IMG/VR virus record: IMGVR_UViG_3300033388_002580
Location: 1-44,584 of that record
DNA from: a virus
Length of the DNA stretch: 44,584 nt
Reading direction: 5' to 3' (one strand)
Shown: positions 1 to 44,584 of the stretch, piece by piece
Position numbering within the stretch: the stretch's first letter is position 1
Layout of the letters: the number at the start of each line of letters is the position of its first letter
Position numbers and translations under genes: made by a program
Notes under the pieces: generated by a model
Databases searched by the model: none
Told to the model about the DNA's origin: nothing
Seen by the model: only the letters and a program-made list of their open reading frames with translations

Positions 1-64
1 AACCGATGTCCATGCTCGCCGGGGTATCAGCACAGTGGATATAGATTTCGTCTATGTCTCTCAT
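1..64 (-). CDS. 5' fragment of amidase endolysin gene (cut by contig end)
   Basis: This is the start of the N-acetylmuramoyl-L-alanine amidase gene found whole at 44115-44534. Only the first 21 codons are present here because the contig begins inside the gene. Its ATG (62-64) overlaps the TGA of the upstream membrane-protein gene (61-63) as an ATGA, which shows the two genes are joined in the circular molecule. Confidence 0.9.
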   Translation of the reverse strand, partial: MRDIDEIYIHCADTPASMDIG

Positions 65-114
65 TTATGTATCCCGTTGGTGGTGAGGTGTTTGAACTGG
101 CGTTCTTCGAGGAT
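1..114. repeat. Terminal direct repeat, left copy
   Basis: These 114 bases are identical to the last 114 bases of the window (44471-44584). The repeat starts and ends inside genes: the amidase 5' part and the 3' part of the upstream membrane-protein gene. This is what an assembler leaves when it closes a circular or circularly permuted molecule. A genuine short terminal repeat of T7 type is less likely because such repeats rarely split genes. The unique genome length is therefore 44470 bp. Confidence 0.95.
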
Positions 115-336
115 GGTGATTCGGCTAGTGTTGCTGGCTGTCCTTTCCTCAGTAATTTTGAGAATGGTATAGGACGTAGCCCCCGCGGCAGTAAGGCCAA
201 TGAGTAGCCCCCCAACAACTGTAGCGATTATCTTGCCCCAGTATTTTTTCATGTCTGCGGTATCTTCTGTTCTTGTCTGCATATTAAATACTGCTGAGAA
301 GGGGATAATGTCTGCGAGGTAGTTTATAATGTCCAT
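61..336 (-). CDS. Small membrane protein of the lysis cassette (holin-like candidate)
   Basis: The protein is about 91 residues from the ATG at 336; a TTG at 351 would add five residues. It has a weakly hydrophobic N-terminal part, one clear transmembrane segment (residues about 35-60, rich in G, A, I, V and L) and a charged C-terminal tail (ITILEERQFKHL). The stop overlaps the amidase start in an ATGA, so the two are translationally coupled. Position and topology suggest a lysis function such as a holin or antiholin, but no family motif is certain. No ribosome binding site is strong at any candidate start. An internal ATG at 252 would leave a 63-residue form that still holds the membrane segment. 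Confidence 0.6.
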   Translation of the reverse strand: MDIINYLADIIPFSAVFNMQTRTEDTADMKKYWGKIIATVVGGLLIGLTAAGATSYTILKITEERTASNTSRITILEERQFKHLTTNGIHK

Positions 337-564
337 ATGCTTATCATTCAAATATTAGCTGGGTACTTAACGATGGTACTGGGATTCATCGTATCAGTGC
401 TTTGCCTGTTTGTCTTAGTGAAATTGTGGGTATACATGCGTAGCTCCGATTTCTGGTTCATCGCCCTGCTTGTTTTCATTGCCGCTTTTCTCTCTATCAA
501 TATCATCACAGATTTTACCTATTTTATCCCACCAGAGGGGCATTTGTCCCATAGAGCCAACTAA
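337..564 (+). CDS. Possible two-segment membrane protein on the opposite strand
   Basis: This is a 75-codon + strand frame with two long hydrophobic stretches (residues about 2-32 and 40-58) separated by a short loop RSSDF, a holin-like topology. All neighbours are on the minus strand. It would overlap the giant gene's stop tail to tail and abut the start of the gene at 336 head to head. No ribosome binding site is evident. A 45-codon minus frame (552 to 415), lying exactly codon-opposite, is the competing explanation for part of it. The hydrophobic run continues past the end of that minus frame, which favours the + reading slightly. Confidence 0.35.
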   Translation: MLIIQILAGYLTMVLGFIVSVLCLFVLVKLWVYMRSSDFWFIALLVFIAAFLSINIITDFTYFIPPEGHLSHRAN

Positions 565-3500
565 TCCAGCAATTTCGGATTAATCACAGACTCTTTCCTA
601 TAGTCCAGTAGGCGCTGTTTTTTCTTCCTGATTAGGGTCTTGTACTCCGCTTTGATCTCCTTTCTCTGCTCCGGAGAGAGATTACGGTTCTTTAGCTGTG
701 CCGCCAGGGCACGGCCTGATTGTTTAATTTCCCAGCCCATTCGAGCGATATTCATCTTTCGGGACTTCTTCGGCTCTATCGGGTACAGATTCGTACCTAC
801 CAGTCTCAGCATGGATTGAACCTCTGTGCCTACTGGATCGCCATGACGGTCAACATAACCTCTGGTCGTCCTCATCATGTGGCCGGCGAAGCCCATGTCT
901 GTTAGCCATGTCGGCATAGCCATACGCCAGAGATATGTCATAACGCTGGCCAATTGCCGAGCTGGGGGATCGCCCTTGTGAAAAATATCTCTTTTGGTGA
1001 ACGGGTCTTTCCCTGTTTTAATAGCGGCAATTAGGTCAGGGACGGGGCCACCGAACATACCGGTGGTTTGGAAAGCATTGGCAAACTCGCCTTTGGCGAT
1101 CTCTTTAAACAGTTCTTCATACATGCCCCAAGGCAGATAATAGCTGATATCCAGCGCCTGCCAGCGACCATGCTTATCCTTCCAAGGTAGGAACATGGCA
1201 TGCCCTTTCTCTTGTAACCAGAGGGGCAGAGACTTTCTCAGTTGCAAAATATCCTTGGTTTCAACATCGTAATCATCTGCGATCATGGCAGCCAGTAAAT
1301 ATGGGATTAGGTAATACGGTAGTAATTTCCCAGGGCGTTTAAGGAAAGTCTCTACCATGCGCGGGAATACCTTGTAGTAGAACGTCATAAACGGAACCCC
1401 GATAGGGGCATTACGGAGATAACGGACAGATGGCGGAATCAGGCTGTAATCAAACAGCCATTTCTGCGCCTCAAGAACGGCTTGTTGTTCAGTAGCTCCT
1501 TTCTTCATTTCGTCGATGATCTTGGCAGTTTTGAATAATGCCTCAGATTGCTGATATATGTCGCCGGCACCTTGGCCGACTATACTTGCCAACTCCTTCA
1601 TCTTGGCAAAGCCCTTCGTTGCAAATCCTTTAGCCTCTCGAGACTGTAACGACAGGAGTTCTTTATTTATCTGGAACAGCTCGTTTGCAGAATATGTGGA
1701 TTCTGTTACCCCATATTTTTGTGCTACTCGCCAATGCTCCGAGGAAGTTAATAGCTTGCCGAGTCCTGCCGCTTTCATTTTCTTACGGAAGGCTGGGTTT
1801 GCGGAGGCAATCTCATAGAATGCCTGAGAAACGCGAACCGGAACCATTTGAAAACTCACCCCAGACAGGTGCAGCAATATTCCGTTTGATGTGAAGTTGC
1901 GTATCTGTGTCGGGGGGTTGAGTGCGACCTTCGACATCTTCCAGAGTTGGGTTACTTTGGTACCAAGACCACCGTAGCCGAGTAACCATTCTGCAACATT
2001 TGCATCTGGTTGAATAGCCTGTACTCCGCCTATCAGATCGTTAAATATTTCCTTACGGATATACATGCCGCGCATACGCCCATACCTGGGGGTATCTGGG
2101 ACTTGTTTGAAATCATCCGGTATCTGGTCAAGCTTCTCTGTCCCCTTGCGGATTATCTCATCGGCCTGCTTTATTATTTTCTCTGCCTTAACCCGGACCT
2201 CATCGTTATAATAAACGAGCTGTTTCCTTACCATCTTGACCTGATCTTTCAGCCAGAAAATAGAAACGTCGCGGTTGTTCCACTTCACCAGAGAATCTTT
2301 AAACACCCATTGCTCTTTTTTGGATATGAACTCAAAAAAGTCGAGCAAGGCCATGTCACGCATCGGCACGGCGATACCGCGGGAAGCCAGGAACCCTGGG
2401 TCGGTGATTTCGCCAAGCAATTCCCTGACTGTCTTCGGTAAGTCTTGTCTTTGTTTGGTAAACCCAAGGTCAGATATCTTCTTGTCAGACCCCAGGGCTT
2501 TGAACAGTGAGTCCCCAAGGATGTGTTTCATATACAAGCGGGGAAGGTATTTTCCTTCGTATTGGTTGAGACTTTCTTGTGATAACAGACCGCGCTCTAC
2601 CAGACCTCTGCCAACGCGCCCTATCAATTTCTTGATAGCAACCGCACTATTTCTAACATCGGCATCCTTGATGTTCTCTGGGGTAATGCGATTGGTTAGG
2701 TAATCATAGGCCGCTGTTCTGTCTGCCTCAGTGGCTTTTTGGAAAGTCTCCCAGACCTTCTTTGCAATGTTCTCAACCCCAGCAATCCTACCAAGTACGC
2801 GGTATCTTTCTGCCAGATAGACCTGCTCAGAAGGAAGTTTCCCCAAGGCAGACAATCGCCAGCCGAAAGAGTCATGCATCCAATTCATGCCAGCATCAAC
2901 TGCCTTCTGGTAGCCTTCGATAACAGGTTTTATGGGGTTGCTGTAGAATTGAATGCCGGTATTAAGTCCCTTATTTTCTTCCTGTCCAGCTTCTTCAAGG
3001 AGTTTGTCGGTAGCTTCCTGACTGAGTAATGGCCTTCCACCTTGTGCCTTAAACTGTGCTTTAGTAATACCCTTACCTTCTTCTTTGGATATTACGTCCT
3101 GCAGGATTTCTATAGAGAGATCGCCTTCTTGTATATCGGTAGTGGGTTTGGTGCGTCCCTCTATTTTCTCGCCTGTTTTGTAATCTATGCCTCTGCGTTT
3201 CAATAAACGTCGTGCAGCCTGCACAGACTCATTATCTGGATGCCCACGCGCAATAGTAATTGTTTCTTCTAATGCTGTTGGTGGTCGTATTTTCCCTTCT
3301 CTAACAAGCGTATCAAATTCTTTCTTGAGGTCTGATCTCTTCAAAATAAGCTGGCGGTCTTCCTCGGCCTGTCTTTCTACATTTCGCTTATGCCTAGATT
3401 CTGGTGTGCCTACCTTGATATGTAGGCCAGCATCGCCGATATCTTGGCGGCTTGCTCCGCGGCTTGCTGCAAATTGTTCAAACGTCTGCACAGGAATATC

Positions 3501-5369
3501 AGATGTTCTCTGATCCTGTATTTGTCTGCCACGTGAAACCACCTTTTCTTGTGTGGGTAATGCCTCTACTTTCCGAGCCTGATCCAATGTTTCCTTTTTA
3601 ATAAAATCAGTTGCTTCCTTTTCGTTCTTGAAAATGACAGGCTCGGAAGAGAGAGACTGATATGTCTGCTGACCAATATCATCTACAGAAAGCTGGCTCT
3701 CTTTTCCGCCTTCGATGTTACGTCTGATAATTATTGTCCCATCCCTATCATCCTTTCTTAGTGTGTAGTTGATAGAAAACTCTGTGCCGTCAGGGTCAGA
3801 TTGTTTCACCGATACACTCTTTTCTTGAACAGGCGCCCCTTTAACTGAAACCCATTGCGTTTCTTTTGCTTTCTTTTCTACGTCCTGTACCTGTTTGTCA
3901 ACTTGGTCCTTGGTTTTGACTACTTGTGGTACTGCCTTTTCCTGCGGTTTCTTCTGGCCATCGGGCTTTCCTGTTGGTTTTGTCGGCCCTGTTACTTGGG
4001 TAATATCAGTACCAGCCGATACCCCAACGCCAGCACCAAAGCCACCTATGGCAGAAGCGAGTACGCCTCTGGTGGTGTCTGCCAGGGTAATATCTTTTAG
4101 TTCCTTGCCTTGTACGCGGATGAACTCGGCAATATTGGTATTCACTTGCTGCAGTACCTCAGTCCCGGATTCCCACAGTCCTTTCCGTAGGCCGTTGGCT
4201 ATCATGGTCCAAGCCTTCTTACCGATGGAGCTGTTCAGGAATTTACGCACAGCCTCACGACCGGCACCCTTGGTGATCTTGCGGATCCCCAGTCTTTCCA
4301 GAAGGCCATTGATAAAAGCGACTTGGCCCAAACCCTTAACAAATTCCTCGTCGGATACTTTCTGCCCGGTACGCTTTTCAAAGTCTGCAGCGTCAGAGGC
4401 AAACTCCATCCCCTCAAGCCAAGTTATGAACTTCAGGGAACCGCCGGACATAATGGCGGCAACCATAGACGGGGCCGCCTGACCGACGAACGCCCCCCAG
4501 GTCTTGGTATCCCCCAGTAATTCAACCAATGGTCTGAAATCTCCCTCAAACAGTTTGTTTGTTGCGACATCCGCCCTCTGGTTGAGTTTTGAGACTTCCG
4601 CGAATGGTTTTCCTATAGCGGTATCCGCCAACACAGGGCCGGCAAGCATTTCACTTGCCGTATTAATGGAATCAGCGATCTCATTGCTGTGCTTGGCAAG
4701 CCAGCTCATAGCCTGTTCCTGTCCTGACCCTTCAAACGGCATGCCTTTTGGAGCGAACTTCTTATGGGCGAATCTGGAAATACGCAACAAAGTTTCTGGT
4801 GTTCGGAAGATACTCTCTGCCATACCGATAGTGCCTGTTGCAAAGGCTGCGGCTGATACTGCCCCAGAGGATACTTCCCTTTCCTGACCGAATACCTCAG
4901 AACCTAACTGAGCTATATTGGCAAGACCGGAAAACCCGGGGACAGCCTTTAATGGTGCGGTAAAAGCGGCCAGTCTATCCGTTAGAAACTGTGTTCTTGT
5001 CCCGGGAGGGGTATGGCGGGAGATTATATCCAGCTCTTTTTTTGCACGTTCTTTTGTAATCTGGCCGGACGCTAATCGATCCTCTACTGAGACAATACGT
5101 GATTGTATTTTCTCTGGGTAACGAGATAGTGCTTTGTTTGATACACCGGTTTTTTCAAGATTGTCCAGAGCAAAGCCCTTGGGTAAGGCTTCTTCTTTGG
5201 GCTTGTCCAGCTTGAAGCCTTCCGGCAGGGTCTTTGGTTTATCGACAGTGAACCCTTCGGGCAAGGCGTCTGTCTTGGTGTCTTCGGTGAATCCTTCGGG
5301 AAGGGTGGCGTCTTTTTCCTTGTCTAGTGCGAAACCTTCCGGCAGGGCTACGGCGCTATTGTCTGCCAT
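561..5369 (-). CDS. Giant internal virion / DNA-ejection protein (1602 aa, LPD38-like C-terminus)
   Basis: This is the largest gene in the genome. The N-terminus carries five LPEGF-type repeats (starting at residues 9, 23, 36, 48 and 62). Hydrophobic and Gly/Ala-rich stretches follow near residues 150-180, 240-320 and 430-460. The middle is charged and low in complexity (about 470-800), and a long helical C-terminal half ends with the sequence YYLIPYLLAAMI and a basic tail. The C-terminal part resembles the large polyvalent-protein domain LPD38, which is known from ejected phage proteins. The gene closes the head/tail cluster just after two ejection-type genes, and its start overlaps the upstream gene by 22 bp. 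I infer that it is packaged and injected with DNA, like T7 gp16 or P22 gp16/gp20. No catalytic motif is recognised. Confidence 0.8.
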   Translation of the reverse strand: MADNSAVALPEGFALDKEKDATLPEGFTEDTKTDALPEGFTVDKPKTLPEGFKLDKPKEEALPKGFALDNLEKTGVSNKALSRYPEKIQSRIVSVEDRLASGQITKERAKKELDIISRHTPPGTRTQFLTDRLAAFTAPLKAVPGFSGLANIAQLGSEVFGQEREVSSGAVSAAAFATGTIGMAESIFRTPETLLRISRFAHKKFAPKGMPFEGSGQEQAMSWLAKHSNEIADSINTASEMLAGPVLADTAIGKPFAEVSKLNQRADVATNKLFEGDFRPLVELLGDTKTWGAFVGQAAPSMVAAIMSGGSLKFITWLEGMEFASDAADFEKRTGQKVSDEEFVKGLGQVAFINGLLERLGIRKITKGAGREAVRKFLNSSIGKKAWTMIANGLRKGLWESGTEVLQQVNTNIAEFIRVQGKELKDITLADTTRGVLASAIGGFGAGVGVSAGTDITQVTGPTKPTGKPDGQKKPQEKAVPQVVKTKDQVDKQVQDVEKKAKETQWVSVKGAPVQEKSVSVKQSDPDGTEFSINYTLRKDDRDGTIIIRRNIEGGKESQLSVDDIGQQTYQSLSSEPVIFKNEKEATDFIKKETLDQARKVEALPTQEKVVSRGRQIQDQRTSDIPVQTFEQFAASRGASRQDIGDAGLHIKVGTPESRHKRNVERQAEEDRQLILKRSDLKKEFDTLVREGKIRPPTALEETITIARGHPDNESVQAARRLLKRRGIDYKTGEKIEGRTKPTTDIQEGDLSIEILQDVISKEEGKGITKAQFKAQGGRPLLSQEATDKLLEEAGQEENKGLNTGIQFYSNPIKPVIEGYQKAVDAGMNWMHDSFGWRLSALGKLPSEQVYLAERYRVLGRIAGVENIAKKVWETFQKATEADRTAAYDYLTNRITPENIKDADVRNSAVAIKKLIGRVGRGLVERGLLSQESLNQYEGKYLPRLYMKHILGDSLFKALGSDKKISDLGFTKQRQDLPKTVRELLGEITDPGFLASRGIAVPMRDMALLDFFEFISKKEQWVFKDSLVKWNNRDVSIFWLKDQVKMVRKQLVYYNDEVRVKAEKIIKQADEIIRKGTEKLDQIPDDFKQVPDTPRYGRMRGMYIRKEIFNDLIGGVQAIQPDANVAEWLLGYGGLGTKVTQLWKMSKVALNPPTQIRNFTSNGILLHLSGVSFQMVPVRVSQAFYEIASANPAFRKKMKAAGLGKLLTSSEHWRVAQKYGVTESTYSANELFQINKELLSLQSREAKGFATKGFAKMKELASIVGQGAGDIYQQSEALFKTAKIIDEMKKGATEQQAVLEAQKWLFDYSLIPPSVRYLRNAPIGVPFMTFYYKVFPRMVETFLKRPGKLLPYYLIPYLLAAMIADDYDVETKDILQLRKSLPLWLQEKGHAMFLPWKDKHGRWQALDISYYLPWGMYEELFKEIAKGEFANAFQTTGMFGGPVPDLIAAIKTGKDPFTKRDIFHKGDPPARQLASVMTYLWRMAMPTWLTDMGFAGHMMRTTRGYVDRHGDPVGTEVQSMLRLVGTNLYPIEPKKSRKMNIARMGWEIKQSGRALAAQLKNRNLSPEQRKEIKAEYKTLIRKKKQRLLDYRKESVINPKLLD
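5172..5345 (-). repeat. Five LPEGF peptide repeats in the giant virion protein
   Basis: Copies LPEGF, LPEGF, LPEGF, LPEGF and LPKGF start at residues 9, 23, 36, 48 and 62, each followed by a short acidic or basic linker such as ALDKEKDAT. The codons differ between copies: leucine is CTG, CTT, TTG, CTG, TTA, and glycine is GGT, GGA, GGG, GGC, GGC. The repeat is therefore kept at protein level, not DNA level. Confidence 0.85.
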
Positions 5370-6241
5370 TCCCCATCCCTCAAGACGGCTCTTTCGCCTT
5401 CGGCGTTGGTGGCCGTCTTTTCATTAGGCTTGATGTCAGCCGCAGGGATACCGCCACCAGCAGAGTCTGTAGGTGTTGCAAAGGTTGTTTCTTGTTTGAA
5501 TACACCGTCCTCAATTCTTCCCAGTGTTCGGCCTGTCGTGACATCAATTAGCGTAGCGTCTTGAGTGAACTGGTCTTTCAGAACTTTTACTGTATTGAAT
5601 CCTACTGCCCGAGCGATATCTTTAGGTACACCTTGCGCCTCTAGTTCTCGTTGTCGCTTCAATCCAGAAGACGGTTTATCTGCTTTTGTACGCGCTTTGA
5701 TTCTGGCAGCTCTCTCAGTAGCTCTGTGATGGCGTACCGTTTCTTTCTGCTTGGTCTGTTCCAGACCGAATTTCTGTAATGCCAGCGAGTTATCCACAAT
5801 GCGCTTAACAAAGGCCGGGTCGTATTTGGCCGGGAGACTGTCTGGTTTTGCCAGCTTGGTTTTATATGACCGGGCAACAGCCAGATCGTAGGACTTCTGG
5901 TCTGTCACGCCCTGGAATAGTTGGGCAGTCATACCCAGGACTCTCTGGGTATTTTCTAACCCCCGGGCGCGAGATTCCTGAAAGGACTGTTCTGCCTTAT
6001 TGGCTTCCTGTGTGAAACCGCCTTCCCGAAGTTTCTGGATATGCCCTGCCCGATCAAAACTTATCTCCCCGGTATTCGGGTCTTTGACATTAGAGCTTTG
6101 TGCTATATCGGAAAGTGTTTTACTTCTGGCCTTTTGGTCAATAGCTTCTCCCAGCTTGAACTGTGCAGTGGCGACTCCTGTGGCCTGGGCCTCAACTTGG
6201 GCAAGATTCAGAGTTTTAAATTCAGGGAATGCTATAGGCAT
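5348..6241 (-). CDS. Internal virion / ejection-associated protein (297 aa)
   Basis: The protein is largely helical and rich in Q, A and K, without a signal peptide. A basic central stretch (residues about 165-200, RHHRATERAARIKARTK) is followed by a beta-like segment with IDVTTGRTLGRI. The C-terminus is Gly/Pro-rich. It lies between a gp7-like ejection protein (one-base overlap at 6241) and the giant virion protein (22-bp overlap). This matches the position of the second ejection protein in P22-type genomes. No specific family is recognised; the assignment rests on context and composition. Confidence 0.6.
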   Translation of the reverse strand: MPIAFPEFKTLNLAQVEAQATGVATAQFKLGEAIDQKARSKTLSDIAQSSNVKDPNTGEISFDRAGHIQKLREGGFTQEANKAEQSFQESRARGLENTQRVLGMTAQLFQGVTDQKSYDLAVARSYKTKLAKPDSLPAKYDPAFVKRIVDNSLALQKFGLEQTKQKETVRHHRATERAARIKARTKADKPSSGLKRQRELEAQGVPKDIARAVGFNTVKVLKDQFTQDATLIDVTTGRTLGRIEDGVFKQETTFATPTDSAGGGIPAADIKPNEKTATNAEGERAVLRDGEWQTIAP

Positions 6242-6864
6242 TATGCGGCCTTCGGGGTGAGTTCACCCAATCTCTTTTGGAACTGGAAGTTCTGGATAGC
6301 ACCTTGTGTTTGGGTATTAATGTTTGAAGCGGTCCCCAAAGCTATCTGTGCCTGTGTAGTCCCCTGTTCCTGGAATATGGAAGCACTTTGAGCACCTGCC
6401 GCGGTAGCCGCAGTAGCCGTACCACCAGCCGCACCAAGCCCTATTCGAGCTGCCTCACCTAATTGTACTGTCTGTCTTTCCAGTTCTTGTCCCAAAACAT
6501 TTACCCGTCCCTTGGCTGCTTCGGTTACAGCCCTGCCTGATAACAGACCACTTCTTGCGGCAGCGGAGTTCTCTACCGCGTCTTCAACCGCTTTCAGTTT
6601 TAGCTGTACTCCGGGGGTTTCCAGTAATTGCTGCTCGATTTCTGCACCGGTCTTGCCACCAAGACCAAGTAATCCTTGAAGTTCAGTAATGGCGGATTCG
6701 CCAAGATCACGGAAGGGAGCAAGGGTTTCAAATACCAGATCAAACTGGCGTTTGACTTCGGCTAGTGCGCGTTTGGCGTTCCGGCTGGATATTTTACCGG
6801 CACTCTTACCGCCCAAGAAGGAACTTGCTATTCCTACACCTGCTGCTATTGCTGCTACTGCCAT
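6241..6864 (-). CDS. gp7-like DNA ejection protein
   Basis: The 207-residue protein has a small-residue hydrophobic N-terminus (MAVAAIAAGVGIASSFLGGK) followed by long helices and an Ala/Gly/Thr-rich region (AAGGTATAATAAGAQS). This layout is typical of podoviral ejection proteins of the P22 gp7 type, which insert in the host envelope during DNA delivery. The family-typical FRDLGESAITELQGLLG segment sits near residue 50. The gene starts with ATG at 6864, overlaps the upstream sulfotransferase-like gene by 10 bp and shares a base with the next gene. Confidence 0.7.
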   Translation of the reverse strand: MAVAAIAAGVGIASSFLGGKSAGKISSRNAKRALAEVKRQFDLVFETLAPFRDLGESAITELQGLLGLGGKTGAEIEQQLLETPGVQLKLKAVEDAVENSAAARSGLLSGRAVTEAAKGRVNVLGQELERQTVQLGEAARIGLGAAGGTATAATAAGAQSASIFQEQGTTQAQIALGTASNINTQTQGAIQNFQFQKRLGELTPKAA

Positions 6865-7382
6865 ATACTTATCTCCTTAACAAGAGTGTCCAGCCGTTGC
6901 TGGGTGATCTCTATTTTGAAGTCTTTTAGCATCTCCGCCCTTTCCTCATTGAACGGAACGGGTAGGCAGTATTCCCAAATTTCTTCCAGCCTTGAGTCTA
7001 CCTGATCGAAGGGAATATGTAGCCCTTCCATCACCTGTAGTCTAGCCCAAAGCGCCTCCATATTCTGCCGTATTTCTTTCGATGTGCCAAATATTTCCTT
7101 GCCGTACTCTTTCTGCATGTCCTCAAGACTCGCTACAACCTCATCCAGGTCGCGCTCGATAATGACAGTCGGTCCCCATGTCTCGGACATGAACAAGGCA
7201 GTGGTGGTATTACTATCTCCTACATGGCGGTGATATTTCATGGAGTCCAGCTTCGTTTGGTACTGAACCACAGACTCACAACCCGACATGCCTTCGTGGA
7301 AACAGTGGACATCCCCATAGGTAAACAGGTTCGCCATCCATGCAGTACGACTTCTTGGGAGTCCGGTTATAAAGAAGTTCAT
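6855..7382 (-). CDS. Sulfotransferase-like P-loop protein
   Basis: The 175-residue protein opens with FFITGLPRSRTAWMANLF. This matches the 5'-phosphosulfate-binding loop of PAPS-dependent sulfotransferases: a beta strand, a G-x-P-R-S-R-T loop, then a helix. Further on, a strand with VIIERDLDEVVASL resembles the 3'-phosphate-binding RDP-like motif. It would transfer sulfate from PAPS to a hydroxyl or amine, but the acceptor cannot be read from sequence. It lies inside the tail/ejection cluster, overlapping both neighbours, so a virion or host-surface glycan target is possible. It is shorter than cellular sulfotransferases (250-350 residues), so it could be a minimal or modified enzyme. Confidence 0.7.
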   Translation of the reverse strand: MNFFITGLPRSRTAWMANLFTYGDVHCFHEGMSGCESVVQYQTKLDSMKYHRHVGDSNTTTALFMSETWGPTVIIERDLDEVVASLEDMQKEYGKEIFGTSKEIRQNMEALWARLQVMEGLHIPFDQVDSRLEEIWEYCLPVPFNEERAEMLKDFKIEITQQRLDTLVKEISIWQ

Positions 7383-7729
7383 CGTCTATGCTCCACAACC
7401 AGATAAGTCTCAGTCCCTGGATTTATCGGGCTTCCTGAGAAATTACGGAAGGTGATGGACAGGGTATCATCTGCCGATATGAAGGCGTCCAAAATGGACA
7501 GATCAGTGGTCTTCGTCGGTTTGTTGACGGTGACATGGTTCCCACTGACAAGTCCTGTGACAGTGAAGGTTTGTGAGTCTTCCGAATTTGCCGGAACACT
7601 GGTTGGGTTGATACTTGGGGTGTATAGAACATCCCGAGAGACAAGCTGTATTAATTGGGTGAACCAGTCCAGCCATGGCCTCGCCTGTATGTTCTCGTCG
7701 TCCGGCTGTGAGGGGATGAGTTGGCGCAT
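7379..7729 (-). CDS. Small beta-rich structural protein
   Basis: The 116-residue protein has a helical N-terminus (WLDWFTQLIQLVSRDVLY) followed by a beta-sandwich-like part with alternating strands (FTVTGLVSGNHVTVNKP, TLSITFRNFSGSPINPG). It sits between the gp10-like tail protein (one base shared at 7729) and the sulfotransferase-like gene (ATGA overlap at 7379-7382). It is probably a small tail or fibre accessory protein. No family is recognised. Confidence 0.55.
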   Translation of the reverse strand: MRQLIPSQPDDENIQARPWLDWFTQLIQLVSRDVLYTPSINPTSVPANSEDSQTFTVTGLVSGNHVTVNKPTKTTDLSILDAFISADDTLSITFRNFSGSPINPGTETYLVVEHRR

Positions 7730-9138
7730 TAGTTATACCCCAGCTCTACGTCCAGATAGGCGTTGGTGATTGAGAGTTCTGCAGGGTCTGTAAAGCGTGT
7801 TTCATACACTCGGTCTTTGCTTTGACCAAGACAGTCCCAATAAACCTCCTGCTTGGTTTCCCCTATCTTGCCGAGTTTCGCCTCAAGCCATGATGAAAAT
7901 GATTCCCCACCGTCATCAGAATAGTGCATTGAGATTATAGGGTCTGATCCCTGTCCAAGAACAGTGCCCACCCCTGTTTTACAATCCAGAGTAAGGCGAT
8001 TATGGAACAGGTATTTCCCGTCTTTGGAGATAACTTGCATCCGTCGCCTTCGGGAAATAATCTCCCCACCTTCCTCGAATACTGTCCTGTCGAGCTTGTA
8101 ATAAGCGTTACTGTCGTGATGTCCGACAACGTGAACGCCATTGAAATAACCAATTCCATTGGTGAAGTCCCGGCCATAGCCAAAGGATTCGCGCTCATGC
8201 CATAACTGCATTCCAATGTCATAAACAAAGGTCTTGTCTTCGGTGGGGAAAGTCAGGATATAAAACGAGTTCTTGCCTTCAGAGTAGGCCATGCCTATCG
8301 CATCACTCACCGTAGTCAGTTTATCCAAGGCATCCTGTATATCTGCCGATATGATAATGAACTGCCGGCCCCGTGTCTGAACCACGATCTTGCCGCCTTT
8401 GCTATTTTGGGCCAGCATGAAGAAAGACCCCTCACTCTCTATCAGCGAATGTGGGGCATTAGTGCCTCTGTCGAGTACCGCCCCGGGGATTTGATCGAAG
8501 GTGAAGTCAGGATTCCCTGAATTGTAATAAAACTCTGTAGACCGAGTACCGGGCAGTAACAGGTTGGAGGTATTCGCCTTCACGGCTGAGAGGTTATCCG
8601 GTACCGATTCAGCGGTAGCGAACCACAAGGGGTTCCATGCCAGTCCGGCATTAATGTCTGAGACTTGGAATTGCCCGGTTCCTGGGTCGTTCACTATAAA
8701 TCTGGCATCCAGCCATGTAATCGTATCTCCGCCGGGAAAGTCAGGGTCGGTGATTTGTGTCAGGGTACTCCCGTCCCACATATAGCCGTTATCTCCATCG
8801 ACCATCCCGAGCTGGGTTGTTCCTGCTGCCAAACTTACGCGGGTACTGACCACTTGCAGAGTACCGACTGAGGTAGGCTGTAGATCATCGTCCAGCTTTA
8901 TCAGCTCTGTACCTGAAACTGCGTACAGATTCCCATTCCACTCAACCCAGTCAGAGCGAAACGGGCCACCACCGGCACTACCTAACTGAGTTTTCCCCGG
9001 AACTTCTTTTAAAGAGAGCGTGTTTTTAGCCCCGGTAGATTCAATCACCGGGAACATATTTATAGCGCGTTGGTTATTGATCTCGGCACTATGGGAAATA
9101 ATGCTAGCGCCCGTAAATGGTACCGGTATGCGGGGCAT
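7729..9138 (-). CDS. P22 gp10-like tail hub / packaged DNA stabilisation protein
   Basis: The 469-residue protein starts with MPRIPVPFTGASIISHSAEINNQ, which resembles the N-terminus of the phage stabilisation family (P22 gp10, 472 residues). A repeated beta-rich body follows, with motifs such as GNLYAVSG and LGMVDGDNGYMWDG. In P22 this protein joins the portal/adaptor stack and closes the DNA channel. The length matches the family, and both neighbours overlap it by one base (TAATG-type junctions at 7729 and 9138). The function is confidently inferred from family and context. Confidence 0.8.
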   Translation of the reverse strand: MPRIPVPFTGASIISHSAEINNQRAINMFPVIESTGAKNTLSLKEVPGKTQLGSAGGGPFRSDWVEWNGNLYAVSGTELIKLDDDLQPTSVGTLQVVSTRVSLAAGTTQLGMVDGDNGYMWDGSTLTQITDPDFPGGDTITWLDARFIVNDPGTGQFQVSDINAGLAWNPLWFATAESVPDNLSAVKANTSNLLLPGTRSTEFYYNSGNPDFTFDQIPGAVLDRGTNAPHSLIESEGSFFMLAQNSKGGKIVVQTRGRQFIIISADIQDALDKLTTVSDAIGMAYSEGKNSFYILTFPTEDKTFVYDIGMQLWHERESFGYGRDFTNGIGYFNGVHVVGHHDSNAYYKLDRTVFEEGGEIISRRRRMQVISKDGKYLFHNRLTLDCKTGVGTVLGQGSDPIISMHYSDDGGESFSSWLEAKLGKIGETKQEVYWDCLGQSKDRVYETRFTDPAELSITNAYLDVELGYN

Positions 9139-9689
9139 TAGGTTGGCCAGCCGGAGTCAGTCGTTGGATCGTAAGCGTCCAGTTGCGCCTCTGTCGCGGT
9201 CTTGGCTTGATTAATCTTGGTGGTCGCGTACTGCCAAGTATCTTTTGCGCTGATCTGTGCGGGGGTGGCTTGTGTCTCATCCAGCATATTCCAGAAGGCC
9301 GCAATGAGCTGTATCTCATCGACACTATCCAGCGATGGAATCAGTATCTCTATACGCGTATTCCGCTCCTTGCGAATAGCTTGGATAGCGAAAGCCCGTT
9401 TCTGATCCAAAGTAAGAATAGACAGTCGATCTACCTTGGCATCGATGATGGTGGCTATTGTCGTAATCAGCGCATCATACTGGTCCCAATGGTCAGTAAC
9501 ATAATCTTTAGTATGTCGAGTACAGTGAAATAATCCTTCTCCCTGAATATATCGGATTTCGTCGAAATATTCCGGTAAAGAGACAGTCTCGCCGCTATCC
9601 AGAAAAAGATTCTCCGGGGTATCTTTATATTCAAGGACATCATCGGTTATCAGTATTCGTCCGTCTGGATGGTAATGTAGTTTTGCCAT
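9138..9689 (-). CDS. Fibre-associated protein, chaperone-like
   Basis: The 183-residue protein has a beta N-terminus (KLHYHPDGRILITDDV) followed by helices containing LTLDQKRAFAIQAIRKERN, a pattern found in proteins encoded directly after tail fibres. It starts two bases after the collar-domain fibre gene stop and shares a base with the gp10-like gene. It may help fold or attach the fibre. The exact family is not recognised. Confidence 0.5.
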   Translation of the reverse strand: MAKLHYHPDGRILITDDVLEYKDTPENLFLDSGETVSLPEYFDEIRYIQGEGLFHCTRHTKDYVTDHWDQYDALITTIATIIDAKVDRLSILTLDQKRAFAIQAIRKERNTRIEILIPSLDSVDEIQLIAAFWNMLDETQATPAQISAKDTWQYATTKINQAKTATEAQLDAYDPTTDSGWPT

Positions 9690-9691
9690 GA

Positions 9692-11527
9692 TTAAGTCCT
9701 GATGATGTAGTTACAAGTCTGGTAAGGCTGCATATTATTATGTGCAGCATCGCCGCCAGTAGACTCGCCTGCCCCTGGAGTATCTGATAATGCCTCGGCT
9801 GGACCAGTAGCCCTTGGTGTACCGGCATCAGCTACCCAGTTAGGATGGGTATGCGCGGCCAATTCGCTTTCTGTCAGAGTATGATCTTCCGCACCGCTGG
9901 CCTGCCCTATATTGTCGCCCTCAGTCGAGGTATTCCGGTTAGCCGAAGAACCGCCCATATTATCGGCACCTGTTGGAATACGACCCCGCATATCCGGCAT
10001 CTGGAAGTCGCCATGTATGGAATGAGTGCCTGAACCTGTATCGGTGATATCGACAGCCCCGCCGCCTATCGTGGTTTCTACCTGAATCGTATTGTCATCA
10101 ACATAAATAGCGTAATACTTTGTTAAAGCCGATAGTCCTGCCGGGAGCGCCCCGCCTGAGTTCGAGAGGTGACATACGTCGTTATCTACCAAACCGTGAG
10201 TAGTGGCTGATATCTGATCTGTTGCCGCTGTTGCTGTGAAGGTATTAATAGCTGTTGGCAACCCCCAGCCATTTGCATCCTGATCTGAGAGCAATACATC
10301 GAATAAACCTTCGTAGGTCGTGGCACTCTTTTCGTCACCATCACAGAACAAGTACCCAGTAGGTTCTGTAACACCTGCATATGGGAATATTGATCCCGTT
10401 GGGATTTGGGAAGCTGTCGCCAAACCATCCGCTCGTTTATGGTCGAGCATTTCCCATCTTGCAACACCACCGGAAGGATCGTCGTATTCAAAGAACTCGA
10501 AAATATCACCAGCCGCTGAGGTAATATTTGCCCCGGCATTTTTCAGAATCATGTTGGTCGCATGATGTGTAAATACCATGGCAGTTGCAGTGCGGAACTT
10601 AACTATCGTGCCTTTACCCCGTGAGGATATGGCTGTAGCAGCTACGGCACCAGTTACCTCAAAGAAATCACCAACTCCTGGCAGGACCAAGGTAGCAGCA
10701 GAGGCAATATCATCACCTACCTGGAAGAAAGGCTTAATGACATCGTGGACCACAAAGTTATCGAATATGACATTGCCAGGTGTTATGTCAGACGGGTCAC
10801 AGCCCTTAATCTGTAGCTTGTAAAAACGGGCATCCGAAGGGGGAACGACGTACCCGGTGAACGGTGTCTTTGTCGTGGGGTTGGCCGCGGCTTCGTCGTA
10901 GACCGTAGACGTCGGTGTGCTGCTTGCCGCTTCGGTTTCGGTATACCACTTGAAATTGATAATGTTGCGTATGTCTACAACGCTGGATACCTGATTAAAA
11001 TACCATTGCTTCGGTTTGTTCGGGGTACATTCGTAGAACTTACCGCTTAACCAGTCAGAACCACCCGACCCAGTAGAGGTACATTTTAAGCCCCCCGCGC
11101 CGTGTATCGGATCAGACGTGTTTCTCTGGTTATCCGCTGCTGCCCCATACAAGGCACTTCGTACCCAGTTATCCGGTATGCCGTCACTGTCGCCATCGGC
11201 CTCGAGGCTACCGTTCAGTAGTTCGTTAATGGTCTGTATCAGGCTGGCGGTTTGTCCTGTCGGGGCATAATCATCAACCGACCAGATTTCGACATCGTTC
11301 TCATCTACCAGCTTGACGGTGTAAGTGCCTTCCCACCAGATTTCCTTTTCCCCGCGAGCGTCAAATATGATCGGGTTCGCATGTGATGCGGCTTTAGCCT
11401 GATCTTGCCAAGTTTCTTTGTTGGTGGTGGTGCCGTTCTCGTAGGTGTGTAGTTTCCAACCAACAGCCGGGGTGCCGTCTATTTGTGGAAACCCCATTAC
11501 GGGCAATGGTCTGAGTTCTGCTGTCAT
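9692..11527 (-). CDS. Tail fibre / spike with collar domain
   Basis: The 611-residue protein has three parts. The N-terminal 90 residues (MTAELRPLPVMGFPQIDGTP onward) resemble a virion-attachment module of podoviral fibres. The middle region (about 95-380) is beta-rich with Asp/Asn-rich loops (EADGDSDGIPDNW) that look calcium-binding. The C-terminal collar-like domain starts at PTGSIFPYAGVTEPTGYLFC and continues with MPDMRGRIPTG and TESELAAHTHPN, ending in NMQPYQTCNYIIRT. That ending is typical of phage tail collar receptor-binding proteins. It is probably the host-recognition fibre, and it shares one base with the upstream adaptor gene. Confidence 0.8.
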   Translation of the reverse strand: MTAELRPLPVMGFPQIDGTPAVGWKLHTYENGTTTNKETWQDQAKAASHANPIIFDARGEKEIWWEGTYTVKLVDENDVEIWSVDDYAPTGQTASLIQTINELLNGSLEADGDSDGIPDNWVRSALYGAAADNQRNTSDPIHGAGGLKCTSTGSGGSDWLSGKFYECTPNKPKQWYFNQVSSVVDIRNIINFKWYTETEAASSTPTSTVYDEAAANPTTKTPFTGYVVPPSDARFYKLQIKGCDPSDITPGNVIFDNFVVHDVIKPFFQVGDDIASAATLVLPGVGDFFEVTGAVAATAISSRGKGTIVKFRTATAMVFTHHATNMILKNAGANITSAAGDIFEFFEYDDPSGGVARWEMLDHKRADGLATASQIPTGSIFPYAGVTEPTGYLFCDGDEKSATTYEGLFDVLLSDQDANGWGLPTAINTFTATAATDQISATTHGLVDNDVCHLSNSGGALPAGLSALTKYYAIYVDDNTIQVETTIGGGAVDITDTGSGTHSIHGDFQMPDMRGRIPTGADNMGGSSANRNTSTEGDNIGQASGAEDHTLTESELAAHTHPNWVADAGTPRATGPAEALSDTPGAGESTGGDAAHNNMQPYQTCNYIIRT

Positions 11528-12483
11528 CAGTCTGTCCTGTCAGGTTGAAAGTACATCTCAACTTCCTCTGGTCCTGCTTGTTGCGCCAGTATAAGGGAGT
11601 TTGTAGCATTGTCCTTCATTTCTTGCGTCACCGGTTTGCTGAACATGGGCGCGATCTCAAGCATCAGATTCCATTTTATCGCCCGATGATATTTCGGCGG
11701 GAAGTCTGCGGTGTCTGTTGCGGCATCGAAGTCAGAGAAGGGCCGGCGTATTACCATCCTGACCTTTGTGTTATTGGGCAGATCGTCCGGGGCAAAGTTG
11801 AAATAAATACGCCCGTCTACCAACTCCCCCTCGTAATAATATTTATTCGGGGTACCCGCCTGATCCTTATCAATAATTGATTCGTAGTCCTCACGAGTTT
11901 TATACGGCGTCATAACCAAGTCGTCGCCGTCATCTTCCCGTGTCATGGCTATTACGATTGAGGTAGGCCGCATGATCTTGGAGGTATAGGCGTATACTTT
12001 AGCGCCAGCCGAGGCCAGTGCTGTCGGCCCGGTTACAACCGTAACAACGTCTGATACAGGGGCGCCGCTTACTACGTCCCAATGGATCGAGCCGTTATCC
12101 ATCAGTACCCCGATAATGTCCGCATCGGCTATACCGGTATCGCTGGTTACGTCCCAAGTCGTGTCTGAGGACGCAGAATCGGCTGATAGGGTGGTTTCTA
12201 CGAATGAGGCAGTACAATGATCTCCTGTCGGGCCGAGCTGGTATTCGACCTGATCTTTCTGCAAGAACAGGGTCGCGGTCTTTCTGGCCCAGACTTCAAC
12301 CCCTGGGGATAGATTTCCCGGGCCTTGCCAAGACTGGATAAGCTGATTAACGCCATTGACACAACGCTGTATCTGGAAGGCGCTCGGGGCATTACCCTGA
12401 CCCAGCGCGCCGACACCATACAGAACTTCCTCGAAAAGCTTGTTCCGATTCAGTTCGAAGTCGAAAGAATTAGAGACGGCCAA
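11527..12483 (-). CDS. Head-tail adaptor (P22 gp4-like), with inserted beta domain
   Basis: The 318-residue protein has an N-terminal helical bundle (LFEEVLYGVGALGQGNAPSA and LIQSWQGPGNL) and a C-terminal part ending in PPKYHRAIKWNLMLEIAPMF, as in gp4-type tail accessory factors. Between them lie about 120 residues of beta-rich sequence (about 85-200). P22 gp4 is only about 166 residues, so this looks like a gp4-type protein with an insertion. Its place directly before fibre and gp10 genes fits an adaptor bound to the portal. It overlaps the upstream fusion gene by 14 bp. Confidence 0.65.
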   Translation of the reverse strand: MAVSNSFDFELNRNKLFEEVLYGVGALGQGNAPSAFQIQRCVNGVNQLIQSWQGPGNLSPGVEVWARKTATLFLQKDQVEYQLGPTGDHCTASFVETTLSADSASSDTTWDVTSDTGIADADIIGVLMDNGSIHWDVVSGAPVSDVVTVVTGPTALASAGAKVYAYTSKIMRPTSIVIAMTREDDGDDLVMTPYKTREDYESIIDKDQAGTPNKYYYEGELVDGRIYFNFAPDDLPNNTKVRMVIRRPFSDFDAATDTADFPPKYHRAIKWNLMLEIAPMFSKPVTQEMKDNATNSLILAQQAGPEEVEMYFQPDRTD

Positions 12484-14131
12484 TCGCTTTATCTCCTACG
12501 TGCTGATATTCCAGCCATTGGTGGTAATGCTCCATAATGGCATTGAAGATCATGTCCGGGGTGGTATGGGCTACGCAGCTTGCTACCTTGCTTTCCTCGC
12601 TAAACAGCTTCACCCCGTCAATCTCGTTGGTCACAGCCAGTCTCTCACAGAGTTCGTCCGTCATTGGGATCGTGGTACAGCGCGAAGTCCCGTAGTGCAG
12701 CATGTGACAGGGGTAGCATGGAGTCTCTGATACCGGGGGATGCAGGGCAATGGTATTGATCCAGTGCTTTGTCAGGTTTTCCTCGCTGGAATGCGACAGG
12801 TAACAGACCTTTGGTACTGGTTCGCAACCGACCGCATTGAGTAGGCCAGTCTCGGGGCCTACTACCAGATCGACATGATGGACAAAGGCCATGGACTTAC
12901 GGATGGGCCACATATCGCTACGGGCAAAGACGCGGGGTTCTTCTTCCCAGCCCTTCTCAAATACCTTACCGCGCTCCCCGCTGAGGATAACGATACCGAT
13001 ATCCGGGGTGGCGCTAAGTATCTTGGATATGACCTGATCCACGTATGGGGTTTCTTTGTGCAAAGACCCGCCAGATACCGCCCAGACCATGATAAACACG
13101 TCATCAGGGAATGTATCGCGTTCTTTGGTAGCCCACTTCGTTTCTTCCTCGGTGGCGTAGAATCGCTGTTCTGGGGCTTTAAACGGGACTTCTGCCAAGG
13201 TATGCAGGAACTCCATATAGTTGATATCCATCAGCTTATGGCGCACTGCTTGGTTCCAGTTGCTCTCCCTGCGATTTGGCATGGCCAATAACGAGCCTTC
13301 AACCGATTCCGACAGATTAATGAACTTGTCGAACTTCTTTTCCCAACAGTCCCAAAAATCCCCGAGTCGTTCATTCGGTACCTGATCGACATCTTGGATA
13401 AGGAAGGCATCAATGTTGGGGTCATGCTTCGCAACCGATGCCCCGCGGGGGGTGGTCATCAGGGTGATGTGGTAGCCCTGTTTCTTTAACCCGGGGAAGA
13501 CGCTGGATGTCTGGATCATGTCGCCAAAGGCACCATATCTCACGACACAGCAGGTCTTTATCGGGGTAGGATCATTACATGAATATAGGTGTTTATTGTG
13601 GGTGAACTTCTTGAACACCATGTAAAATGAATACTCATTCCCCCTCTGGCCGGGGCCGTTATCGTGGTCACGCAGTTCGTTCTCAACCAAGTCCCATCCC
13701 CCGACATCTTCCATCAAACGGATTACTTTCTTCTGGCTAAGGTTGCTTTTGTGGTCAGGGTTAGCCCCTTCCTCACCAACCTTCGGATACAGCTTTTCAT
13801 CAGGCAAATACAAGACTAAATAGCCGCCGGGCTTGATAACCCTCATCCATTCCCTGAGTGCTTTTCCTGGATCAATAAGGTGTTCCAACAAATGGGAACT
13901 GAATACAAAGTCCAGGGAATCAGTAGCAAACAAATCAAGTTCATCACAGAGACAGTTGATATCCGCGACCCGGCTGCCGCCGTACTGCTTCCCGCTATCT
14001 ACCCCGATAAAGTGGTTAAAGGCTTTATAAACACCACTCCCAAGATCAAGCCCCTTACCTCGGGTATAGGGGACGATATCCCACATAATCTTGGATGCCT
14101 CGTTGCATTGGGGGTCTGAAATACGCCACAT
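12470..14131 (-). CDS. SAM methyltransferase - GT9 glycosyltransferase fusion
   Basis: From the ATG at 14131 the protein has 553 residues; this start lies one base after the upstream stop, while a start at 14164 would lie inside the upstream gene. Residues about 1-175 are a class I SAM methyltransferase: motif GLDLGSG near 27-33, FVFSSHLLEHL, and WMRVIKPGGYLVLYLPDE. Residues about 185-520 resemble a GT-B glycosyltransferase of family 9 (heptosyltransferase type): CVVRYGAFGDMIQTSSVFPG at the start of the first Rossmann fold, then IGIVILSGERG, and HVDLVVGPETGLLNAVG, the nucleotide-sugar site. It may build a methylated sugar on the virion or alter the host surface. The C-terminal Cys/His-rich piece (CYPCHMLHYG) is unexplained. 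Confidence 0.75.
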   Translation of the reverse strand: MWRISDPQCNEASKIMWDIVPYTRGKGLDLGSGVYKAFNHFIGVDSGKQYGGSRVADINCLCDELDLFATDSLDFVFSSHLLEHLIDPGKALREWMRVIKPGGYLVLYLPDEKLYPKVGEEGANPDHKSNLSQKKVIRLMEDVGGWDLVENELRDHDNGPGQRGNEYSFYMVFKKFTHNKHLYSCNDPTPIKTCCVVRYGAFGDMIQTSSVFPGLKKQGYHITLMTTPRGASVAKHDPNIDAFLIQDVDQVPNERLGDFWDCWEKKFDKFINLSESVEGSLLAMPNRRESNWNQAVRHKLMDINYMEFLHTLAEVPFKAPEQRFYATEEETKWATKERDTFPDDVFIMVWAVSGGSLHKETPYVDQVISKILSATPDIGIVILSGERGKVFEKGWEEEPRVFARSDMWPIRKSMAFVHHVDLVVGPETGLLNAVGCEPVPKVCYLSHSSEENLTKHWINTIALHPPVSETPCYPCHMLHYGTSRCTTIPMTDELCERLAVTNEIDGVKLFSEESKVASCVAHTTPDMIFNAIMEHYHQWLEYQHVGDKAIGRL

Positions 14132-14132
14132 A

Positions 14133-14474
14133 CTATTCTTCGTCCGGCATTGGGGCATTAACAAGCCGGTTTAACAACGTATCCCGGTCATCGTTCTTGC
14201 CGTATTTCACCTTGCGCTGGGTCAGAACAGCTTTGATTTCCTTCTTGCTGAGGTAGTCGTTCTGGTTGGCATCGACAACGATTCCACGTTTTTTCGGGGG
14301 GACATAGCTTGGATCGTCACCCACATGCTGCCCCATCTGGTTAAAGTATTTACCGCCTTGCTCATACTTCACGACAGAATGACCGCATACCTGATGGAAC
14401 GCTAGTTCTGAGTCAAACTTGTGCTTTGAGTTAGGGATGGGTTTGGATTGTGGTGTGATGTCACTGATGTCCAT
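14133..14474 (-). CDS. Small HeH/SAP-like domain protein
   Basis: The 113-residue protein has a C-terminal helix-extension-helix-like stretch (YLSKKEIKAVLTQRKVKYGK then RDTLLNRLV). This resembles the HeH/LEM fold found in small phage head proteins. The N-terminal half is unassigned. The start has a good ribosome binding site (GCGGAGAACAAT then ATG). It sits just after the head genes and one base before the fusion gene. It may be a head completion or decoration factor. Confidence 0.55.
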   Translation of the reverse strand: MDISDITPQSKPIPNSKHKFDSELAFHQVCGHSVVKYEQGGKYFNQMGQHVGDDPSYVPPKKRGIVVDANQNDYLSKKEIKAVLTQRKVKYGKNDDRDTLLNRLVNAPMPDEE

Positions 14475-14508
14475 ATTGTTCTCCGCTTATGTTAAGTAGG
14501 ATGATTAA

Positions 14509-14733
14509 TCAGATTCGCTCATGCACGTTCTTGCGTTCTGCGAACCCTGGGTTTCTTTCTTCTGCTTCGAGGACAGATTCTACCTTGTTCTCTGTCTCGA
14601 TATCAGCTTGTAAATGGCCGCGCTTAATGTCGCTGGCGGTGGCCCCTGATTTGCTCCCGGCATCGATCTGGGCATCTGGTAAATCAGCTCCGCCTATATC
14701 GCCGCCCGGTGGGCATCCTTGATCTTTTGGCAT
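14509..14733 (-). CDS. Small acidic hypothetical protein (74 aa)
   Basis: The gene starts at ATG 14733, preceded by CCGGAGAACGAC, a strong ribosome binding site of the type this phage uses repeatedly. An upstream GTG would place that site inside the gene. The protein is hydrophilic with a Gly/Pro-rich N-terminus (PKDQGCPPGGDIGG) and a charged helix (ETENKVESVLEAEERNPGF). It is the first gene after the terminator at 14753-14770. No family is recognised. Confidence 0.55.
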   Translation of the reverse strand: MPKDQGCPPGGDIGGADLPDAQIDAGSKSGATASDIKRGHLQADIETENKVESVLEAEERNPGFAERKNVHERI

Positions 14734-14745
14734 GTCGTTCTCCGG

Positions 14746-14770
14746 TAAAAACACCGCCCCGAAGGGCGGT
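14746..14770 (-). terminator. Rho-independent terminator after the decoration gene
   Basis: The minus-strand RNA folds into ACCGCCC-UUCG-GGGCGGU (14770 to 14753), a 7-bp GC-rich stem with a UUCG tetraloop, followed by GUUUUUACC. It begins 11 bases past the end of the gene at 14781. It would cut transcription after the coat and decoration genes and so reduce expression of the tail genes. Confidence 0.8.
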
Positions 14771-14780
14771 ATTCAGTTTA

Positions 14781-15161
14781 TTACAGCGTATGAACTGCGG
14801 TCTGTGCTGCTTCGTATTCCATTACGATCTCAGCCGCGCCCGTGGCATCCGCCAGGGAACGTACCTCGAAACTGCCTTGTGCCGGTATGGCAGCATTCAG
14901 CACACTACTGGAAACCTGCACGGCAGCCGCGCCGGTTCCAAGGAGAATGCTGGCAATTGAGGTTGTGCCGTTGTAGATGTCGTAGCCGTGTGTCGTCACA
15001 GTACCCGCGACTGCTACGGTAGCGTGTACCGCTTTCAGTACCATTGCCTGAAAGTGGCGCCGCTTGCCGAGTGCCGTAGTGGCTCCTGCAACTGCGTTGA
15101 TGAAATGCTCTCGACGTACTACCCGATTTGGGTGGTCATAAGAAACTCCGCCTGTAGCCAT
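14781..15161 (-). CDS. Putative head decoration / stabilisation protein
   Basis: The 126-residue protein lies directly downstream of the coat gene and just before a terminator. An N-terminal basic part (NRVVRREHFINAVAGAT) is followed by a beta-sandwich-like region rich in A, V, T and G (ATVAVAGTVTTHGYDIYNG). The size, composition and position fit a capsid cement protein. The ribosome binding site is good (GAGGAAAGGAAA then ATG). Homology to a named decoration family is not certain. Confidence 0.6.
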   Translation of the reverse strand: MATGGVSYDHPNRVVRREHFINAVAGATTALGKRRHFQAMVLKAVHATVAVAGTVTTHGYDIYNGTTSIASILLGTGAAAVQVSSSVLNAAIPAQGSFEVRSLADATGAAEIVMEYEAAQTAVHTL

Positions 15162-15181
15162 TTTCCTTTCCTCAACCCTGT

Positions 15182-15240
15182 AATCCCCCTACAGAGTCAT
15201 TATCGGTGGTAGCCGGGGAGGATCGGCTTCCACGGGGATT
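15182..15240 (-). promoter_or_regulatory. Folded RNA element between coat and decoration genes
   Basis: The minus-strand transcript can form a 10-position stem with one mismatch (15206-15215 with 15224-15233, 8-base loop). It is enclosed by an outer 7-bp stem (AATCCCC at 15182-15188 with GGGGATT at 15234-15240) that includes part of the coat stop codon. No U-tract follows, so it is not a simple terminator. It could block 3' exonucleases, be an RNase processing site, or tune the coat:decoration ratio. The pairing is read directly from the sequence; the role is inference. Confidence 0.5.
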
Positions 15241-16183
15241 AAGCCGCAGAGTCCCACACAATGATTCGGGTTTCAGCCGCTTCCGTGTGAACAATGCCAA
15301 AGCCGCCCAGGTAATACCAAGCAACGCCTTTGGAACGCCCGTAATCGCCGGGAATCTTACCGCGCATTTCCTCAGGCACTGCAATGCCCTCAGTAACGGT
15401 ATCCTCTCCGAAGAAGAAGATTTTGTCAGACTTGCCGTTAGACCAGCCTGCTTTGGCGATGTGGGTTTGCTCAACATAGCGGGTACCTTCGTAGCGACCG
15501 ATTTCACCATTCATGATCATGCGGAAGCCTTCAATCGTGTACTGATGGATAGACTCAAGCTCATTCTTGAATGATCGGAAGCTGGAAGGCCAGCCAAGCG
15601 CATAGTAGTCGTTACCCCGGAAAGGCGGAATGTTCCGTTCTTTCATCAGGTCCACTATGGTTTTAGCGTGTTCCTTACCGAATGCGAGATTGTTGGTCAA
15701 GGTAGCGGTACCGTCCGTAGTCAGCGTTACCGCTGATGTATCGGTACCGGCGGTCGGAACAACCCTCAACGCAGAGGCATTGAACTGGTCATACGCAGAA
15801 TTATCAAACGCTTTCTTCGCATCGTTCTTCAGTACCTTGTTGATGATTTTCCGAACGGGATGCTCGCTAAGATCATCCAGCTTACCGGTAAACGGTACGC
15901 TATTACCTTGTTCGTCGATGGTTAATGTGCCTTGTACGATAGTGAAGTTTGTCTCCGGCATCGTAGTCGTTTCCGTCAAGGTACCACCCTGAGTAGCTAC
16001 ATCCAGGTACACATCCCAATGGAATGTATCGCCCTTCTTGCGGCCATCAAAAGTCGCGTCCTCAACGTCTGCGAACTGCCGGTACTTCACCATAGGCTGT
16101 ACTGCCATACGTAGCTCATCGGACAGGTTATCGGCGTACATATAACCGCCTAGACTGTCCGTGGCCCATACTTGACCTGCCAT
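15239..16183 (-). CDS. Major capsid protein (N4 gp56-like)
   Basis: The 314-residue protein has features of the N4 gp56 family of HK97-fold coat proteins: an N-terminal helix (YADNLSDELRMAVQPMVKYR), KKGDTFHWDVYLDV, and the C-terminal pattern GRYEGTRYVEQTHIAKAG. It follows the scaffold-like gene and precedes the decoration gene, the usual head order. The start ATG has CAGGAGAACACC upstream. The length is in the family range. Confidence 0.85.
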   Translation of the reverse strand: MAGQVWATDSLGGYMYADNLSDELRMAVQPMVKYRQFADVEDATFDGRKKGDTFHWDVYLDVATQGGTLTETTTMPETNFTIVQGTLTIDEQGNSVPFTGKLDDLSEHPVRKIINKVLKNDAKKAFDNSAYDQFNASALRVVPTAGTDTSAVTLTTDGTATLTNNLAFGKEHAKTIVDLMKERNIPPFRGNDYYALGWPSSFRSFKNELESIHQYTIEGFRMIMNGEIGRYEGTRYVEQTHIAKAGWSNGKSDKIFFFGEDTVTEGIAVPEEMRGKIPGDYGRSKGVAWYYLGGFGIVHTEAAETRIIVWDSAA

Positions 16184-16198
16184 GGTGTTCTCCTGCTT

Positions 16199-17281
16199 TT
16201 ACTGCCCTCGCGCTTTCTGCATGGCACGTATCGTGTCCTGCTTTGTTCTGCGTTTGGGCTGCGCGTTAGTTTCGCCACCAACAGACTTACCAGAGGCAGT
16301 CTTAATGTTGGTGACATTCTCTTTGCGCTGCTTTTTGTCTTCGGAGATATTCATTATAACGCCGGCCTGTTTTGCGAGATCGTTGCGCCATTCGGTAAGT
16401 TCTTTACCGATTTCCTCAAAGCGTTCCAGATAGGGCCGCGTATCACCAGCATCGATGAGTACGGTGTCCCGCCTGCCTGCTTCTTCCATGAGCATCTTGT
16501 TCTCTGCAATAAAGGGGTAGTTTTCTTTGAAAACTTCCTGAGCAGCTTGAAACTCAACCTGATTCGATACCATGGATGCAATCTCCGCGGGAGTCATAGA
16601 ACCCTCGTTTCGAGTAGCAACCGCTGATATCAGAGTTTTCAGAGCTTCCGCCCCTTCTTCCTCATCGTCGTAACGGATTGAGTGTACTGCCGCCGCCAGT
16701 TCTTCGTCTGTCGGTAGGCCGGTTGTATTACTTGTTTCGCTGTCAGATGGCGCTTGTGTAGTCATCTGACCTGCGGTTTTCTGTGCTTCTGCAATAATTC
16801 TTGCAGCTTCGTCCTTGGCTTCCTTTACTGTCTTAGATGCGGTTTCCAGTCTCTTTTCAGAGGCCAGTTCCTTCTGCATTGCAGCAACGCCCATTTCATT
16901 TACTTTCGCCAGGGGGACTGATTCGGTCTTGCCGTCGATCTTTAGCTCGACCATTTCCTCATCGGGCTTATCGTCATCCCCTGCGGGTTGTTCTTTCTTC
17001 GCCGGTTTCTCGGCTTTCTTTTTCTTTTCCTTTGGTTTGGCAGCATCGTCTGTGCTGTCATCAATCTTGTCATCCTTATCAGTTGAGGCTTCTGGTTCCG
17101 GTATACCGTTATTTTCTCGGTGTTCCTTATTGGCTGCATCCCTGTCGGCGCGTTGGCGCTCGGCTATGCCGTCTGCGTTGCTGTCGCGATCAAGCGGGGA
17201 TTCTTTACGACGTTCCGCATCCGTCTTGGGGATATTGTCGTCTTCTTCAGCGCCCTGTGGGGTAGCTTTCTTGTCAACCAT
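16199..17281 (-). CDS. Capsid scaffolding protein
   Basis: The 360-residue protein is very highly charged, with a Lys/Asp/Glu-rich disordered N-terminal third (KPKEKKKKAEKPAKKEQP). A short beta segment (EEMVELKIDGKTESVPLAKV) leads into long coiled-coil helices (LASEKRLETASKTVKEAKDE), and the C-terminus is basic (KRRTKQDTIRAMQKARGQ). Placement immediately before the coat gene and the basic helical coat-binding tail match podoviral scaffolds. No protease domain is seen. Confidence 0.75.
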   Translation of the reverse strand: MVDKKATPQGAEEDDNIPKTDAERRKESPLDRDSNADGIAERQRADRDAANKEHRENNGIPEPEASTDKDDKIDDSTDDAAKPKEKKKKAEKPAKKEQPAGDDDKPDEEMVELKIDGKTESVPLAKVNEMGVAAMQKELASEKRLETASKTVKEAKDEAARIIAEAQKTAGQMTTQAPSDSETSNTTGLPTDEELAAAVHSIRYDDEEEGAEALKTLISAVATRNEGSMTPAEIASMVSNQVEFQAAQEVFKENYPFIAENKMLMEEAGRRDTVLIDAGDTRPYLERFEEIGKELTEWRNDLAKQAGVIMNISEDKKQRKENVTNIKTASGKSVGGETNAQPKRRTKQDTIRAMQKARGQ

Positions 17282-17283
17282 GG

Positions 17284-17595
17284 TTATTCCTCAACTGTTT
17301 CTGATTCATCAATTTGCTGTCGTAACATTTCGTCAGCATTCCGGCCTTCCTGTATCACACCAATAAACCATTGCATGATGTGTTCCGACCTCCACACTTT
17401 GTACTGCAAATCTTGAATCAGTGCAAAGTCGGTTGCATCTGCCGATTTTAGCTCATTTAAGGCGTCTTTGGCTAATCCGTCAATATGGTCCATCAAAGTC
17501 TGTCCGAGGGTGCTATCAATGAATTTTACAGCCTCGGCGCCGAGCTGGCCCTGCTTCTCTAATGCTTCCAGTTCTGGGGGTAAATTACTCATCAC
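17284..17595 (-). CDS. Small helical head-region protein (103 aa)
   Basis: This is a fully helical, acidic protein (LPPELEALEKQGQLGAEAVK and WRSEHIMQWFIGVIQEGRNA). It begins with ATG-ATG overlapping the end of the upstream gene by 11 bp, and ends two bases before the scaffold start. It may be a minor head or assembly protein. No family is recognised. Confidence 0.55.
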   Translation of the reverse strand: MMSNLPPELEALEKQGQLGAEAVKFIDSTLGQTLMDHIDGLAKDALNELKSADATDFALIQDLQYKVWRSEHIMQWFIGVIQEGRNADEMLRQQIDESETVEE

Positions 17596-18127
17596 TCAAT
17601 GCCATTATCATAAGGTAAATCAATGCGTTATTGCGTATTTTCAGTTTCCTTGCTTCCTCTGCGATCCTTGCTTCTTCAGCCAGCCTGATAGCTTCTTGGG
17701 CTAACCGCTTGCCTTCGGCGATCTCAAGCCTTTCTTGTTCCAGCCTCTCAAGGCGTATTGCCTCTGCGACAACTTTAGTAGCTTCCTGCTGTTTCCTGAG
17801 GACGTCTTCGCGTATCAGGAAAGCAATGTCATGCTCAACCTGATCCTTAATTTCTTCCAGTGGCAGGGCTGTTGGTAACAGCGCTGGTTCTTCTGGTACC
17901 TCTGGTTTATCAGGCTGGCGTAGCTTGTGTATTTCTGCCTTGAATACTTCCTCAGACGTTGGGAGTTCACGACGTCTTTTCTTTCTATGCGGCCTCCGTG
18001 GATCACCGCCGCCTTCTACTGGTGCTTCTACTACTGCCGCCCCGGCCAATAGACCACGGGTGACGATAAACTTTACAGACCCCGGACTAAACCCTATACC
18101 CGGAGATATAAGATGTTTTACAGGCAT
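17585..18127 (-). CDS. Coiled-coil protein with conserved N-terminal strand motif
   Basis: The 180-residue protein starts with KHLISPGIGFSPGSVKFIVT, an N-terminal pattern seen in phage proteins encoded near portal and coat genes. A strongly basic patch follows (RRPHRKKRRRELP), then a long Glu/Arg/Ala coiled coil (residues about 95-165). Its start shares one base with the large beta protein upstream. Function unknown; it may be a scaffold or minor virion component. Confidence 0.5.
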   Translation of the reverse strand: MPVKHLISPGIGFSPGSVKFIVTRGLLAGAAVVEAPVEGGGDPRRPHRKKRRRELPTSEEVFKAEIHKLRQPDKPEVPEEPALLPTALPLEEIKDQVEHDIAFLIREDVLRKQQEATKVVAEAIRLERLEQERLEIAEGKRLAQEAIRLAEEARIAEEARKLKIRNNALIYLMIMALSDE

Positions 18128-20196
18128 TATGTAGCTCTGGTTCTTGAGGTCGGATCAGCCGAATCATCCAGTGTGTAAGTTGCTGCCGTTGTGGAGCCAT
18201 CCAGTTTCTTCACTGTCAAGGTAGTCCCTGAGATAGAAAAGTCACCAATAGACTGCATGATTAGAGAAAGAGCCTGAGCCATTGTCGGTGCCGTCCCGTC
18301 TGCGGCGTAAGCCTCTGTCATTTGAGTGGTTAGAATATCAGCCACACTGATCTGTGTAGCCTCGGCTGCTCTGGCATCAAGGATAAGGTCTAGCCTTCCG
18401 CCGTTAGTCCAGTCTCCTTGTAACTCGTTGGTGTCTGCCTCTATCAGAGTAATGCTTGAGGTGTTGTCGTCCTCTGTGATTGTGACTCCGCCAGTGTTGG
18501 TAACTTTCCAGTCACCTCTTTGGTTTACAGCACCGCTTGAGCTTGCAGCATAAATGATCTGTCCTATCCCTGAGATTGAGAATAGATCGGTTCCTGAGTT
18601 ATTGAGGTTTCGTATCTCTATCCCTTGCTGGTAGTTAGGCATGGAGAGATTAACATTCGCAATGGCTGCGCCTGTGTCTATAACAGGGGTAGAACTTCCG
18701 GCAATCGACGAATGACAGTCAGCAAATACATAATCACCTGCCTCGTTAAATGTTATCGTTCCTGTTAGTCCACAACTAAAGGCGTGCATTTTCGGCAAAG
18801 TACACGTACCAAAACTACAACTAAGATAGTCTATCTTCTCAACCGAGGCTGTTGCTATGCCTGTGACATCGGCACCAACAAAATGTGACCCGGATAGGTC
18901 TTGACCGCCTTGCGCTAAGTCCCAATGAGGGCCAATCCAAATCTCATCTGCGTGAGTAGTCGCAAAAGTAATCGAGCTTTCCAGGGCGACTTGCACTTTA
19001 TTCAGATTTCTTGCAGCGAGCAGCGTATTAACAGCGGCCTCTGTAGAGACAGGATTTCCCGGTACACCGTCGATACTCGTTGTCCCTGTGTTACCGGCTC
19101 CGCTATCGAAATAAACAGCGTCCAAAGCACTAACAGCGTCTTGACTGAAAGCAACAAATATCTGGTCTACTGCCAAGACTGCTGTGGTAAGACCAGACGC
19201 TTTATAAAATCTAACCCTGACCGTTCCTGAATTGGCACCTACTCCAACCATGTCAACAAACATATCGAAAGAATTAACAGCGTTATTTGCTGCTCCCGAT
19301 CCTTGTATATTGCCTATCTGCACCCATGCCGCAGCAACCCAGTCGTAACCATAAACATCCAGATCGTCATTCCCGCCAGTTACATAGCCTGTGATCTGAC
19401 AAGAAGAAGGAACACCCGCCCCGATAGAGAACTCATAATATAGTTCCATTACTCCTGTATCGTCAGTGTGTTCATGTCTTACCCCATCAAGCGCTTCTGT
19501 CTCGGCGAAAGTATTAGCAGATTGTGTTCCTGTAGTTAAAGTATAAGATGATGAAGGTTTATGAGTAGCAGAACCTACATTGGCAATATTAGATATTTGG
19601 CTTTGTGTGGCCGGGAAAGTGTCCCCTGTCAGACCTGTGGTGTCGTATTGAAGTTCCAGATTATCGGCTGCTGTTGCATCCCCTGATATTTTGGTCATAT
19701 CTGCGGTGACTTCTGCTGTGACTGATCCTACAGCCCCCGTTACGCTTCCAACGGCTCCCGTAACCGACCCTACCGCGCCAGTAACGGAGCCAACTGCACC
19801 TGTCACGCTTGCCGCAACAACACTACCGGCCTTCATGTAAGCTAATGCACCACCAGAACGCTCAATAGAAAATGAGCCTATCCATGCGTTAATCGTTCCG
19901 CCATCAACCGTAGTCCCTTCCATTCTAACGGCATATTCAGACCCTGTTGAATAATCAGCGTGGGCACTGGTGTCAATTACGGCATAATGATTACCCGTAA
20001 TTGTATCGTAATCAATAGAAACTGTTGCGCCATCGGTAGCAATTTGAGTCGTTCCGCCGTCTTTATGAACATGCAAATCACTATCAGCAAGGTTAGTAAT
20101 TGTTGACGATGCTTGGGGATCATCAGACGAAAAAGTATTGAACGGTATTCTTACCGTTGCATCTTCTGCGAAATCCCCATAGTAAGGAACTGCCAT
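18127..20196 (-). CDS. Large beta-rich virion appendage protein with SVTGAVG heptads (689 aa)
   Basis: The N-terminal 115 residues form a beta domain (TVRIPFNTFSSDDPQASSTI). Four perfect SVTGAVG heptads plus a partial fifth follow at residues 130-160. The long C-terminal part is beta-solenoid or jelly-roll-like (about 200-640, many T, S, G, D and N) and contains VYFDSGAGNTGTTSIDGVPG. Heptads of this type are known in phage appendage proteins as rod-like or repeat linkers. The head-gene location (between portal and scaffold) suggests a capsid fibre or an early appendage. It stops one base before the adaptor-type coiled-coil gene. Confidence 0.55.
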   Translation of the reverse strand: MAVPYYGDFAEDATVRIPFNTFSSDDPQASSTITNLADSDLHVHKDGGTTQIATDGATVSIDYDTITGNHYAVIDTSAHADYSTGSEYAVRMEGTTVDGGTINAWIGSFSIERSGGALAYMKAGSVVAASVTGAVGSVTGAVGSVTGAVGSVTGAVGSVTAEVTADMTKISGDATAADNLELQYDTTGLTGDTFPATQSQISNIANVGSATHKPSSSYTLTTGTQSANTFAETEALDGVRHEHTDDTGVMELYYEFSIGAGVPSSCQITGYVTGGNDDLDVYGYDWVAAAWVQIGNIQGSGAANNAVNSFDMFVDMVGVGANSGTVRVRFYKASGLTTAVLAVDQIFVAFSQDAVSALDAVYFDSGAGNTGTTSIDGVPGNPVSTEAAVNTLLAARNLNKVQVALESSITFATTHADEIWIGPHWDLAQGGQDLSGSHFVGADVTGIATASVEKIDYLSCSFGTCTLPKMHAFSCGLTGTITFNEAGDYVFADCHSSIAGSSTPVIDTGAAIANVNLSMPNYQQGIEIRNLNNSGTDLFSISGIGQIIYAASSSGAVNQRGDWKVTNTGGVTITEDDNTSSITLIEADTNELQGDWTNGGRLDLILDARAAEATQISVADILTTQMTEAYAADGTAPTMAQALSLIMQSIGDFSISGTTLTVKKLDGSTTAATYTLDDSADPTSRTRAT
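19726..19809 (-). repeat. Four codon-scrambled SVTGAVG heptads
   Basis: Residues 130-157 are four identical SVTGAVG units, and a fifth starts as SVT. Serine is encoded as AGC, TCC, TCG, AGC and TCA in successive copies, and glycine and alanine codons are likewise varied. The protein repeat is perfect while the DNA is not. Confidence 0.9.
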
Positions 20197-22092
20197 TTAT
20201 AATATTCCTGCTAATGGGCCGCCCAATGGGCCGTTAAGTGGATTAGATTTCCCTGTAGCGCCACCAACCGCTGCAATAGTCCATTTTGGCGTTACGGTGT
20301 AAGTATCAAACGCAGTATCACCTTTATAGAGCCTAAATTCAAAGAAGTCCGGGTTCGTTGCAACTTGGGTGGTCAGCACATACTCAAAAGGAGAATAAAA
20401 ATCACTGGCAATGTCTGTAGTCAAGACACCATTAGTAGTATCAAACCTTCGCCCTGCTGTGATATCACCCGCCTTTCCAGAAGGTGCTGTTAATCTTGCG
20501 GTAGTTGCTTCACCGTCTGTGACATTCCCAGAGGCTGAGATATAGACCTCGTTCGTAACATCGGCTGATGGCCTTACAATATAAGCAAGCGTAGTCCAGG
20601 CATCGTTAGTAATGGTCCAGCCACCATCACCAGTGACTGACTCTGAATCAGTAACATCAGAGTCTCGTACTGAGATAACAATAGATGCTCGGCCAGCATC
20701 ATCGTCTAGTATATCTGTCCATCCGGTAGGTGTGCCAGAAATAGGGTCTTGATCCACTGCTACTAATGCGATTAATTTACCACCACCGTCATCAGCGGCG
20801 GCAGAGAATGCTCCAATCTCAGGGGTAGTATCGTCAGCGACACTAAAATCAGTGCCAATGGTGCCCCCTATAGGATCGCTAGGGTCAAACTCACCGGCAA
20901 GGACTTTGACACAACCACCATCCCAACGAGTAGTCTGATTCGCAGTAACTGCTAAGTTACTCGCGCTAATCGTCCCAGTACCGATGTAATAAAAAGCAAT
21001 AGCATTCGGTGAATTAGTACCAGATGAGGCTATAGCTGCATTACTTATCGCGACTCCCGTTTCACCATTCGGGCCGCTAGGGATTGTCACCGTAGTGTTG
21101 TAATGCCATACCGATAAATTAAAGATAATCAAATCACCAGACACATACGCCGGATGTGCAACAGACAGTGAGGCTGATGTAGCGTTGCTGTCGCTTTGTG
21201 TTACATCACCAGCTTCAATAGGACCGGCGACTCCAGAAGAAGAGGAAGTTAAGGGGACATCTTCATACCCGCCAGAACCGTCTTTCTGGTATTTTAATTT
21301 ATAGGCTAGGTTGTCAGGATCATCTGTAGCATTAGCCAACAGTCTGAGTGTTTTTGTACCAAGTGCTTCAGTTATGTTGGTGTCTTGCGTGTCTAGTGTG
21401 TGGCTTGCTTCATTACCATCATCATCACCGAAAGCAAATCCTTCCTGTTCTATCGTGAAGGTTGCACCAGGCTTAAGGGCTATCAGAAACCCGCCGTTAT
21501 CGTCCGAGCGTGAGGCCGTAGCAACGCGAGTACCGGTGGACCCTGCTGTGGCTTTGATCTCGGTGGCCATGTAGGCCCACGACCATCCAGAGGTAACAGG
21601 AACATCTACACGCTCAGTCATTCCCCCCGGAACGGTAGCAGAAACGGTACTACCCGCGCTGGAGTCCATCATGCCTGCGAACACCAGCATGGCACCGTCA
21701 GTAGAGGTTGTTATCGTTGGTGCTGTGACGCTGGATGTCGAGCTATTGGTTTGGCTTCCCTGAGCCTCTACAGGGGTGCTTGTATCCACCCCAGAGAAGG
21801 CAATAATACCGCCAGCCCGATCAAAACTGGTTCCTGAGAAGGTATAAGTAGAAGGTTCAGAACCACCGGCAACCTTATACCAAAACGCTCCACGTTGATC
21901 TGAATTGGATAACGGGCTGCCAGTGATCTGGGTCCAGCCACTTGCGGTGATCGTAGGGGTGGTATCCCAAACTACCCAGGCAATCAAGACATCATTTTCT
22001 ACGACGCCAGTGGGTTTATTTATTACAAGGGTGCTGCCGGAACCTTCGCCTCCGGTAGCAGTAGTGGGGGAACCTCGGAGCGCAATGGCCAT
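20197..22092 (-). CDS. Large beta-sandwich virion protein (631 aa)
   Basis: This is a Ser/Thr/Gly-rich protein with at least two similar beta-sandwich parts. The first spans residues about 1-205: strands such as DVLIAWVVWDTTPTITAS, ending FLIALKPG. The second spans about 300-510: DLIIFNLSVWHYNTTVTIPS, ending LAYIVRPS. The two halves share the order 'allow-entry strand, sugar-binding-like SGW or TGW, FSAAADDGG / FSGVDTSTP', suggesting duplication. The C-terminus is Gly/Pro-rich (SNPLNGPLGGPLAGIL). It resembles capsid-bound Ig or carbohydrate-binding-like decorations. It stops one base before the start of the heptad protein. Confidence 0.5.
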   Translation of the reverse strand: MAIALRGSPTTATGGEGSGSTLVINKPTGVVENDVLIAWVVWDTTPTITASGWTQITGSPLSNSDQRGAFWYKVAGGSEPSTYTFSGTSFDRAGGIIAFSGVDTSTPVEAQGSQTNSSTSSVTAPTITTSTDGAMLVFAGMMDSSAGSTVSATVPGGMTERVDVPVTSGWSWAYMATEIKATAGSTGTRVATASRSDDNGGFLIALKPGATFTIEQEGFAFGDDDGNEASHTLDTQDTNITEALGTKTLRLLANATDDPDNLAYKLKYQKDGSGGYEDVPLTSSSSGVAGPIEAGDVTQSDSNATSASLSVAHPAYVSGDLIIFNLSVWHYNTTVTIPSGPNGETGVAISNAAIASSGTNSPNAIAFYYIGTGTISASNLAVTANQTTRWDGGCVKVLAGEFDPSDPIGGTIGTDFSVADDTTPEIGAFSAAADDGGGKLIALVAVDQDPISGTPTGWTDILDDDAGRASIVISVRDSDVTDSESVTGDGGWTITNDAWTTLAYIVRPSADVTNEVYISASGNVTDGEATTARLTAPSGKAGDITAGRRFDTTNGVLTTDIASDFYSPFEYVLTTQVATNPDFFEFRLYKGDTAFDTYTVTPKWTIAAVGGATGKSNPLNGPLGGPLAGIL

Positions 22093-22100
22093 AAAACCCC

Positions 22101-22565
22101 CTAGTTATTCGGTATGAATGCCTGCGCTGCAGCTATCAGTGTGGCGAGTTGAGTACGAAAGCCTGCGGTCTGTGCGGTGCTTAAGGTAAATGGGGTTGAG
22201 GGATTTACTCCATTCATGGACCCGTCTGCGACATTACCGTTTCCGTCTTTCGGAGCGTTGGTCGCCATCCAGGTAATGACGTTCCCCAGCTCAGTATTCA
22301 TGGCTACAAAGGTAGCCGCAGGATCAAAGACCTGATCGTTGAGCTGATCCCGAATGTACTGGACCAAAGCCGCACCACCATCGGACTGAACTTCATTAAG
22401 ATTCGCCTGCGCTCCTAACATCTGATCGTGAAAGTCTACAAACTTTCGCATGGCGACAGGGCCAGCAGCAGTCTGGTTGCTGATAGAGGTTGCCTCGCTG
22501 ATTATGAACCGGGCTTCCCCTCTCGCTCTTTCAGTAGCTTCATCTTGTGTAAATTTGGTTGCCAT
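22101..22565 (-). CDS. Small structural protein next to portal (154 aa)
   Basis: The protein is helical, rich in A, Q, N and T (ATERARGEARFIISEATSIS), with a Gly/Asn loop (KDGNGNVADGSMNGVNP) and a helical C-terminus. It starts two bases after the portal gene stop. It may be a minor head protein. No family is recognised. Confidence 0.5.
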   Translation of the reverse strand: MATKFTQDEATERARGEARFIISEATSISNQTAAGPVAMRKFVDFHDQMLGAQANLNEVQSDGGAALVQYIRDQLNDQVFDPAATFVAMNTELGNVITWMATNAPKDGNGNVADGSMNGVNPSTPFTLSTAQTAGFRTQLATLIAAAQAFIPNN

Positions 22566-22567
22566 AG

Positions 22568-24742
22568 TTATTTCTCTGTTTTGTTTGGTAATGCCTTGAT
22601 AGTAGCACCAGTGGGGTTGCCGTCCTTATCAAACTCAATATCTATTTTCTTGTCCACTGGCTTTTCTGGTTCCTTTGGTTCCCCGACTGTAATGTTTACG
22701 TCGTGCTGGGTATTGCCGCCGGCCTTGGTTTCCCCGCCTTCAGAATCAAGCCCATTGATCTCCTCGTCGATTGCCTTGGTGGCTTCCCCGTCCTGCTTAA
22801 TCCCTTCAAGGATTTTCTGGGTTTCACTCACCAGTTCCTGAACCTGTAATCTCGCATCGGCCGCTATCTCCGCGACTTCCTCTTTGGATTCATTACCGGC
22901 AAGGGCTATACGTTCCTTGCTGGTCTGTTCTGATTCCTGAGACTGTAGATCAATCTCGCCCTTGGTTTGTATCTTGGCTTGATCGCTGTCAATAGCCCCT
23001 TGCAGTTCCTGCACCTTCTGTTGAAGTGCCGCGACCTCTGGGGGTATATCCTGACCACCGAAGAAGCGTTTACCGTCCCGATAACCGATGGCGCCGTATA
23101 TCTCTTTGGCGGTTTCTTCCAGGTCTATTCCGGTACCGGCCTGGACAATCTCGACAAAGGCTTTAGTAGCAGCTATGAACTGTTGCAGCTTGAAGGTTGG
23201 GTCTGCTGTTGTAATCCCTACATTAACGATTACCTTGGTATCCTGTCTCAACAGGTCGTCATTGATTTCCTCGATATTGTACTTGTTGAATAACTCGAGG
23301 GACTGGGTAGCAATACCCAGTATCTTTTCGTCGGTTTCATATTCCTTCTCAAGCTCCACAAGCTGCTTCAACACAGGTTCGGCCCATGTCTCGATAAAGG
23401 TGCGAAGGGTGTAGCCACTCATAGTCCCTGAGTCGCTTTTTAACAGGTTCAGGCCACCGACTGTCTCATTCAGGTTACGGTTGGTATTGACCGACCCGGG
23501 AGAGAATACCCCTATCAGATCGTCGTAATCGCTGTTGATACGGTCCTGTTCAGCATAGCTTGAGGACGTTACGTCTTGAGTTTCCAGTACCTCAATATCC
23601 CCCTGTGGGTCATCAACCATCGTTATAGAGCCTGAGGCGTTCCTGAGTAATGACCTGAGGTCTACGTTCTTGCCGCGCTTTACCAGATATCTTTTGTTAA
23701 TGGCCAGCTTGATATTATCCAGCCGGGTATTCGCTATGTCGTTGGCTTCTTTCTGCAAGTCTTTACCGAGTTCGGGGAGTCCTGCCGGCATGATCTTGTG
23801 GGTTTCGATAATGGCCTGCCCCATCACAAAGGGACGATCCCCGGTGAAATAGACATTCGATATCGGTTCAGGCTTTGTCAGTTCCAGCTCCGTCCCCAGG
23901 GTATAGAACACCATGTCCTCGCCCTGCATATTGATAATATTCTCGTGTACCCAGACGATCTCAAATGAATTGAAGTCTCGCCTGTCTTGGGGGTCTTCAC
24001 GCTTCTGGTTGCGAGTTTGGCGGGTCTGGTCGAAGGTAAGCTCCGTGGCGGACCTGATTTCTTCTGGTGTATACGACTTCCACTTTGGCTGCCCTGTCTT
24101 GTCGTCGATGTTGGTCATCATGGCCCGTACTTCGTGTACATACATGGGCATGACATCGATGACAAAGGGGGAGGTATTAATCGGGTCTACCCAGTTCGCC
24201 CCCTGGTCGATACGGATATTCTCAAGGGGTTTCAATTCTATGCAGGGCGCATCGATAATAATCTTGCCCTTCTGGTTACGCTGGAACTTCCAATACTGCT
24301 TACTGCAGACTGACCCCATGGTCAGGGCATCTTGATAAGCACCGATACAGGTCATAAACCAGGGGATATCCTGAGTCAGTCGCCAGTTCATTAGAAAGTT
24401 CATGATCTCGGCATTGGCGCGCTGGTCTTTATTGCTTTCGTTTACCGGGCTGATATCGATAACGTCTGGGTTGCTGAAAAAGGCAGAGGCCGCAAAGGCT
24501 TCATTCCTGCGAATGGCAGAGCGTGTCTTTGGTCGGTGGAGTTTGGATCGCCACTTGTAGGTATCGGTAAAATACTTGGAACCTGAAAGGTGCCGGTTCT
24601 GGAACATACGCAGAGCGTCATCCCAGTTTTTGCGGTAGTTGCTATCCAGATATGAAGTCGATGCGAGAAAGGCATCGGTAGCGAGTTGTAGGTGTGAGGA
24701 CTTAGCGACCTGTACCTGAGTGGATGTGCTTCTTTGTGCCAT
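22568..24742 (-). CDS. Portal protein (P22 gp1-like)
   Basis: The 724-residue protein matches podoviral portals of the P22 type: DALRMFQNRHLSGSKYF and SAIRRNEAFAASAFFSNPDV near the N-terminus, PFVMGQAIIETHKIMPAGLP in the middle, then SGYTLRTFIETWAEPVLKQL. A Gln-rich coiled-coil C-terminal barrel follows (about 560-690). It forms the ring at the DNA-entry vertex. The length (P22: 725) agrees. The start overlaps the upstream 95-residue gene by 41 bp. Confidence 0.9.
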   Translation of the reverse strand: MAQRSTSTQVQVAKSSHLQLATDAFLASTSYLDSNYRKNWDDALRMFQNRHLSGSKYFTDTYKWRSKLHRPKTRSAIRRNEAFAASAFFSNPDVIDISPVNESNKDQRANAEIMNFLMNWRLTQDIPWFMTCIGAYQDALTMGSVCSKQYWKFQRNQKGKIIIDAPCIELKPLENIRIDQGANWVDPINTSPFVIDVMPMYVHEVRAMMTNIDDKTGQPKWKSYTPEEIRSATELTFDQTRQTRNQKREDPQDRRDFNSFEIVWVHENIINMQGEDMVFYTLGTELELTKPEPISNVYFTGDRPFVMGQAIIETHKIMPAGLPELGKDLQKEANDIANTRLDNIKLAINKRYLVKRGKNVDLRSLLRNASGSITMVDDPQGDIEVLETQDVTSSSYAEQDRINSDYDDLIGVFSPGSVNTNRNLNETVGGLNLLKSDSGTMSGYTLRTFIETWAEPVLKQLVELEKEYETDEKILGIATQSLELFNKYNIEEINDDLLRQDTKVIVNVGITTADPTFKLQQFIAATKAFVEIVQAGTGIDLEETAKEIYGAIGYRDGKRFFGGQDIPPEVAALQQKVQELQGAIDSDQAKIQTKGEIDLQSQESEQTSKERIALAGNESKEEVAEIAADARLQVQELVSETQKILEGIKQDGEATKAIDEEINGLDSEGGETKAGGNTQHDVNITVGEPKEPEKPVDKKIDIEFDKDGNPTGATIKALPNKTEK

Positions 24743-24989
24743 GGGCTACCTTCTGTTGTTTCAAACAATGCGAACAGTAGGCAGGGTCTTTCATCCTGAT
24801 CCGTTGTTCGCCTTTGGCGGCCTCAATGCGTTTGGTTAAATCGCCTCTTGACCGAACTGCTTTTTGAAACGTAGAGATATCCGGCATGTTCTCCGAAGTC
24901 GCTAGTATTTCCTTCAATGAGTGTCCATCGATAATGCCTTTGCAGACCGTATCCACGACACCCTCCAAGTATTTCTCATTTAGGCTCAT
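24702..24989 (-). CDS. Small HTH-like protein with a CxxC motif (95 aa)
   Basis: The N-terminal helices (VVDTVCKGIIDGHSLKEIL, then MPDISTFQKAVRSRGDLTKR) resemble the helix-turn-helix of one type of small terminase. A distinct Terminase_2-type small subunit is already encoded upstream of the large subunit, so this may be a second DNA-binding or portal-related factor. The C-terminal part has YCSHCLKQQKVAHG, a possible half zinc site. It overlaps the upstream gene by ATGA and the portal by 41 bp. Confidence 0.5.
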   Translation of the reverse strand: MSLNEKYLEGVVDTVCKGIIDGHSLKEILATSENMPDISTFQKAVRSRGDLTKRIEAAKGEQRIRMKDPAYCSHCLKQQKVAHGTKKHIHSGTGR

Positions 24990-25354
24990 ATTACAATATT
25001 GGGTGTTTTGCGTTCCTTGACGCCCTCAACATGGGTGGAGTTCTGCTGATCGGACTTCCCTCGAATCATGTTGGCCCGTTCCAGTATCTCCCCCCCCGCG
25101 TTTATGATCTTGGTGACCACCTGACTGTCAAATGGGTACAGGTTCTTCATGTGCAGGACATAGCCGTACAGGAAGCTCACCCTGAGATTCTTGATGGTAG
25201 CTATACCGCCCTCTGAGTTCACATGGATGCACCACAGATGCCCTGGGTAGTGCCGGTGCAGTATCTCACCGATGTTCTGGGCCAACATCTTGTCGGCCAG
25301 TTCTACCTTGTGGGCTGGGCTATCACCAAACTCTGTTTCAATTACATCACCCAT
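24986..25354 (-). CDS. Hypothetical packaging-region protein (122 aa)
   Basis: This is a mixed alpha/beta protein with the sequence HRHYPGHLWCIHVNSEGGIA and RVSFLYGYVLHMKNLYPFDS. It shares one base with the preceding gene stop (25354) and overlaps the next gene by ATGA. Similar proteins occur near phage terminases and portals, but the function is unknown. Confidence 0.5.
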   Translation of the reverse strand: MGDVIETEFGDSPAHKVELADKMLAQNIGEILHRHYPGHLWCIHVNSEGGIATIKNLRVSFLYGYVLHMKNLYPFDSQVVTKIINAGGEILERANMIRGKSDQQNSTHVEGVKERKTPNIVI

Positions 25355-25569
25355 TAGTCCTCCGGGTCCGGCATTGTGAGTTCTTGAATGAGGTTATTCC
25401 GGTTCTCTCGGCCTAACCATGCGTGTTCTGCGGGGGTGACTACGGCCTTGACCGATGCGGGTAAATCCTCATAGTCAGGGTGAGTCTGGTAGTTCTTACG
25501 GCTGACGATAGGCTCCACCGTTCTTCTCGGGGTCTTTAAAGTTTCTGCCATTACTGAACTCATAGCCAT
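25354..25569 (-). CDS. Small hypothetical protein in the terminase-portal gap
   Basis: The frame is open from 25617. The likely start is ATG 25569 (71 residues) or 25551 (65 residues), because the upstream part is shared with the 50-codon gene at 25496-25648. The protein contains TPRRTVEPIVSRKNYQTHP and a helical C-terminus (PAEHAWLGRENRNNLIQEL). No family is recognised. Neither start has a strong ribosome binding site. Confidence 0.5.
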   Translation of the reverse strand: MAMSSVMAETLKTPRRTVEPIVSRKNYQTHPDYEDLPASVKAVVTPAEHAWLGRENRNNLIQELTMPDPED

Positions 25570-25648
25570 TCTGTTTCTTGTTGATGTCCTTATCCACCTT
25601 ATGCACTTGGGCTGCATAATTGATTCGGCGCATCTTCTTTACAGCCAT
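25496..25648 (-). CDS. Very small basic protein (50 aa)
   Basis: ATG 25648 is preceded by AGGAGCTAGTC, a strong ribosome binding site. The peptide begins MAVKKMRRINYAAQV and is rich in K, R and N throughout. It lies one frame off the next gene and overlaps it by up to 74 bp. It is one of three consecutive tiny genes after the large terminase gene. Confidence 0.5.
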   Translation of the reverse strand: MAVKKMRRINYAAQVHKVDKDINKKQNGYEFSNGRNFKDPEKNGGAYRQP

Positions 25649-25650
25649 GA

Positions 25651-25764
25651 CTAGCTCCTATGTAGCGCAGGGGGATGGAATCGAACCATCATCTTCCTAC
25701 CGTCGTAGGTACTCTTGCCAAAGAGCTTCACCCCGCATGGGTCATTTATGGCTATTTTAGACAC
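25651..25764 (-). CDS. Very small protein (37 aa) with GTG start
   Basis: GTG 25764 follows CGGAGAAC, the same ribosome-binding sequence used before many genes of this phage, although the spacing here is short. The peptide includes NDPCGVKLFGKSTYDGRK. Its stop TAG lies within the ribosome binding site for the next gene. A tRNA-like fold overlaps this frame (see rejected items); the coding reading tiles better with its neighbours. Confidence 0.4.
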   Translation of the reverse strand: MSKIAINDPCGVKLFGKSTYDGRKMMVRFHPPALHRS

Positions 25765-25772
25765 GTTCTCCG

Positions 25773-25847
25773 CTAATAGCTAGGTTTTTGCCTTGATCTT
25801 GATGGCTTCCTTGGGGGGCGTTTATTGTGCTTTTTGTCTTTTGGCAT
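25773..25847 (-). CDS. Tiny very basic peptide (24 aa)
   Basis: ATG 25847 follows CCGGAGGAATAACA, one of the strongest ribosome binding sites in the window, and it overlaps the end of the large terminase gene. The 24-residue product is extremely basic, starting MPKDKKHNKRPPRKPS. It is probably translated. A DNA- or RNA-binding role would fit its charge, but that is inference. Confidence 0.45.
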   Translation of the reverse strand: MPKDKKHNKRPPRKPSRSRQKPSY

Positions 25848-25849
25848 TG

Positions 25850-27496
25850 TTATTCCTCCGGGGTGGGCATTACATCCTGTTCGTTAAAGATCATTGGGGG
25901 GACTGGTTCCATATCGTAGAAGCGTGACATGGCGTCGAGCATATCCTTCTTCGTGGTATTGGGAAAGTATTGGTACTCATTACGCCGAGTCCATTCCACA
26001 ACGTCGTAGACCTTCTTGTTCTCATTTGTTCGCAGTATGCGCTTGGCGATCAGGTACCCCTGTCCTCTGGCCTCTGCGTCCCGCTGCATTGAGGTAAGAC
26101 CATTGTTGTTCTTGTCATGGTAGGGGTAAAAGAACTTCCAGTTCTTGTGGTCAGGGATTAAACGTCGGATACGGTTGTCTTTGGCCTGGGAGTTCTCGCG
26201 CACCCAGTTTACTTCGGTGATCTCGAAGGTGCATTTTTCAAGGCGCATCATGGTCTGGAAGTGTTCAATATCAGACTGGGCGCCGTACTTCTCATAGCCC
26301 ACAGACACAGACTGTATTCCAGGTTGCCTGACCCAGTGGTTACGCATGTTCTTGAGCATGATCCAGCGTTCATCGAGGCTCATCTTGTGGACAGCGCCAT
26401 CAAGTAGGTATTTGTTAAAGGCAGAGTCCATGCCTATGACGGCGAATGCGGTGTTAGACGAGCCTTTAGCCTTGCTGCCAGCATAGTCTCCAAGAATGTA
26501 AACATTGAGCGTCATGGGGCGTATTTCGTACATCCGGCGCCACTCTGGTTTGAACTCCTGCTGTGACCCTGCCGAGGGGTTAAGGAGCTGTTGACAGGCA
26601 ATGATGTACTCCGAGGACTTGGATTTCTTGTCTTCCCATACCTCTGGGGTTAGAAACACCGGTACTCCGTCTATGGTCCCATCCTCTGTCGCGGGGTATA
26701 TCCGGGGCTTCAGGGCTTCCATGTCCAACAATTGCCCGTAGGTATCGGCGAAGTCATACCGCGTGCCGGCATGCCATTGGCGCCGTGAGTCTGATCGCAT
26801 GAGGTTCTGGCCTATGAACCAGGCATCACTGGTCTTCTCGATCTGTTCCGCGGTACCCACTGATTTCAGGGTCACAATGTCATCAAATATCATCAGCATG
26901 TAGTGCTTACTTGTAGGCTGACCGTCTACCAGCCCCCAGGGTTCGATAGTGTATTCCTTGGGGTTTGTCTCGCGCATAACGAGGATACCGTTCTGGCTTG
27001 ACCACGATTTAGACTGTCTTTGTGGTTCCGGGTAGAAGATATGCGGATACAAGGCCGGGAGCCTGATGTTTGTCTCAAGCTCCGTCATTATCTGGTTAAG
27101 GAAGGCGCTGGCGATGTTCTTGGTATGGCTGAACAGCCCTATCGTGATGTCTGGGTTCTTGATGATTTCTTGGATGGAGCCGGCAAAGGTAATCCACGTG
27201 GACTTGTAGTGGTCCCGCGCCCACAAGTCGAGATATCCGTCTGGGTCTGCTTCAATCTCTCTGGCTCTTTCGTATTGCCACGGATGTATCGCATCAGGTC
27301 TGTTCAGGATATGAGTCAAGAGAAAGAAGCGATCGTACTTGGCAAGCTCCCCTATTACCCAGTCATCGCAGTCCGGGTCTTGTGCGGTATTTCGGTAGAA
27401 GGCCAGTGCTTCTTTCATGGTGGCGCCGTGTAACCATGGTATGGCCTGGTCTACAAAGGACTGGTTCGGGTTGTCATACGACAGTGCATTCGCCAT
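25850..27496 (-). CDS. terL: Terminase large subunit
   Basis: The 548-residue protein has an ATPase domain with a degenerate Walker A (ARDHYKST, residues 93-100) and a Walker B (MLMIFDDIV, 200-208). The C-terminal nuclease domain has a first acidic residue in YILGDYAGS (D337) and a late one in KKDMLDAMSRF. It drives DNA into the prohead and cuts the concatemer. The start overlaps the small-subunit gene by 23 bp. A headful (pac) mechanism would fit P22-like relatives and a circularly closing contig, but is not proven. Confidence 0.92.
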   Translation of the reverse strand: MANALSYDNPNQSFVDQAIPWLHGATMKEALAFYRNTAQDPDCDDWVIGELAKYDRFFLLTHILNRPDAIHPWQYERAREIEADPDGYLDLWARDHYKSTWITFAGSIQEIIKNPDITIGLFSHTKNIASAFLNQIMTELETNIRLPALYPHIFYPEPQRQSKSWSSQNGILVMRETNPKEYTIEPWGLVDGQPTSKHYMLMIFDDIVTLKSVGTAEQIEKTSDAWFIGQNLMRSDSRRQWHAGTRYDFADTYGQLLDMEALKPRIYPATEDGTIDGVPVFLTPEVWEDKKSKSSEYIIACQQLLNPSAGSQQEFKPEWRRMYEIRPMTLNVYILGDYAGSKAKGSSNTAFAVIGMDSAFNKYLLDGAVHKMSLDERWIMLKNMRNHWVRQPGIQSVSVGYEKYGAQSDIEHFQTMMRLEKCTFEITEVNWVRENSQAKDNRIRRLIPDHKNWKFFYPYHDKNNNGLTSMQRDAEARGQGYLIAKRILRTNENKKVYDVVEWTRRNEYQYFPNTTKKDMLDAMSRFYDMEPVPPMIFNEQDVMPTPEE

Positions 27497-28085
27497 CTAT
27501 TACTCGGGCTTTCTTGGTGATTTCTTTGAAATCCAGGCTGTTCGCTACTGGCGCGGTATTGGTTTCCTCGGTTTGTCCCTTCTTGGTGATTATCAGCTCG
27601 ATAACGTCCTTGATGAGTCCAGAGGCTTTGCCCAGGTCAGTGAGTACGGATTGCTTGTTGAACAGCTTATAGCTGAATGTACCATCAGGATTGTGTTTTA
27701 CTTCCTGTATGGCAGCGGATAAGTCTCGTTCTAGTTTATGTACTGCGATGAGTTTACCGTCCTCATCATAGAAGTCTGCCGCGTTTACAAAGCACAGGCG
27801 TTTGAACTCCAACAGAATGCGCTCGGCGGAGATTTCGTTATTTTCCTTTTTCCCTCTCTCTGCTCGTTCTTCCTTCTTATTCACAGATATCAGTGCGGCC
27901 TCTGTCCTCTTAGCAATGTAAGAAGCTACATTAGCTTTCTTTAATAAGCGACATGCGCAAGCACTGGCTGCTTCTATCTTCTTGCAGTTGGTATATATCT
28001 TCATGTAAAGCACCGCATGTGATTTCTTCGGGTGCTTTATTACCAGTGTGATAAAGGCAAGTTGCTTGGGGGTTAGTTTCTTCAT
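27474..28085 (-). CDS. terS: Terminase small subunit
   Basis: The 203-residue protein begins LTPKQLAFITLVIKHPKKSH followed by ACACRLLKKANVASYIAKRT. This is the Terminase_2 pattern of a DNA-binding HTH next to a helical region. A central charged helix follows, then a C-terminal beta part near residues 120-150. It recognises the packaging site and loads the large subunit, which is encoded immediately downstream with a 23-bp overlap. Confidence 0.8.
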   Translation of the reverse strand: MKKLTPKQLAFITLVIKHPKKSHAVLYMKIYTNCKKIEAASACACRLLKKANVASYIAKRTEAALISVNKKEERAERGKKENNEISAERILLEFKRLCFVNAADFYDEDGKLIAVHKLERDLSAAIQEVKHNPDGTFSYKLFNKQSVLTDLGKASGLIKDVIELIITKKGQTEETNTAPVANSLDFKEITKKARVIDGECTVV

Positions 28086-28095
28086 CGGTGCAGCT

Positions 28096-28362
28096 TCACA
28101 TCACCAATTCACGGTATTTATTATCACGCTCTACAATAACCCCGCCATCCCGAGTTAAGAAACACACTTGCCATAATACTGTTGGCCTGCCAGCCCACCA
28201 TGTAATAGCCCCTGTAAGCTCTACGTAGCATTCAACATCATTACCGATGCGTAGACCATTCACGGCTATGGGTATCTGGCCCTGTGAGTCTGCTAGTGGT
28301 TTCCCTGATTTGATTAACGCCATATTAGCGTCTGTGTGCAACTTCTTGAGGTTGTATGCCAT
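28096..28362 (-). CDS. Small hypothetical protein (88 aa)
   Basis: The start ATG 28362 is set by GGAGGAACAA directly upstream; an upstream in-frame start at 28374 would bury that site. The protein is beta-rich with VECYVELTGAITWWAGRPTV and ends YRELVM. It lies between a secreted-type protein and the small terminase. No family is recognised. Confidence 0.55.
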   Translation of the reverse strand: MAYNLKKLHTDANMALIKSGKPLADSQGQIPIAVNGLRIGNDVECYVELTGAITWWAGRPTVLWQVCFLTRDGGVIVERDNKYRELVM

Positions 28363-28390
28363 TTGTTCCTCCACGCCTCTCGGTAGCGGT

Positions 28391-28780
28391 TTAGCTTTTA
28401 GTGATAGTCAGTATTGTGCCATTTTTTATAGCTCTGTTCACGGGGTATTGCCACCAGATAATACATCTTGCTTGTCTGGGGTCTTTTTCTCCGGTGTAGT
28501 GGCCTATGGTGATGTTATGTACGTGGGCCTGGACTATCATGAATGCGGTGCCTTTGGGTAAGGTCTTTTTGGCGTGTCGGATAAGGAATGCCTTGTTTAT
28601 CTTTCGTACAACAGCGCAGCTTTTTGTGGAAGCCATTCCCACTACTTTGTATTTTGTGGGGTCAAAGGTTTTGGTTTGTTTGTACTTTTCAAGGGTGATT
28701 GTTTTCTTGGGGTGGCCATTGCTGGCCAGTACCATGACCGGTATCGCAATAATAACCAGTATGAAGGCGAATAACCTCAA
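28391..28780 (-). CDS. Putative secreted or periplasmic protein (129 aa)
   Basis: TTG 28780 overlaps the stop of the upstream gene (TTGA). The first 20 residues (LFAFILVIIAIPVMVLASNG) look like a signal peptide with an AxA-like cleavage region. The mature part is basic with two cysteines (KSCAVV and QARCIIWW) that might form a disulphide. Its role could be in superinfection exclusion or the envelope, but this is not established. Confidence 0.5.
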   Translation of the reverse strand: MRLFAFILVIIAIPVMVLASNGHPKKTITLEKYKQTKTFDPTKYKVVGMASTKSCAVVRKINKAFLIRHAKKTLPKGTAFMIVQAHVHNITIGHYTGEKDPRQARCIIWWQYPVNRAIKNGTILTITKS

Positions 28781-29010
28781 AAGCTGAATTTCCGTTTTTG
28801 CTTTTTAGCTTTACGGCTGGCAGGGGTAGAGCGTACCTTCCTGGGCTTTGGTTCTGGCGTATCAACCCTTGTCGATTCTGCTGTCGTCTGGACTGGGCCA
28901 CCGACTACCGTTTTCCCTTCCATGGTGCCTTCTTCGATACCGCGCTTTCGCCGGAATAGGCGTCCTATCGATTCGTCGCGCTTTTTAGGTTTCTTTTCGT
29001 CATCTGCCAT
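28777..29010 (-). CDS. Small disordered basic protein (77 aa)
   Basis: This is a Lys/Arg/Pro-rich protein (KKPKKRDESIGRLFRRKRG at the N-terminus, SRKAKKQKRKFSF at the end) without a hydrophobic core. The ribosome binding site is strong (AACGGAGAAACGAC then ATG). It is the first gene after the terminator at 29045-29072, and so the first gene of the late block. A regulator or nucleic-acid-binding role is possible but unproven. Confidence 0.5.
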   Translation of the reverse strand: MADDEKKPKKRDESIGRLFRRKRGIEEGTMEGKTVVGGPVQTTAESTRVDTPEPKPRKVRSTPASRKAKKQKRKFSF

Positions 29011-29034
29011 GTCGTTTCTCCGTTATCTACCCAT

Positions 29035-29040
29035 AGTATA
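29035..29040 (-). promoter_or_regulatory. Possible -10 element just after the terminator
   Basis: On the minus strand TATACT (29040-29035) lies 25 bases upstream of the 77-residue gene. The expected -35 region falls in the GC-rich terminator stem and shows no TTGACA-like sequence. It might be an activator-dependent late promoter, or chance. Confidence 0.25.
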
Positions 29041-29041
29041 G

Positions 29042-29072
29042 TGAAAAAGACCCCCCGGCGCTAACCGGGGGC
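29042..29072 (-). terminator. Strong Rho-independent terminator between early/middle and late genes
   Basis: The minus-strand RNA forms a 7-bp all-GC stem CCCCCGG / CCGGGGG (29071-29065 with 29058-29052), with loop UUAGCG, followed by GUCUUUUUC. It lies just after the small membrane-protein gene at 29085-29258. It divides the leftward unit into an upstream replication/recombination part and a downstream packaging/virion part, so late genes need readthrough or a separate promoter. Confidence 0.85.
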
Positions 29073-29084
29073 CAAATCCCTCGT

Positions 29085-29258
29085 CTATCGGGTAGGAGGA
29101 AGGTGACGAGAGTCATTACACTGTATTTTAACGGTCTTGGTGGTGCTTACATGGCCGTTATACATTATGGGGCCGATAACGAAGTGATTGACGAACAGGC
29201 CTAGGCTGAACGAAGCAATGGTGAAAGCGATTAAGTCCCCTCGGGATACCTCAAGCAC
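29085..29258 (-). CDS. Small membrane protein (57 aa)
   Basis: GTG 29258 overlaps the end of the RuvC-like gene by 8 bp and is preceded by CAGGGGAAATACA. The product has one hydrophobic stretch near the N-terminus (LIAFTIASFSLGLFVNHFVI), then a short polar tail. The stop lies 13 bases before the terminator stem, which fits a last gene of an operon. Confidence 0.55.
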   Translation of the reverse strand: MLEVSRGDLIAFTIASFSLGLFVNHFVIGPIMYNGHVSTTKTVKIQCNDSRHLPPTR

Positions 29259-29745
29259 TGTATTTCCCCTGTAAAATAGCTTGATAGGTGAGGGCTACGC
29301 CTAAAGCGGCCCACTCATCTGCCTTGAATCCGTAAAGCGGTCCAGGGTCTTTTTTGGTACCTACCTGAGGGGTTTTACCCCCTCCGGTAGCTGGGTACAG
29401 ATCGAGCAGGGCCTGCCTGATGTTGGAATCCTTGGCCCGTGTGTTGTTGCATAGGAACATTTTTACGTCCTTGCGGTATATCTTACGGTAAGTGCTTTGG
29501 TATGGGTTTTGCCATGCCTCAATGAACCGCCCTATCCAGAGTACAGTCTCGAATATGTCCTTACCGACTGGCATCCCATACGAGGCCACCATTTCAATGC
29601 CAAACCGAACTCCTTGTCTTTTGGTTGTCCTCAAATAATAAATAACGTCCTTGTTGTTAGCTATCTCATGGGAAATGATTTTGCCATCGAATAACTGCAC
29701 CATGGCTGATTGAGTAGTCCCTGGGTCGATTGCGATTATGTTCAC
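29251..29745 (-). CDS. RuvC-like Holliday junction resolvase
   Basis: The 164-residue protein has the RuvC/RNase H-fold pattern: AIDPGTTQSA with D7, FGIEMVASYG with E51, and KADEWAALGVAL with D143. It would cut branched recombination or replication intermediates before packaging. It sits in the recombination-replication block and overlaps the transglycosylase gene by ATGA. The cellular RuvC length is similar (about 170). Confidence 0.8.
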   Translation of the reverse strand: MNIIAIDPGTTQSAMVQLFDGKIISHEIANNKDVIYYLRTTKRQGVRFGIEMVASYGMPVGKDIFETVLWIGRFIEAWQNPYQSTYRKIYRKDVKMFLCNNTRAKDSNIRQALLDLYPATGGGKTPQVGTKKDPGPLYGFKADEWAALGVALTYQAILQGKYSA

Positions 29746-30344
29746 GCCTGATGGTAGCCTTTTAAAACGTCTCTTTGGTATTGAACTGTCACGGGTTTCG
29801 GACGTAAGAAGGCAGGTTCCCCACCATGATACCCTCGGACTCCTGCTTTTAAATCTCCGCCAAGACGGGTGTAATGAGCAAGAATATATGCACTGGCATG
29901 AATGTTAATCTCGGGGTCATATAAATCTTTCGCTGATTTCACGAAAGGAATCTGCCCTCTGGCCCAATACTTCGGCATAATCTGTTGAATCCCTCTGGCT
30001 CCCATGTAACTCAAAGCCTTGGGGTCATAGTTTGATTCAGCGTCCCCAATCCTGACTAATACCATAGGGGTTATTCTAGGGTCGTTTTGGGCTGCTGCTG
30101 CTCTGACATACATTGGAGCAATGTGCTTAGCCCACGCTTCTGAGACTCTTGACCTGTCTTGAATTTCCCTTGCTATTCGGTTCTCGTTCAACTGTTTGGT
30201 GTTAATGACTTGTATATGGTTCGCCAGTTCCGTGTTTGTTTGGTGCATTTCCTCGATAACACCTCTTTGAGAGTACGTGGTGTAAGCGAAGATAAGGTTT
30301 AAAGCTACTGCAAATAAAAGTAAGTTTTTTGTGAGGTTTTTCAT
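29742..30344 (-). CDS. Membrane-anchored lytic transglycosylase
   Basis: The 200-residue protein has an N-terminal hydrophobic segment (LTKNLLLFAVALNLIFAYTT) without a clear cleavage site, then an SLT domain: catalytic E103 in IGDAESNYDP and the family signature GARGIQQIMP (115-124). It cleaves peptidoglycan glycan strands. It lies far from the lysis cassette and is anchored or exported, so it may act in DNA entry, envelope remodelling, or as a signal-arrest-release endolysin. The ribosome binding site is strong (CCAGGAGAACATA). Confidence 0.8.
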   Translation of the reverse strand: MKNLTKNLLLFAVALNLIFAYTTYSQRGVIEEMHQTNTELANHIQVINTKQLNENRIAREIQDRSRVSEAWAKHIAPMYVRAAAAQNDPRITPMVLVRIGDAESNYDPKALSYMGARGIQQIMPKYWARGQIPFVKSAKDLYDPEINIHASAYILAHYTRLGGDLKAGVRGYHGGEPAFLRPKPVTVQYQRDVLKGYHQA

Positions 30345-30382
30345 TATGTTCTCCTGGTTAGTTTATCCTTCTAACACTGCTC

Positions 30383-30577
30383 CTATTGTTCATCTCTTTG
30401 GTTCCATGCTTTGATGGCATAACCATGTAGTCTGTTAAAATTATAGTCGGCATCAAAGCATGTTTTACCTTGCGCATTACAAGTGTGACATCGAACATAC
30501 GACCATGGCTCGTCTACAACCACTTGCAATTCTGCCTCGCCCGAGCCACAAAAAGGACATTTCTTTAATTCATCCAT
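30383..30577 (-). CDS. Lar-family restriction-alleviation-like zinc ribbon
   Basis: The 64-residue protein has CPFCGSGEAELQVV, then VRCHTCNAQG, and the C-terminal AIKAWNQRDE. This is the family pattern of phage Lar proteins, with two CxxC knuckles. Lar of Rac alleviates restriction by type I systems. An analogous anti-restriction role is likely but not proven. Confidence 0.75.
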   Translation of the reverse strand: MDELKKCPFCGSGEAELQVVVDEPWSYVRCHTCNAQGKTCFDADYNFNRLHGYAIKAWNQRDEQ

Positions 30578-30590
30578 AACACCACCACTG

Positions 30591-31076
30591 TTATTGGTCC
30601 TCGATACTTAATGTTGCCTTACATTTTGTTTGATGTGTATAGAACTTCACGCTTATTCCCTCTGGGGTGATTTGTCCTATACGCCGTATCGCTGACAGCA
30701 ATAGTGACTTCTCTGCCAGCTCATTATGTTCTTGCCATTCAGCTTTCTTGGGAGTGAATATTCTATTGCCGCGCACTTCAAGCAAACCCCAGCAGTCAGG
30801 AAGCTCCTCCAGGTCAATCAAGTTCATGGGCGTCATGTAGTACCTAAGTGATGCCATCCCTGTGTCTGGCAGACGTCGAAATGGCTTTTTCCTATCGGAC
30901 AGGAAATCAGAACGCGACGCCTTGCACTCAATGAGTGTAGCCTGGCTCCCATACCATCCAATGGCGTCTGCTTCCTCGCCGGTCGCCATTTCAGTGATGA
31001 CAAGACAGTGCTTGCGCTTTAGCCAAGATGCGGCCTTTTTTACCAGATCATCGTGAGTCACGACAACACACTCCAT
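30591..31076 (-). CDS. PD-(D/E)XK nuclease-fold protein
   Basis: The 161-residue protein contains EADAIGWYGSQATLIECKASRSDFLSD across its core, broken here as EADAIGW then LIECKASRSDF. That is the acidic residue plus E-x-K motif typical of the VRR-NUC / MmcB-like nuclease fold. It may process DNA ends or act in repair. A restriction-like function cannot be excluded. Its start overlaps the 28-residue membrane peptide gene. Confidence 0.7.
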   Translation of the reverse strand: MECVVVTHDDLVKKAASWLKRKHCLVITEMATGEEADAIGWYGSQATLIECKASRSDFLSDRKKPFRRLPDTGMASLRYYMTPMNLIDLEELPDCWGLLEVRGNRIFTPKKAEWQEHNELAEKSLLLSAIRRIGQITPEGISVKFYTHQTKCKATLSIEDQ

Positions 31077-31144
31077 ATAGCGATAGTTATTAATATCATT
31101 ACCAAAATGCTGAGAGCAAGCCCGAAATTTGATAATTTATTCAT
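31058..31144 (-). CDS. Tiny membrane peptide (28 aa)
   Basis: ATG 31144 overlaps the stop of the HNH gene (ATGA). The peptide has one hydrophobic segment (LALSILVMILITIAIWSVL). Its stop overlaps the start region of the PD-(D/E)XK gene, so the three genes are chained. It is probably a single-pass inner membrane peptide. Confidence 0.55.
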   Translation of the reverse strand: MNKLSNFGLALSILVMILITIAIWSVLS

Positions 31145-31641
31145 GTCATGAGTCCGTGATTGGGATGGAAGCCATATTTTGTATCAGCGGCCTTTCGGGC
31201 CTCAATAGCGTCGGATTTTTCAATAAACTGACCGAGGTATTTGCTCTCTCCGTTAATTTGGATTTGCGCTTCCCATTTACTGCTGGCTTTATCCCAGTGC
31301 ACACCTACACAGCCAGAAGTATTGTCGCTCCGCATCGACTGATTTCTCAGGTTCATTGTCTGATCTGCTTCGCGCAGGTTCTTCCAACGATTATCGTCCT
31401 TAATGTGATTTATGTGGTCGCACTGATCGGCAGGAAAACTGCCTGTCATGTACAAAAATGCGAGCCTGTGGGCAAAACAGAGTCTGCCATCAACCATGAT
31501 TATGATGTAGCCATAAGGGGTCAAGGTTCCGGCAACAGTACCGACCTTCCCATTGCCAGCGGAAACCAGCCGAGTAAAAATCCCTGTTCCGGCATCGTAA
31601 TGCAAAACCTCTTTCAGCCTATTCTGGGTTAAATTACTCAT
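31141..31641 (-). CDS. HNH endonuclease with AP2 domain (homing type)
   Basis: The 166-residue protein has the HNH_3 core CDHINHIKDDNRWKNLREAD (with H76, H79 and N84 visible), then an AP2-like DNA-binding domain: SGCVGVHWDKASSKWEAQIQ to YLGQFIEKSDAIEARKAADT. This composition is typical of free-standing phage homing endonucleases, which spread to allelic sites in related phages. It sits between unrelated small genes and may be a late arrival. Confidence 0.85.
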   Translation of the reverse strand: MSNLTQNRLKEVLHYDAGTGIFTRLVSAGNGKVGTVAGTLTPYGYIIIMVDGRLCFAHRLAFLYMTGSFPADQCDHINHIKDDNRWKNLREADQTMNLRNQSMRSDNTSGCVGVHWDKASSKWEAQIQINGESKYLGQFIEKSDAIEARKAADTKYGFHPNHGLMT

Positions 31642-31658
31642 ATCACCACCTACAGTCT

Positions 31659-31946
31659 TTACATAGTTTCATGTTCTGGTCTCCATATACAATCATCCCA
31701 AGAGACTACATCGTTAGCGTCGTCTTTGGGGGGTTTCTTTTTGCGGAGTTCGTATGGTTCAGCAATACAATCTAAGTCCCCATCTACATCTATTTTATAA
31801 CAAAGGCTACAGCCGGATACATTCTCTCTATCCCAATCCCACCATCGCCTCTTTCTCAGTGGGCCTATTATTTCTACTTCCTTTAAATGCCACTTTTCTC
31901 CGGGGTTGTAGAAAATTGCTATTTCTCTAATACTAAATTTATCCAC
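31659..31946 (-). CDS. Small hypothetical protein (95 aa)
   Basis: The protein has many charged and aromatic residues (RKRRWWDWDRENVSGCSLCY), with a CxxC and further Cys/His (DCIAEPY, CIWRPEH). It may bind metal. It overlaps the upstream gene by 8 bp. No family is recognised. Confidence 0.5.
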   Translation of the reverse strand: MDKFSIREIAIFYNPGEKWHLKEVEIIGPLRKRRWWDWDRENVSGCSLCYKIDVDGDLDCIAEPYELRKKKPPKDDANDVVSWDDCIWRPEHETM

Positions 31947-32259
31947 TGATACCTACCTTCCGCCTCAAGGTGCGGATGTCTTCATTCCAAGGGTTTTTGG
32001 GGGGTGGGAGTCCATGCTCTTCGAATGAGCGAGCAATCATAGTGTTTATCTGCTGCTCCACGAAACTGTTGAATATCTCGGCATTGTCTACAGTCTGAGG
32101 GCATTGCAGGGCTTTTAAGTGCCACATACAGTAATACTTGGCCCCTGGTCCTGTCTGGTAGCTGACTGTCCCGGGCATCTGGCAACGGTGTACGCCTCTT
32201 ACCCATGCGCAGTTATGGTCTATGACTCTATCAGACGTTCGCGATGTAGAGTTGCCCAT
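31939..32259 (-). CDS. Small Cys/His-rich protein (106 aa)
   Basis: The N-terminal part has HNCAWVRGVHRCQMPGTVSY then KYYCMWHLKAL, a cluster of Cys/His residues that suggests a zinc-binding fold. A helical C-terminus follows. It overlaps the P-like helicase-loader gene by 29 bp. Similar proteins are encoded beside replication genes in phages, but the function is unknown. Confidence 0.5.
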   Translation of the reverse strand: MGNSTSRTSDRVIDHNCAWVRGVHRCQMPGTVSYQTGPGAKYYCMWHLKALQCPQTVDNAEIFNSFVEQQINTMIARSFEEHGLPPPKNPWNEDIRTLRRKVGISG

Positions 32260-32824
32260 CTTTCCCCTCCGTCGTGTAGTAGTTCAGTTCTTCCATGGCG
32301 GCCTCAACCAGCATTTTCTCGACCACGACTTTGTAAGCTCTGTCGAATATGGGTTTCATTTTCTTAATGGAGCCTGTGCGTAATTCAAATACCCCGATAA
32401 GGTTTACAGCTCTTTGTACGGCTTCCGGTCTGGTGCCGCTGTTGCTGCGTACTGTAGCGAGCTGGTATGCGGTATCTCGATCGGGGATGCCAAGGTCTTT
32501 CTCTGAAGGCAGGCACATGGCGCGGAACTCGGGAAGGTTAGGTGGCCACGGGTCTTCCCGGGTAACGCATCTGGAAAGCCCTACTCCGAGCTGGGCCGGC
32601 GCCAGGTCTGAAAGCCCTCGGTACCAAGTACCGTCATCGATATCCCCGTAAGAACTTGTCCACTTGTGGCCGTACATCTTCGACATAGTTAGCCAGAGCT
32701 TATCAATGTCGTCGGAACTGGCCATCAAGATAAGGGGCTTGGCTGGCTTCTCGCCTTTCGATGGCATCCTGCACTTTACTGTTCGCATCATTCGCTCGGC
32801 GTTTCGGATTAGTTTGTTGTCCAT
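32231..32824 (-). CDS. Replication protein P-like helicase loader
   Basis: The 197-residue protein has MYGHKWTSSYGDIDDGTWYR, LGVGLSRCVTREDPWPPNLP and EFRAMC, the pattern of the lambda P family. These proteins deliver DnaB helicase to the initiation complex. The start ATG 32824 has CCAAAGGAGATAACA upstream. Its first 40 codons overlap the end of the O-like gene in another frame (122 bp). Confidence 0.8.
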   Translation of the reverse strand: MDNKLIRNAERMMRTVKCRMPSKGEKPAKPLILMASSDDIDKLWLTMSKMYGHKWTSSYGDIDDGTWYRGLSDLAPAQLGVGLSRCVTREDPWPPNLPEFRAMCLPSEKDLGIPDRDTAYQLATVRSNSGTRPEAVQRAVNLIGVFELRTGSIKKMKPIFDRAYKVVVEKMLVEAAMEELNYYTTEGKDGQLYIANV

Positions 32825-33056
32825 TGTTATCTCCTTTGGGGGGGAATATATCTTGCCAACAGTTAAATGTGGATTGATCCAGAATTTGATTTACATCATA
32901 CCCCTCGGCGTTATAGTTACTGAGCTTTTTCATAAGCATAGCTTCGGCCCGGTCTGTCATGGGTTTTTTCATCTTTTTACGCATTTCCTTGAATCCCAAA
33001 TATGCTTCTGGGTCTATCCAGGGGGGCAACAAGTCGATCAGACTATCTTGTTTCAT
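32703..33056 (-). CDS. O-like replication initiator fragment (C-terminal domain only)
   Basis: The 117-residue protein carries EMRKKMKKPMTDRAEAMLMK, KKLSNYNAEGYDVNQILDQS and NCWQDIFPPK. This is the typical C-terminal partner-interaction region of lambda-O/DnaT-like replisome organisers. A DNA-binding N-terminal domain is missing, so either another protein binds the origin or this is a minimal adaptor. Its C-terminus overlaps the P-like gene by 122 bp. Confidence 0.6.
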   Translation of the reverse strand: MKQDSLIDLLPPWIDPEAYLGFKEMRKKMKKPMTDRAEAMLMKKLSNYNAEGYDVNQILDQSTFNCWQDIFPPKGDNNGQQTNPKRRANDANSKVQDAIERREASQAPYLDGQFRRH

Positions 33057-33717
33057 TGAACGCCCCTACTGCTACCGGTACCACTGGGGTAATCAGATCA
33101 AGCATGGCCTGGGCATATTGTTGTATTTCCCATTGGGCGTGTGGATGCAGGCGCTCTCCAAGGAATTTGAATAGGTTGTGCAGGTTCATGGTTGCAAACA
33201 TGTGGGTGTATGTACCAACAGGTAGCACAGACCTAGCCAGCTCACGTGGGCATCCCACCCTTAACATTTCCTTGTAGGTTGCAAACGCATTTCTATTGCA
33301 ACCTTTGATATTGGTTTGTATGTACTCTGCATTCCGGTTTATCTCGTCAGTACGCATTTGTTTATTGTCTTTGGATTGCGTAGTAATCTGTCCCAGCTCT
33401 GGAATATAAAATTCTTCTGGTAGTTCCGTATATCTGGCGCTGACCTCGTTATATGACTGGGTGCGGTGCCGGTGCCATTGGCGAATTACGAATATCGGCG
33501 CCTTGACCTCAAAGGTGAATGTCACGGCCTCGAATGGTGTGTTATGGCCGTTCTTGTATAGGTAATGAATCAGCTTTTCATCTTTGCCAGCATCTTCCCC
33601 AGAGCGCCATTCTGCGTTATAGGATACCCTGGCGTTACGAACTATCGACAAATCGTTTCCCATGTGATCTACCAGCCTGACAAGGCCATGATCCAAAACC
33701 TTTATTGCTTCATTCAT
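33043..33717 (-). CDS. thyX: Flavin-dependent thymidylate synthase
   Basis: The 224-residue protein contains the ThyX signature RHRTQSYNEVSARY (residues 83-96), together with NTPFEAVTFTFEVKAPIFVI and RELARSVLPVGTYTH. It makes dTMP from dUMP using FAD and methylenetetrahydrofolate, so it supplies thymidylate for phage DNA synthesis. The start ATG 33717 overlaps the TGA of the preceding open frame (ATGA). It lies directly before the replication genes. Confidence 0.92.
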   Translation of the reverse strand: MNEAIKVLDHGLVRLVDHMGNDLSIVRNARVSYNAEWRSGEDAGKDEKLIHYLYKNGHNTPFEAVTFTFEVKAPIFVIRQWHRHRTQSYNEVSARYTELPEEFYIPELGQITTQSKDNKQMRTDEINRNAEYIQTNIKGCNRNAFATYKEMLRVGCPRELARSVLPVGTYTHMFATMNLHNLFKFLGERLHPHAQWEIQQYAQAMLDLITPVVPVAVGAFNETR

Positions 33718-34031
33718 TGCATTGGCTCCGATTGATTATAAAATCCCGACCCTTTCCCAAGATAAATAAAACCCTTGGTACTAGGTCTTCCCATGATGCA
33801 AAACTCATCTTGGTCGGGGCTGATGGCCGGTAGATCAGTGATCCCCTCTGGGTATTACAAAAAAGGTTCTGGTTTTCGCGCCAAACCCTGTGAAAGAGCG
33901 GCTGAAAGGTATAGATAAAGGGGGGGAAAGAAGATATATTCCACTTCATCAAGTTCAGCGACTTGGATATTAACCCGGGCTGTCTCGGGTTTGCAAGGGG
34001 GACGCAAAGTCCCCTTTGTTTTGCCTGCGAT
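33714..34031 (-). pseudogene. Possible decayed small gene between PAPS-reductase-like gene and thyX
   Basis: In the same frame as the upstream gene the sequence reads coding-like after its stop: KPETARVNIQVAELDEVEYI, broken by TAA at 33855-33857, then DLPAISPDQDEFCIMGRPST up to a TGA at 33714-33716 that overlaps the thyX ATG. The second part alone could start at ATG 33794 (26 codons). No good ATG begins the first part. A C7 run and a T6 run lie in the region. It may be a degraded gene, or two tiny genes, or non-coding. Confidence 0.3.
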
Positions 34032-34838
34032 TTACACACCGCACATCCCCATACATTCCTCAGAAAATCCAAGCTGGCCATGATCTTCCGGGCTCATTAG
34101 GTCAAGCTCCTCAAGCGGGATACATTCCCTGGTGAGGAAAAAATCGCCTTTTTCTCCGCCCTTCTTCCTCATAGCGCGATCAAACTCAATAGCGTCCTGC
34201 CATTCTTCGGGGTAATTTTTCTTCAACTCTGCCCACTCTTTCGGGCCTTTATAGGGACAGCCAATACAAGCCGACCTCGGAAGTGGACGGTTATAATGCT
34301 TCTCAAACCACTTAATGCAATGGAAGCGAGTCATATTTGATGGGTCAATCAGGGGATATTCAAAGTCATACCACCAGTCTTTTGAGATCGTAGCTCTGCG
34401 GGATTCATCGGAACTAATGCCTTTCCATACCGTGACTGGCTCTCCTTTGTAGCGTTGGCCTTTTTCAAGTCCCAAGAGGCTCCTGCGGATAAATTTATTA
34501 ATCGGCTTAATCTTGTAGTGGTTAGTACACTGACGACGAATCATTCCTATTTTCCCGTCTTTCTTCGTACGGTAGGGAATCATTACAGGAGATTTCCCGT
34601 TTCTCATTTCCGAGTGGACCTCGTGATCTCTCAGATTACCCTCGGAAACAACGTGGACAGGGATGCCGTATTTCTCAGACTCGGCTTTCAACCAATCAAA
34701 ATGCTCATACACAGCTTTCGGTTCCCAGCCAGTATCAGCGAATATGGCACAGTCCAGCTTAGGCAATTCGCCTTTGCAGGACATCAAAAGTAGGGTGGTG
34801 CTTTGAACTCCTGCACCTAATGATAGTATTTTCAACAT
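34032..34838 (-). CDS. PAPS-reductase-like / PP-loop protein
   Basis: From ATG 34838 (SD-like AGAGGT upstream, overlapping the previous stop as TGATG) the protein has 268 residues. The PP-loop is LSLGAGVQSTTLL near residue 5, followed by AIFADTGWEPKAVYEHFDWL. Cysteine motifs QCTNHYKIKP and ACIGCPYKGPKEW occur later. This matches the phage branch of the phosphoadenosine phosphosulfate reductase family, whose members adenylate or sulfur-modify nucleic acids or act in sulfur transfer. The exact substrate is unknown; neighbours are a DNA methyltransferase and thyX. Confidence 0.75.
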   Translation of the reverse strand: MLKILSLGAGVQSTTLLLMSCKGELPKLDCAIFADTGWEPKAVYEHFDWLKAESEKYGIPVHVVSEGNLRDHEVHSEMRNGKSPVMIPYRTKKDGKIGMIRRQCTNHYKIKPINKFIRRSLLGLEKGQRYKGEPVTVWKGISSDESRRATISKDWWYDFEYPLIDPSNMTRFHCIKWFEKHYNRPLPRSACIGCPYKGPKEWAELKKNYPEEWQDAIEFDRAMRKKGGEKGDFFLTRECIPLEELDLMSPEDHGQLGFSEECMGMCGV

Positions 34839-34951
34839 CAGATATACCTCTGTGCTATTATCTGTTTCGTATCTATCCCATGGATACACATTTTTACTCC
34901 TTTGATGTATTGATCGGCCCGGTCTAATCCCCCGGGCCTTTCTTTGTTCAT
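34838..34951 (-). CDS. Small coupling protein between methyltransferase and PAPS-reductase-like gene (37 aa)
   Basis: ATG 34951 overlaps the methyltransferase stop (ATGA), and its stop overlaps the next start (TGATG). The peptide starts MNKERPGGLDRADQYIKGVK. An internal ATG at 34891 has an excellent site (CAAAGGAGTAAAA) and would give a 17-residue form. Either way it is a short leader-like cistron. A GC-rich stem (GGCCCGG / CCGGGCC, about 34917-34939) lies inside it. Confidence 0.5.
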   Translation of the reverse strand: MNKERPGGLDRADQYIKGVKMCIHGIDTKQIIAQRYI

Positions 34952-35604
34952 TCAAACATCCTGCCTTGTCGTTGTGCTTGGTCTATTCGTTCACAAGCTA
35001 TATCGAAGTATTTGGGCTCTATTTCAATTCCGATGAATTTACGGCCAAGATTCATACAAGCTACGCCGGTGGTGCCGGAACCCATGAATGGATCGAATAT
35101 AGTTTGTGGCTCTGATTTGCACTGTTTAATCACCCACTCCATGACAGCGATAGGTTTTTGTGTTGGATGTACCCGTAATTGATCGCGCTCACTGTCTTTA
35201 AGCATTCCATTCCATAAATGTGTTATTAATCTTGCTGATCCACCTTGTTTTTTCCAAGCAAGCTCGCAATCACTATTATTATTTTGTGCCATACCAGCAC
35301 GTTTATCCCATATTAGCCAGCAAGCCGATGGCGGGAGTTTGTCTGCATAGTGATTTGCACCAAATAAAACTACCTCTGGGAAAGACAGCCAAGGCTCTGG
35401 ATTAAATGCCTCTGTATCACCGGCTATTACAGCATAGTCCCCTCGAACATACTTCCCTTTTCCTGTTGGTGATTTATAACCTATCCCATAAGGCGGATCA
35501 GTAATCACTGCGTCTACTTTATCCAGGGTCGGCAATATCTCAAGGCAGTCACCTAGATAAAGCGTAGCGTTTCCAATTATTTCTTTTGTCCCACTACTCA
35601 TCAT
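34948..35604 (-). CDS. DNA adenine/cytosine N-methyltransferase (beta class)
   Basis: The 218-residue protein has DPPY at residues 36-39 followed by FDPFMGSGTTG at 170-180. This order (catalytic motif before SAM motif) is that of beta-class N6-adenine or N4-cytosine methyltransferases. VHPTQKP lies before the SAM motif as usual. It has no nuclease partner, so it probably protects phage DNA from restriction or regulates it. It overlaps the upstream small membrane-protein gene by 11 bp. Confidence 0.85.
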   Translation of the reverse strand: MMSSGTKEIIGNATLYLGDCLEILPTLDKVDAVITDPPYGIGYKSPTGKGKYVRGDYAVIAGDTEAFNPEPWLSFPEVVLFGANHYADKLPPSACWLIWDKRAGMAQNNNSDCELAWKKQGGSARLITHLWNGMLKDSERDQLRVHPTQKPIAVMEWVIKQCKSEPQTIFDPFMGSGTTGVACMNLGRKFIGIEIEPKYFDIACERIDQAQRQGRMFE

Positions 35605-35776
35605 CTTTATTCCTTGTGAAATAAGCCACTGCTACCACGATCCAGAAACAGAAGGCGTAGATATGCCAGAAGTTCAGAAAGAGGGTTGTAGCGTTCATTT
35701 GGGGGTTCTCATCGGCTAGTCCGACGAACACCAGAGAGGCGATAATCATCGTAATTAATATCATTGGGTAGTTCAT
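35594..35776 (-). CDS. Small two-segment membrane protein (60 aa)
   Basis: The start is ATG 35776, set by AAAGGAACAACAGAA. The frame is open to 35941 but the upstream part lies over the previous gene. Two hydrophobic segments (YPMILITMIIASLVFVGL and FWHIYAFCFWIVVAVAYF) flank a short loop ADENPQMNATT. The stop overlaps the methyltransferase start. Function unknown. Confidence 0.55.
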   Translation of the reverse strand: MNYPMILITMIIASLVFVGLADENPQMNATTLFLNFWHIYAFCFWIVVAVAYFTRNKDDE

Positions 35777-36000
35777 TTCTGTTGTTCCTTTGGAACTCTG
35801 CACACTATGCAATATGAAACCTCTCGTAACGGGTTTTTGTAAATAACTTTGCCTGCGATGTCTCTGGATTCGCCCCAAGACCAGATAATTGTGTTCTGGT
35901 GGTATCCGAATAAACAAAATACTCTCCTGTACGCCAACCATACCCAGTACCCTATGAACCGCCAGTACCAGTTTCTAATATCATAAACTCGTACTTTCAT
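35773..36000 (-). CDS. Small aromatic-rich protein with C-terminal CxxC (75 aa)
   Basis: Start ATG 36000 overlaps the upstream stop (ATGA); another ATG lies two codons upstream. It is rich in W, Y and R (NWYWRFIGYWVWLAYRRVFC) and ends with YCIVCRVPKEQQK. A membrane-associated or zinc-binding role is possible. It overlaps the next gene by ATGA. Confidence 0.5.
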   Translation of the reverse strand: MKVRVYDIRNWYWRFIGYWVWLAYRRVFCLFGYHQNTIIWSWGESRDIAGKVIYKNPLREVSYCIVCRVPKEQQK

Positions 36001-36305
36001 TTCCATACCCCCATATCCAGTAATCTTCTGGTGGTTCTATAAACAGCCCTTAGGGCATACCAGTTCTTATCTTCCAGAATACCGTTCCTTCCATCAAAAG
36101 CATCGTGGCAACTTGAGCAAGCAAAGAAACCAATGTCATCGGCCTTCTGTGACCATCCTTTGCCAGCGTATGCCTCGTTAAGATGACAGAAAACCGTAGT
36201 CTCAGGATCATAGTTACAGTATTTCGTTTCCATAGTGCAAGCTTCGCCACGAGCCGCATCCCGGATTTTCTTATTCCGGTAAGCCTTTCGCTTTTCTAAG
36301 GCCAT
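35997..36305 (-). CDS. YbcO-like HNH-type nuclease (DUF1364)
   Basis: The 102-residue protein has KIRDAARGEACTMETKYCNY, ETTVFCHLNEAYAGKGW and FFACSSCHDAFDGR. This is the pattern of the YbcO family of the lambdoid nin region, a structure-specific metal-dependent nuclease. It may process recombination intermediates together with RuvC-like and YqaJ proteins. It overlaps the 32-residue peptide gene by 10 bp. Confidence 0.75.
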   Translation of the reverse strand: MALEKRKAYRNKKIRDAARGEACTMETKYCNYDPETTVFCHLNEAYAGKGWSQKADDIGFFACSSCHDAFDGRNGILEDKNWYALRAVYRTTRRLLDMGVWK

Positions 36306-36394
36306 CTGGAAACAATCACCCCGGATATAACCAGACCGGCCCCCAGTAAAGTAACCCCGATGAATATGGTAAATAATATGATTAGTCCTACCAT
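36296..36394 (-). CDS. Tiny membrane peptide (32 aa)
   Basis: ATG 36394 follows TAGGAGAAATGAA. Almost the whole product is hydrophobic (VGLIILFTIFIGVTLLGAGL). It overlaps the start of the YbcO-like gene by 10 bp. It is too short for usual gene calling but has a good binding site and fits the packing pattern of the operon. Confidence 0.55.
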   Translation of the reverse strand: MVGLIILFTIFIGVTLLGAGLVISGVIVSRWP

Positions 36395-36408
36395 TTCATT
36401 TCTCCTAC

Positions 36409-36666
36409 CTATTTTTGGTTGGCGAATCGCGCTAGATTTCTGTTTATCTTGTCTTGACGGAATGCTTGGCTGACTATCCCGCCAAGGTTGGTACCGTCAA
36501 GCCGATGTTCAGTAGCCATGCGCGCCAGCTTGGTTCGTGCCGGTTTTCGTTTCCCCGGGATGCGGGTACGTTTCATCTGGGTGCCTGAACCGCGTATCCA
36601 GTCTTTCCAATACCCTGAAAATGACGCAAATAGTGCTGCTAGTAATGCCATTGATTTATTTTTCAT
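36409..36666 (-). CDS. Small basic protein with N-terminal hydrophobic segment (85 aa)
   Basis: The N-terminus (KSMALLAALFASFSGYWKDW) may be a membrane anchor or signal, followed by a basic stretch (KRTRIPGKRKPARTKLARM) and a helical C-terminus. The ATG overlaps the exonuclease stop (ATGA). No family is recognised. Confidence 0.5.
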   Translation of the reverse strand: MKNKSMALLAALFASFSGYWKDWIRGSGTQMKRTRIPGKRKPARTKLARMATEHRLDGTNLGGIVSQAFRQDKINRNLARFANQK

Positions 36667-37307
36667 GCTATTGCCCTCATAACCTGTTTAACAGTATCGT
36701 CGATTTCCTTATTCAGTTTTTTACATTCGTTTTCCAATCTCTGATAGTAATTCTTGTCTGGGTATATCCGTCTTACATAGAGCTGATATTCAGGGTCTAC
36801 ATAGGGACAGAAAGACACGAAGTCCCACCAAAGCGCCCCGTATATCCACATATTTCCCATGATCTGGGGGAGATGCCCTGAGGGGACTTTATCGCGCTTA
36901 ATCAGCTTTATTTGATTGTCTGCGGCCAAACTGGATACACATTTCAGCTCCATACCACCCAGTCCGTAAGGATCGCCATGTACCAGCGCATCGGCAGAAC
37001 ACCCCACATTCGGTATCTTGATGTGGTTCTTAAAGTCTGGGTGGGCCTCTACCGTCAGGCCCGGATTCCCCATTTCCAGATAAAGAGCGTATCTGGCGAT
37101 TCCAGGGTCTTCATTATCCCGCCCGTGTTCAAACCAGGGCTTTTCAATTACATCGGTAAAGTCCTCAAGACCTAGACGTTGGTCTACGAGCTGGTCGTAA
37201 TATTCCAGCCGGCCTTTTGTGTCCGCAGCCCCTACCACAACTTTGAACCGTGAGGCAGTGAGCTTGCCCCAGCGATCCTGTTGCCACTGTGAATCCCTCT
37301 GGGTCAT
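36663..37307 (-). CDS. YqaJ-like (lambda exonuclease family) recombinase nuclease
   Basis: The 214-residue protein contains LTASRFKVVVGAADTKG, NVGCSADALV with an acidic residue, the E-x-K motif in GGMELKCVS, and HLPQIMGNMWIYG. These are the hallmarks of the YqaJ viral recombinase. It degrades 5' ends to leave 3' single strands for a RecT-type annealing protein. RecT is encoded on the opposite transcription unit. The stop-start overlap with the upstream gene is ATGA. Confidence 0.85.
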   Translation of the reverse strand: MTQRDSQWQQDRWGKLTASRFKVVVGAADTKGRLEYYDQLVDQRLGLEDFTDVIEKPWFEHGRDNEDPGIARYALYLEMGNPGLTVEAHPDFKNHIKIPNVGCSADALVHGDPYGLGGMELKCVSSLAADNQIKLIKRDKVPSGHLPQIMGNMWIYGALWWDFVSFCPYVDPEYQLYVRRIYPDKNYYQRLENECKKLNKEIDDTVKQVMRAIA

Positions 37308-37987
37308 CCCCAGTACCTACAATTCTTTGGTGGGAAATCCAGTTGTTCTGGGCGGAGTCCGTGTTCCAGCAGGAAATGGTGTATTTCATCTACGGTAATT
37401 ACCCCGCCGTGTTCCGGTACTTTAGCCACAACGTCGATAGCGAACTGTTTGTGACAGCGCATAACGGTAGATCGAATTGAGAAATCGATAAATTCTTCAT
37501 ACTCGGCTTCGTCTATTTCCTGCTCTGGGTCGTCAAAGACAGGGGCATAGGCGTTCAGGATATTCAGGGCCAGCTCATAAGCCCCGTCATTTAATTTCCC
37601 CCAGTCGAATTTAGGGTCGTAGTATTCGGCTACGTTCTCAAGATTGACGCAGTTAAGCCCGTCATGGGTTCTGTACATGGCGATATGCCCCATAGCAGCC
37701 CTTAAATCGAACAGGTGACCGCGTATCATGTGTAAGGCGACGCTTATACCCCTAAAGCCTGCAAGCTGCTTCATTAGGATTTTTTCAACGCTCTCGAAGG
37801 TTTCTATGGACTCGTTGTTGATCTCTACCCAGATATCCCTGTCCTTAAAAACTGCATCCAAAAGGTTGCTGTCAGGAACAAGTAGTCTGGAACTACGCAT
37901 CAGGCTCTTAGATCGCCTTACTTCGTCGGTGTCCCAGAGATCGTTTTGCAGGTGTAACGGTGTTGGTTTATCCATAGGTCTGTTCAT
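37304..37987 (-). CDS. DUF6166-like protein, first gene of the leftward unit
   Basis: The 227-residue protein has an N-terminal half of unknown fold and a C-terminal part with YYDPKFDWGKLNDGAYELAL followed by NILNAYAP, resembling the DUF6166 pattern (W-G-x(n)-LALAIL). That domain is common in phage early genes with unknown function. The ATG has AAAGGAGCAAACC upstream. It is the promoter-proximal gene of the leftward unit and is coupled to the exonuclease gene by ATGA. Confidence 0.6.
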   Translation of the reverse strand: MNRPMDKPTPLHLQNDLWDTDEVRRSKSLMRSSRLLVPDSNLLDAVFKDRDIWVEINNESIETFESVEKILMKQLAGFRGISVALHMIRGHLFDLRAAMGHIAMYRTHDGLNCVNLENVAEYYDPKFDWGKLNDGAYELALNILNAYAPVFDDPEQEIDEAEYEEFIDFSIRSTVMRCHKQFAIDVVAKVPEHGGVITVDEIHHFLLEHGLRPEQLDFPPKNCRYWG

Positions 37988-38012
37988 GGTTTGCTCCTTT
38001 GCTGTTCATTCT

Positions 38013-38041
38013 AGATTAATTCACAATTGTTTAAATGTCAA
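38013..38041 (-). promoter_or_regulatory. Leftward early promoter (PL-like)
   Basis: On the minus strand TTGACA (38041-38036), a perfect -35, is followed after 17 bases by TAATCT (38018-38013), a weak -10. The 8-bp palindrome ACAATTGT lies in the spacer. It would drive the gene at 37987. The -10 match is only partial, so a shifted element is possible. Confidence 0.5.
38023..38030. promoter_or_regulatory. Operator-like palindrome ACAATTGT
   Basis: This is a perfect 8-bp palindrome inside the spacer of the leftward promoter. A bound regulator here would block that promoter. It shares the CAA...TTG character of the larger inverted repeat at 38039-38053. Confidence 0.4.
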
Positions 38042-38053
38042 CAAATGTTGTTG
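38039..38053. promoter_or_regulatory. Operator-like inverted repeat CAACAA-ATG-TTGTTG
   Basis: This is a perfect 6-bp inverted repeat with a 3-bp centre. It covers the end of the leftward -35 (38036-38041) and the start of the rightward -35 (38051-38056), so one bound dimer could control both promoters. The adjacent YdaS/Cro-like regulator is the obvious candidate binder. Confidence 0.5.
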
Positions 38054-38079
38054 CATTGTTTGGTGTTTTGTCGTATGTT
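38051..38079 (+). promoter_or_regulatory. Rightward promoter giving a probably leaderless transcript
   Basis: TTGCAT (38051-38056), a 17-base spacer, and TATGTT (38074-38079) form a moderate sigma70 promoter. The regulator ATG begins at 38086, seven bases past the -10, which is where transcription would start. No ribosome binding site precedes the ATG. The layout resembles lambda PRM and its leaderless cI transcript. Confidence 0.5.
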
Positions 38080-38085
38080 TAATAC

Positions 38086-38295
38086 ATGAGAAAAACACCG
38101 AAGCACGTCATAAGAAAAGCAATCAAGATTGCAGGTGGTCAGGCAGAACTAGCGCGTCTGATCGGAGTGAAATCACAGTATGTCTGGAACTGGATTAATA
38201 GAGATTCTGGGGTACCCGCTGAATATGTAATACCTATTGAGAAAGCTACCGGAGTTACCAGACAGGAATTAAGACCGGATATATACCCAGCATGA
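38086..38295 (+). CDS. YdaS/Cro-like HTH regulator
   Basis: The 69-residue protein has GGQAELARLIGVKSQYVWNW (helix-turn-helix) and VPAEYVIPIEKATGVTRQEL, then RPDIYP. This is the conserved pattern of the YdaS/Cro family of small phage regulators. It sits at the head of the rightward unit beside operator-like repeats, so it probably sets the balance of the two promoters. The start is taken as ATG 38086 since none precedes it and the promoter fits. The stop overlaps the next start (ATGA). Confidence 0.85.
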   Translation: MRKTPKHVIRKAIKIAGGQAELARLIGVKSQYVWNWINRDSGVPAEYVIPIEKATGVTRQELRPDIYPA

Positions 38296-38561
38296 ATATG
38301 GAAGAAAGAATTGAAAGTGTCTTGCGGAAGTTTGATTTCGATAAATTGCAGATTGCAATGGAAGCAGTTAAATGGGAATGGAGAATTAATAATGCTTTCA
38401 GAGTACCAACAGCATCTGAATTGAAAGAAGAAGCAAGGCGCTTATTAAATGACTCACTGGCAAGTGGAATGAGGCATAGTTGTGGTGGTTTCAGTGCTGG
38501 CTACGATAAAGAAGAAAACGAATTATATTTAGACTTTTGCTTTGATTATGCAACTGCATAG
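38292..38561 (+). CDS. Small conserved phage protein (89 aa)
   Basis: The helical N-terminus (ERIESVLRKFDFDKLQIAME) is followed by a short beta C-terminus with CGGFSAGYDKEENELYLDFC. Phage proteins with the GGFSA...L-x-L-F ending are encoded next to recombination genes. It is coupled to the regulator by ATGA. Function unknown. Confidence 0.6.
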   Translation: MNMEERIESVLRKFDFDKLQIAMEAVKWEWRINNAFRVPTASELKEEARRLLNDSLASGMRHSCGGFSAGYDKEENELYLDFCFDYATA

Positions 38562-38584
38562 ACCAACACAGTAAGGAGTAAACA

Positions 38585-39550
38585 ATGGGATTAATGAAAA
38601 CACTTGTCGCGCTGATGAAGCCGAAAAAACCTGAACATCAGCTTGTGCCATACCTGCAGACTGTGATCGATGCCAAACCTAGTTTTGAGGCGGTAGTTAA
38701 AGAGAATCATCTACCGATAAAATTCAAGGAAGAAGCTATGTTCGCCATGTCGGCAATCAAGAAAAATGAAGCCCTGCAAAAGTGCGATAATAATTCTATC
38801 GGCATGGCGGTAATTCACATCGCTACCGTAGGTCTTACCTTGAATCCGGCCTTCCAATATTGTTATCTGGTACCGCATTACAATAAGTCTTTGGGATTTA
38901 CCGAAGCCGTTTTATATGTCTCCTACAAGGGACTGACCAAGCTGGCGACGGATACCGGCGCCGTTGTCTTTGCGGTCGCCGATATGGTGCGAGCCAATGA
39001 TGAATTTACCTTCATGGGTAAAACCAAAGAACCAGTACATTCCTTCAACATAAATATGAACAGAGGGGATATTGTCGGCGCCTACTGTATCGCCAAGCTC
39101 CATGACGGAACGGTTCTGACTGAATGGATGGATCGCGCTCAGATCGACAAATGCCGGGATGCGGCCAAGACTGATAAGGTCTGGAAGCTCTGGTACGAGG
39201 AAATGGCCAAGAAATCTGTACTCAAACGCGGCTCGAAGACTTGGCCGAAGTCCCCCAGAACCGAAAGATTGGATACCGTAGTCTCATATATGAATGAGTT
39301 TGAGGGTATGCGTACCAACGGGGAGGAACAAGTCACGGGTGAGCCTGTATTGTTGCTCTCAGAGGCCCAAATCGGTGATTTAAGGAAGATTGTAACGGAT
39401 ACCGGTAACAAGCACCCCGACAGGCAATTAAACAACTTGGCGCGGTCTTTGCGCTTCGGGGATATTACCCAGGTACCCTCAGATTCCTTCGGACATGCCC
39501 AGAAAATGCTGCTGGAAGGATTGACTAGATTGGCCCAGAAAAAGGCTTAA
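38585..39550 (+). CDS. recT: RecT-family single-strand annealing protein
   Basis: The 321-residue protein carries the RecT pattern: AIKKNEALQKCDNNSIGMAV, IATVGLTLNPAFQYCYLVPH, AVLYVSYKGLTKLATDTGAV and KVWKLWYEEMAKKSVLKRG. It anneals complementary strands and works with the YqaJ exonuclease encoded at 36663-37307 on the other unit. The C-terminal 70 residues are more variable. The ribosome binding site is strong (AGTAAGGAGTAAACA). Confidence 0.9.
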   Translation: MGLMKTLVALMKPKKPEHQLVPYLQTVIDAKPSFEAVVKENHLPIKFKEEAMFAMSAIKKNEALQKCDNNSIGMAVIHIATVGLTLNPAFQYCYLVPHYNKSLGFTEAVLYVSYKGLTKLATDTGAVVFAVADMVRANDEFTFMGKTKEPVHSFNINMNRGDIVGAYCIAKLHDGTVLTEWMDRAQIDKCRDAAKTDKVWKLWYEEMAKKSVLKRGSKTWPKSPRTERLDTVVSYMNEFEGMRTNGEEQVTGEPVLLLSEAQIGDLRKIVTDTGNKHPDRQLNNLARSLRFGDITQVPSDSFGHAQKMLLEGLTRLAQKKA

Positions 39551-39573
39551 CGTATTTTATACAGAGGTGTGAG

Positions 39574-39831
39574 ATGGAATTATCCAGACAACTGCCAGCA
39601 AGAAAAAAGACCATTAAATTTCTCTGGTGCAAAAAGGAGTTTCAGGAAATGTCTCAAAAGTTTCGTGAGATTAGATCGAAACATAAAAACCCTTTGGATA
39701 AATGTCGTTGGTGTAACCATAAATTCGTAGATGGTGAAATGATGGCCTTGGCATGTCCAGAAAAAGGAAAGAACAAAATGCTTTGCCAGGCATGTGCAGA
39801 TGAGCTTTTATCTTCTAACCCAGAGGTCTAG
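39574..39831 (+). CDS. Small zinc-finger-like protein (85 aa)
   Basis: The basic helical N-terminus (LPARKKTIKFLWCKKEF) is followed by two CxxC knuckles in CRWCNHKF and CQACADEL with CPEKGKNKM between them, suggesting one zinc site. It follows recT and starts after a GAGGTGTGAG site. A nucleic-acid-binding role is plausible. Confidence 0.55.
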   Translation: MELSRQLPARKKTIKFLWCKKEFQEMSQKFREIRSKHKNPLDKCRWCNHKFVDGEMMALACPEKGKNKMLCQACADELLSSNPEV

Positions 39832-39833
39832 AT

Positions 39834-40067
39834 ATGGATACATGGGTAAGTGTTGAGGATGAGATACCAGATTGGTACAAGTGGGTATTAGTTCACAGTG
39901 AGGTATTCGATGAACCCTTGCTGTCTCGTAGGGTAGAAACTGGCAGTATAGATAGTCGTGGAATATCTAGATGGCAATGGGATTTTTCCAGGTACGTCGG
40001 ACTGATAGCTGTATCAGTTACCCATTGGATGCCTCTCCCCCCACCACCAACAGATATAGAGGGATGA
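39834..40067 (+). CDS. DUF551-like protein
   Basis: The 77-residue protein starts TWVSVEDEIPDWYKWVLVHS and ends VTHWMPLPPPP, the typical DUF551 signature of small phage accessory proteins. The function of this domain is unknown. It begins two bases after the previous gene. Confidence 0.75.
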   Translation: MDTWVSVEDEIPDWYKWVLVHSEVFDEPLLSRRVETGSIDSRGISRWQWDFSRYVGLIAVSVTHWMPLPPPPTDIEG

Positions 40068-40068
40068 T

Positions 40069-40260
40069 ATGAAAACAATTATCGTTAAGTGGGTTCCAGA
40101 AGAACAATGGGGTTATGGCAAGGCAATGCGCGTTATTGAGTCAGACCATGAAAGATTCGTTATCGGATCAAGATTTGATTTTGGATTTTTCAGCATAGCT
40201 ACAGATGAAGGATACACCATAATTTCATTGCCATTAGACCAACACAATAAGGATGGATAG
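40069..40260 (+). CDS. Small hypothetical protein (63 aa)
   Basis: The beta-rich product has TIIVKWVPEEQWGYGKAMRV and SLPLDQHNKDG at the end. It starts one base after the DUF551 stop. No family is recognised. Confidence 0.5.
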   Translation: MKTIIVKWVPEEQWGYGKAMRVIESDHERFVIGSRFDFGFFSIATDEGYTIISLPLDQHNKDG

Positions 40261-40263
40261 ATA

Positions 40264-40518
40264 ATGGGAAAGTACAGAAAGAAACCAGTAGTGATTGAGG
40301 CATTCCAATACCGTGCTGGGGAGCAGGATTCTAGCTTGGCTGACGATGTTATGGCAGGACGTGTGCGCTACCCAGAAGACGGAACAATGCTAATTCAGAC
40401 ATTGGAAGGGGTGATGTCCGCACAACCGGGAGACTGGATTATTCGCGGGGTGCAAGGGGAATTATATCCCTGCAAGCCAGACATTTTCGAGGCGACTTAT
40501 GAGAAAGTTAATGAATAA
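40264..40518 (+). CDS. Conserved small phage protein (84 aa)
   Basis: The sequence opens YRKKPVVIEAFQY and contains PGDWIIRGVQGELYPCKPDI then FEATYE. This pattern is very common in small phage and prophage proteins of unknown function. It overlaps the next gene by up to 20 bp. Confidence 0.7.
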   Translation: MGKYRKKPVVIEAFQYRAGEQDSSLADDVMAGRVRYPEDGTMLIQTLEGVMSAQPGDWIIRGVQGELYPCKPDIFEATYEKVNE

Positions 40519-40771
40519 CCTAAACATACCAGAGTTACTGGAATTGGCTAAGAAGGCTACACCGGGGCCGTGGGAAACACATAATATGACATTTAATGAC
40601 CCGGAATATCAGGGCGTCACGGGAGATGGTGAGGTGGTAGTTAGTGATATAGAGAACAAGAATGCCCAATACATAGCCTCTCTATCCCCCGACATCATAA
40701 TCCCTCTACTTGAGCGTTTGATGGAGTTGGAGGAAGAAGTTAAACAATTCAGATGGGAAGCGAGAGAATGA
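40499..40771 (+). CDS. Ea22-like accessory protein (90 aa)
   Basis: The sequence LAKKATPGPWETHNMTFNDP, then NAQYIASLSPDIIIPLLERL and a coiled-coil tail, resembles Ead/Ea22 proteins of lambdoid accessory regions. The first ATG (40499) lies within the previous gene; ATG 40511 is an alternative. Function unknown. Confidence 0.65.
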   Translation: MRKLMNNLNIPELLELAKKATPGPWETHNMTFNDPEYQGVTGDGEVVVSDIENKNAQYIASLSPDIIIPLLERLMELEEEVKQFRWEARE

Positions 40772-41055
40772 GTAAAACAGAACAGACAATAGATACGGTA
40801 AGCGTAGATATAGGTGCGTTGATTGAGGAATTAAGCTTCATTCTTGATGGAGGAATGGCTCTGATACATACCAGAGATATTGTTAGCAGAGCAGCCCAAG
40901 CCCTACAATCCCTACGGGATGATCTGGATGAGGTGGTGAAATTATTTTCATCTAAACATAGGCATACAATAAACACTATTGACGGGTATCAATGTTTTGT
41001 TTGCATTCGTGAAGATGAAGTAAAAGCATTCCTAAAACGAATAGGGAGGGAATAG
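40768..41055 (+). CDS. Small hypothetical protein (95 aa)
   Basis: The start at ATG 40768 overlaps the previous stop (ATGA); an upstream in-frame GTG/ATG would lie within the previous gene. It is helical with IGALIEELSFILDGGMALIH and a Cys/His part (HRHTINTIDGYQCFVC). No family is recognised. Confidence 0.5.
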   Translation: MSKTEQTIDTVSVDIGALIEELSFILDGGMALIHTRDIVSRAAQALQSLRDDLDEVVKLFSSKHRHTINTIDGYQCFVCIREDEVKAFLKRIGRE

Positions 41056-41059
41056 GATA

Positions 41060-41905
41060 ATGGGCCAAAATAGGGTAACAGATATAATTGAGTTTTTCAT
41101 ACATGGCAGGCAAGTAACCACCAATGGTATTGTGTATGACTTCATTGAAGAACAAAGGGTAGATATTGAATCCCTACAGAAAGAGCTAGCTACATACATT
41201 GCTTATGAAAAAGCAGGTAGGGAGAAAGCTATTTCGCTAGATGCACAATTAGCAGCTATTACGAGTGAGCGTGATGAAGCTATACGGAGACTACAGGTAA
41301 ATAGAGATAATTTTGACAGAGCAGAAGCACAGAACAAAAAGCTCATGGATGCTTTGGAGTTTTATGCTGATGAAAGAAATTATCAACCTTACAGGAAGCA
41401 TAAGGATGAGCTTGGAAGCGAGTGGGTTTCTCTGGTTGAAGACAATAATGGGTTGATAGCCCAACAAGCCCTACAGAGCGATACCAGTGATCTGCATAAT
41501 TGGGAATGTATAGATGATACCCCTAGCCTGTATGATTCAGCATACAAATGCAGCAAGTGTGGGGTACAAACGACTGAAAGTATGGATGGTCCTTGCCTAC
41601 CTAAAGATGGCTGTAAACCACTAATAGTAGATACCAGTGATATGGTACTAACCCCGCCGACGGGAAAAACTACGGAAGATTTAATAAACATGGATCGCGA
41701 GGATGAAGGCGACGCTATTGATGTAGGGCCAAACGAATACACCACGATCATTCCTAAAGATATGGTACTTGTTCCGAGAGAGCATAAACCACTGATGGAA
41801 TTTTATATGGTAACTACTTATGAAGAACTGGTTGATATGCAAGCGGCTCATATCGTACGGCTACAAAAGGAGTTACCACAACCACCAGACACAGGAGAGG
41901 AGTGA
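41060..41905 (+). CDS. Coiled-coil accessory protein with CxxC (281 aa)
   Basis: The N-terminal domain (TDIIEFFIHGRQVTTNGIVY) is followed by a coiled coil (residues about 35-100: EAIRRLQVNRDNFDRAEAQN). The middle has CIDDTPSLYDSAYKCSKCGV, like an Ea22-type zinc part, and the C-terminal region is low in similarity. It may be a fused Ea22-like protein. Its stop overlaps the next start (TGATG). Confidence 0.5.
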   Translation: MGQNRVTDIIEFFIHGRQVTTNGIVYDFIEEQRVDIESLQKELATYIAYEKAGREKAISLDAQLAAITSERDEAIRRLQVNRDNFDRAEAQNKKLMDALEFYADERNYQPYRKHKDELGSEWVSLVEDNNGLIAQQALQSDTSDLHNWECIDDTPSLYDSAYKCSKCGVQTTESMDGPCLPKDGCKPLIVDTSDMVLTPPTGKTTEDLINMDREDEGDAIDVGPNEYTTIIPKDMVLVPREHKPLMEFYMVTTYEELVDMQAAHIVRLQKELPQPPDTGEE

Positions 41906-42021
41906 TGGAATTTAGAAGATGGTTACAAAAACACTTAACTTGGGCTGACGTAGATCAAGCATGTGAATTAAAGCCTTTACGTTGGTATCAAAAACTATTT
42001 CGTTGGATTGGCTGGCCTTAA
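41905..42021 (+). CDS. Very small aromatic protein (38 aa)
   Basis: ATG 41905 shares a base with the previous stop and follows GGAGAGGAG. The peptide is rich in W, L and R (FRRWLQKHLTWADVDQ to KLFRWIGWP), and may be amphipathic and membrane-active. The next gene starts immediately after its stop. Confidence 0.5.
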   Translation: MEFRRWLQKHLTWADVDQACELKPLRWYQKLFRWIGWP

Positions 42022-42357
42022 ATGAACACCAAAGACACACAGATTAATGAAGTGCTTTGTGGTTGGGTATTTGGGCATTCCCCTGATAATATTGATAAGT
42101 GGAAGGCGATGGACTTCACCCACTCCCTAGATGCTTGCGGGGTGATTGTGGAGAAGCTAGGTATGCTGGAAGCTAAAATCATTAAAATGTCATTCTCAAT
42201 CAAGTTCGTGTTTAAGAATGGTAATATAATCTGTAGCCTGGACTCTTGGGACTGGCACGAAGAGGGAAGAGGCCCCACCATGCCAGCCGCCTTCTGCAAC
42301 GCAGTTATGAAAATAGTTGAGGGGGAGAACGGTGGAACACAAGAACATAAACGATAG
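42022..42357 (+). CDS. Phage ABA-sandwich-like small protein (111 aa)
   Basis: The product has NEVLCGWVFGHSPDNIDKWK, HSLDACGVIVEKLGMLEAKI and GPTMPAAFCNAVMKIVEGEN, resembling small phage proteins with an alpha-beta-alpha sandwich. Its function is unknown. It follows the 38-residue gene with no gap. Confidence 0.55.
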   Translation: MNTKDTQINEVLCGWVFGHSPDNIDKWKAMDFTHSLDACGVIVEKLGMLEAKIIKMSFSIKFVFKNGNIICSLDSWDWHEEGRGPTMPAAFCNAVMKIVEGENGGTQEHKR

Positions 42358-42367
42358 GAGGTAGATA

Positions 42368-42580
42368 ATGCAACTATGGTCAAACAATAGAAACGGTACG
42401 GCAGGGATTATATTCACAGAAAACTCAATAGGGGAGCAACAAATATTCTTTGGTTGTGCCGAGGGAGACGATCAAGCTACTGATGTGCAATCAATTAAAG
42501 ACTGGGGTAATGAAATTACCCTAGAAACCGCACAATTAATGGTAAAGCATTTAAGTAAAGATCAATCCCCTACGGGGTAG
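42368..42580 (+). CDS. Small hypothetical protein (70 aa)
   Basis: The product is beta then helix: GTAGIIFTENSIGEQQIFFG and ITLETAQLMVKHLSKDQ. The ribosome binding site is good (AGGAGGTAGATA). No family is recognised. Confidence 0.5.
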   Translation: MQLWSNNRNGTAGIIFTENSIGEQQIFFGCAEGDDQATDVQSIKDWGNEITLETAQLMVKHLSKDQSPTG

Positions 42581-42701
42581 AGTTATGGTTCTGATAACCT
42601 AGAGATTGCGATTCGGTACGGTGCTGGGAACTTCCTATAGTTAAAGCCGGTTTGAGTAATCGCCAGAACCTCCATTTACGGAGTATTTAATGAGGTGAGA
42701 G
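42581..42701. other. Short non-coding stretch in the rightward unit
   Basis: In these 121 bases no frame has a convincing start and binding site. A small CCCC-TAC-GGGG stem lies at the end of the previous gene, without a U-tract. Nothing else is evident. Confidence 0.4.
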
Positions 42702-42839
42702 ATGCCAAGCGGAGCATTTAGTATTTTAGGACAACGCAAGAAAACTTGGTCTGGTATGGCTAGGTGGGAGCGTAAAGAGTTTTACCGGGTGAACCAGATC
42801 AGAATGATTAGGGGGAAAGACCCCCTACCCAAACCATAA
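42702..42839 (+). CDS. Very small basic protein (45 aa)
   Basis: ATG 42702 follows TGAGGTGAGAG. The product is basic and aromatic (FSILGQRKKTWSGMARWERK and FYRVNQIRMIRGKDP). It lies between two other small genes of the same strand. No family is recognised. Confidence 0.45.
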   Translation: MPSGAFSILGQRKKTWSGMARWERKEFYRVNQIRMIRGKDPLPKP

Positions 42840-42853
42840 ACCAATAGGGGAAT

Positions 42854-43090
42854 ATGATGGACTTTGAAGCATTAGCAAACAAAGCGATTGATGGAATACG
42901 GGCTACTGTTGATGTGATTTCAGTAAAGGAAGCTATTGAGAAGGGTTACAAAGAAGGCCGTGAAGGAGGTTACTCCCAAGGTCGTAAAGACATGAAGAAG
43001 GAATGTATTGAGGTTGTTGAAAGGCGAGGCAAGGAAATAGGCGGAGCAATCCAACCTAAGCAGACTATCGAGGAAATAAAGAAGCTATGA
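42854..43090 (+). CDS. Small charged helical protein, last gene of the rightward unit (78 aa)
   Basis: The protein is helical with a Gly/Arg/Lys segment (KEGREGGYSQGRKDMKKECI) resembling short membrane-peripheral or coiled-coil proteins. It starts with ATG-ATG after AATAGGGGAAT. Its stop is overlapped by the convergent leftward frame at 43085-43285. Confidence 0.5.
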   Translation: MMDFEALANKAIDGIRATVDVISVKEAIEKGYKEGREGGYSQGRKDMKKECIEVVERRGKEIGGAIQPKQTIEEIKKL

Positions 43091-43285
43091 ACACCAGTCT
43101 GCGTGTATCCCACTGTTGAGACACGTTTCTCCGAAGAGAAAGACCCCCCCGATAAGGAAGAACAAAAGCAGCATCCAGAACGGAAACACAATACAGAATA
43201 AAATCTCCACCCACTTCCTCTTAATGAAAGAGATTATTTGCAAGCTTTCGGGATTCGCTTCTTTCTTAAAATATAAGTCCTGCAC
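43085..43285 (-). CDS. Possible membrane protein at the end of the lysis cassette
   Basis: The frame is open from GTG 43285 (66 codons), overlapping the Rz1-like gene in another frame. A better start may be GTG 43210 or close by, after AAGAGGAAGTGG, giving about 41 residues. The core is strongly hydrophobic (LFCIVFPFWMLLLFFLIGGV). It may belong to the lysis cassette. Uncertain. Confidence 0.4.
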   Translation of the reverse strand: MQDLYFKKEANPESLQIISFIKRKWVEILFCIVFPFWMLLLFFLIGGVFLFGETCLNSGIHADWCS

Positions 43286-43458
43286 TCATACCGTTTAATA
43301 ACCCCCTTGCGCTCCACGTTCTGTACTATGCCGTCATTGTAAGTCGTTCCCTTTAACTGGGCATCAGGGATGATTGAAGTCAGGGCCGGGTTGAGTTTCC
43401 CTACAGTCGTACCACAGCCCACCAAGAACATGATTGAAATCAGAAGTATGGTTTTCAT
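43234..43458 (-). CDS. Rz1-like outer-membrane spanin lipoprotein
   Basis: The 74-residue protein starts with a signal and lipobox: ILLISIMFLVGCG, with the cysteine near residue 15. Its start overlaps the stop of the Rz-like gene (ATGA). A short basic tail follows. In the spanin system the lipoprotein joins with Rz to fuse inner and outer membranes at lysis. It is longer than lambda Rz1 and not proline-rich, so it is a divergent member. Confidence 0.65.
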   Translation of the reverse strand: MKTILLISIMFLVGCGTTVGKLNPALTSIIPDAQLKGTTYNDGIVQNVERKGVIKRYECRTYILRKKRIPKACK

Positions 43459-43733
43459 TTCTGTGCCTCAATGTCTATCTTTCTCATATTGACCTTTCCA
43501 CAACCAGTCGTGTCAGGAGCGGACTTAATGTACTGAATGACCTTAACGGTCTTGATCGCTGACTTGAGTTCTCCCTGGTGGAGTTTACTTACGCCTTCGG
43601 ATTGCTTGGCTTGATCCTTTGCCACCGCTTTCCACATACCACTGGAACAGATTTTATATCCACCGATACCACCGATAATCAAACCAACTCCGACACCAAT
43701 GGCTATGCCTTTAATCCAGATTAGAATGTTCAT
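43455..43733 (-). CDS. Rz-like inner-membrane spanin
   Basis: The 92-residue protein has an N-terminal membrane segment (ILIWIKGIAIGVGVGLIIGG) followed by a helical periplasmic part (KDQAKQSEGVSKLHQGELKS). The topology and tandem arrangement with the lipoprotein gene fit an Rz-type spanin. It overlaps both neighbours by ATGA. Confidence 0.6.
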   Translation of the reverse strand: MNILIWIKGIAIGVGVGLIIGGIGGYKICSSGMWKAVAKDQAKQSEGVSKLHQGELKSAIKTVKVIQYIKSAPDTTGCGKVNMRKIDIEAQK

Positions 43734-43978
43734 GCATTACTCCCGTTCTTTATGTCATGGAGTGTCGAAAACCCGATATAAGCCCCAATTATGGTCAGCA
43801 TACCACCGACTACAACAATGAGGACCGGTTGCATGGCTGACATCCACTTATCGTCTATAAACCCCATTTTTGAGAATAACGCCAATTCTGGGATCATCAA
43901 ACTTACTTGAGCGAATGCCAGCCAAGCCATCCTTTTCCGGTGCCACCAGCGTAAGCCGACTTGTTCCGGGGTTTCCAT
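43730..43978 (-). CDS. Holin candidate (82 aa)
   Basis: The N-terminus has RWWHRKRMAWLAFAQVSLMI and the second hydrophobic segment is QPVLIVVVGGMLTIIGAYIG, so two membrane helices are plausible, with a short polar end (DIKNGSNA). It lies between the amidase and the spanin genes, where holins usually are. It shares one base with the stop of the 46-residue gene (TAATG). Confidence 0.6.
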   Translation of the reverse strand: METPEQVGLRWWHRKRMAWLAFAQVSLMIPELALFSKMGFIDDKWMSAMQPVLIVVVGGMLTIIGAYIGFSTLHDIKNGSNA

Positions 43979-44118
43979 TACAGGCCGAATAAGGCGAGCA
44001 GGGTTTTAACCTCAATGGCTCCGCCAGTAAGTGCGGCCCCCAGAGAAAATGCTACAGTGAATTTCATTTTCGGACCGAGGCCCGCGTACCAGTCTTTAAT
44101 TGCGATGATAGTTTTCAT
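43978..44118 (-). CDS. Small lysis-cassette protein (46 aa)
   Basis: The gene is found between the amidase stop (ATGA overlap at 44115-44118) and the next gene (TAATG overlap at 43978). The peptide has KDWYAGLGPKMKFTVAFSLG and one hydrophobic region to the end (GAALTGGAIEVKTLLALFGL). It resembles small holin-type or phage minor membrane proteins, but no family is certain. Confidence 0.6.
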   Translation of the reverse strand: MKTIIAIKDWYAGLGPKMKFTVAFSLGAALTGGAIEVKTLLALFGL

Positions 44119-44534
44119 ATCAACCTCTCTTCTTTTAGCCAACCCTGTACATCAAAGCCTGGGCACCAAGGCTTATTTGGGTCAGCTTCATTATGCCCTT
44201 TGATTTTTGCATTGGGGTATTTCTTATGCAGTTGTTTGATCTCTACTTTTAAGGTGACCCATTGTTCCGGGGTGATATTGAACCCCCTGCCTACAACACA
44301 TATTCCAATAGATCGGGCATTATGTTTTCTTACATGAGCGCCCTTTACCTCCATAGGTCTACCGACTTCCCATATTCCATTACGTCTTAGAACAAGATGG
44401 TAGCCAATATCAGACCAGCCCCGACCTCCCTCTGACTTTGGATCGGTATGCCATTTACGGATTGTATTGGAACCGATGTCCATGCTCGCCGGGGTATCAG
44501 CACAGTGGATATAGATTTCGTCTATGTCTCTCAT
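44115..44534 (-). CDS. N-acetylmuramoyl-L-alanine amidase endolysin (T7 lysozyme-like)
   Basis: The 139-residue protein matches amidase_2: H10, Y45, H114 and C124 as zinc or active-site residues (IHCADTP, DIGYHLV, GHNEADPNKPWC), with K121 next to the cysteine. It cleaves the bond between muramic acid and the stem peptide. There is no signal peptide, so it needs a holin for release. It is the whole copy; its first 64 bases recur at the left end (1-64). Confidence 0.88.
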   Translation of the reverse strand: MRDIDEIYIHCADTPASMDIGSNTIRKWHTDPKSEGGRGWSDIGYHLVLRRNGIWEVGRPMEVKGAHVRKHNARSIGICVVGRGFNITPEQWVTLKVEIKQLHKKYPNAKIKGHNEADPNKPWCPGFDVQGWLKEERLI

Positions 44535-44584
44535 TTATGTATCCCGTTGGTGGTGAGGTGTTTGAACTGGCGTTCTTCGAGGAT
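44471..44584. repeat. Terminal direct repeat, right copy
   Basis: This is identical to 1-114. It marks closure of the circle. See the left copy. Confidence 0.95.

What the first reader, a model, noticed from the sequence alone, without database searches (positions are those of the whole stretch)
12470..14131. Methyltransferase fused to a GT9-type glycosyltransferase inside the tail operon
Seen: a 553-residue gene with SAM motifs (GLDLGSG, then a post-motif GGYLVLYL) followed by a GT-B/heptosyltransferase-like half (VRYGAFGDMIQTS ... VVGPETGLLNAVG). Known: GT9 enzymes add heptose or related sugars in LPS biosynthesis. Inference: it may build a methylated sugar on a virion part or alter host LPS to exclude competitors. 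A fusion between head and tail genes is unusual.
Basis: partly seen in the sequence, partly recalled or inferred. Interest (0 to 1): 0.7.

Follow-up and report, generated by a model that had tools for sequence, protein, structure and literature searches.

The report
Capsid-linked methyltransferase–sugar-transferase fusion
This phage gene makes one protein that joins a methyl-adding enzyme to a sugar-adding enzyme of the heptosyltransferase type, and it sits behind the capsid gene in hundreds of uncultured phages but in none of their lab-grown relatives, which suggests that these viruses put a sugar, often methylated, on their own particles.

Summary
Window 12470-14131, on the MINUS strand, encodes a 553-aa protein. 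Its N-terminus is a class I SAM methyltransferase and its C-terminus a GT-B, GT9-type glycosyltransferase. The AlphaFold model (pLDDT 94) matches GT9 structures: 3tov, WaaF, WaaC and TibC. The fusion is not a rarity. At least 583 IMG/VR loci carry the family. It almost always lies between the major capsid protein (MCP) and the head-tail adaptor: 124/130 loci have the MCP upstream. In a sample chosen by MCP alone, 27/27 loci with enough sequence carry it. GT and MCP distances correlate (Mantel r=0.83). No full-length member was found in 50,697 deposited phages. The nearest cultured relatives (PTXU04, Bas95, Vibrio 219E41, 1.232.O) have the same operon with an 'empty' site. The glycosyltransferase is the constant part. 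The methyltransferase is fused in most members, a separate neighbouring gene in some, and decayed or absent in others, over many independent changes. Best reading: a virion-glycosylation enzyme that modifies a capsid or other virion protein, with a methylated sugar where the MTase is intact. Enzyme class and operon linkage are shown here; acceptor and donor are inferred. Host LPS modification remains possible but is less favoured.

The parts
12470..14131 (-). MT-GT: methyltransferase-GT9 fusion protein, 553 aa
   Evidence: ORF, ATG to TAA; model pLDDT 94.2, pTM 0.91
13592..14131 (-). N-terminal class I SAM methyltransferase domain (about residues 1-180)
   Evidence: PF08241 Methyltransf_11 E 1.6e-10, above its cut-off; Foldseek hits to MTases such as 6f5z, 1vlm, 3l8d
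14033..14053 (-). SAM-binding motif I, GLDLGSG (residues 27-33)
   Evidence: sequence; G25, G31, G33 and D45 nearly invariant over 81 relatives
12470..13570 (-). C-terminal GT-B / GT9-type glycosyltransferase domain (residues 188-553)
   Evidence: Foldseek 3tov 3.5e-14, 1psw (WaaF) 6.5e-13, WaaC 1.3e-9, TibC 1.8e-7; hhalign to E. coli WaaF E 3.9e-5 over 300 columns; PF01075 in 12 of 42 relatives
13517..13540 (-). GT9 N-lobe motif RYGAFGDM with D204, the candidate catalytic base (residues 198-205)
   Evidence: R198, G200, G203, D204 invariant in 81 sequences; aligns with WVGDMM of WaaF; equivalent of TibC Asp110 by family (PMC4358343)
13055..13060 (-). H358-K359, donor-phosphate/sugar-binding Lys equivalent (GSSxHKxWP in the family)
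   Evidence: K359 invariant; aligns with KRWP of WaaF
12845..12859 (-). GPETG motif (residues 425-429), equivalent of the DSG/DTG loop of WaaF/WaaC
   Evidence: E427 invariant; aligns with NDSGLMH of WaaF
12575..12718 (-). four-cysteine element C472-x2-C475-x9-C485-x33-C519 (plus H476, H479), candidate metal finger
   Evidence: four Cys invariant in 81 sequences; E. coli WaaF lacks it; TibC has an Fe finger Cys339/342/358/370
14133..14474 (-). small conserved protein directly upstream of MT-GT; in cultured relatives its homologue directly precedes the adaptor (the empty site)
   Evidence: HMM hits PTXU04_00014 E 1.5e-14, Bas95_0017 E 2.5e-17, Vibrio homologues E about 1e-13
14781..15161 (-). 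probable capsid cement/decoration protein, candidate acceptor (inference)
   Evidence: all-beta model pLDDT 89; weak Foldseek matches to capsid proteins of phages Pam1 (7eel_H) and GP4 (8h89_J), E 5e-3 to 7e-3; positional equivalent in PTXU04, gp12, is a virion protein by peptide fingerprinting (PMC6563267)
15239..16183 (-). major capsid protein
   Evidence: phrog_1357 E 4.3e-18; 52-57% identical to MCPs of PTXU04-like and Vibrio podoviruses
11527..12483 (-). head-tail adaptor (SU10-adaptor-like), next gene after MT-GT
   Evidence: PF24175 E 3.7e-5, just below its cut-off; phrog_12985

Best explanation
MT-GT is a late-expressed virion-glycosylation enzyme. The GT9-type half uses a nucleotide sugar from the host (ADP-heptose or a related donor) and transfers the sugar to a virion protein made from the same operon, most likely the capsid cement protein or the major capsid protein. 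D204 would be the catalytic base, and K359 and the E427 loop would hold the donor. The N-terminal SAM methyltransferase then, or beforehand, methylates the sugar; variable neighbour genes (TylF-type O-methyltransferases, GT2, GT4) elaborate the glycan in some members. The four-cysteine element is probably a metal finger that helps oligomerisation or acceptor binding, as in TibC. Shown here: enzyme folds, catalytic-motif conservation, operon position, co-inheritance with the capsid, clade-specific presence, linked MTase genes. Inferred: late timing, protein acceptor, donor sugar, methylation of the sugar, metal, and any benefit (stability, adsorption, shielding).
For: GT9 fold and motifs. MCP upstream in 124/130 loci, and adaptor start within 30 bp downstream in 71/90 loci where an adaptor was found. 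Sample chosen by MCP alone: 27/27 loci with at least 6 kb downstream have the GT. GT-MCP Mantel r=0.829 and GT-portal r=0.861, against an MCP-portal yardstick of 0.929. GT presence needs only 4 changes on the MCP tree, shuffled mean 17.2. Cultured relatives lack the gene in their whole genomes but share the same operon. The gap between MCP and MT-GT holds TylF sugar O-methyltransferases (10 of 64 proteins scanned), GT2, GT4 and FkbM. In 9 GT-only loci (some near-identical contigs) the same MTase is a separate gene in the same operon. Precedent: tandem GTs downstream of an O-methyltransferase in cluster O mycobacteriophages modify capsid and tail-tube proteins (PMC11600133 citing Freeman 2023).
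Against: No direct evidence of a glycan or acceptor. In E. coli the well-known GT9 enzymes act on LPS. The candidate cement protein is not found by HMM in every locus that has the GT. Operon position could reflect expression timing alone. The MTase is often decayed or absent, so methylation is not a constant part of the function.
Confidence: 0.56

Rival explanations
1. Host-surface modification: MT-GT adds a (methylated) sugar to the host LPS core or O-antigen during infection or lysogeny, blocking superinfection or stopping released virions from sticking to debris.
For: GT9 homologues WaaC/WaaF/WaaQ act on LPS, and TIGR02193/02195/02201 are the nearest NCBIfam models, hit by 10-16 of 42 relatives. 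Some carriers look like prophages in Paraburkholderia, with an integrase about 38 kb upstream of the GT. A cultured cousin, Bas95, depends on O-antigen (PMC11990801).
Against: The gene is fixed behind the capsid gene and co-inherited with it, and the gene order suggests late expression with virion genes; surface-modifying genes are usually accessory and expressed early or from the prophage (general knowledge). All hits to LPS models are below curated cut-offs.
Confidence: 0.22
2. Assembly factor: the protein is needed mainly as a scaffold or docking factor in head completion and the enzymatic activity is minor; repeated loss of the SAM motif with the N-domain kept would fit.
For: The N-domain without motif I is still under purifying selection: median dN/dS 0.118 over 9 pairs, mostly from one lineage. 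The motif was lost or gained on at least 10 branches.
Against: The GT catalytic residues are invariant in all 81 sequences, including those with a decayed MTase. The related Xuquatrovirus and Vibrio phages assemble without it.
Confidence: 0.09
3. DNA modification: the GT glycosylates a modified base in phage DNA.
For: Phage GTs can glycosylate hypermodified bases (general knowledge; review text in PMC12619734). The window encodes a thymidylate synthase and a DNA methyltransferase.
Against: No base-hydroxymethylating enzyme was recognised among the window proteins scanned. The gene sits in the virion operon. The fold is GT9 with a TibC-like cysteine element.
Confidence: 0.04
4. Modification of a host protein, for example a defence or translation protein, by a secondarily recruited GT9 enzyme.
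For: GT9-fold enzymes that use proteins as acceptors exist (TibC/AAH, PMC4358343).
Against: A near-universal place in the late virion operon and co-inheritance with capsid genes are not expected for a host-takeover gene.
Confidence: 0.05

Closest known systems
GT9 heptosyltransferases (WaaC, WaaF; PF01075, TIGR02193/02195/02201)
   Same: GT-B fold; G-x-GD motif with catalytic Asp; H/R-K-x-WP Lys; D/E-TG loop
   Different: About 10-15% identity; fused to a methyltransferase; Glu instead of Asp in the D/E-TG loop; four-Cys insert that E. coli WaaF lacks; phage virion operon
TibC/AAH autotransporter heptosyltransferases (BAHT; PDB 4rap)
   Same: GT9-like core on Foldseek; four conserved Cys in the C-terminal lobe; acts on protein in TibC
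   Different: N-terminal methyltransferase instead of beta-barrel; Cys spacing x2-x9-x33 instead of x2-x15-x11; TIGR04414 hit in only 1 of 42 relatives at E 0.15; protein acceptor and oligomer not shown
Virion-glycosylation gene sets of mycobacteriophages (cluster O and others; Freeman 2023, cited in PMC11600133 and PMC12619734)
   Same: Glycosyltransferase plus O-methyltransferase in the phage genome; reported to modify capsid and tail-tube proteins
   Different: Separate genes in actinobacterial phages; here one fused GT9-type protein, fixed in a podovirus-like lineage whose known bacterial carriers are mostly Gram-negative
Xuquatrovirus PTXU04, Pondi, HelliStehle (Bas95) and Vibrio podoviruses 219E41 / 1.232.O
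   Same: Same head operon: portal, MCP, cement-like protein, g14133 homologue, adaptor, head closure
   Different: No GT or MT-GT between the g14133 homologue and the adaptor, and none elsewhere in the four genomes searched

Membership tests
GT9 glycosyltransferase (PF01075) | GT-B fold most like solved GT9 enzymes | tested here: met
   Foldseek top hits 3tov 3.5e-14, 1psw 6.5e-13, WaaC 1.3e-9
GT9 glycosyltransferase (PF01075) | catalytic Asp (GD), donor-binding Lys, D/E-TG loop | tested here: met
   D204, K359, E427 invariant in 81 sequences; aligned with WaaF motifs
GT9 glycosyltransferase (PF01075) | hit to the family HMM above its cut-off by the window protein itself | tested here: not met
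   no PF01075 hit for P0001; 12 of 42 relatives hit at E up to 0.01, best 3.1e-6
GT9 glycosyltransferase (PF01075) | transfer of heptose or related sugar from a nucleotide donor | not testable with these tools
   needs biochemistry
BAHT (TibC/AAH protein heptosyltransferases) | TIGR04414 model match | tested here: not met
   1 of 42 relatives at E 0.15
BAHT (TibC/AAH protein heptosyltransferases) | four Cys coordinating Fe in a finger in the C-lobe | tested here: inconclusive
   four invariant Cys at the equivalent end of the protein, but different spacing and no metal data
BAHT (TibC/AAH protein heptosyltransferases) | N-terminal beta-barrel domain | tested here: not met
   N-terminal domain is a class I methyltransferase
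BAHT (TibC/AAH protein heptosyltransferases) | dodecamer, O-heptosylation of a protein | not testable with these tools
   needs biochemistry
Class I SAM-dependent methyltransferase | motif I and Rossmann-like fold | tested here: met
   GLDLGSG, PF08241 1.6e-10, fold hits
Phage virion-glycosylation system | glycosyltransferase genetically tied to virion genes | tested here: met
   124/130 behind the MCP; 27/27 in the MCP-chosen sample
Phage virion-glycosylation system | glycan on a virion protein | not testable with these tools
   needs mass spectrometry of virions

The most novel reading that the evidence does not exclude
A large, hitherto uncultured lineage of podovirus-like phages carries a capsid-coupled protein glycosylation enzyme as a core gene: a GT9-type protein glycosyltransferase with a metal-finger-like element that decorates the capsid or its cement protein, with a SAM methyltransferase fused in front that has decayed many times into a retained non-catalytic docking domain.
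Probability: 0.35. Interest if true: 0.78.

Novelty: new variant of a known kind. Interest (0 to 1): 0.62.

Why it matters
Virion glycosylation in phages is known mainly from a few actinobacteriophages. Here a glycosyltransferase is nearly as constant as the capsid gene across hundreds of uncultured viruses, and is absent from their cultured cousins. That makes a clean natural experiment: the same operon with and without the enzyme. It also names bacterial genomes (Paraburkholderia rhynchosiae WSM 3937, Paraburkholderia sp. C35) that carry prophage-like copies, so the question of what phages gain by sugar-coating their particles could be tested directly. A fused methyltransferase that is repeatedly inactivated but kept is also a good case for studying how an enzyme domain turns into a structural one.

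Tried and rejected
(1) Search with the whole protein in viral contigs found nothing because the automatic peptide patterns fell on variable stretches; searching the conserved GT stretch found the family. (2) PF01075 on the window: no hit, first read as evidence against GT9; overturned by relatives, hhalign and Foldseek. (3) Recent horizontal acquisition: rejected; GC and GC3 of the gene are close to the operon's and its distances track MCP and portal. (4) CxxCH as a heme c motif: rejected, since some relatives have a longer spacing between the first two Cys. (5) BAHT membership: not claimed, as the TIGR04414 and N-domain tests fail. (6) Ser/Thr richness of the cement protein as acceptor evidence: dropped, because the equivalents in cultured phages without the GT are similarly Ser/Thr-rich. 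(7) My regex class 'degenerate' wrongly includes a few intact ones (L027, L033 read YDLGCG) and a truncated one (L014); corrected in the tree set. (8) The Mantel and tree tests use related, partly redundant contigs and a quick tree, so the numbers are indicative.

Full report
OBSERVATION. The window is a whole IMG/VR virus record of 44,584 bases. It is packed between a 113-aa ORF (14133-14474), whose stop is 1 nt before the ATG, and the adaptor ORF, whose TTG start overlaps its stop. Pfam gives Methyltransf_11 (1.6e-10) for the N-terminus; the C-terminal half has no Pfam or PHROG hit by itself.

WHAT THE TWO HALVES ARE. Over 81 aligned members 15 residues are invariant, all in the GT half: R198, G200, G203, D204, E278, L282, G354, K359, E427, H447, S448 and four cysteines, C472, C475, C485, C519. 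The AlphaFold model has pLDDT 94.2 and pTM 0.91. Its best PDB matches are GT9 enzymes: 3tov (3.5e-14), E. coli WaaF 1psw (6.5e-13), WaaC (1.3e-9), then TibC 4rap (1.8e-7), with class I methyltransferases for the N-terminus. Profile alignment to E. coli K-12 WaaF covers 300 columns (E 3.9e-5) and pairs GAFGDMI with WVGDMM, HKxWP with KRWP, and GPETGLLN with NDSGLMH. PF01075 is hit by 12 of 42 relatives, and heptosyltransferase I/II/III models by 10 to 16 of 42, below their cut-offs. So the domain is GT9-type by fold, motifs and homology.

THE CYSTEINE ELEMENT. The family pattern is C, then C-H after 2 or more residues, then x2-(L/M)-H-Y, then two further Cys. E. coli WaaF lacks it. TibC, a GT9-like enzyme that heptosylates autotransporter proteins, has an iron finger of four Cys (339, 342, 358, 370) needed for oligomerisation and activity, a catalytic Asp110 and Lys230 (PMC4358343). 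The likeness is suggestive, but spacing and N-terminal domain differ, and the BAHT model TIGR04414 is not met; I do not file the protein as a BAHT.

GENOMIC POSITION. In 130 loci with at least 5 kb upstream, 124 have the MCP upstream on the same strand; of 90 loci where an adaptor was found downstream, 71 have it starting within 30 bp. These loci were found through the GT, so I made a control chosen by MCP alone: of 80 loci, all 27 with at least 6 kb downstream carry the family GT, and all 12 whose MCP-adaptor interval is seen have it inside. One locus with 5.2 kb (L319) lacks it. GT distances track MCP (Mantel r 0.829, n 99) and portal (0.861), near the MCP-portal yardstick of 0.929. Base composition is close to that of the operon.

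THE EMPTY SITE. No full-length member was found in 50,697 deposited phages. The nearest cultured phages by MCP (52-57% identity) are Vibrio podoviruses 219E41 and 1.232.O and Escherichia phages PTXU04, Pondi and Bas95. They keep the order MCP, cement-like protein, small proteins, adaptor, head closure. The small protein next to the adaptor is a homologue of the window's 14133-14474 protein (E 1e-12 to 2.5e-17). There is no MT-GT between the two, and none in the four whole genomes searched. A second MCP-led scan seeded with PTXU04 found uncultured members of that GT-less group too. On an MCP tree of 126 rows GT presence needs 4 changes against 17.2 in shuffles, with 14 of the 18 GT-less rows in one clade. 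So the GT is a core gene of one capsid clade and absent in its sister.

THE METHYLTRANSFERASE IS THE VARIABLE PART. Among 206 non-redundant family proteins 122 have an intact fused MTase, 13 keep motif I only, 37 have an N-domain without motif I (a few misclassified) and 34 have none. On a GT tree of 160 rows the 'decayed' state needs 11 changes and 'absent' 12. In 9 GT-only loci, some near-identical, the same MTase is a separate gene in the operon, for example L174, where it ends at the first base of the GT. Fused or separate, the two travel together. Decayed N-domains are still under purifying selection (median dN/dS 0.118 over 9 pairs, mostly one lineage; intact N-domains 0.160; GT 0.065-0.115), which suggests a structural role besides catalysis.

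NEIGHBOUR GENES. Between MCP and MT-GT many relatives carry further sugar enzymes: TylF (macrocin-O-methyltransferase type) in 10 of 64 proteins scanned, GT2 in 5, GT4, FkbM and a radical SAM/SPASM protein. Two very long members (L023, L236; more than 1,000 aa) continue past the GT with about 520 more residues. This looks like a variable glycan-building island with MT-GT as the constant member. The protein right after the MCP (window 14781-15161) has an all-beta model (pLDDT 89) with weak matches to capsid-associated proteins of phages Pam1 and GP4. Its positional equivalent in PTXU04, gp12, was found in virions by peptide fingerprinting (PMC6563267). It is my first candidate acceptor, by inference.

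MECHANISM. Best reading: a host nucleotide sugar is transferred by the GT half to a virion protein, and the MTase methylates the sugar in members where it is intact. A precedent exists: in cluster O mycobacteriophages tandem GTs downstream of an O-methyltransferase modify capsid and tail-tube proteins (PMC11600133; PMC12619734 reports glycans on mycobacteriophage capsid and tail-tube subunits; both cite Freeman 2023, which I could not read). The LPS alternative stays open, since classical GT9 enzymes work on LPS and some carriers look like prophages: in both Paraburkholderia isolates an integrase lies about 38 kb from the GT. I prefer virion modification because the gene is nearly as constant as the capsid gene and sits in the virion operon.

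VERDICT. The thing is not a curiosity of one phage but a hallmark of an uncultured lineage. Novelty: a new variant of a known kind (phage virion glycosylation; GT9 enzymes). Interest 0.62.

Noticed in passing
window 14133-14474 (-) and homologues: Small conserved protein with an N-terminal motif like 'xDPxKPYGxVxGxxxxRYEQDGxxFDxxG' just before MT-GT or the adaptor, also in cultured Xuquatrovirus and Vibrio phages; C-terminal tails vary, some looking like LEM/HeH or C2H2 zinc fingers (L101, L009).
   Followed up: partly
L002, L007, L011, L013, L040, L060, L061, L063 between MCP and MT-GT: Family of small proteins with the motif 'LPPGxDIEDQExADIR', often two per locus, 50 members in 27 loci; no function known.
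   Followed up: no
L023:4962-8069 and L236:5905-9078: Family members of more than 1,000 aa: MTase-GT9 followed by about 520 residues that by eye look like a second glycosyltransferase and an FkbM-type methyltransferase.
   Followed up: no
L015, L019, L099, L121, L215, L250: Two family glycosyltransferases in one operon, in most cases one a divergent paralogue.
   Followed up: no
window 34032-34955 (-): Phosphoadenosine phosphosulfate reductase-like gene (phrog_424, E 4.6e-47), an auxiliary metabolic gene.
   Followed up: no
window 11527-12483 (-): Adaptor protein has no tblastn match in 50,697 deposited phages, although the MCP does.
   Followed up: partly
L105 and L106 (Paraburkholderia): Apparent prophages of this lineage in two Paraburkholderia isolates, integrase about 38 kb from MT-GT in both; completeness not checked.
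   Followed up: partly
L377, L319, L413, L385: Loci with an MCP close to the window's (64-68%) but no GT seen; L377, L385 and L413 show an MCP-adaptor interval without it, L319 may be cut short. Possible secondary losses.
   Followed up: no
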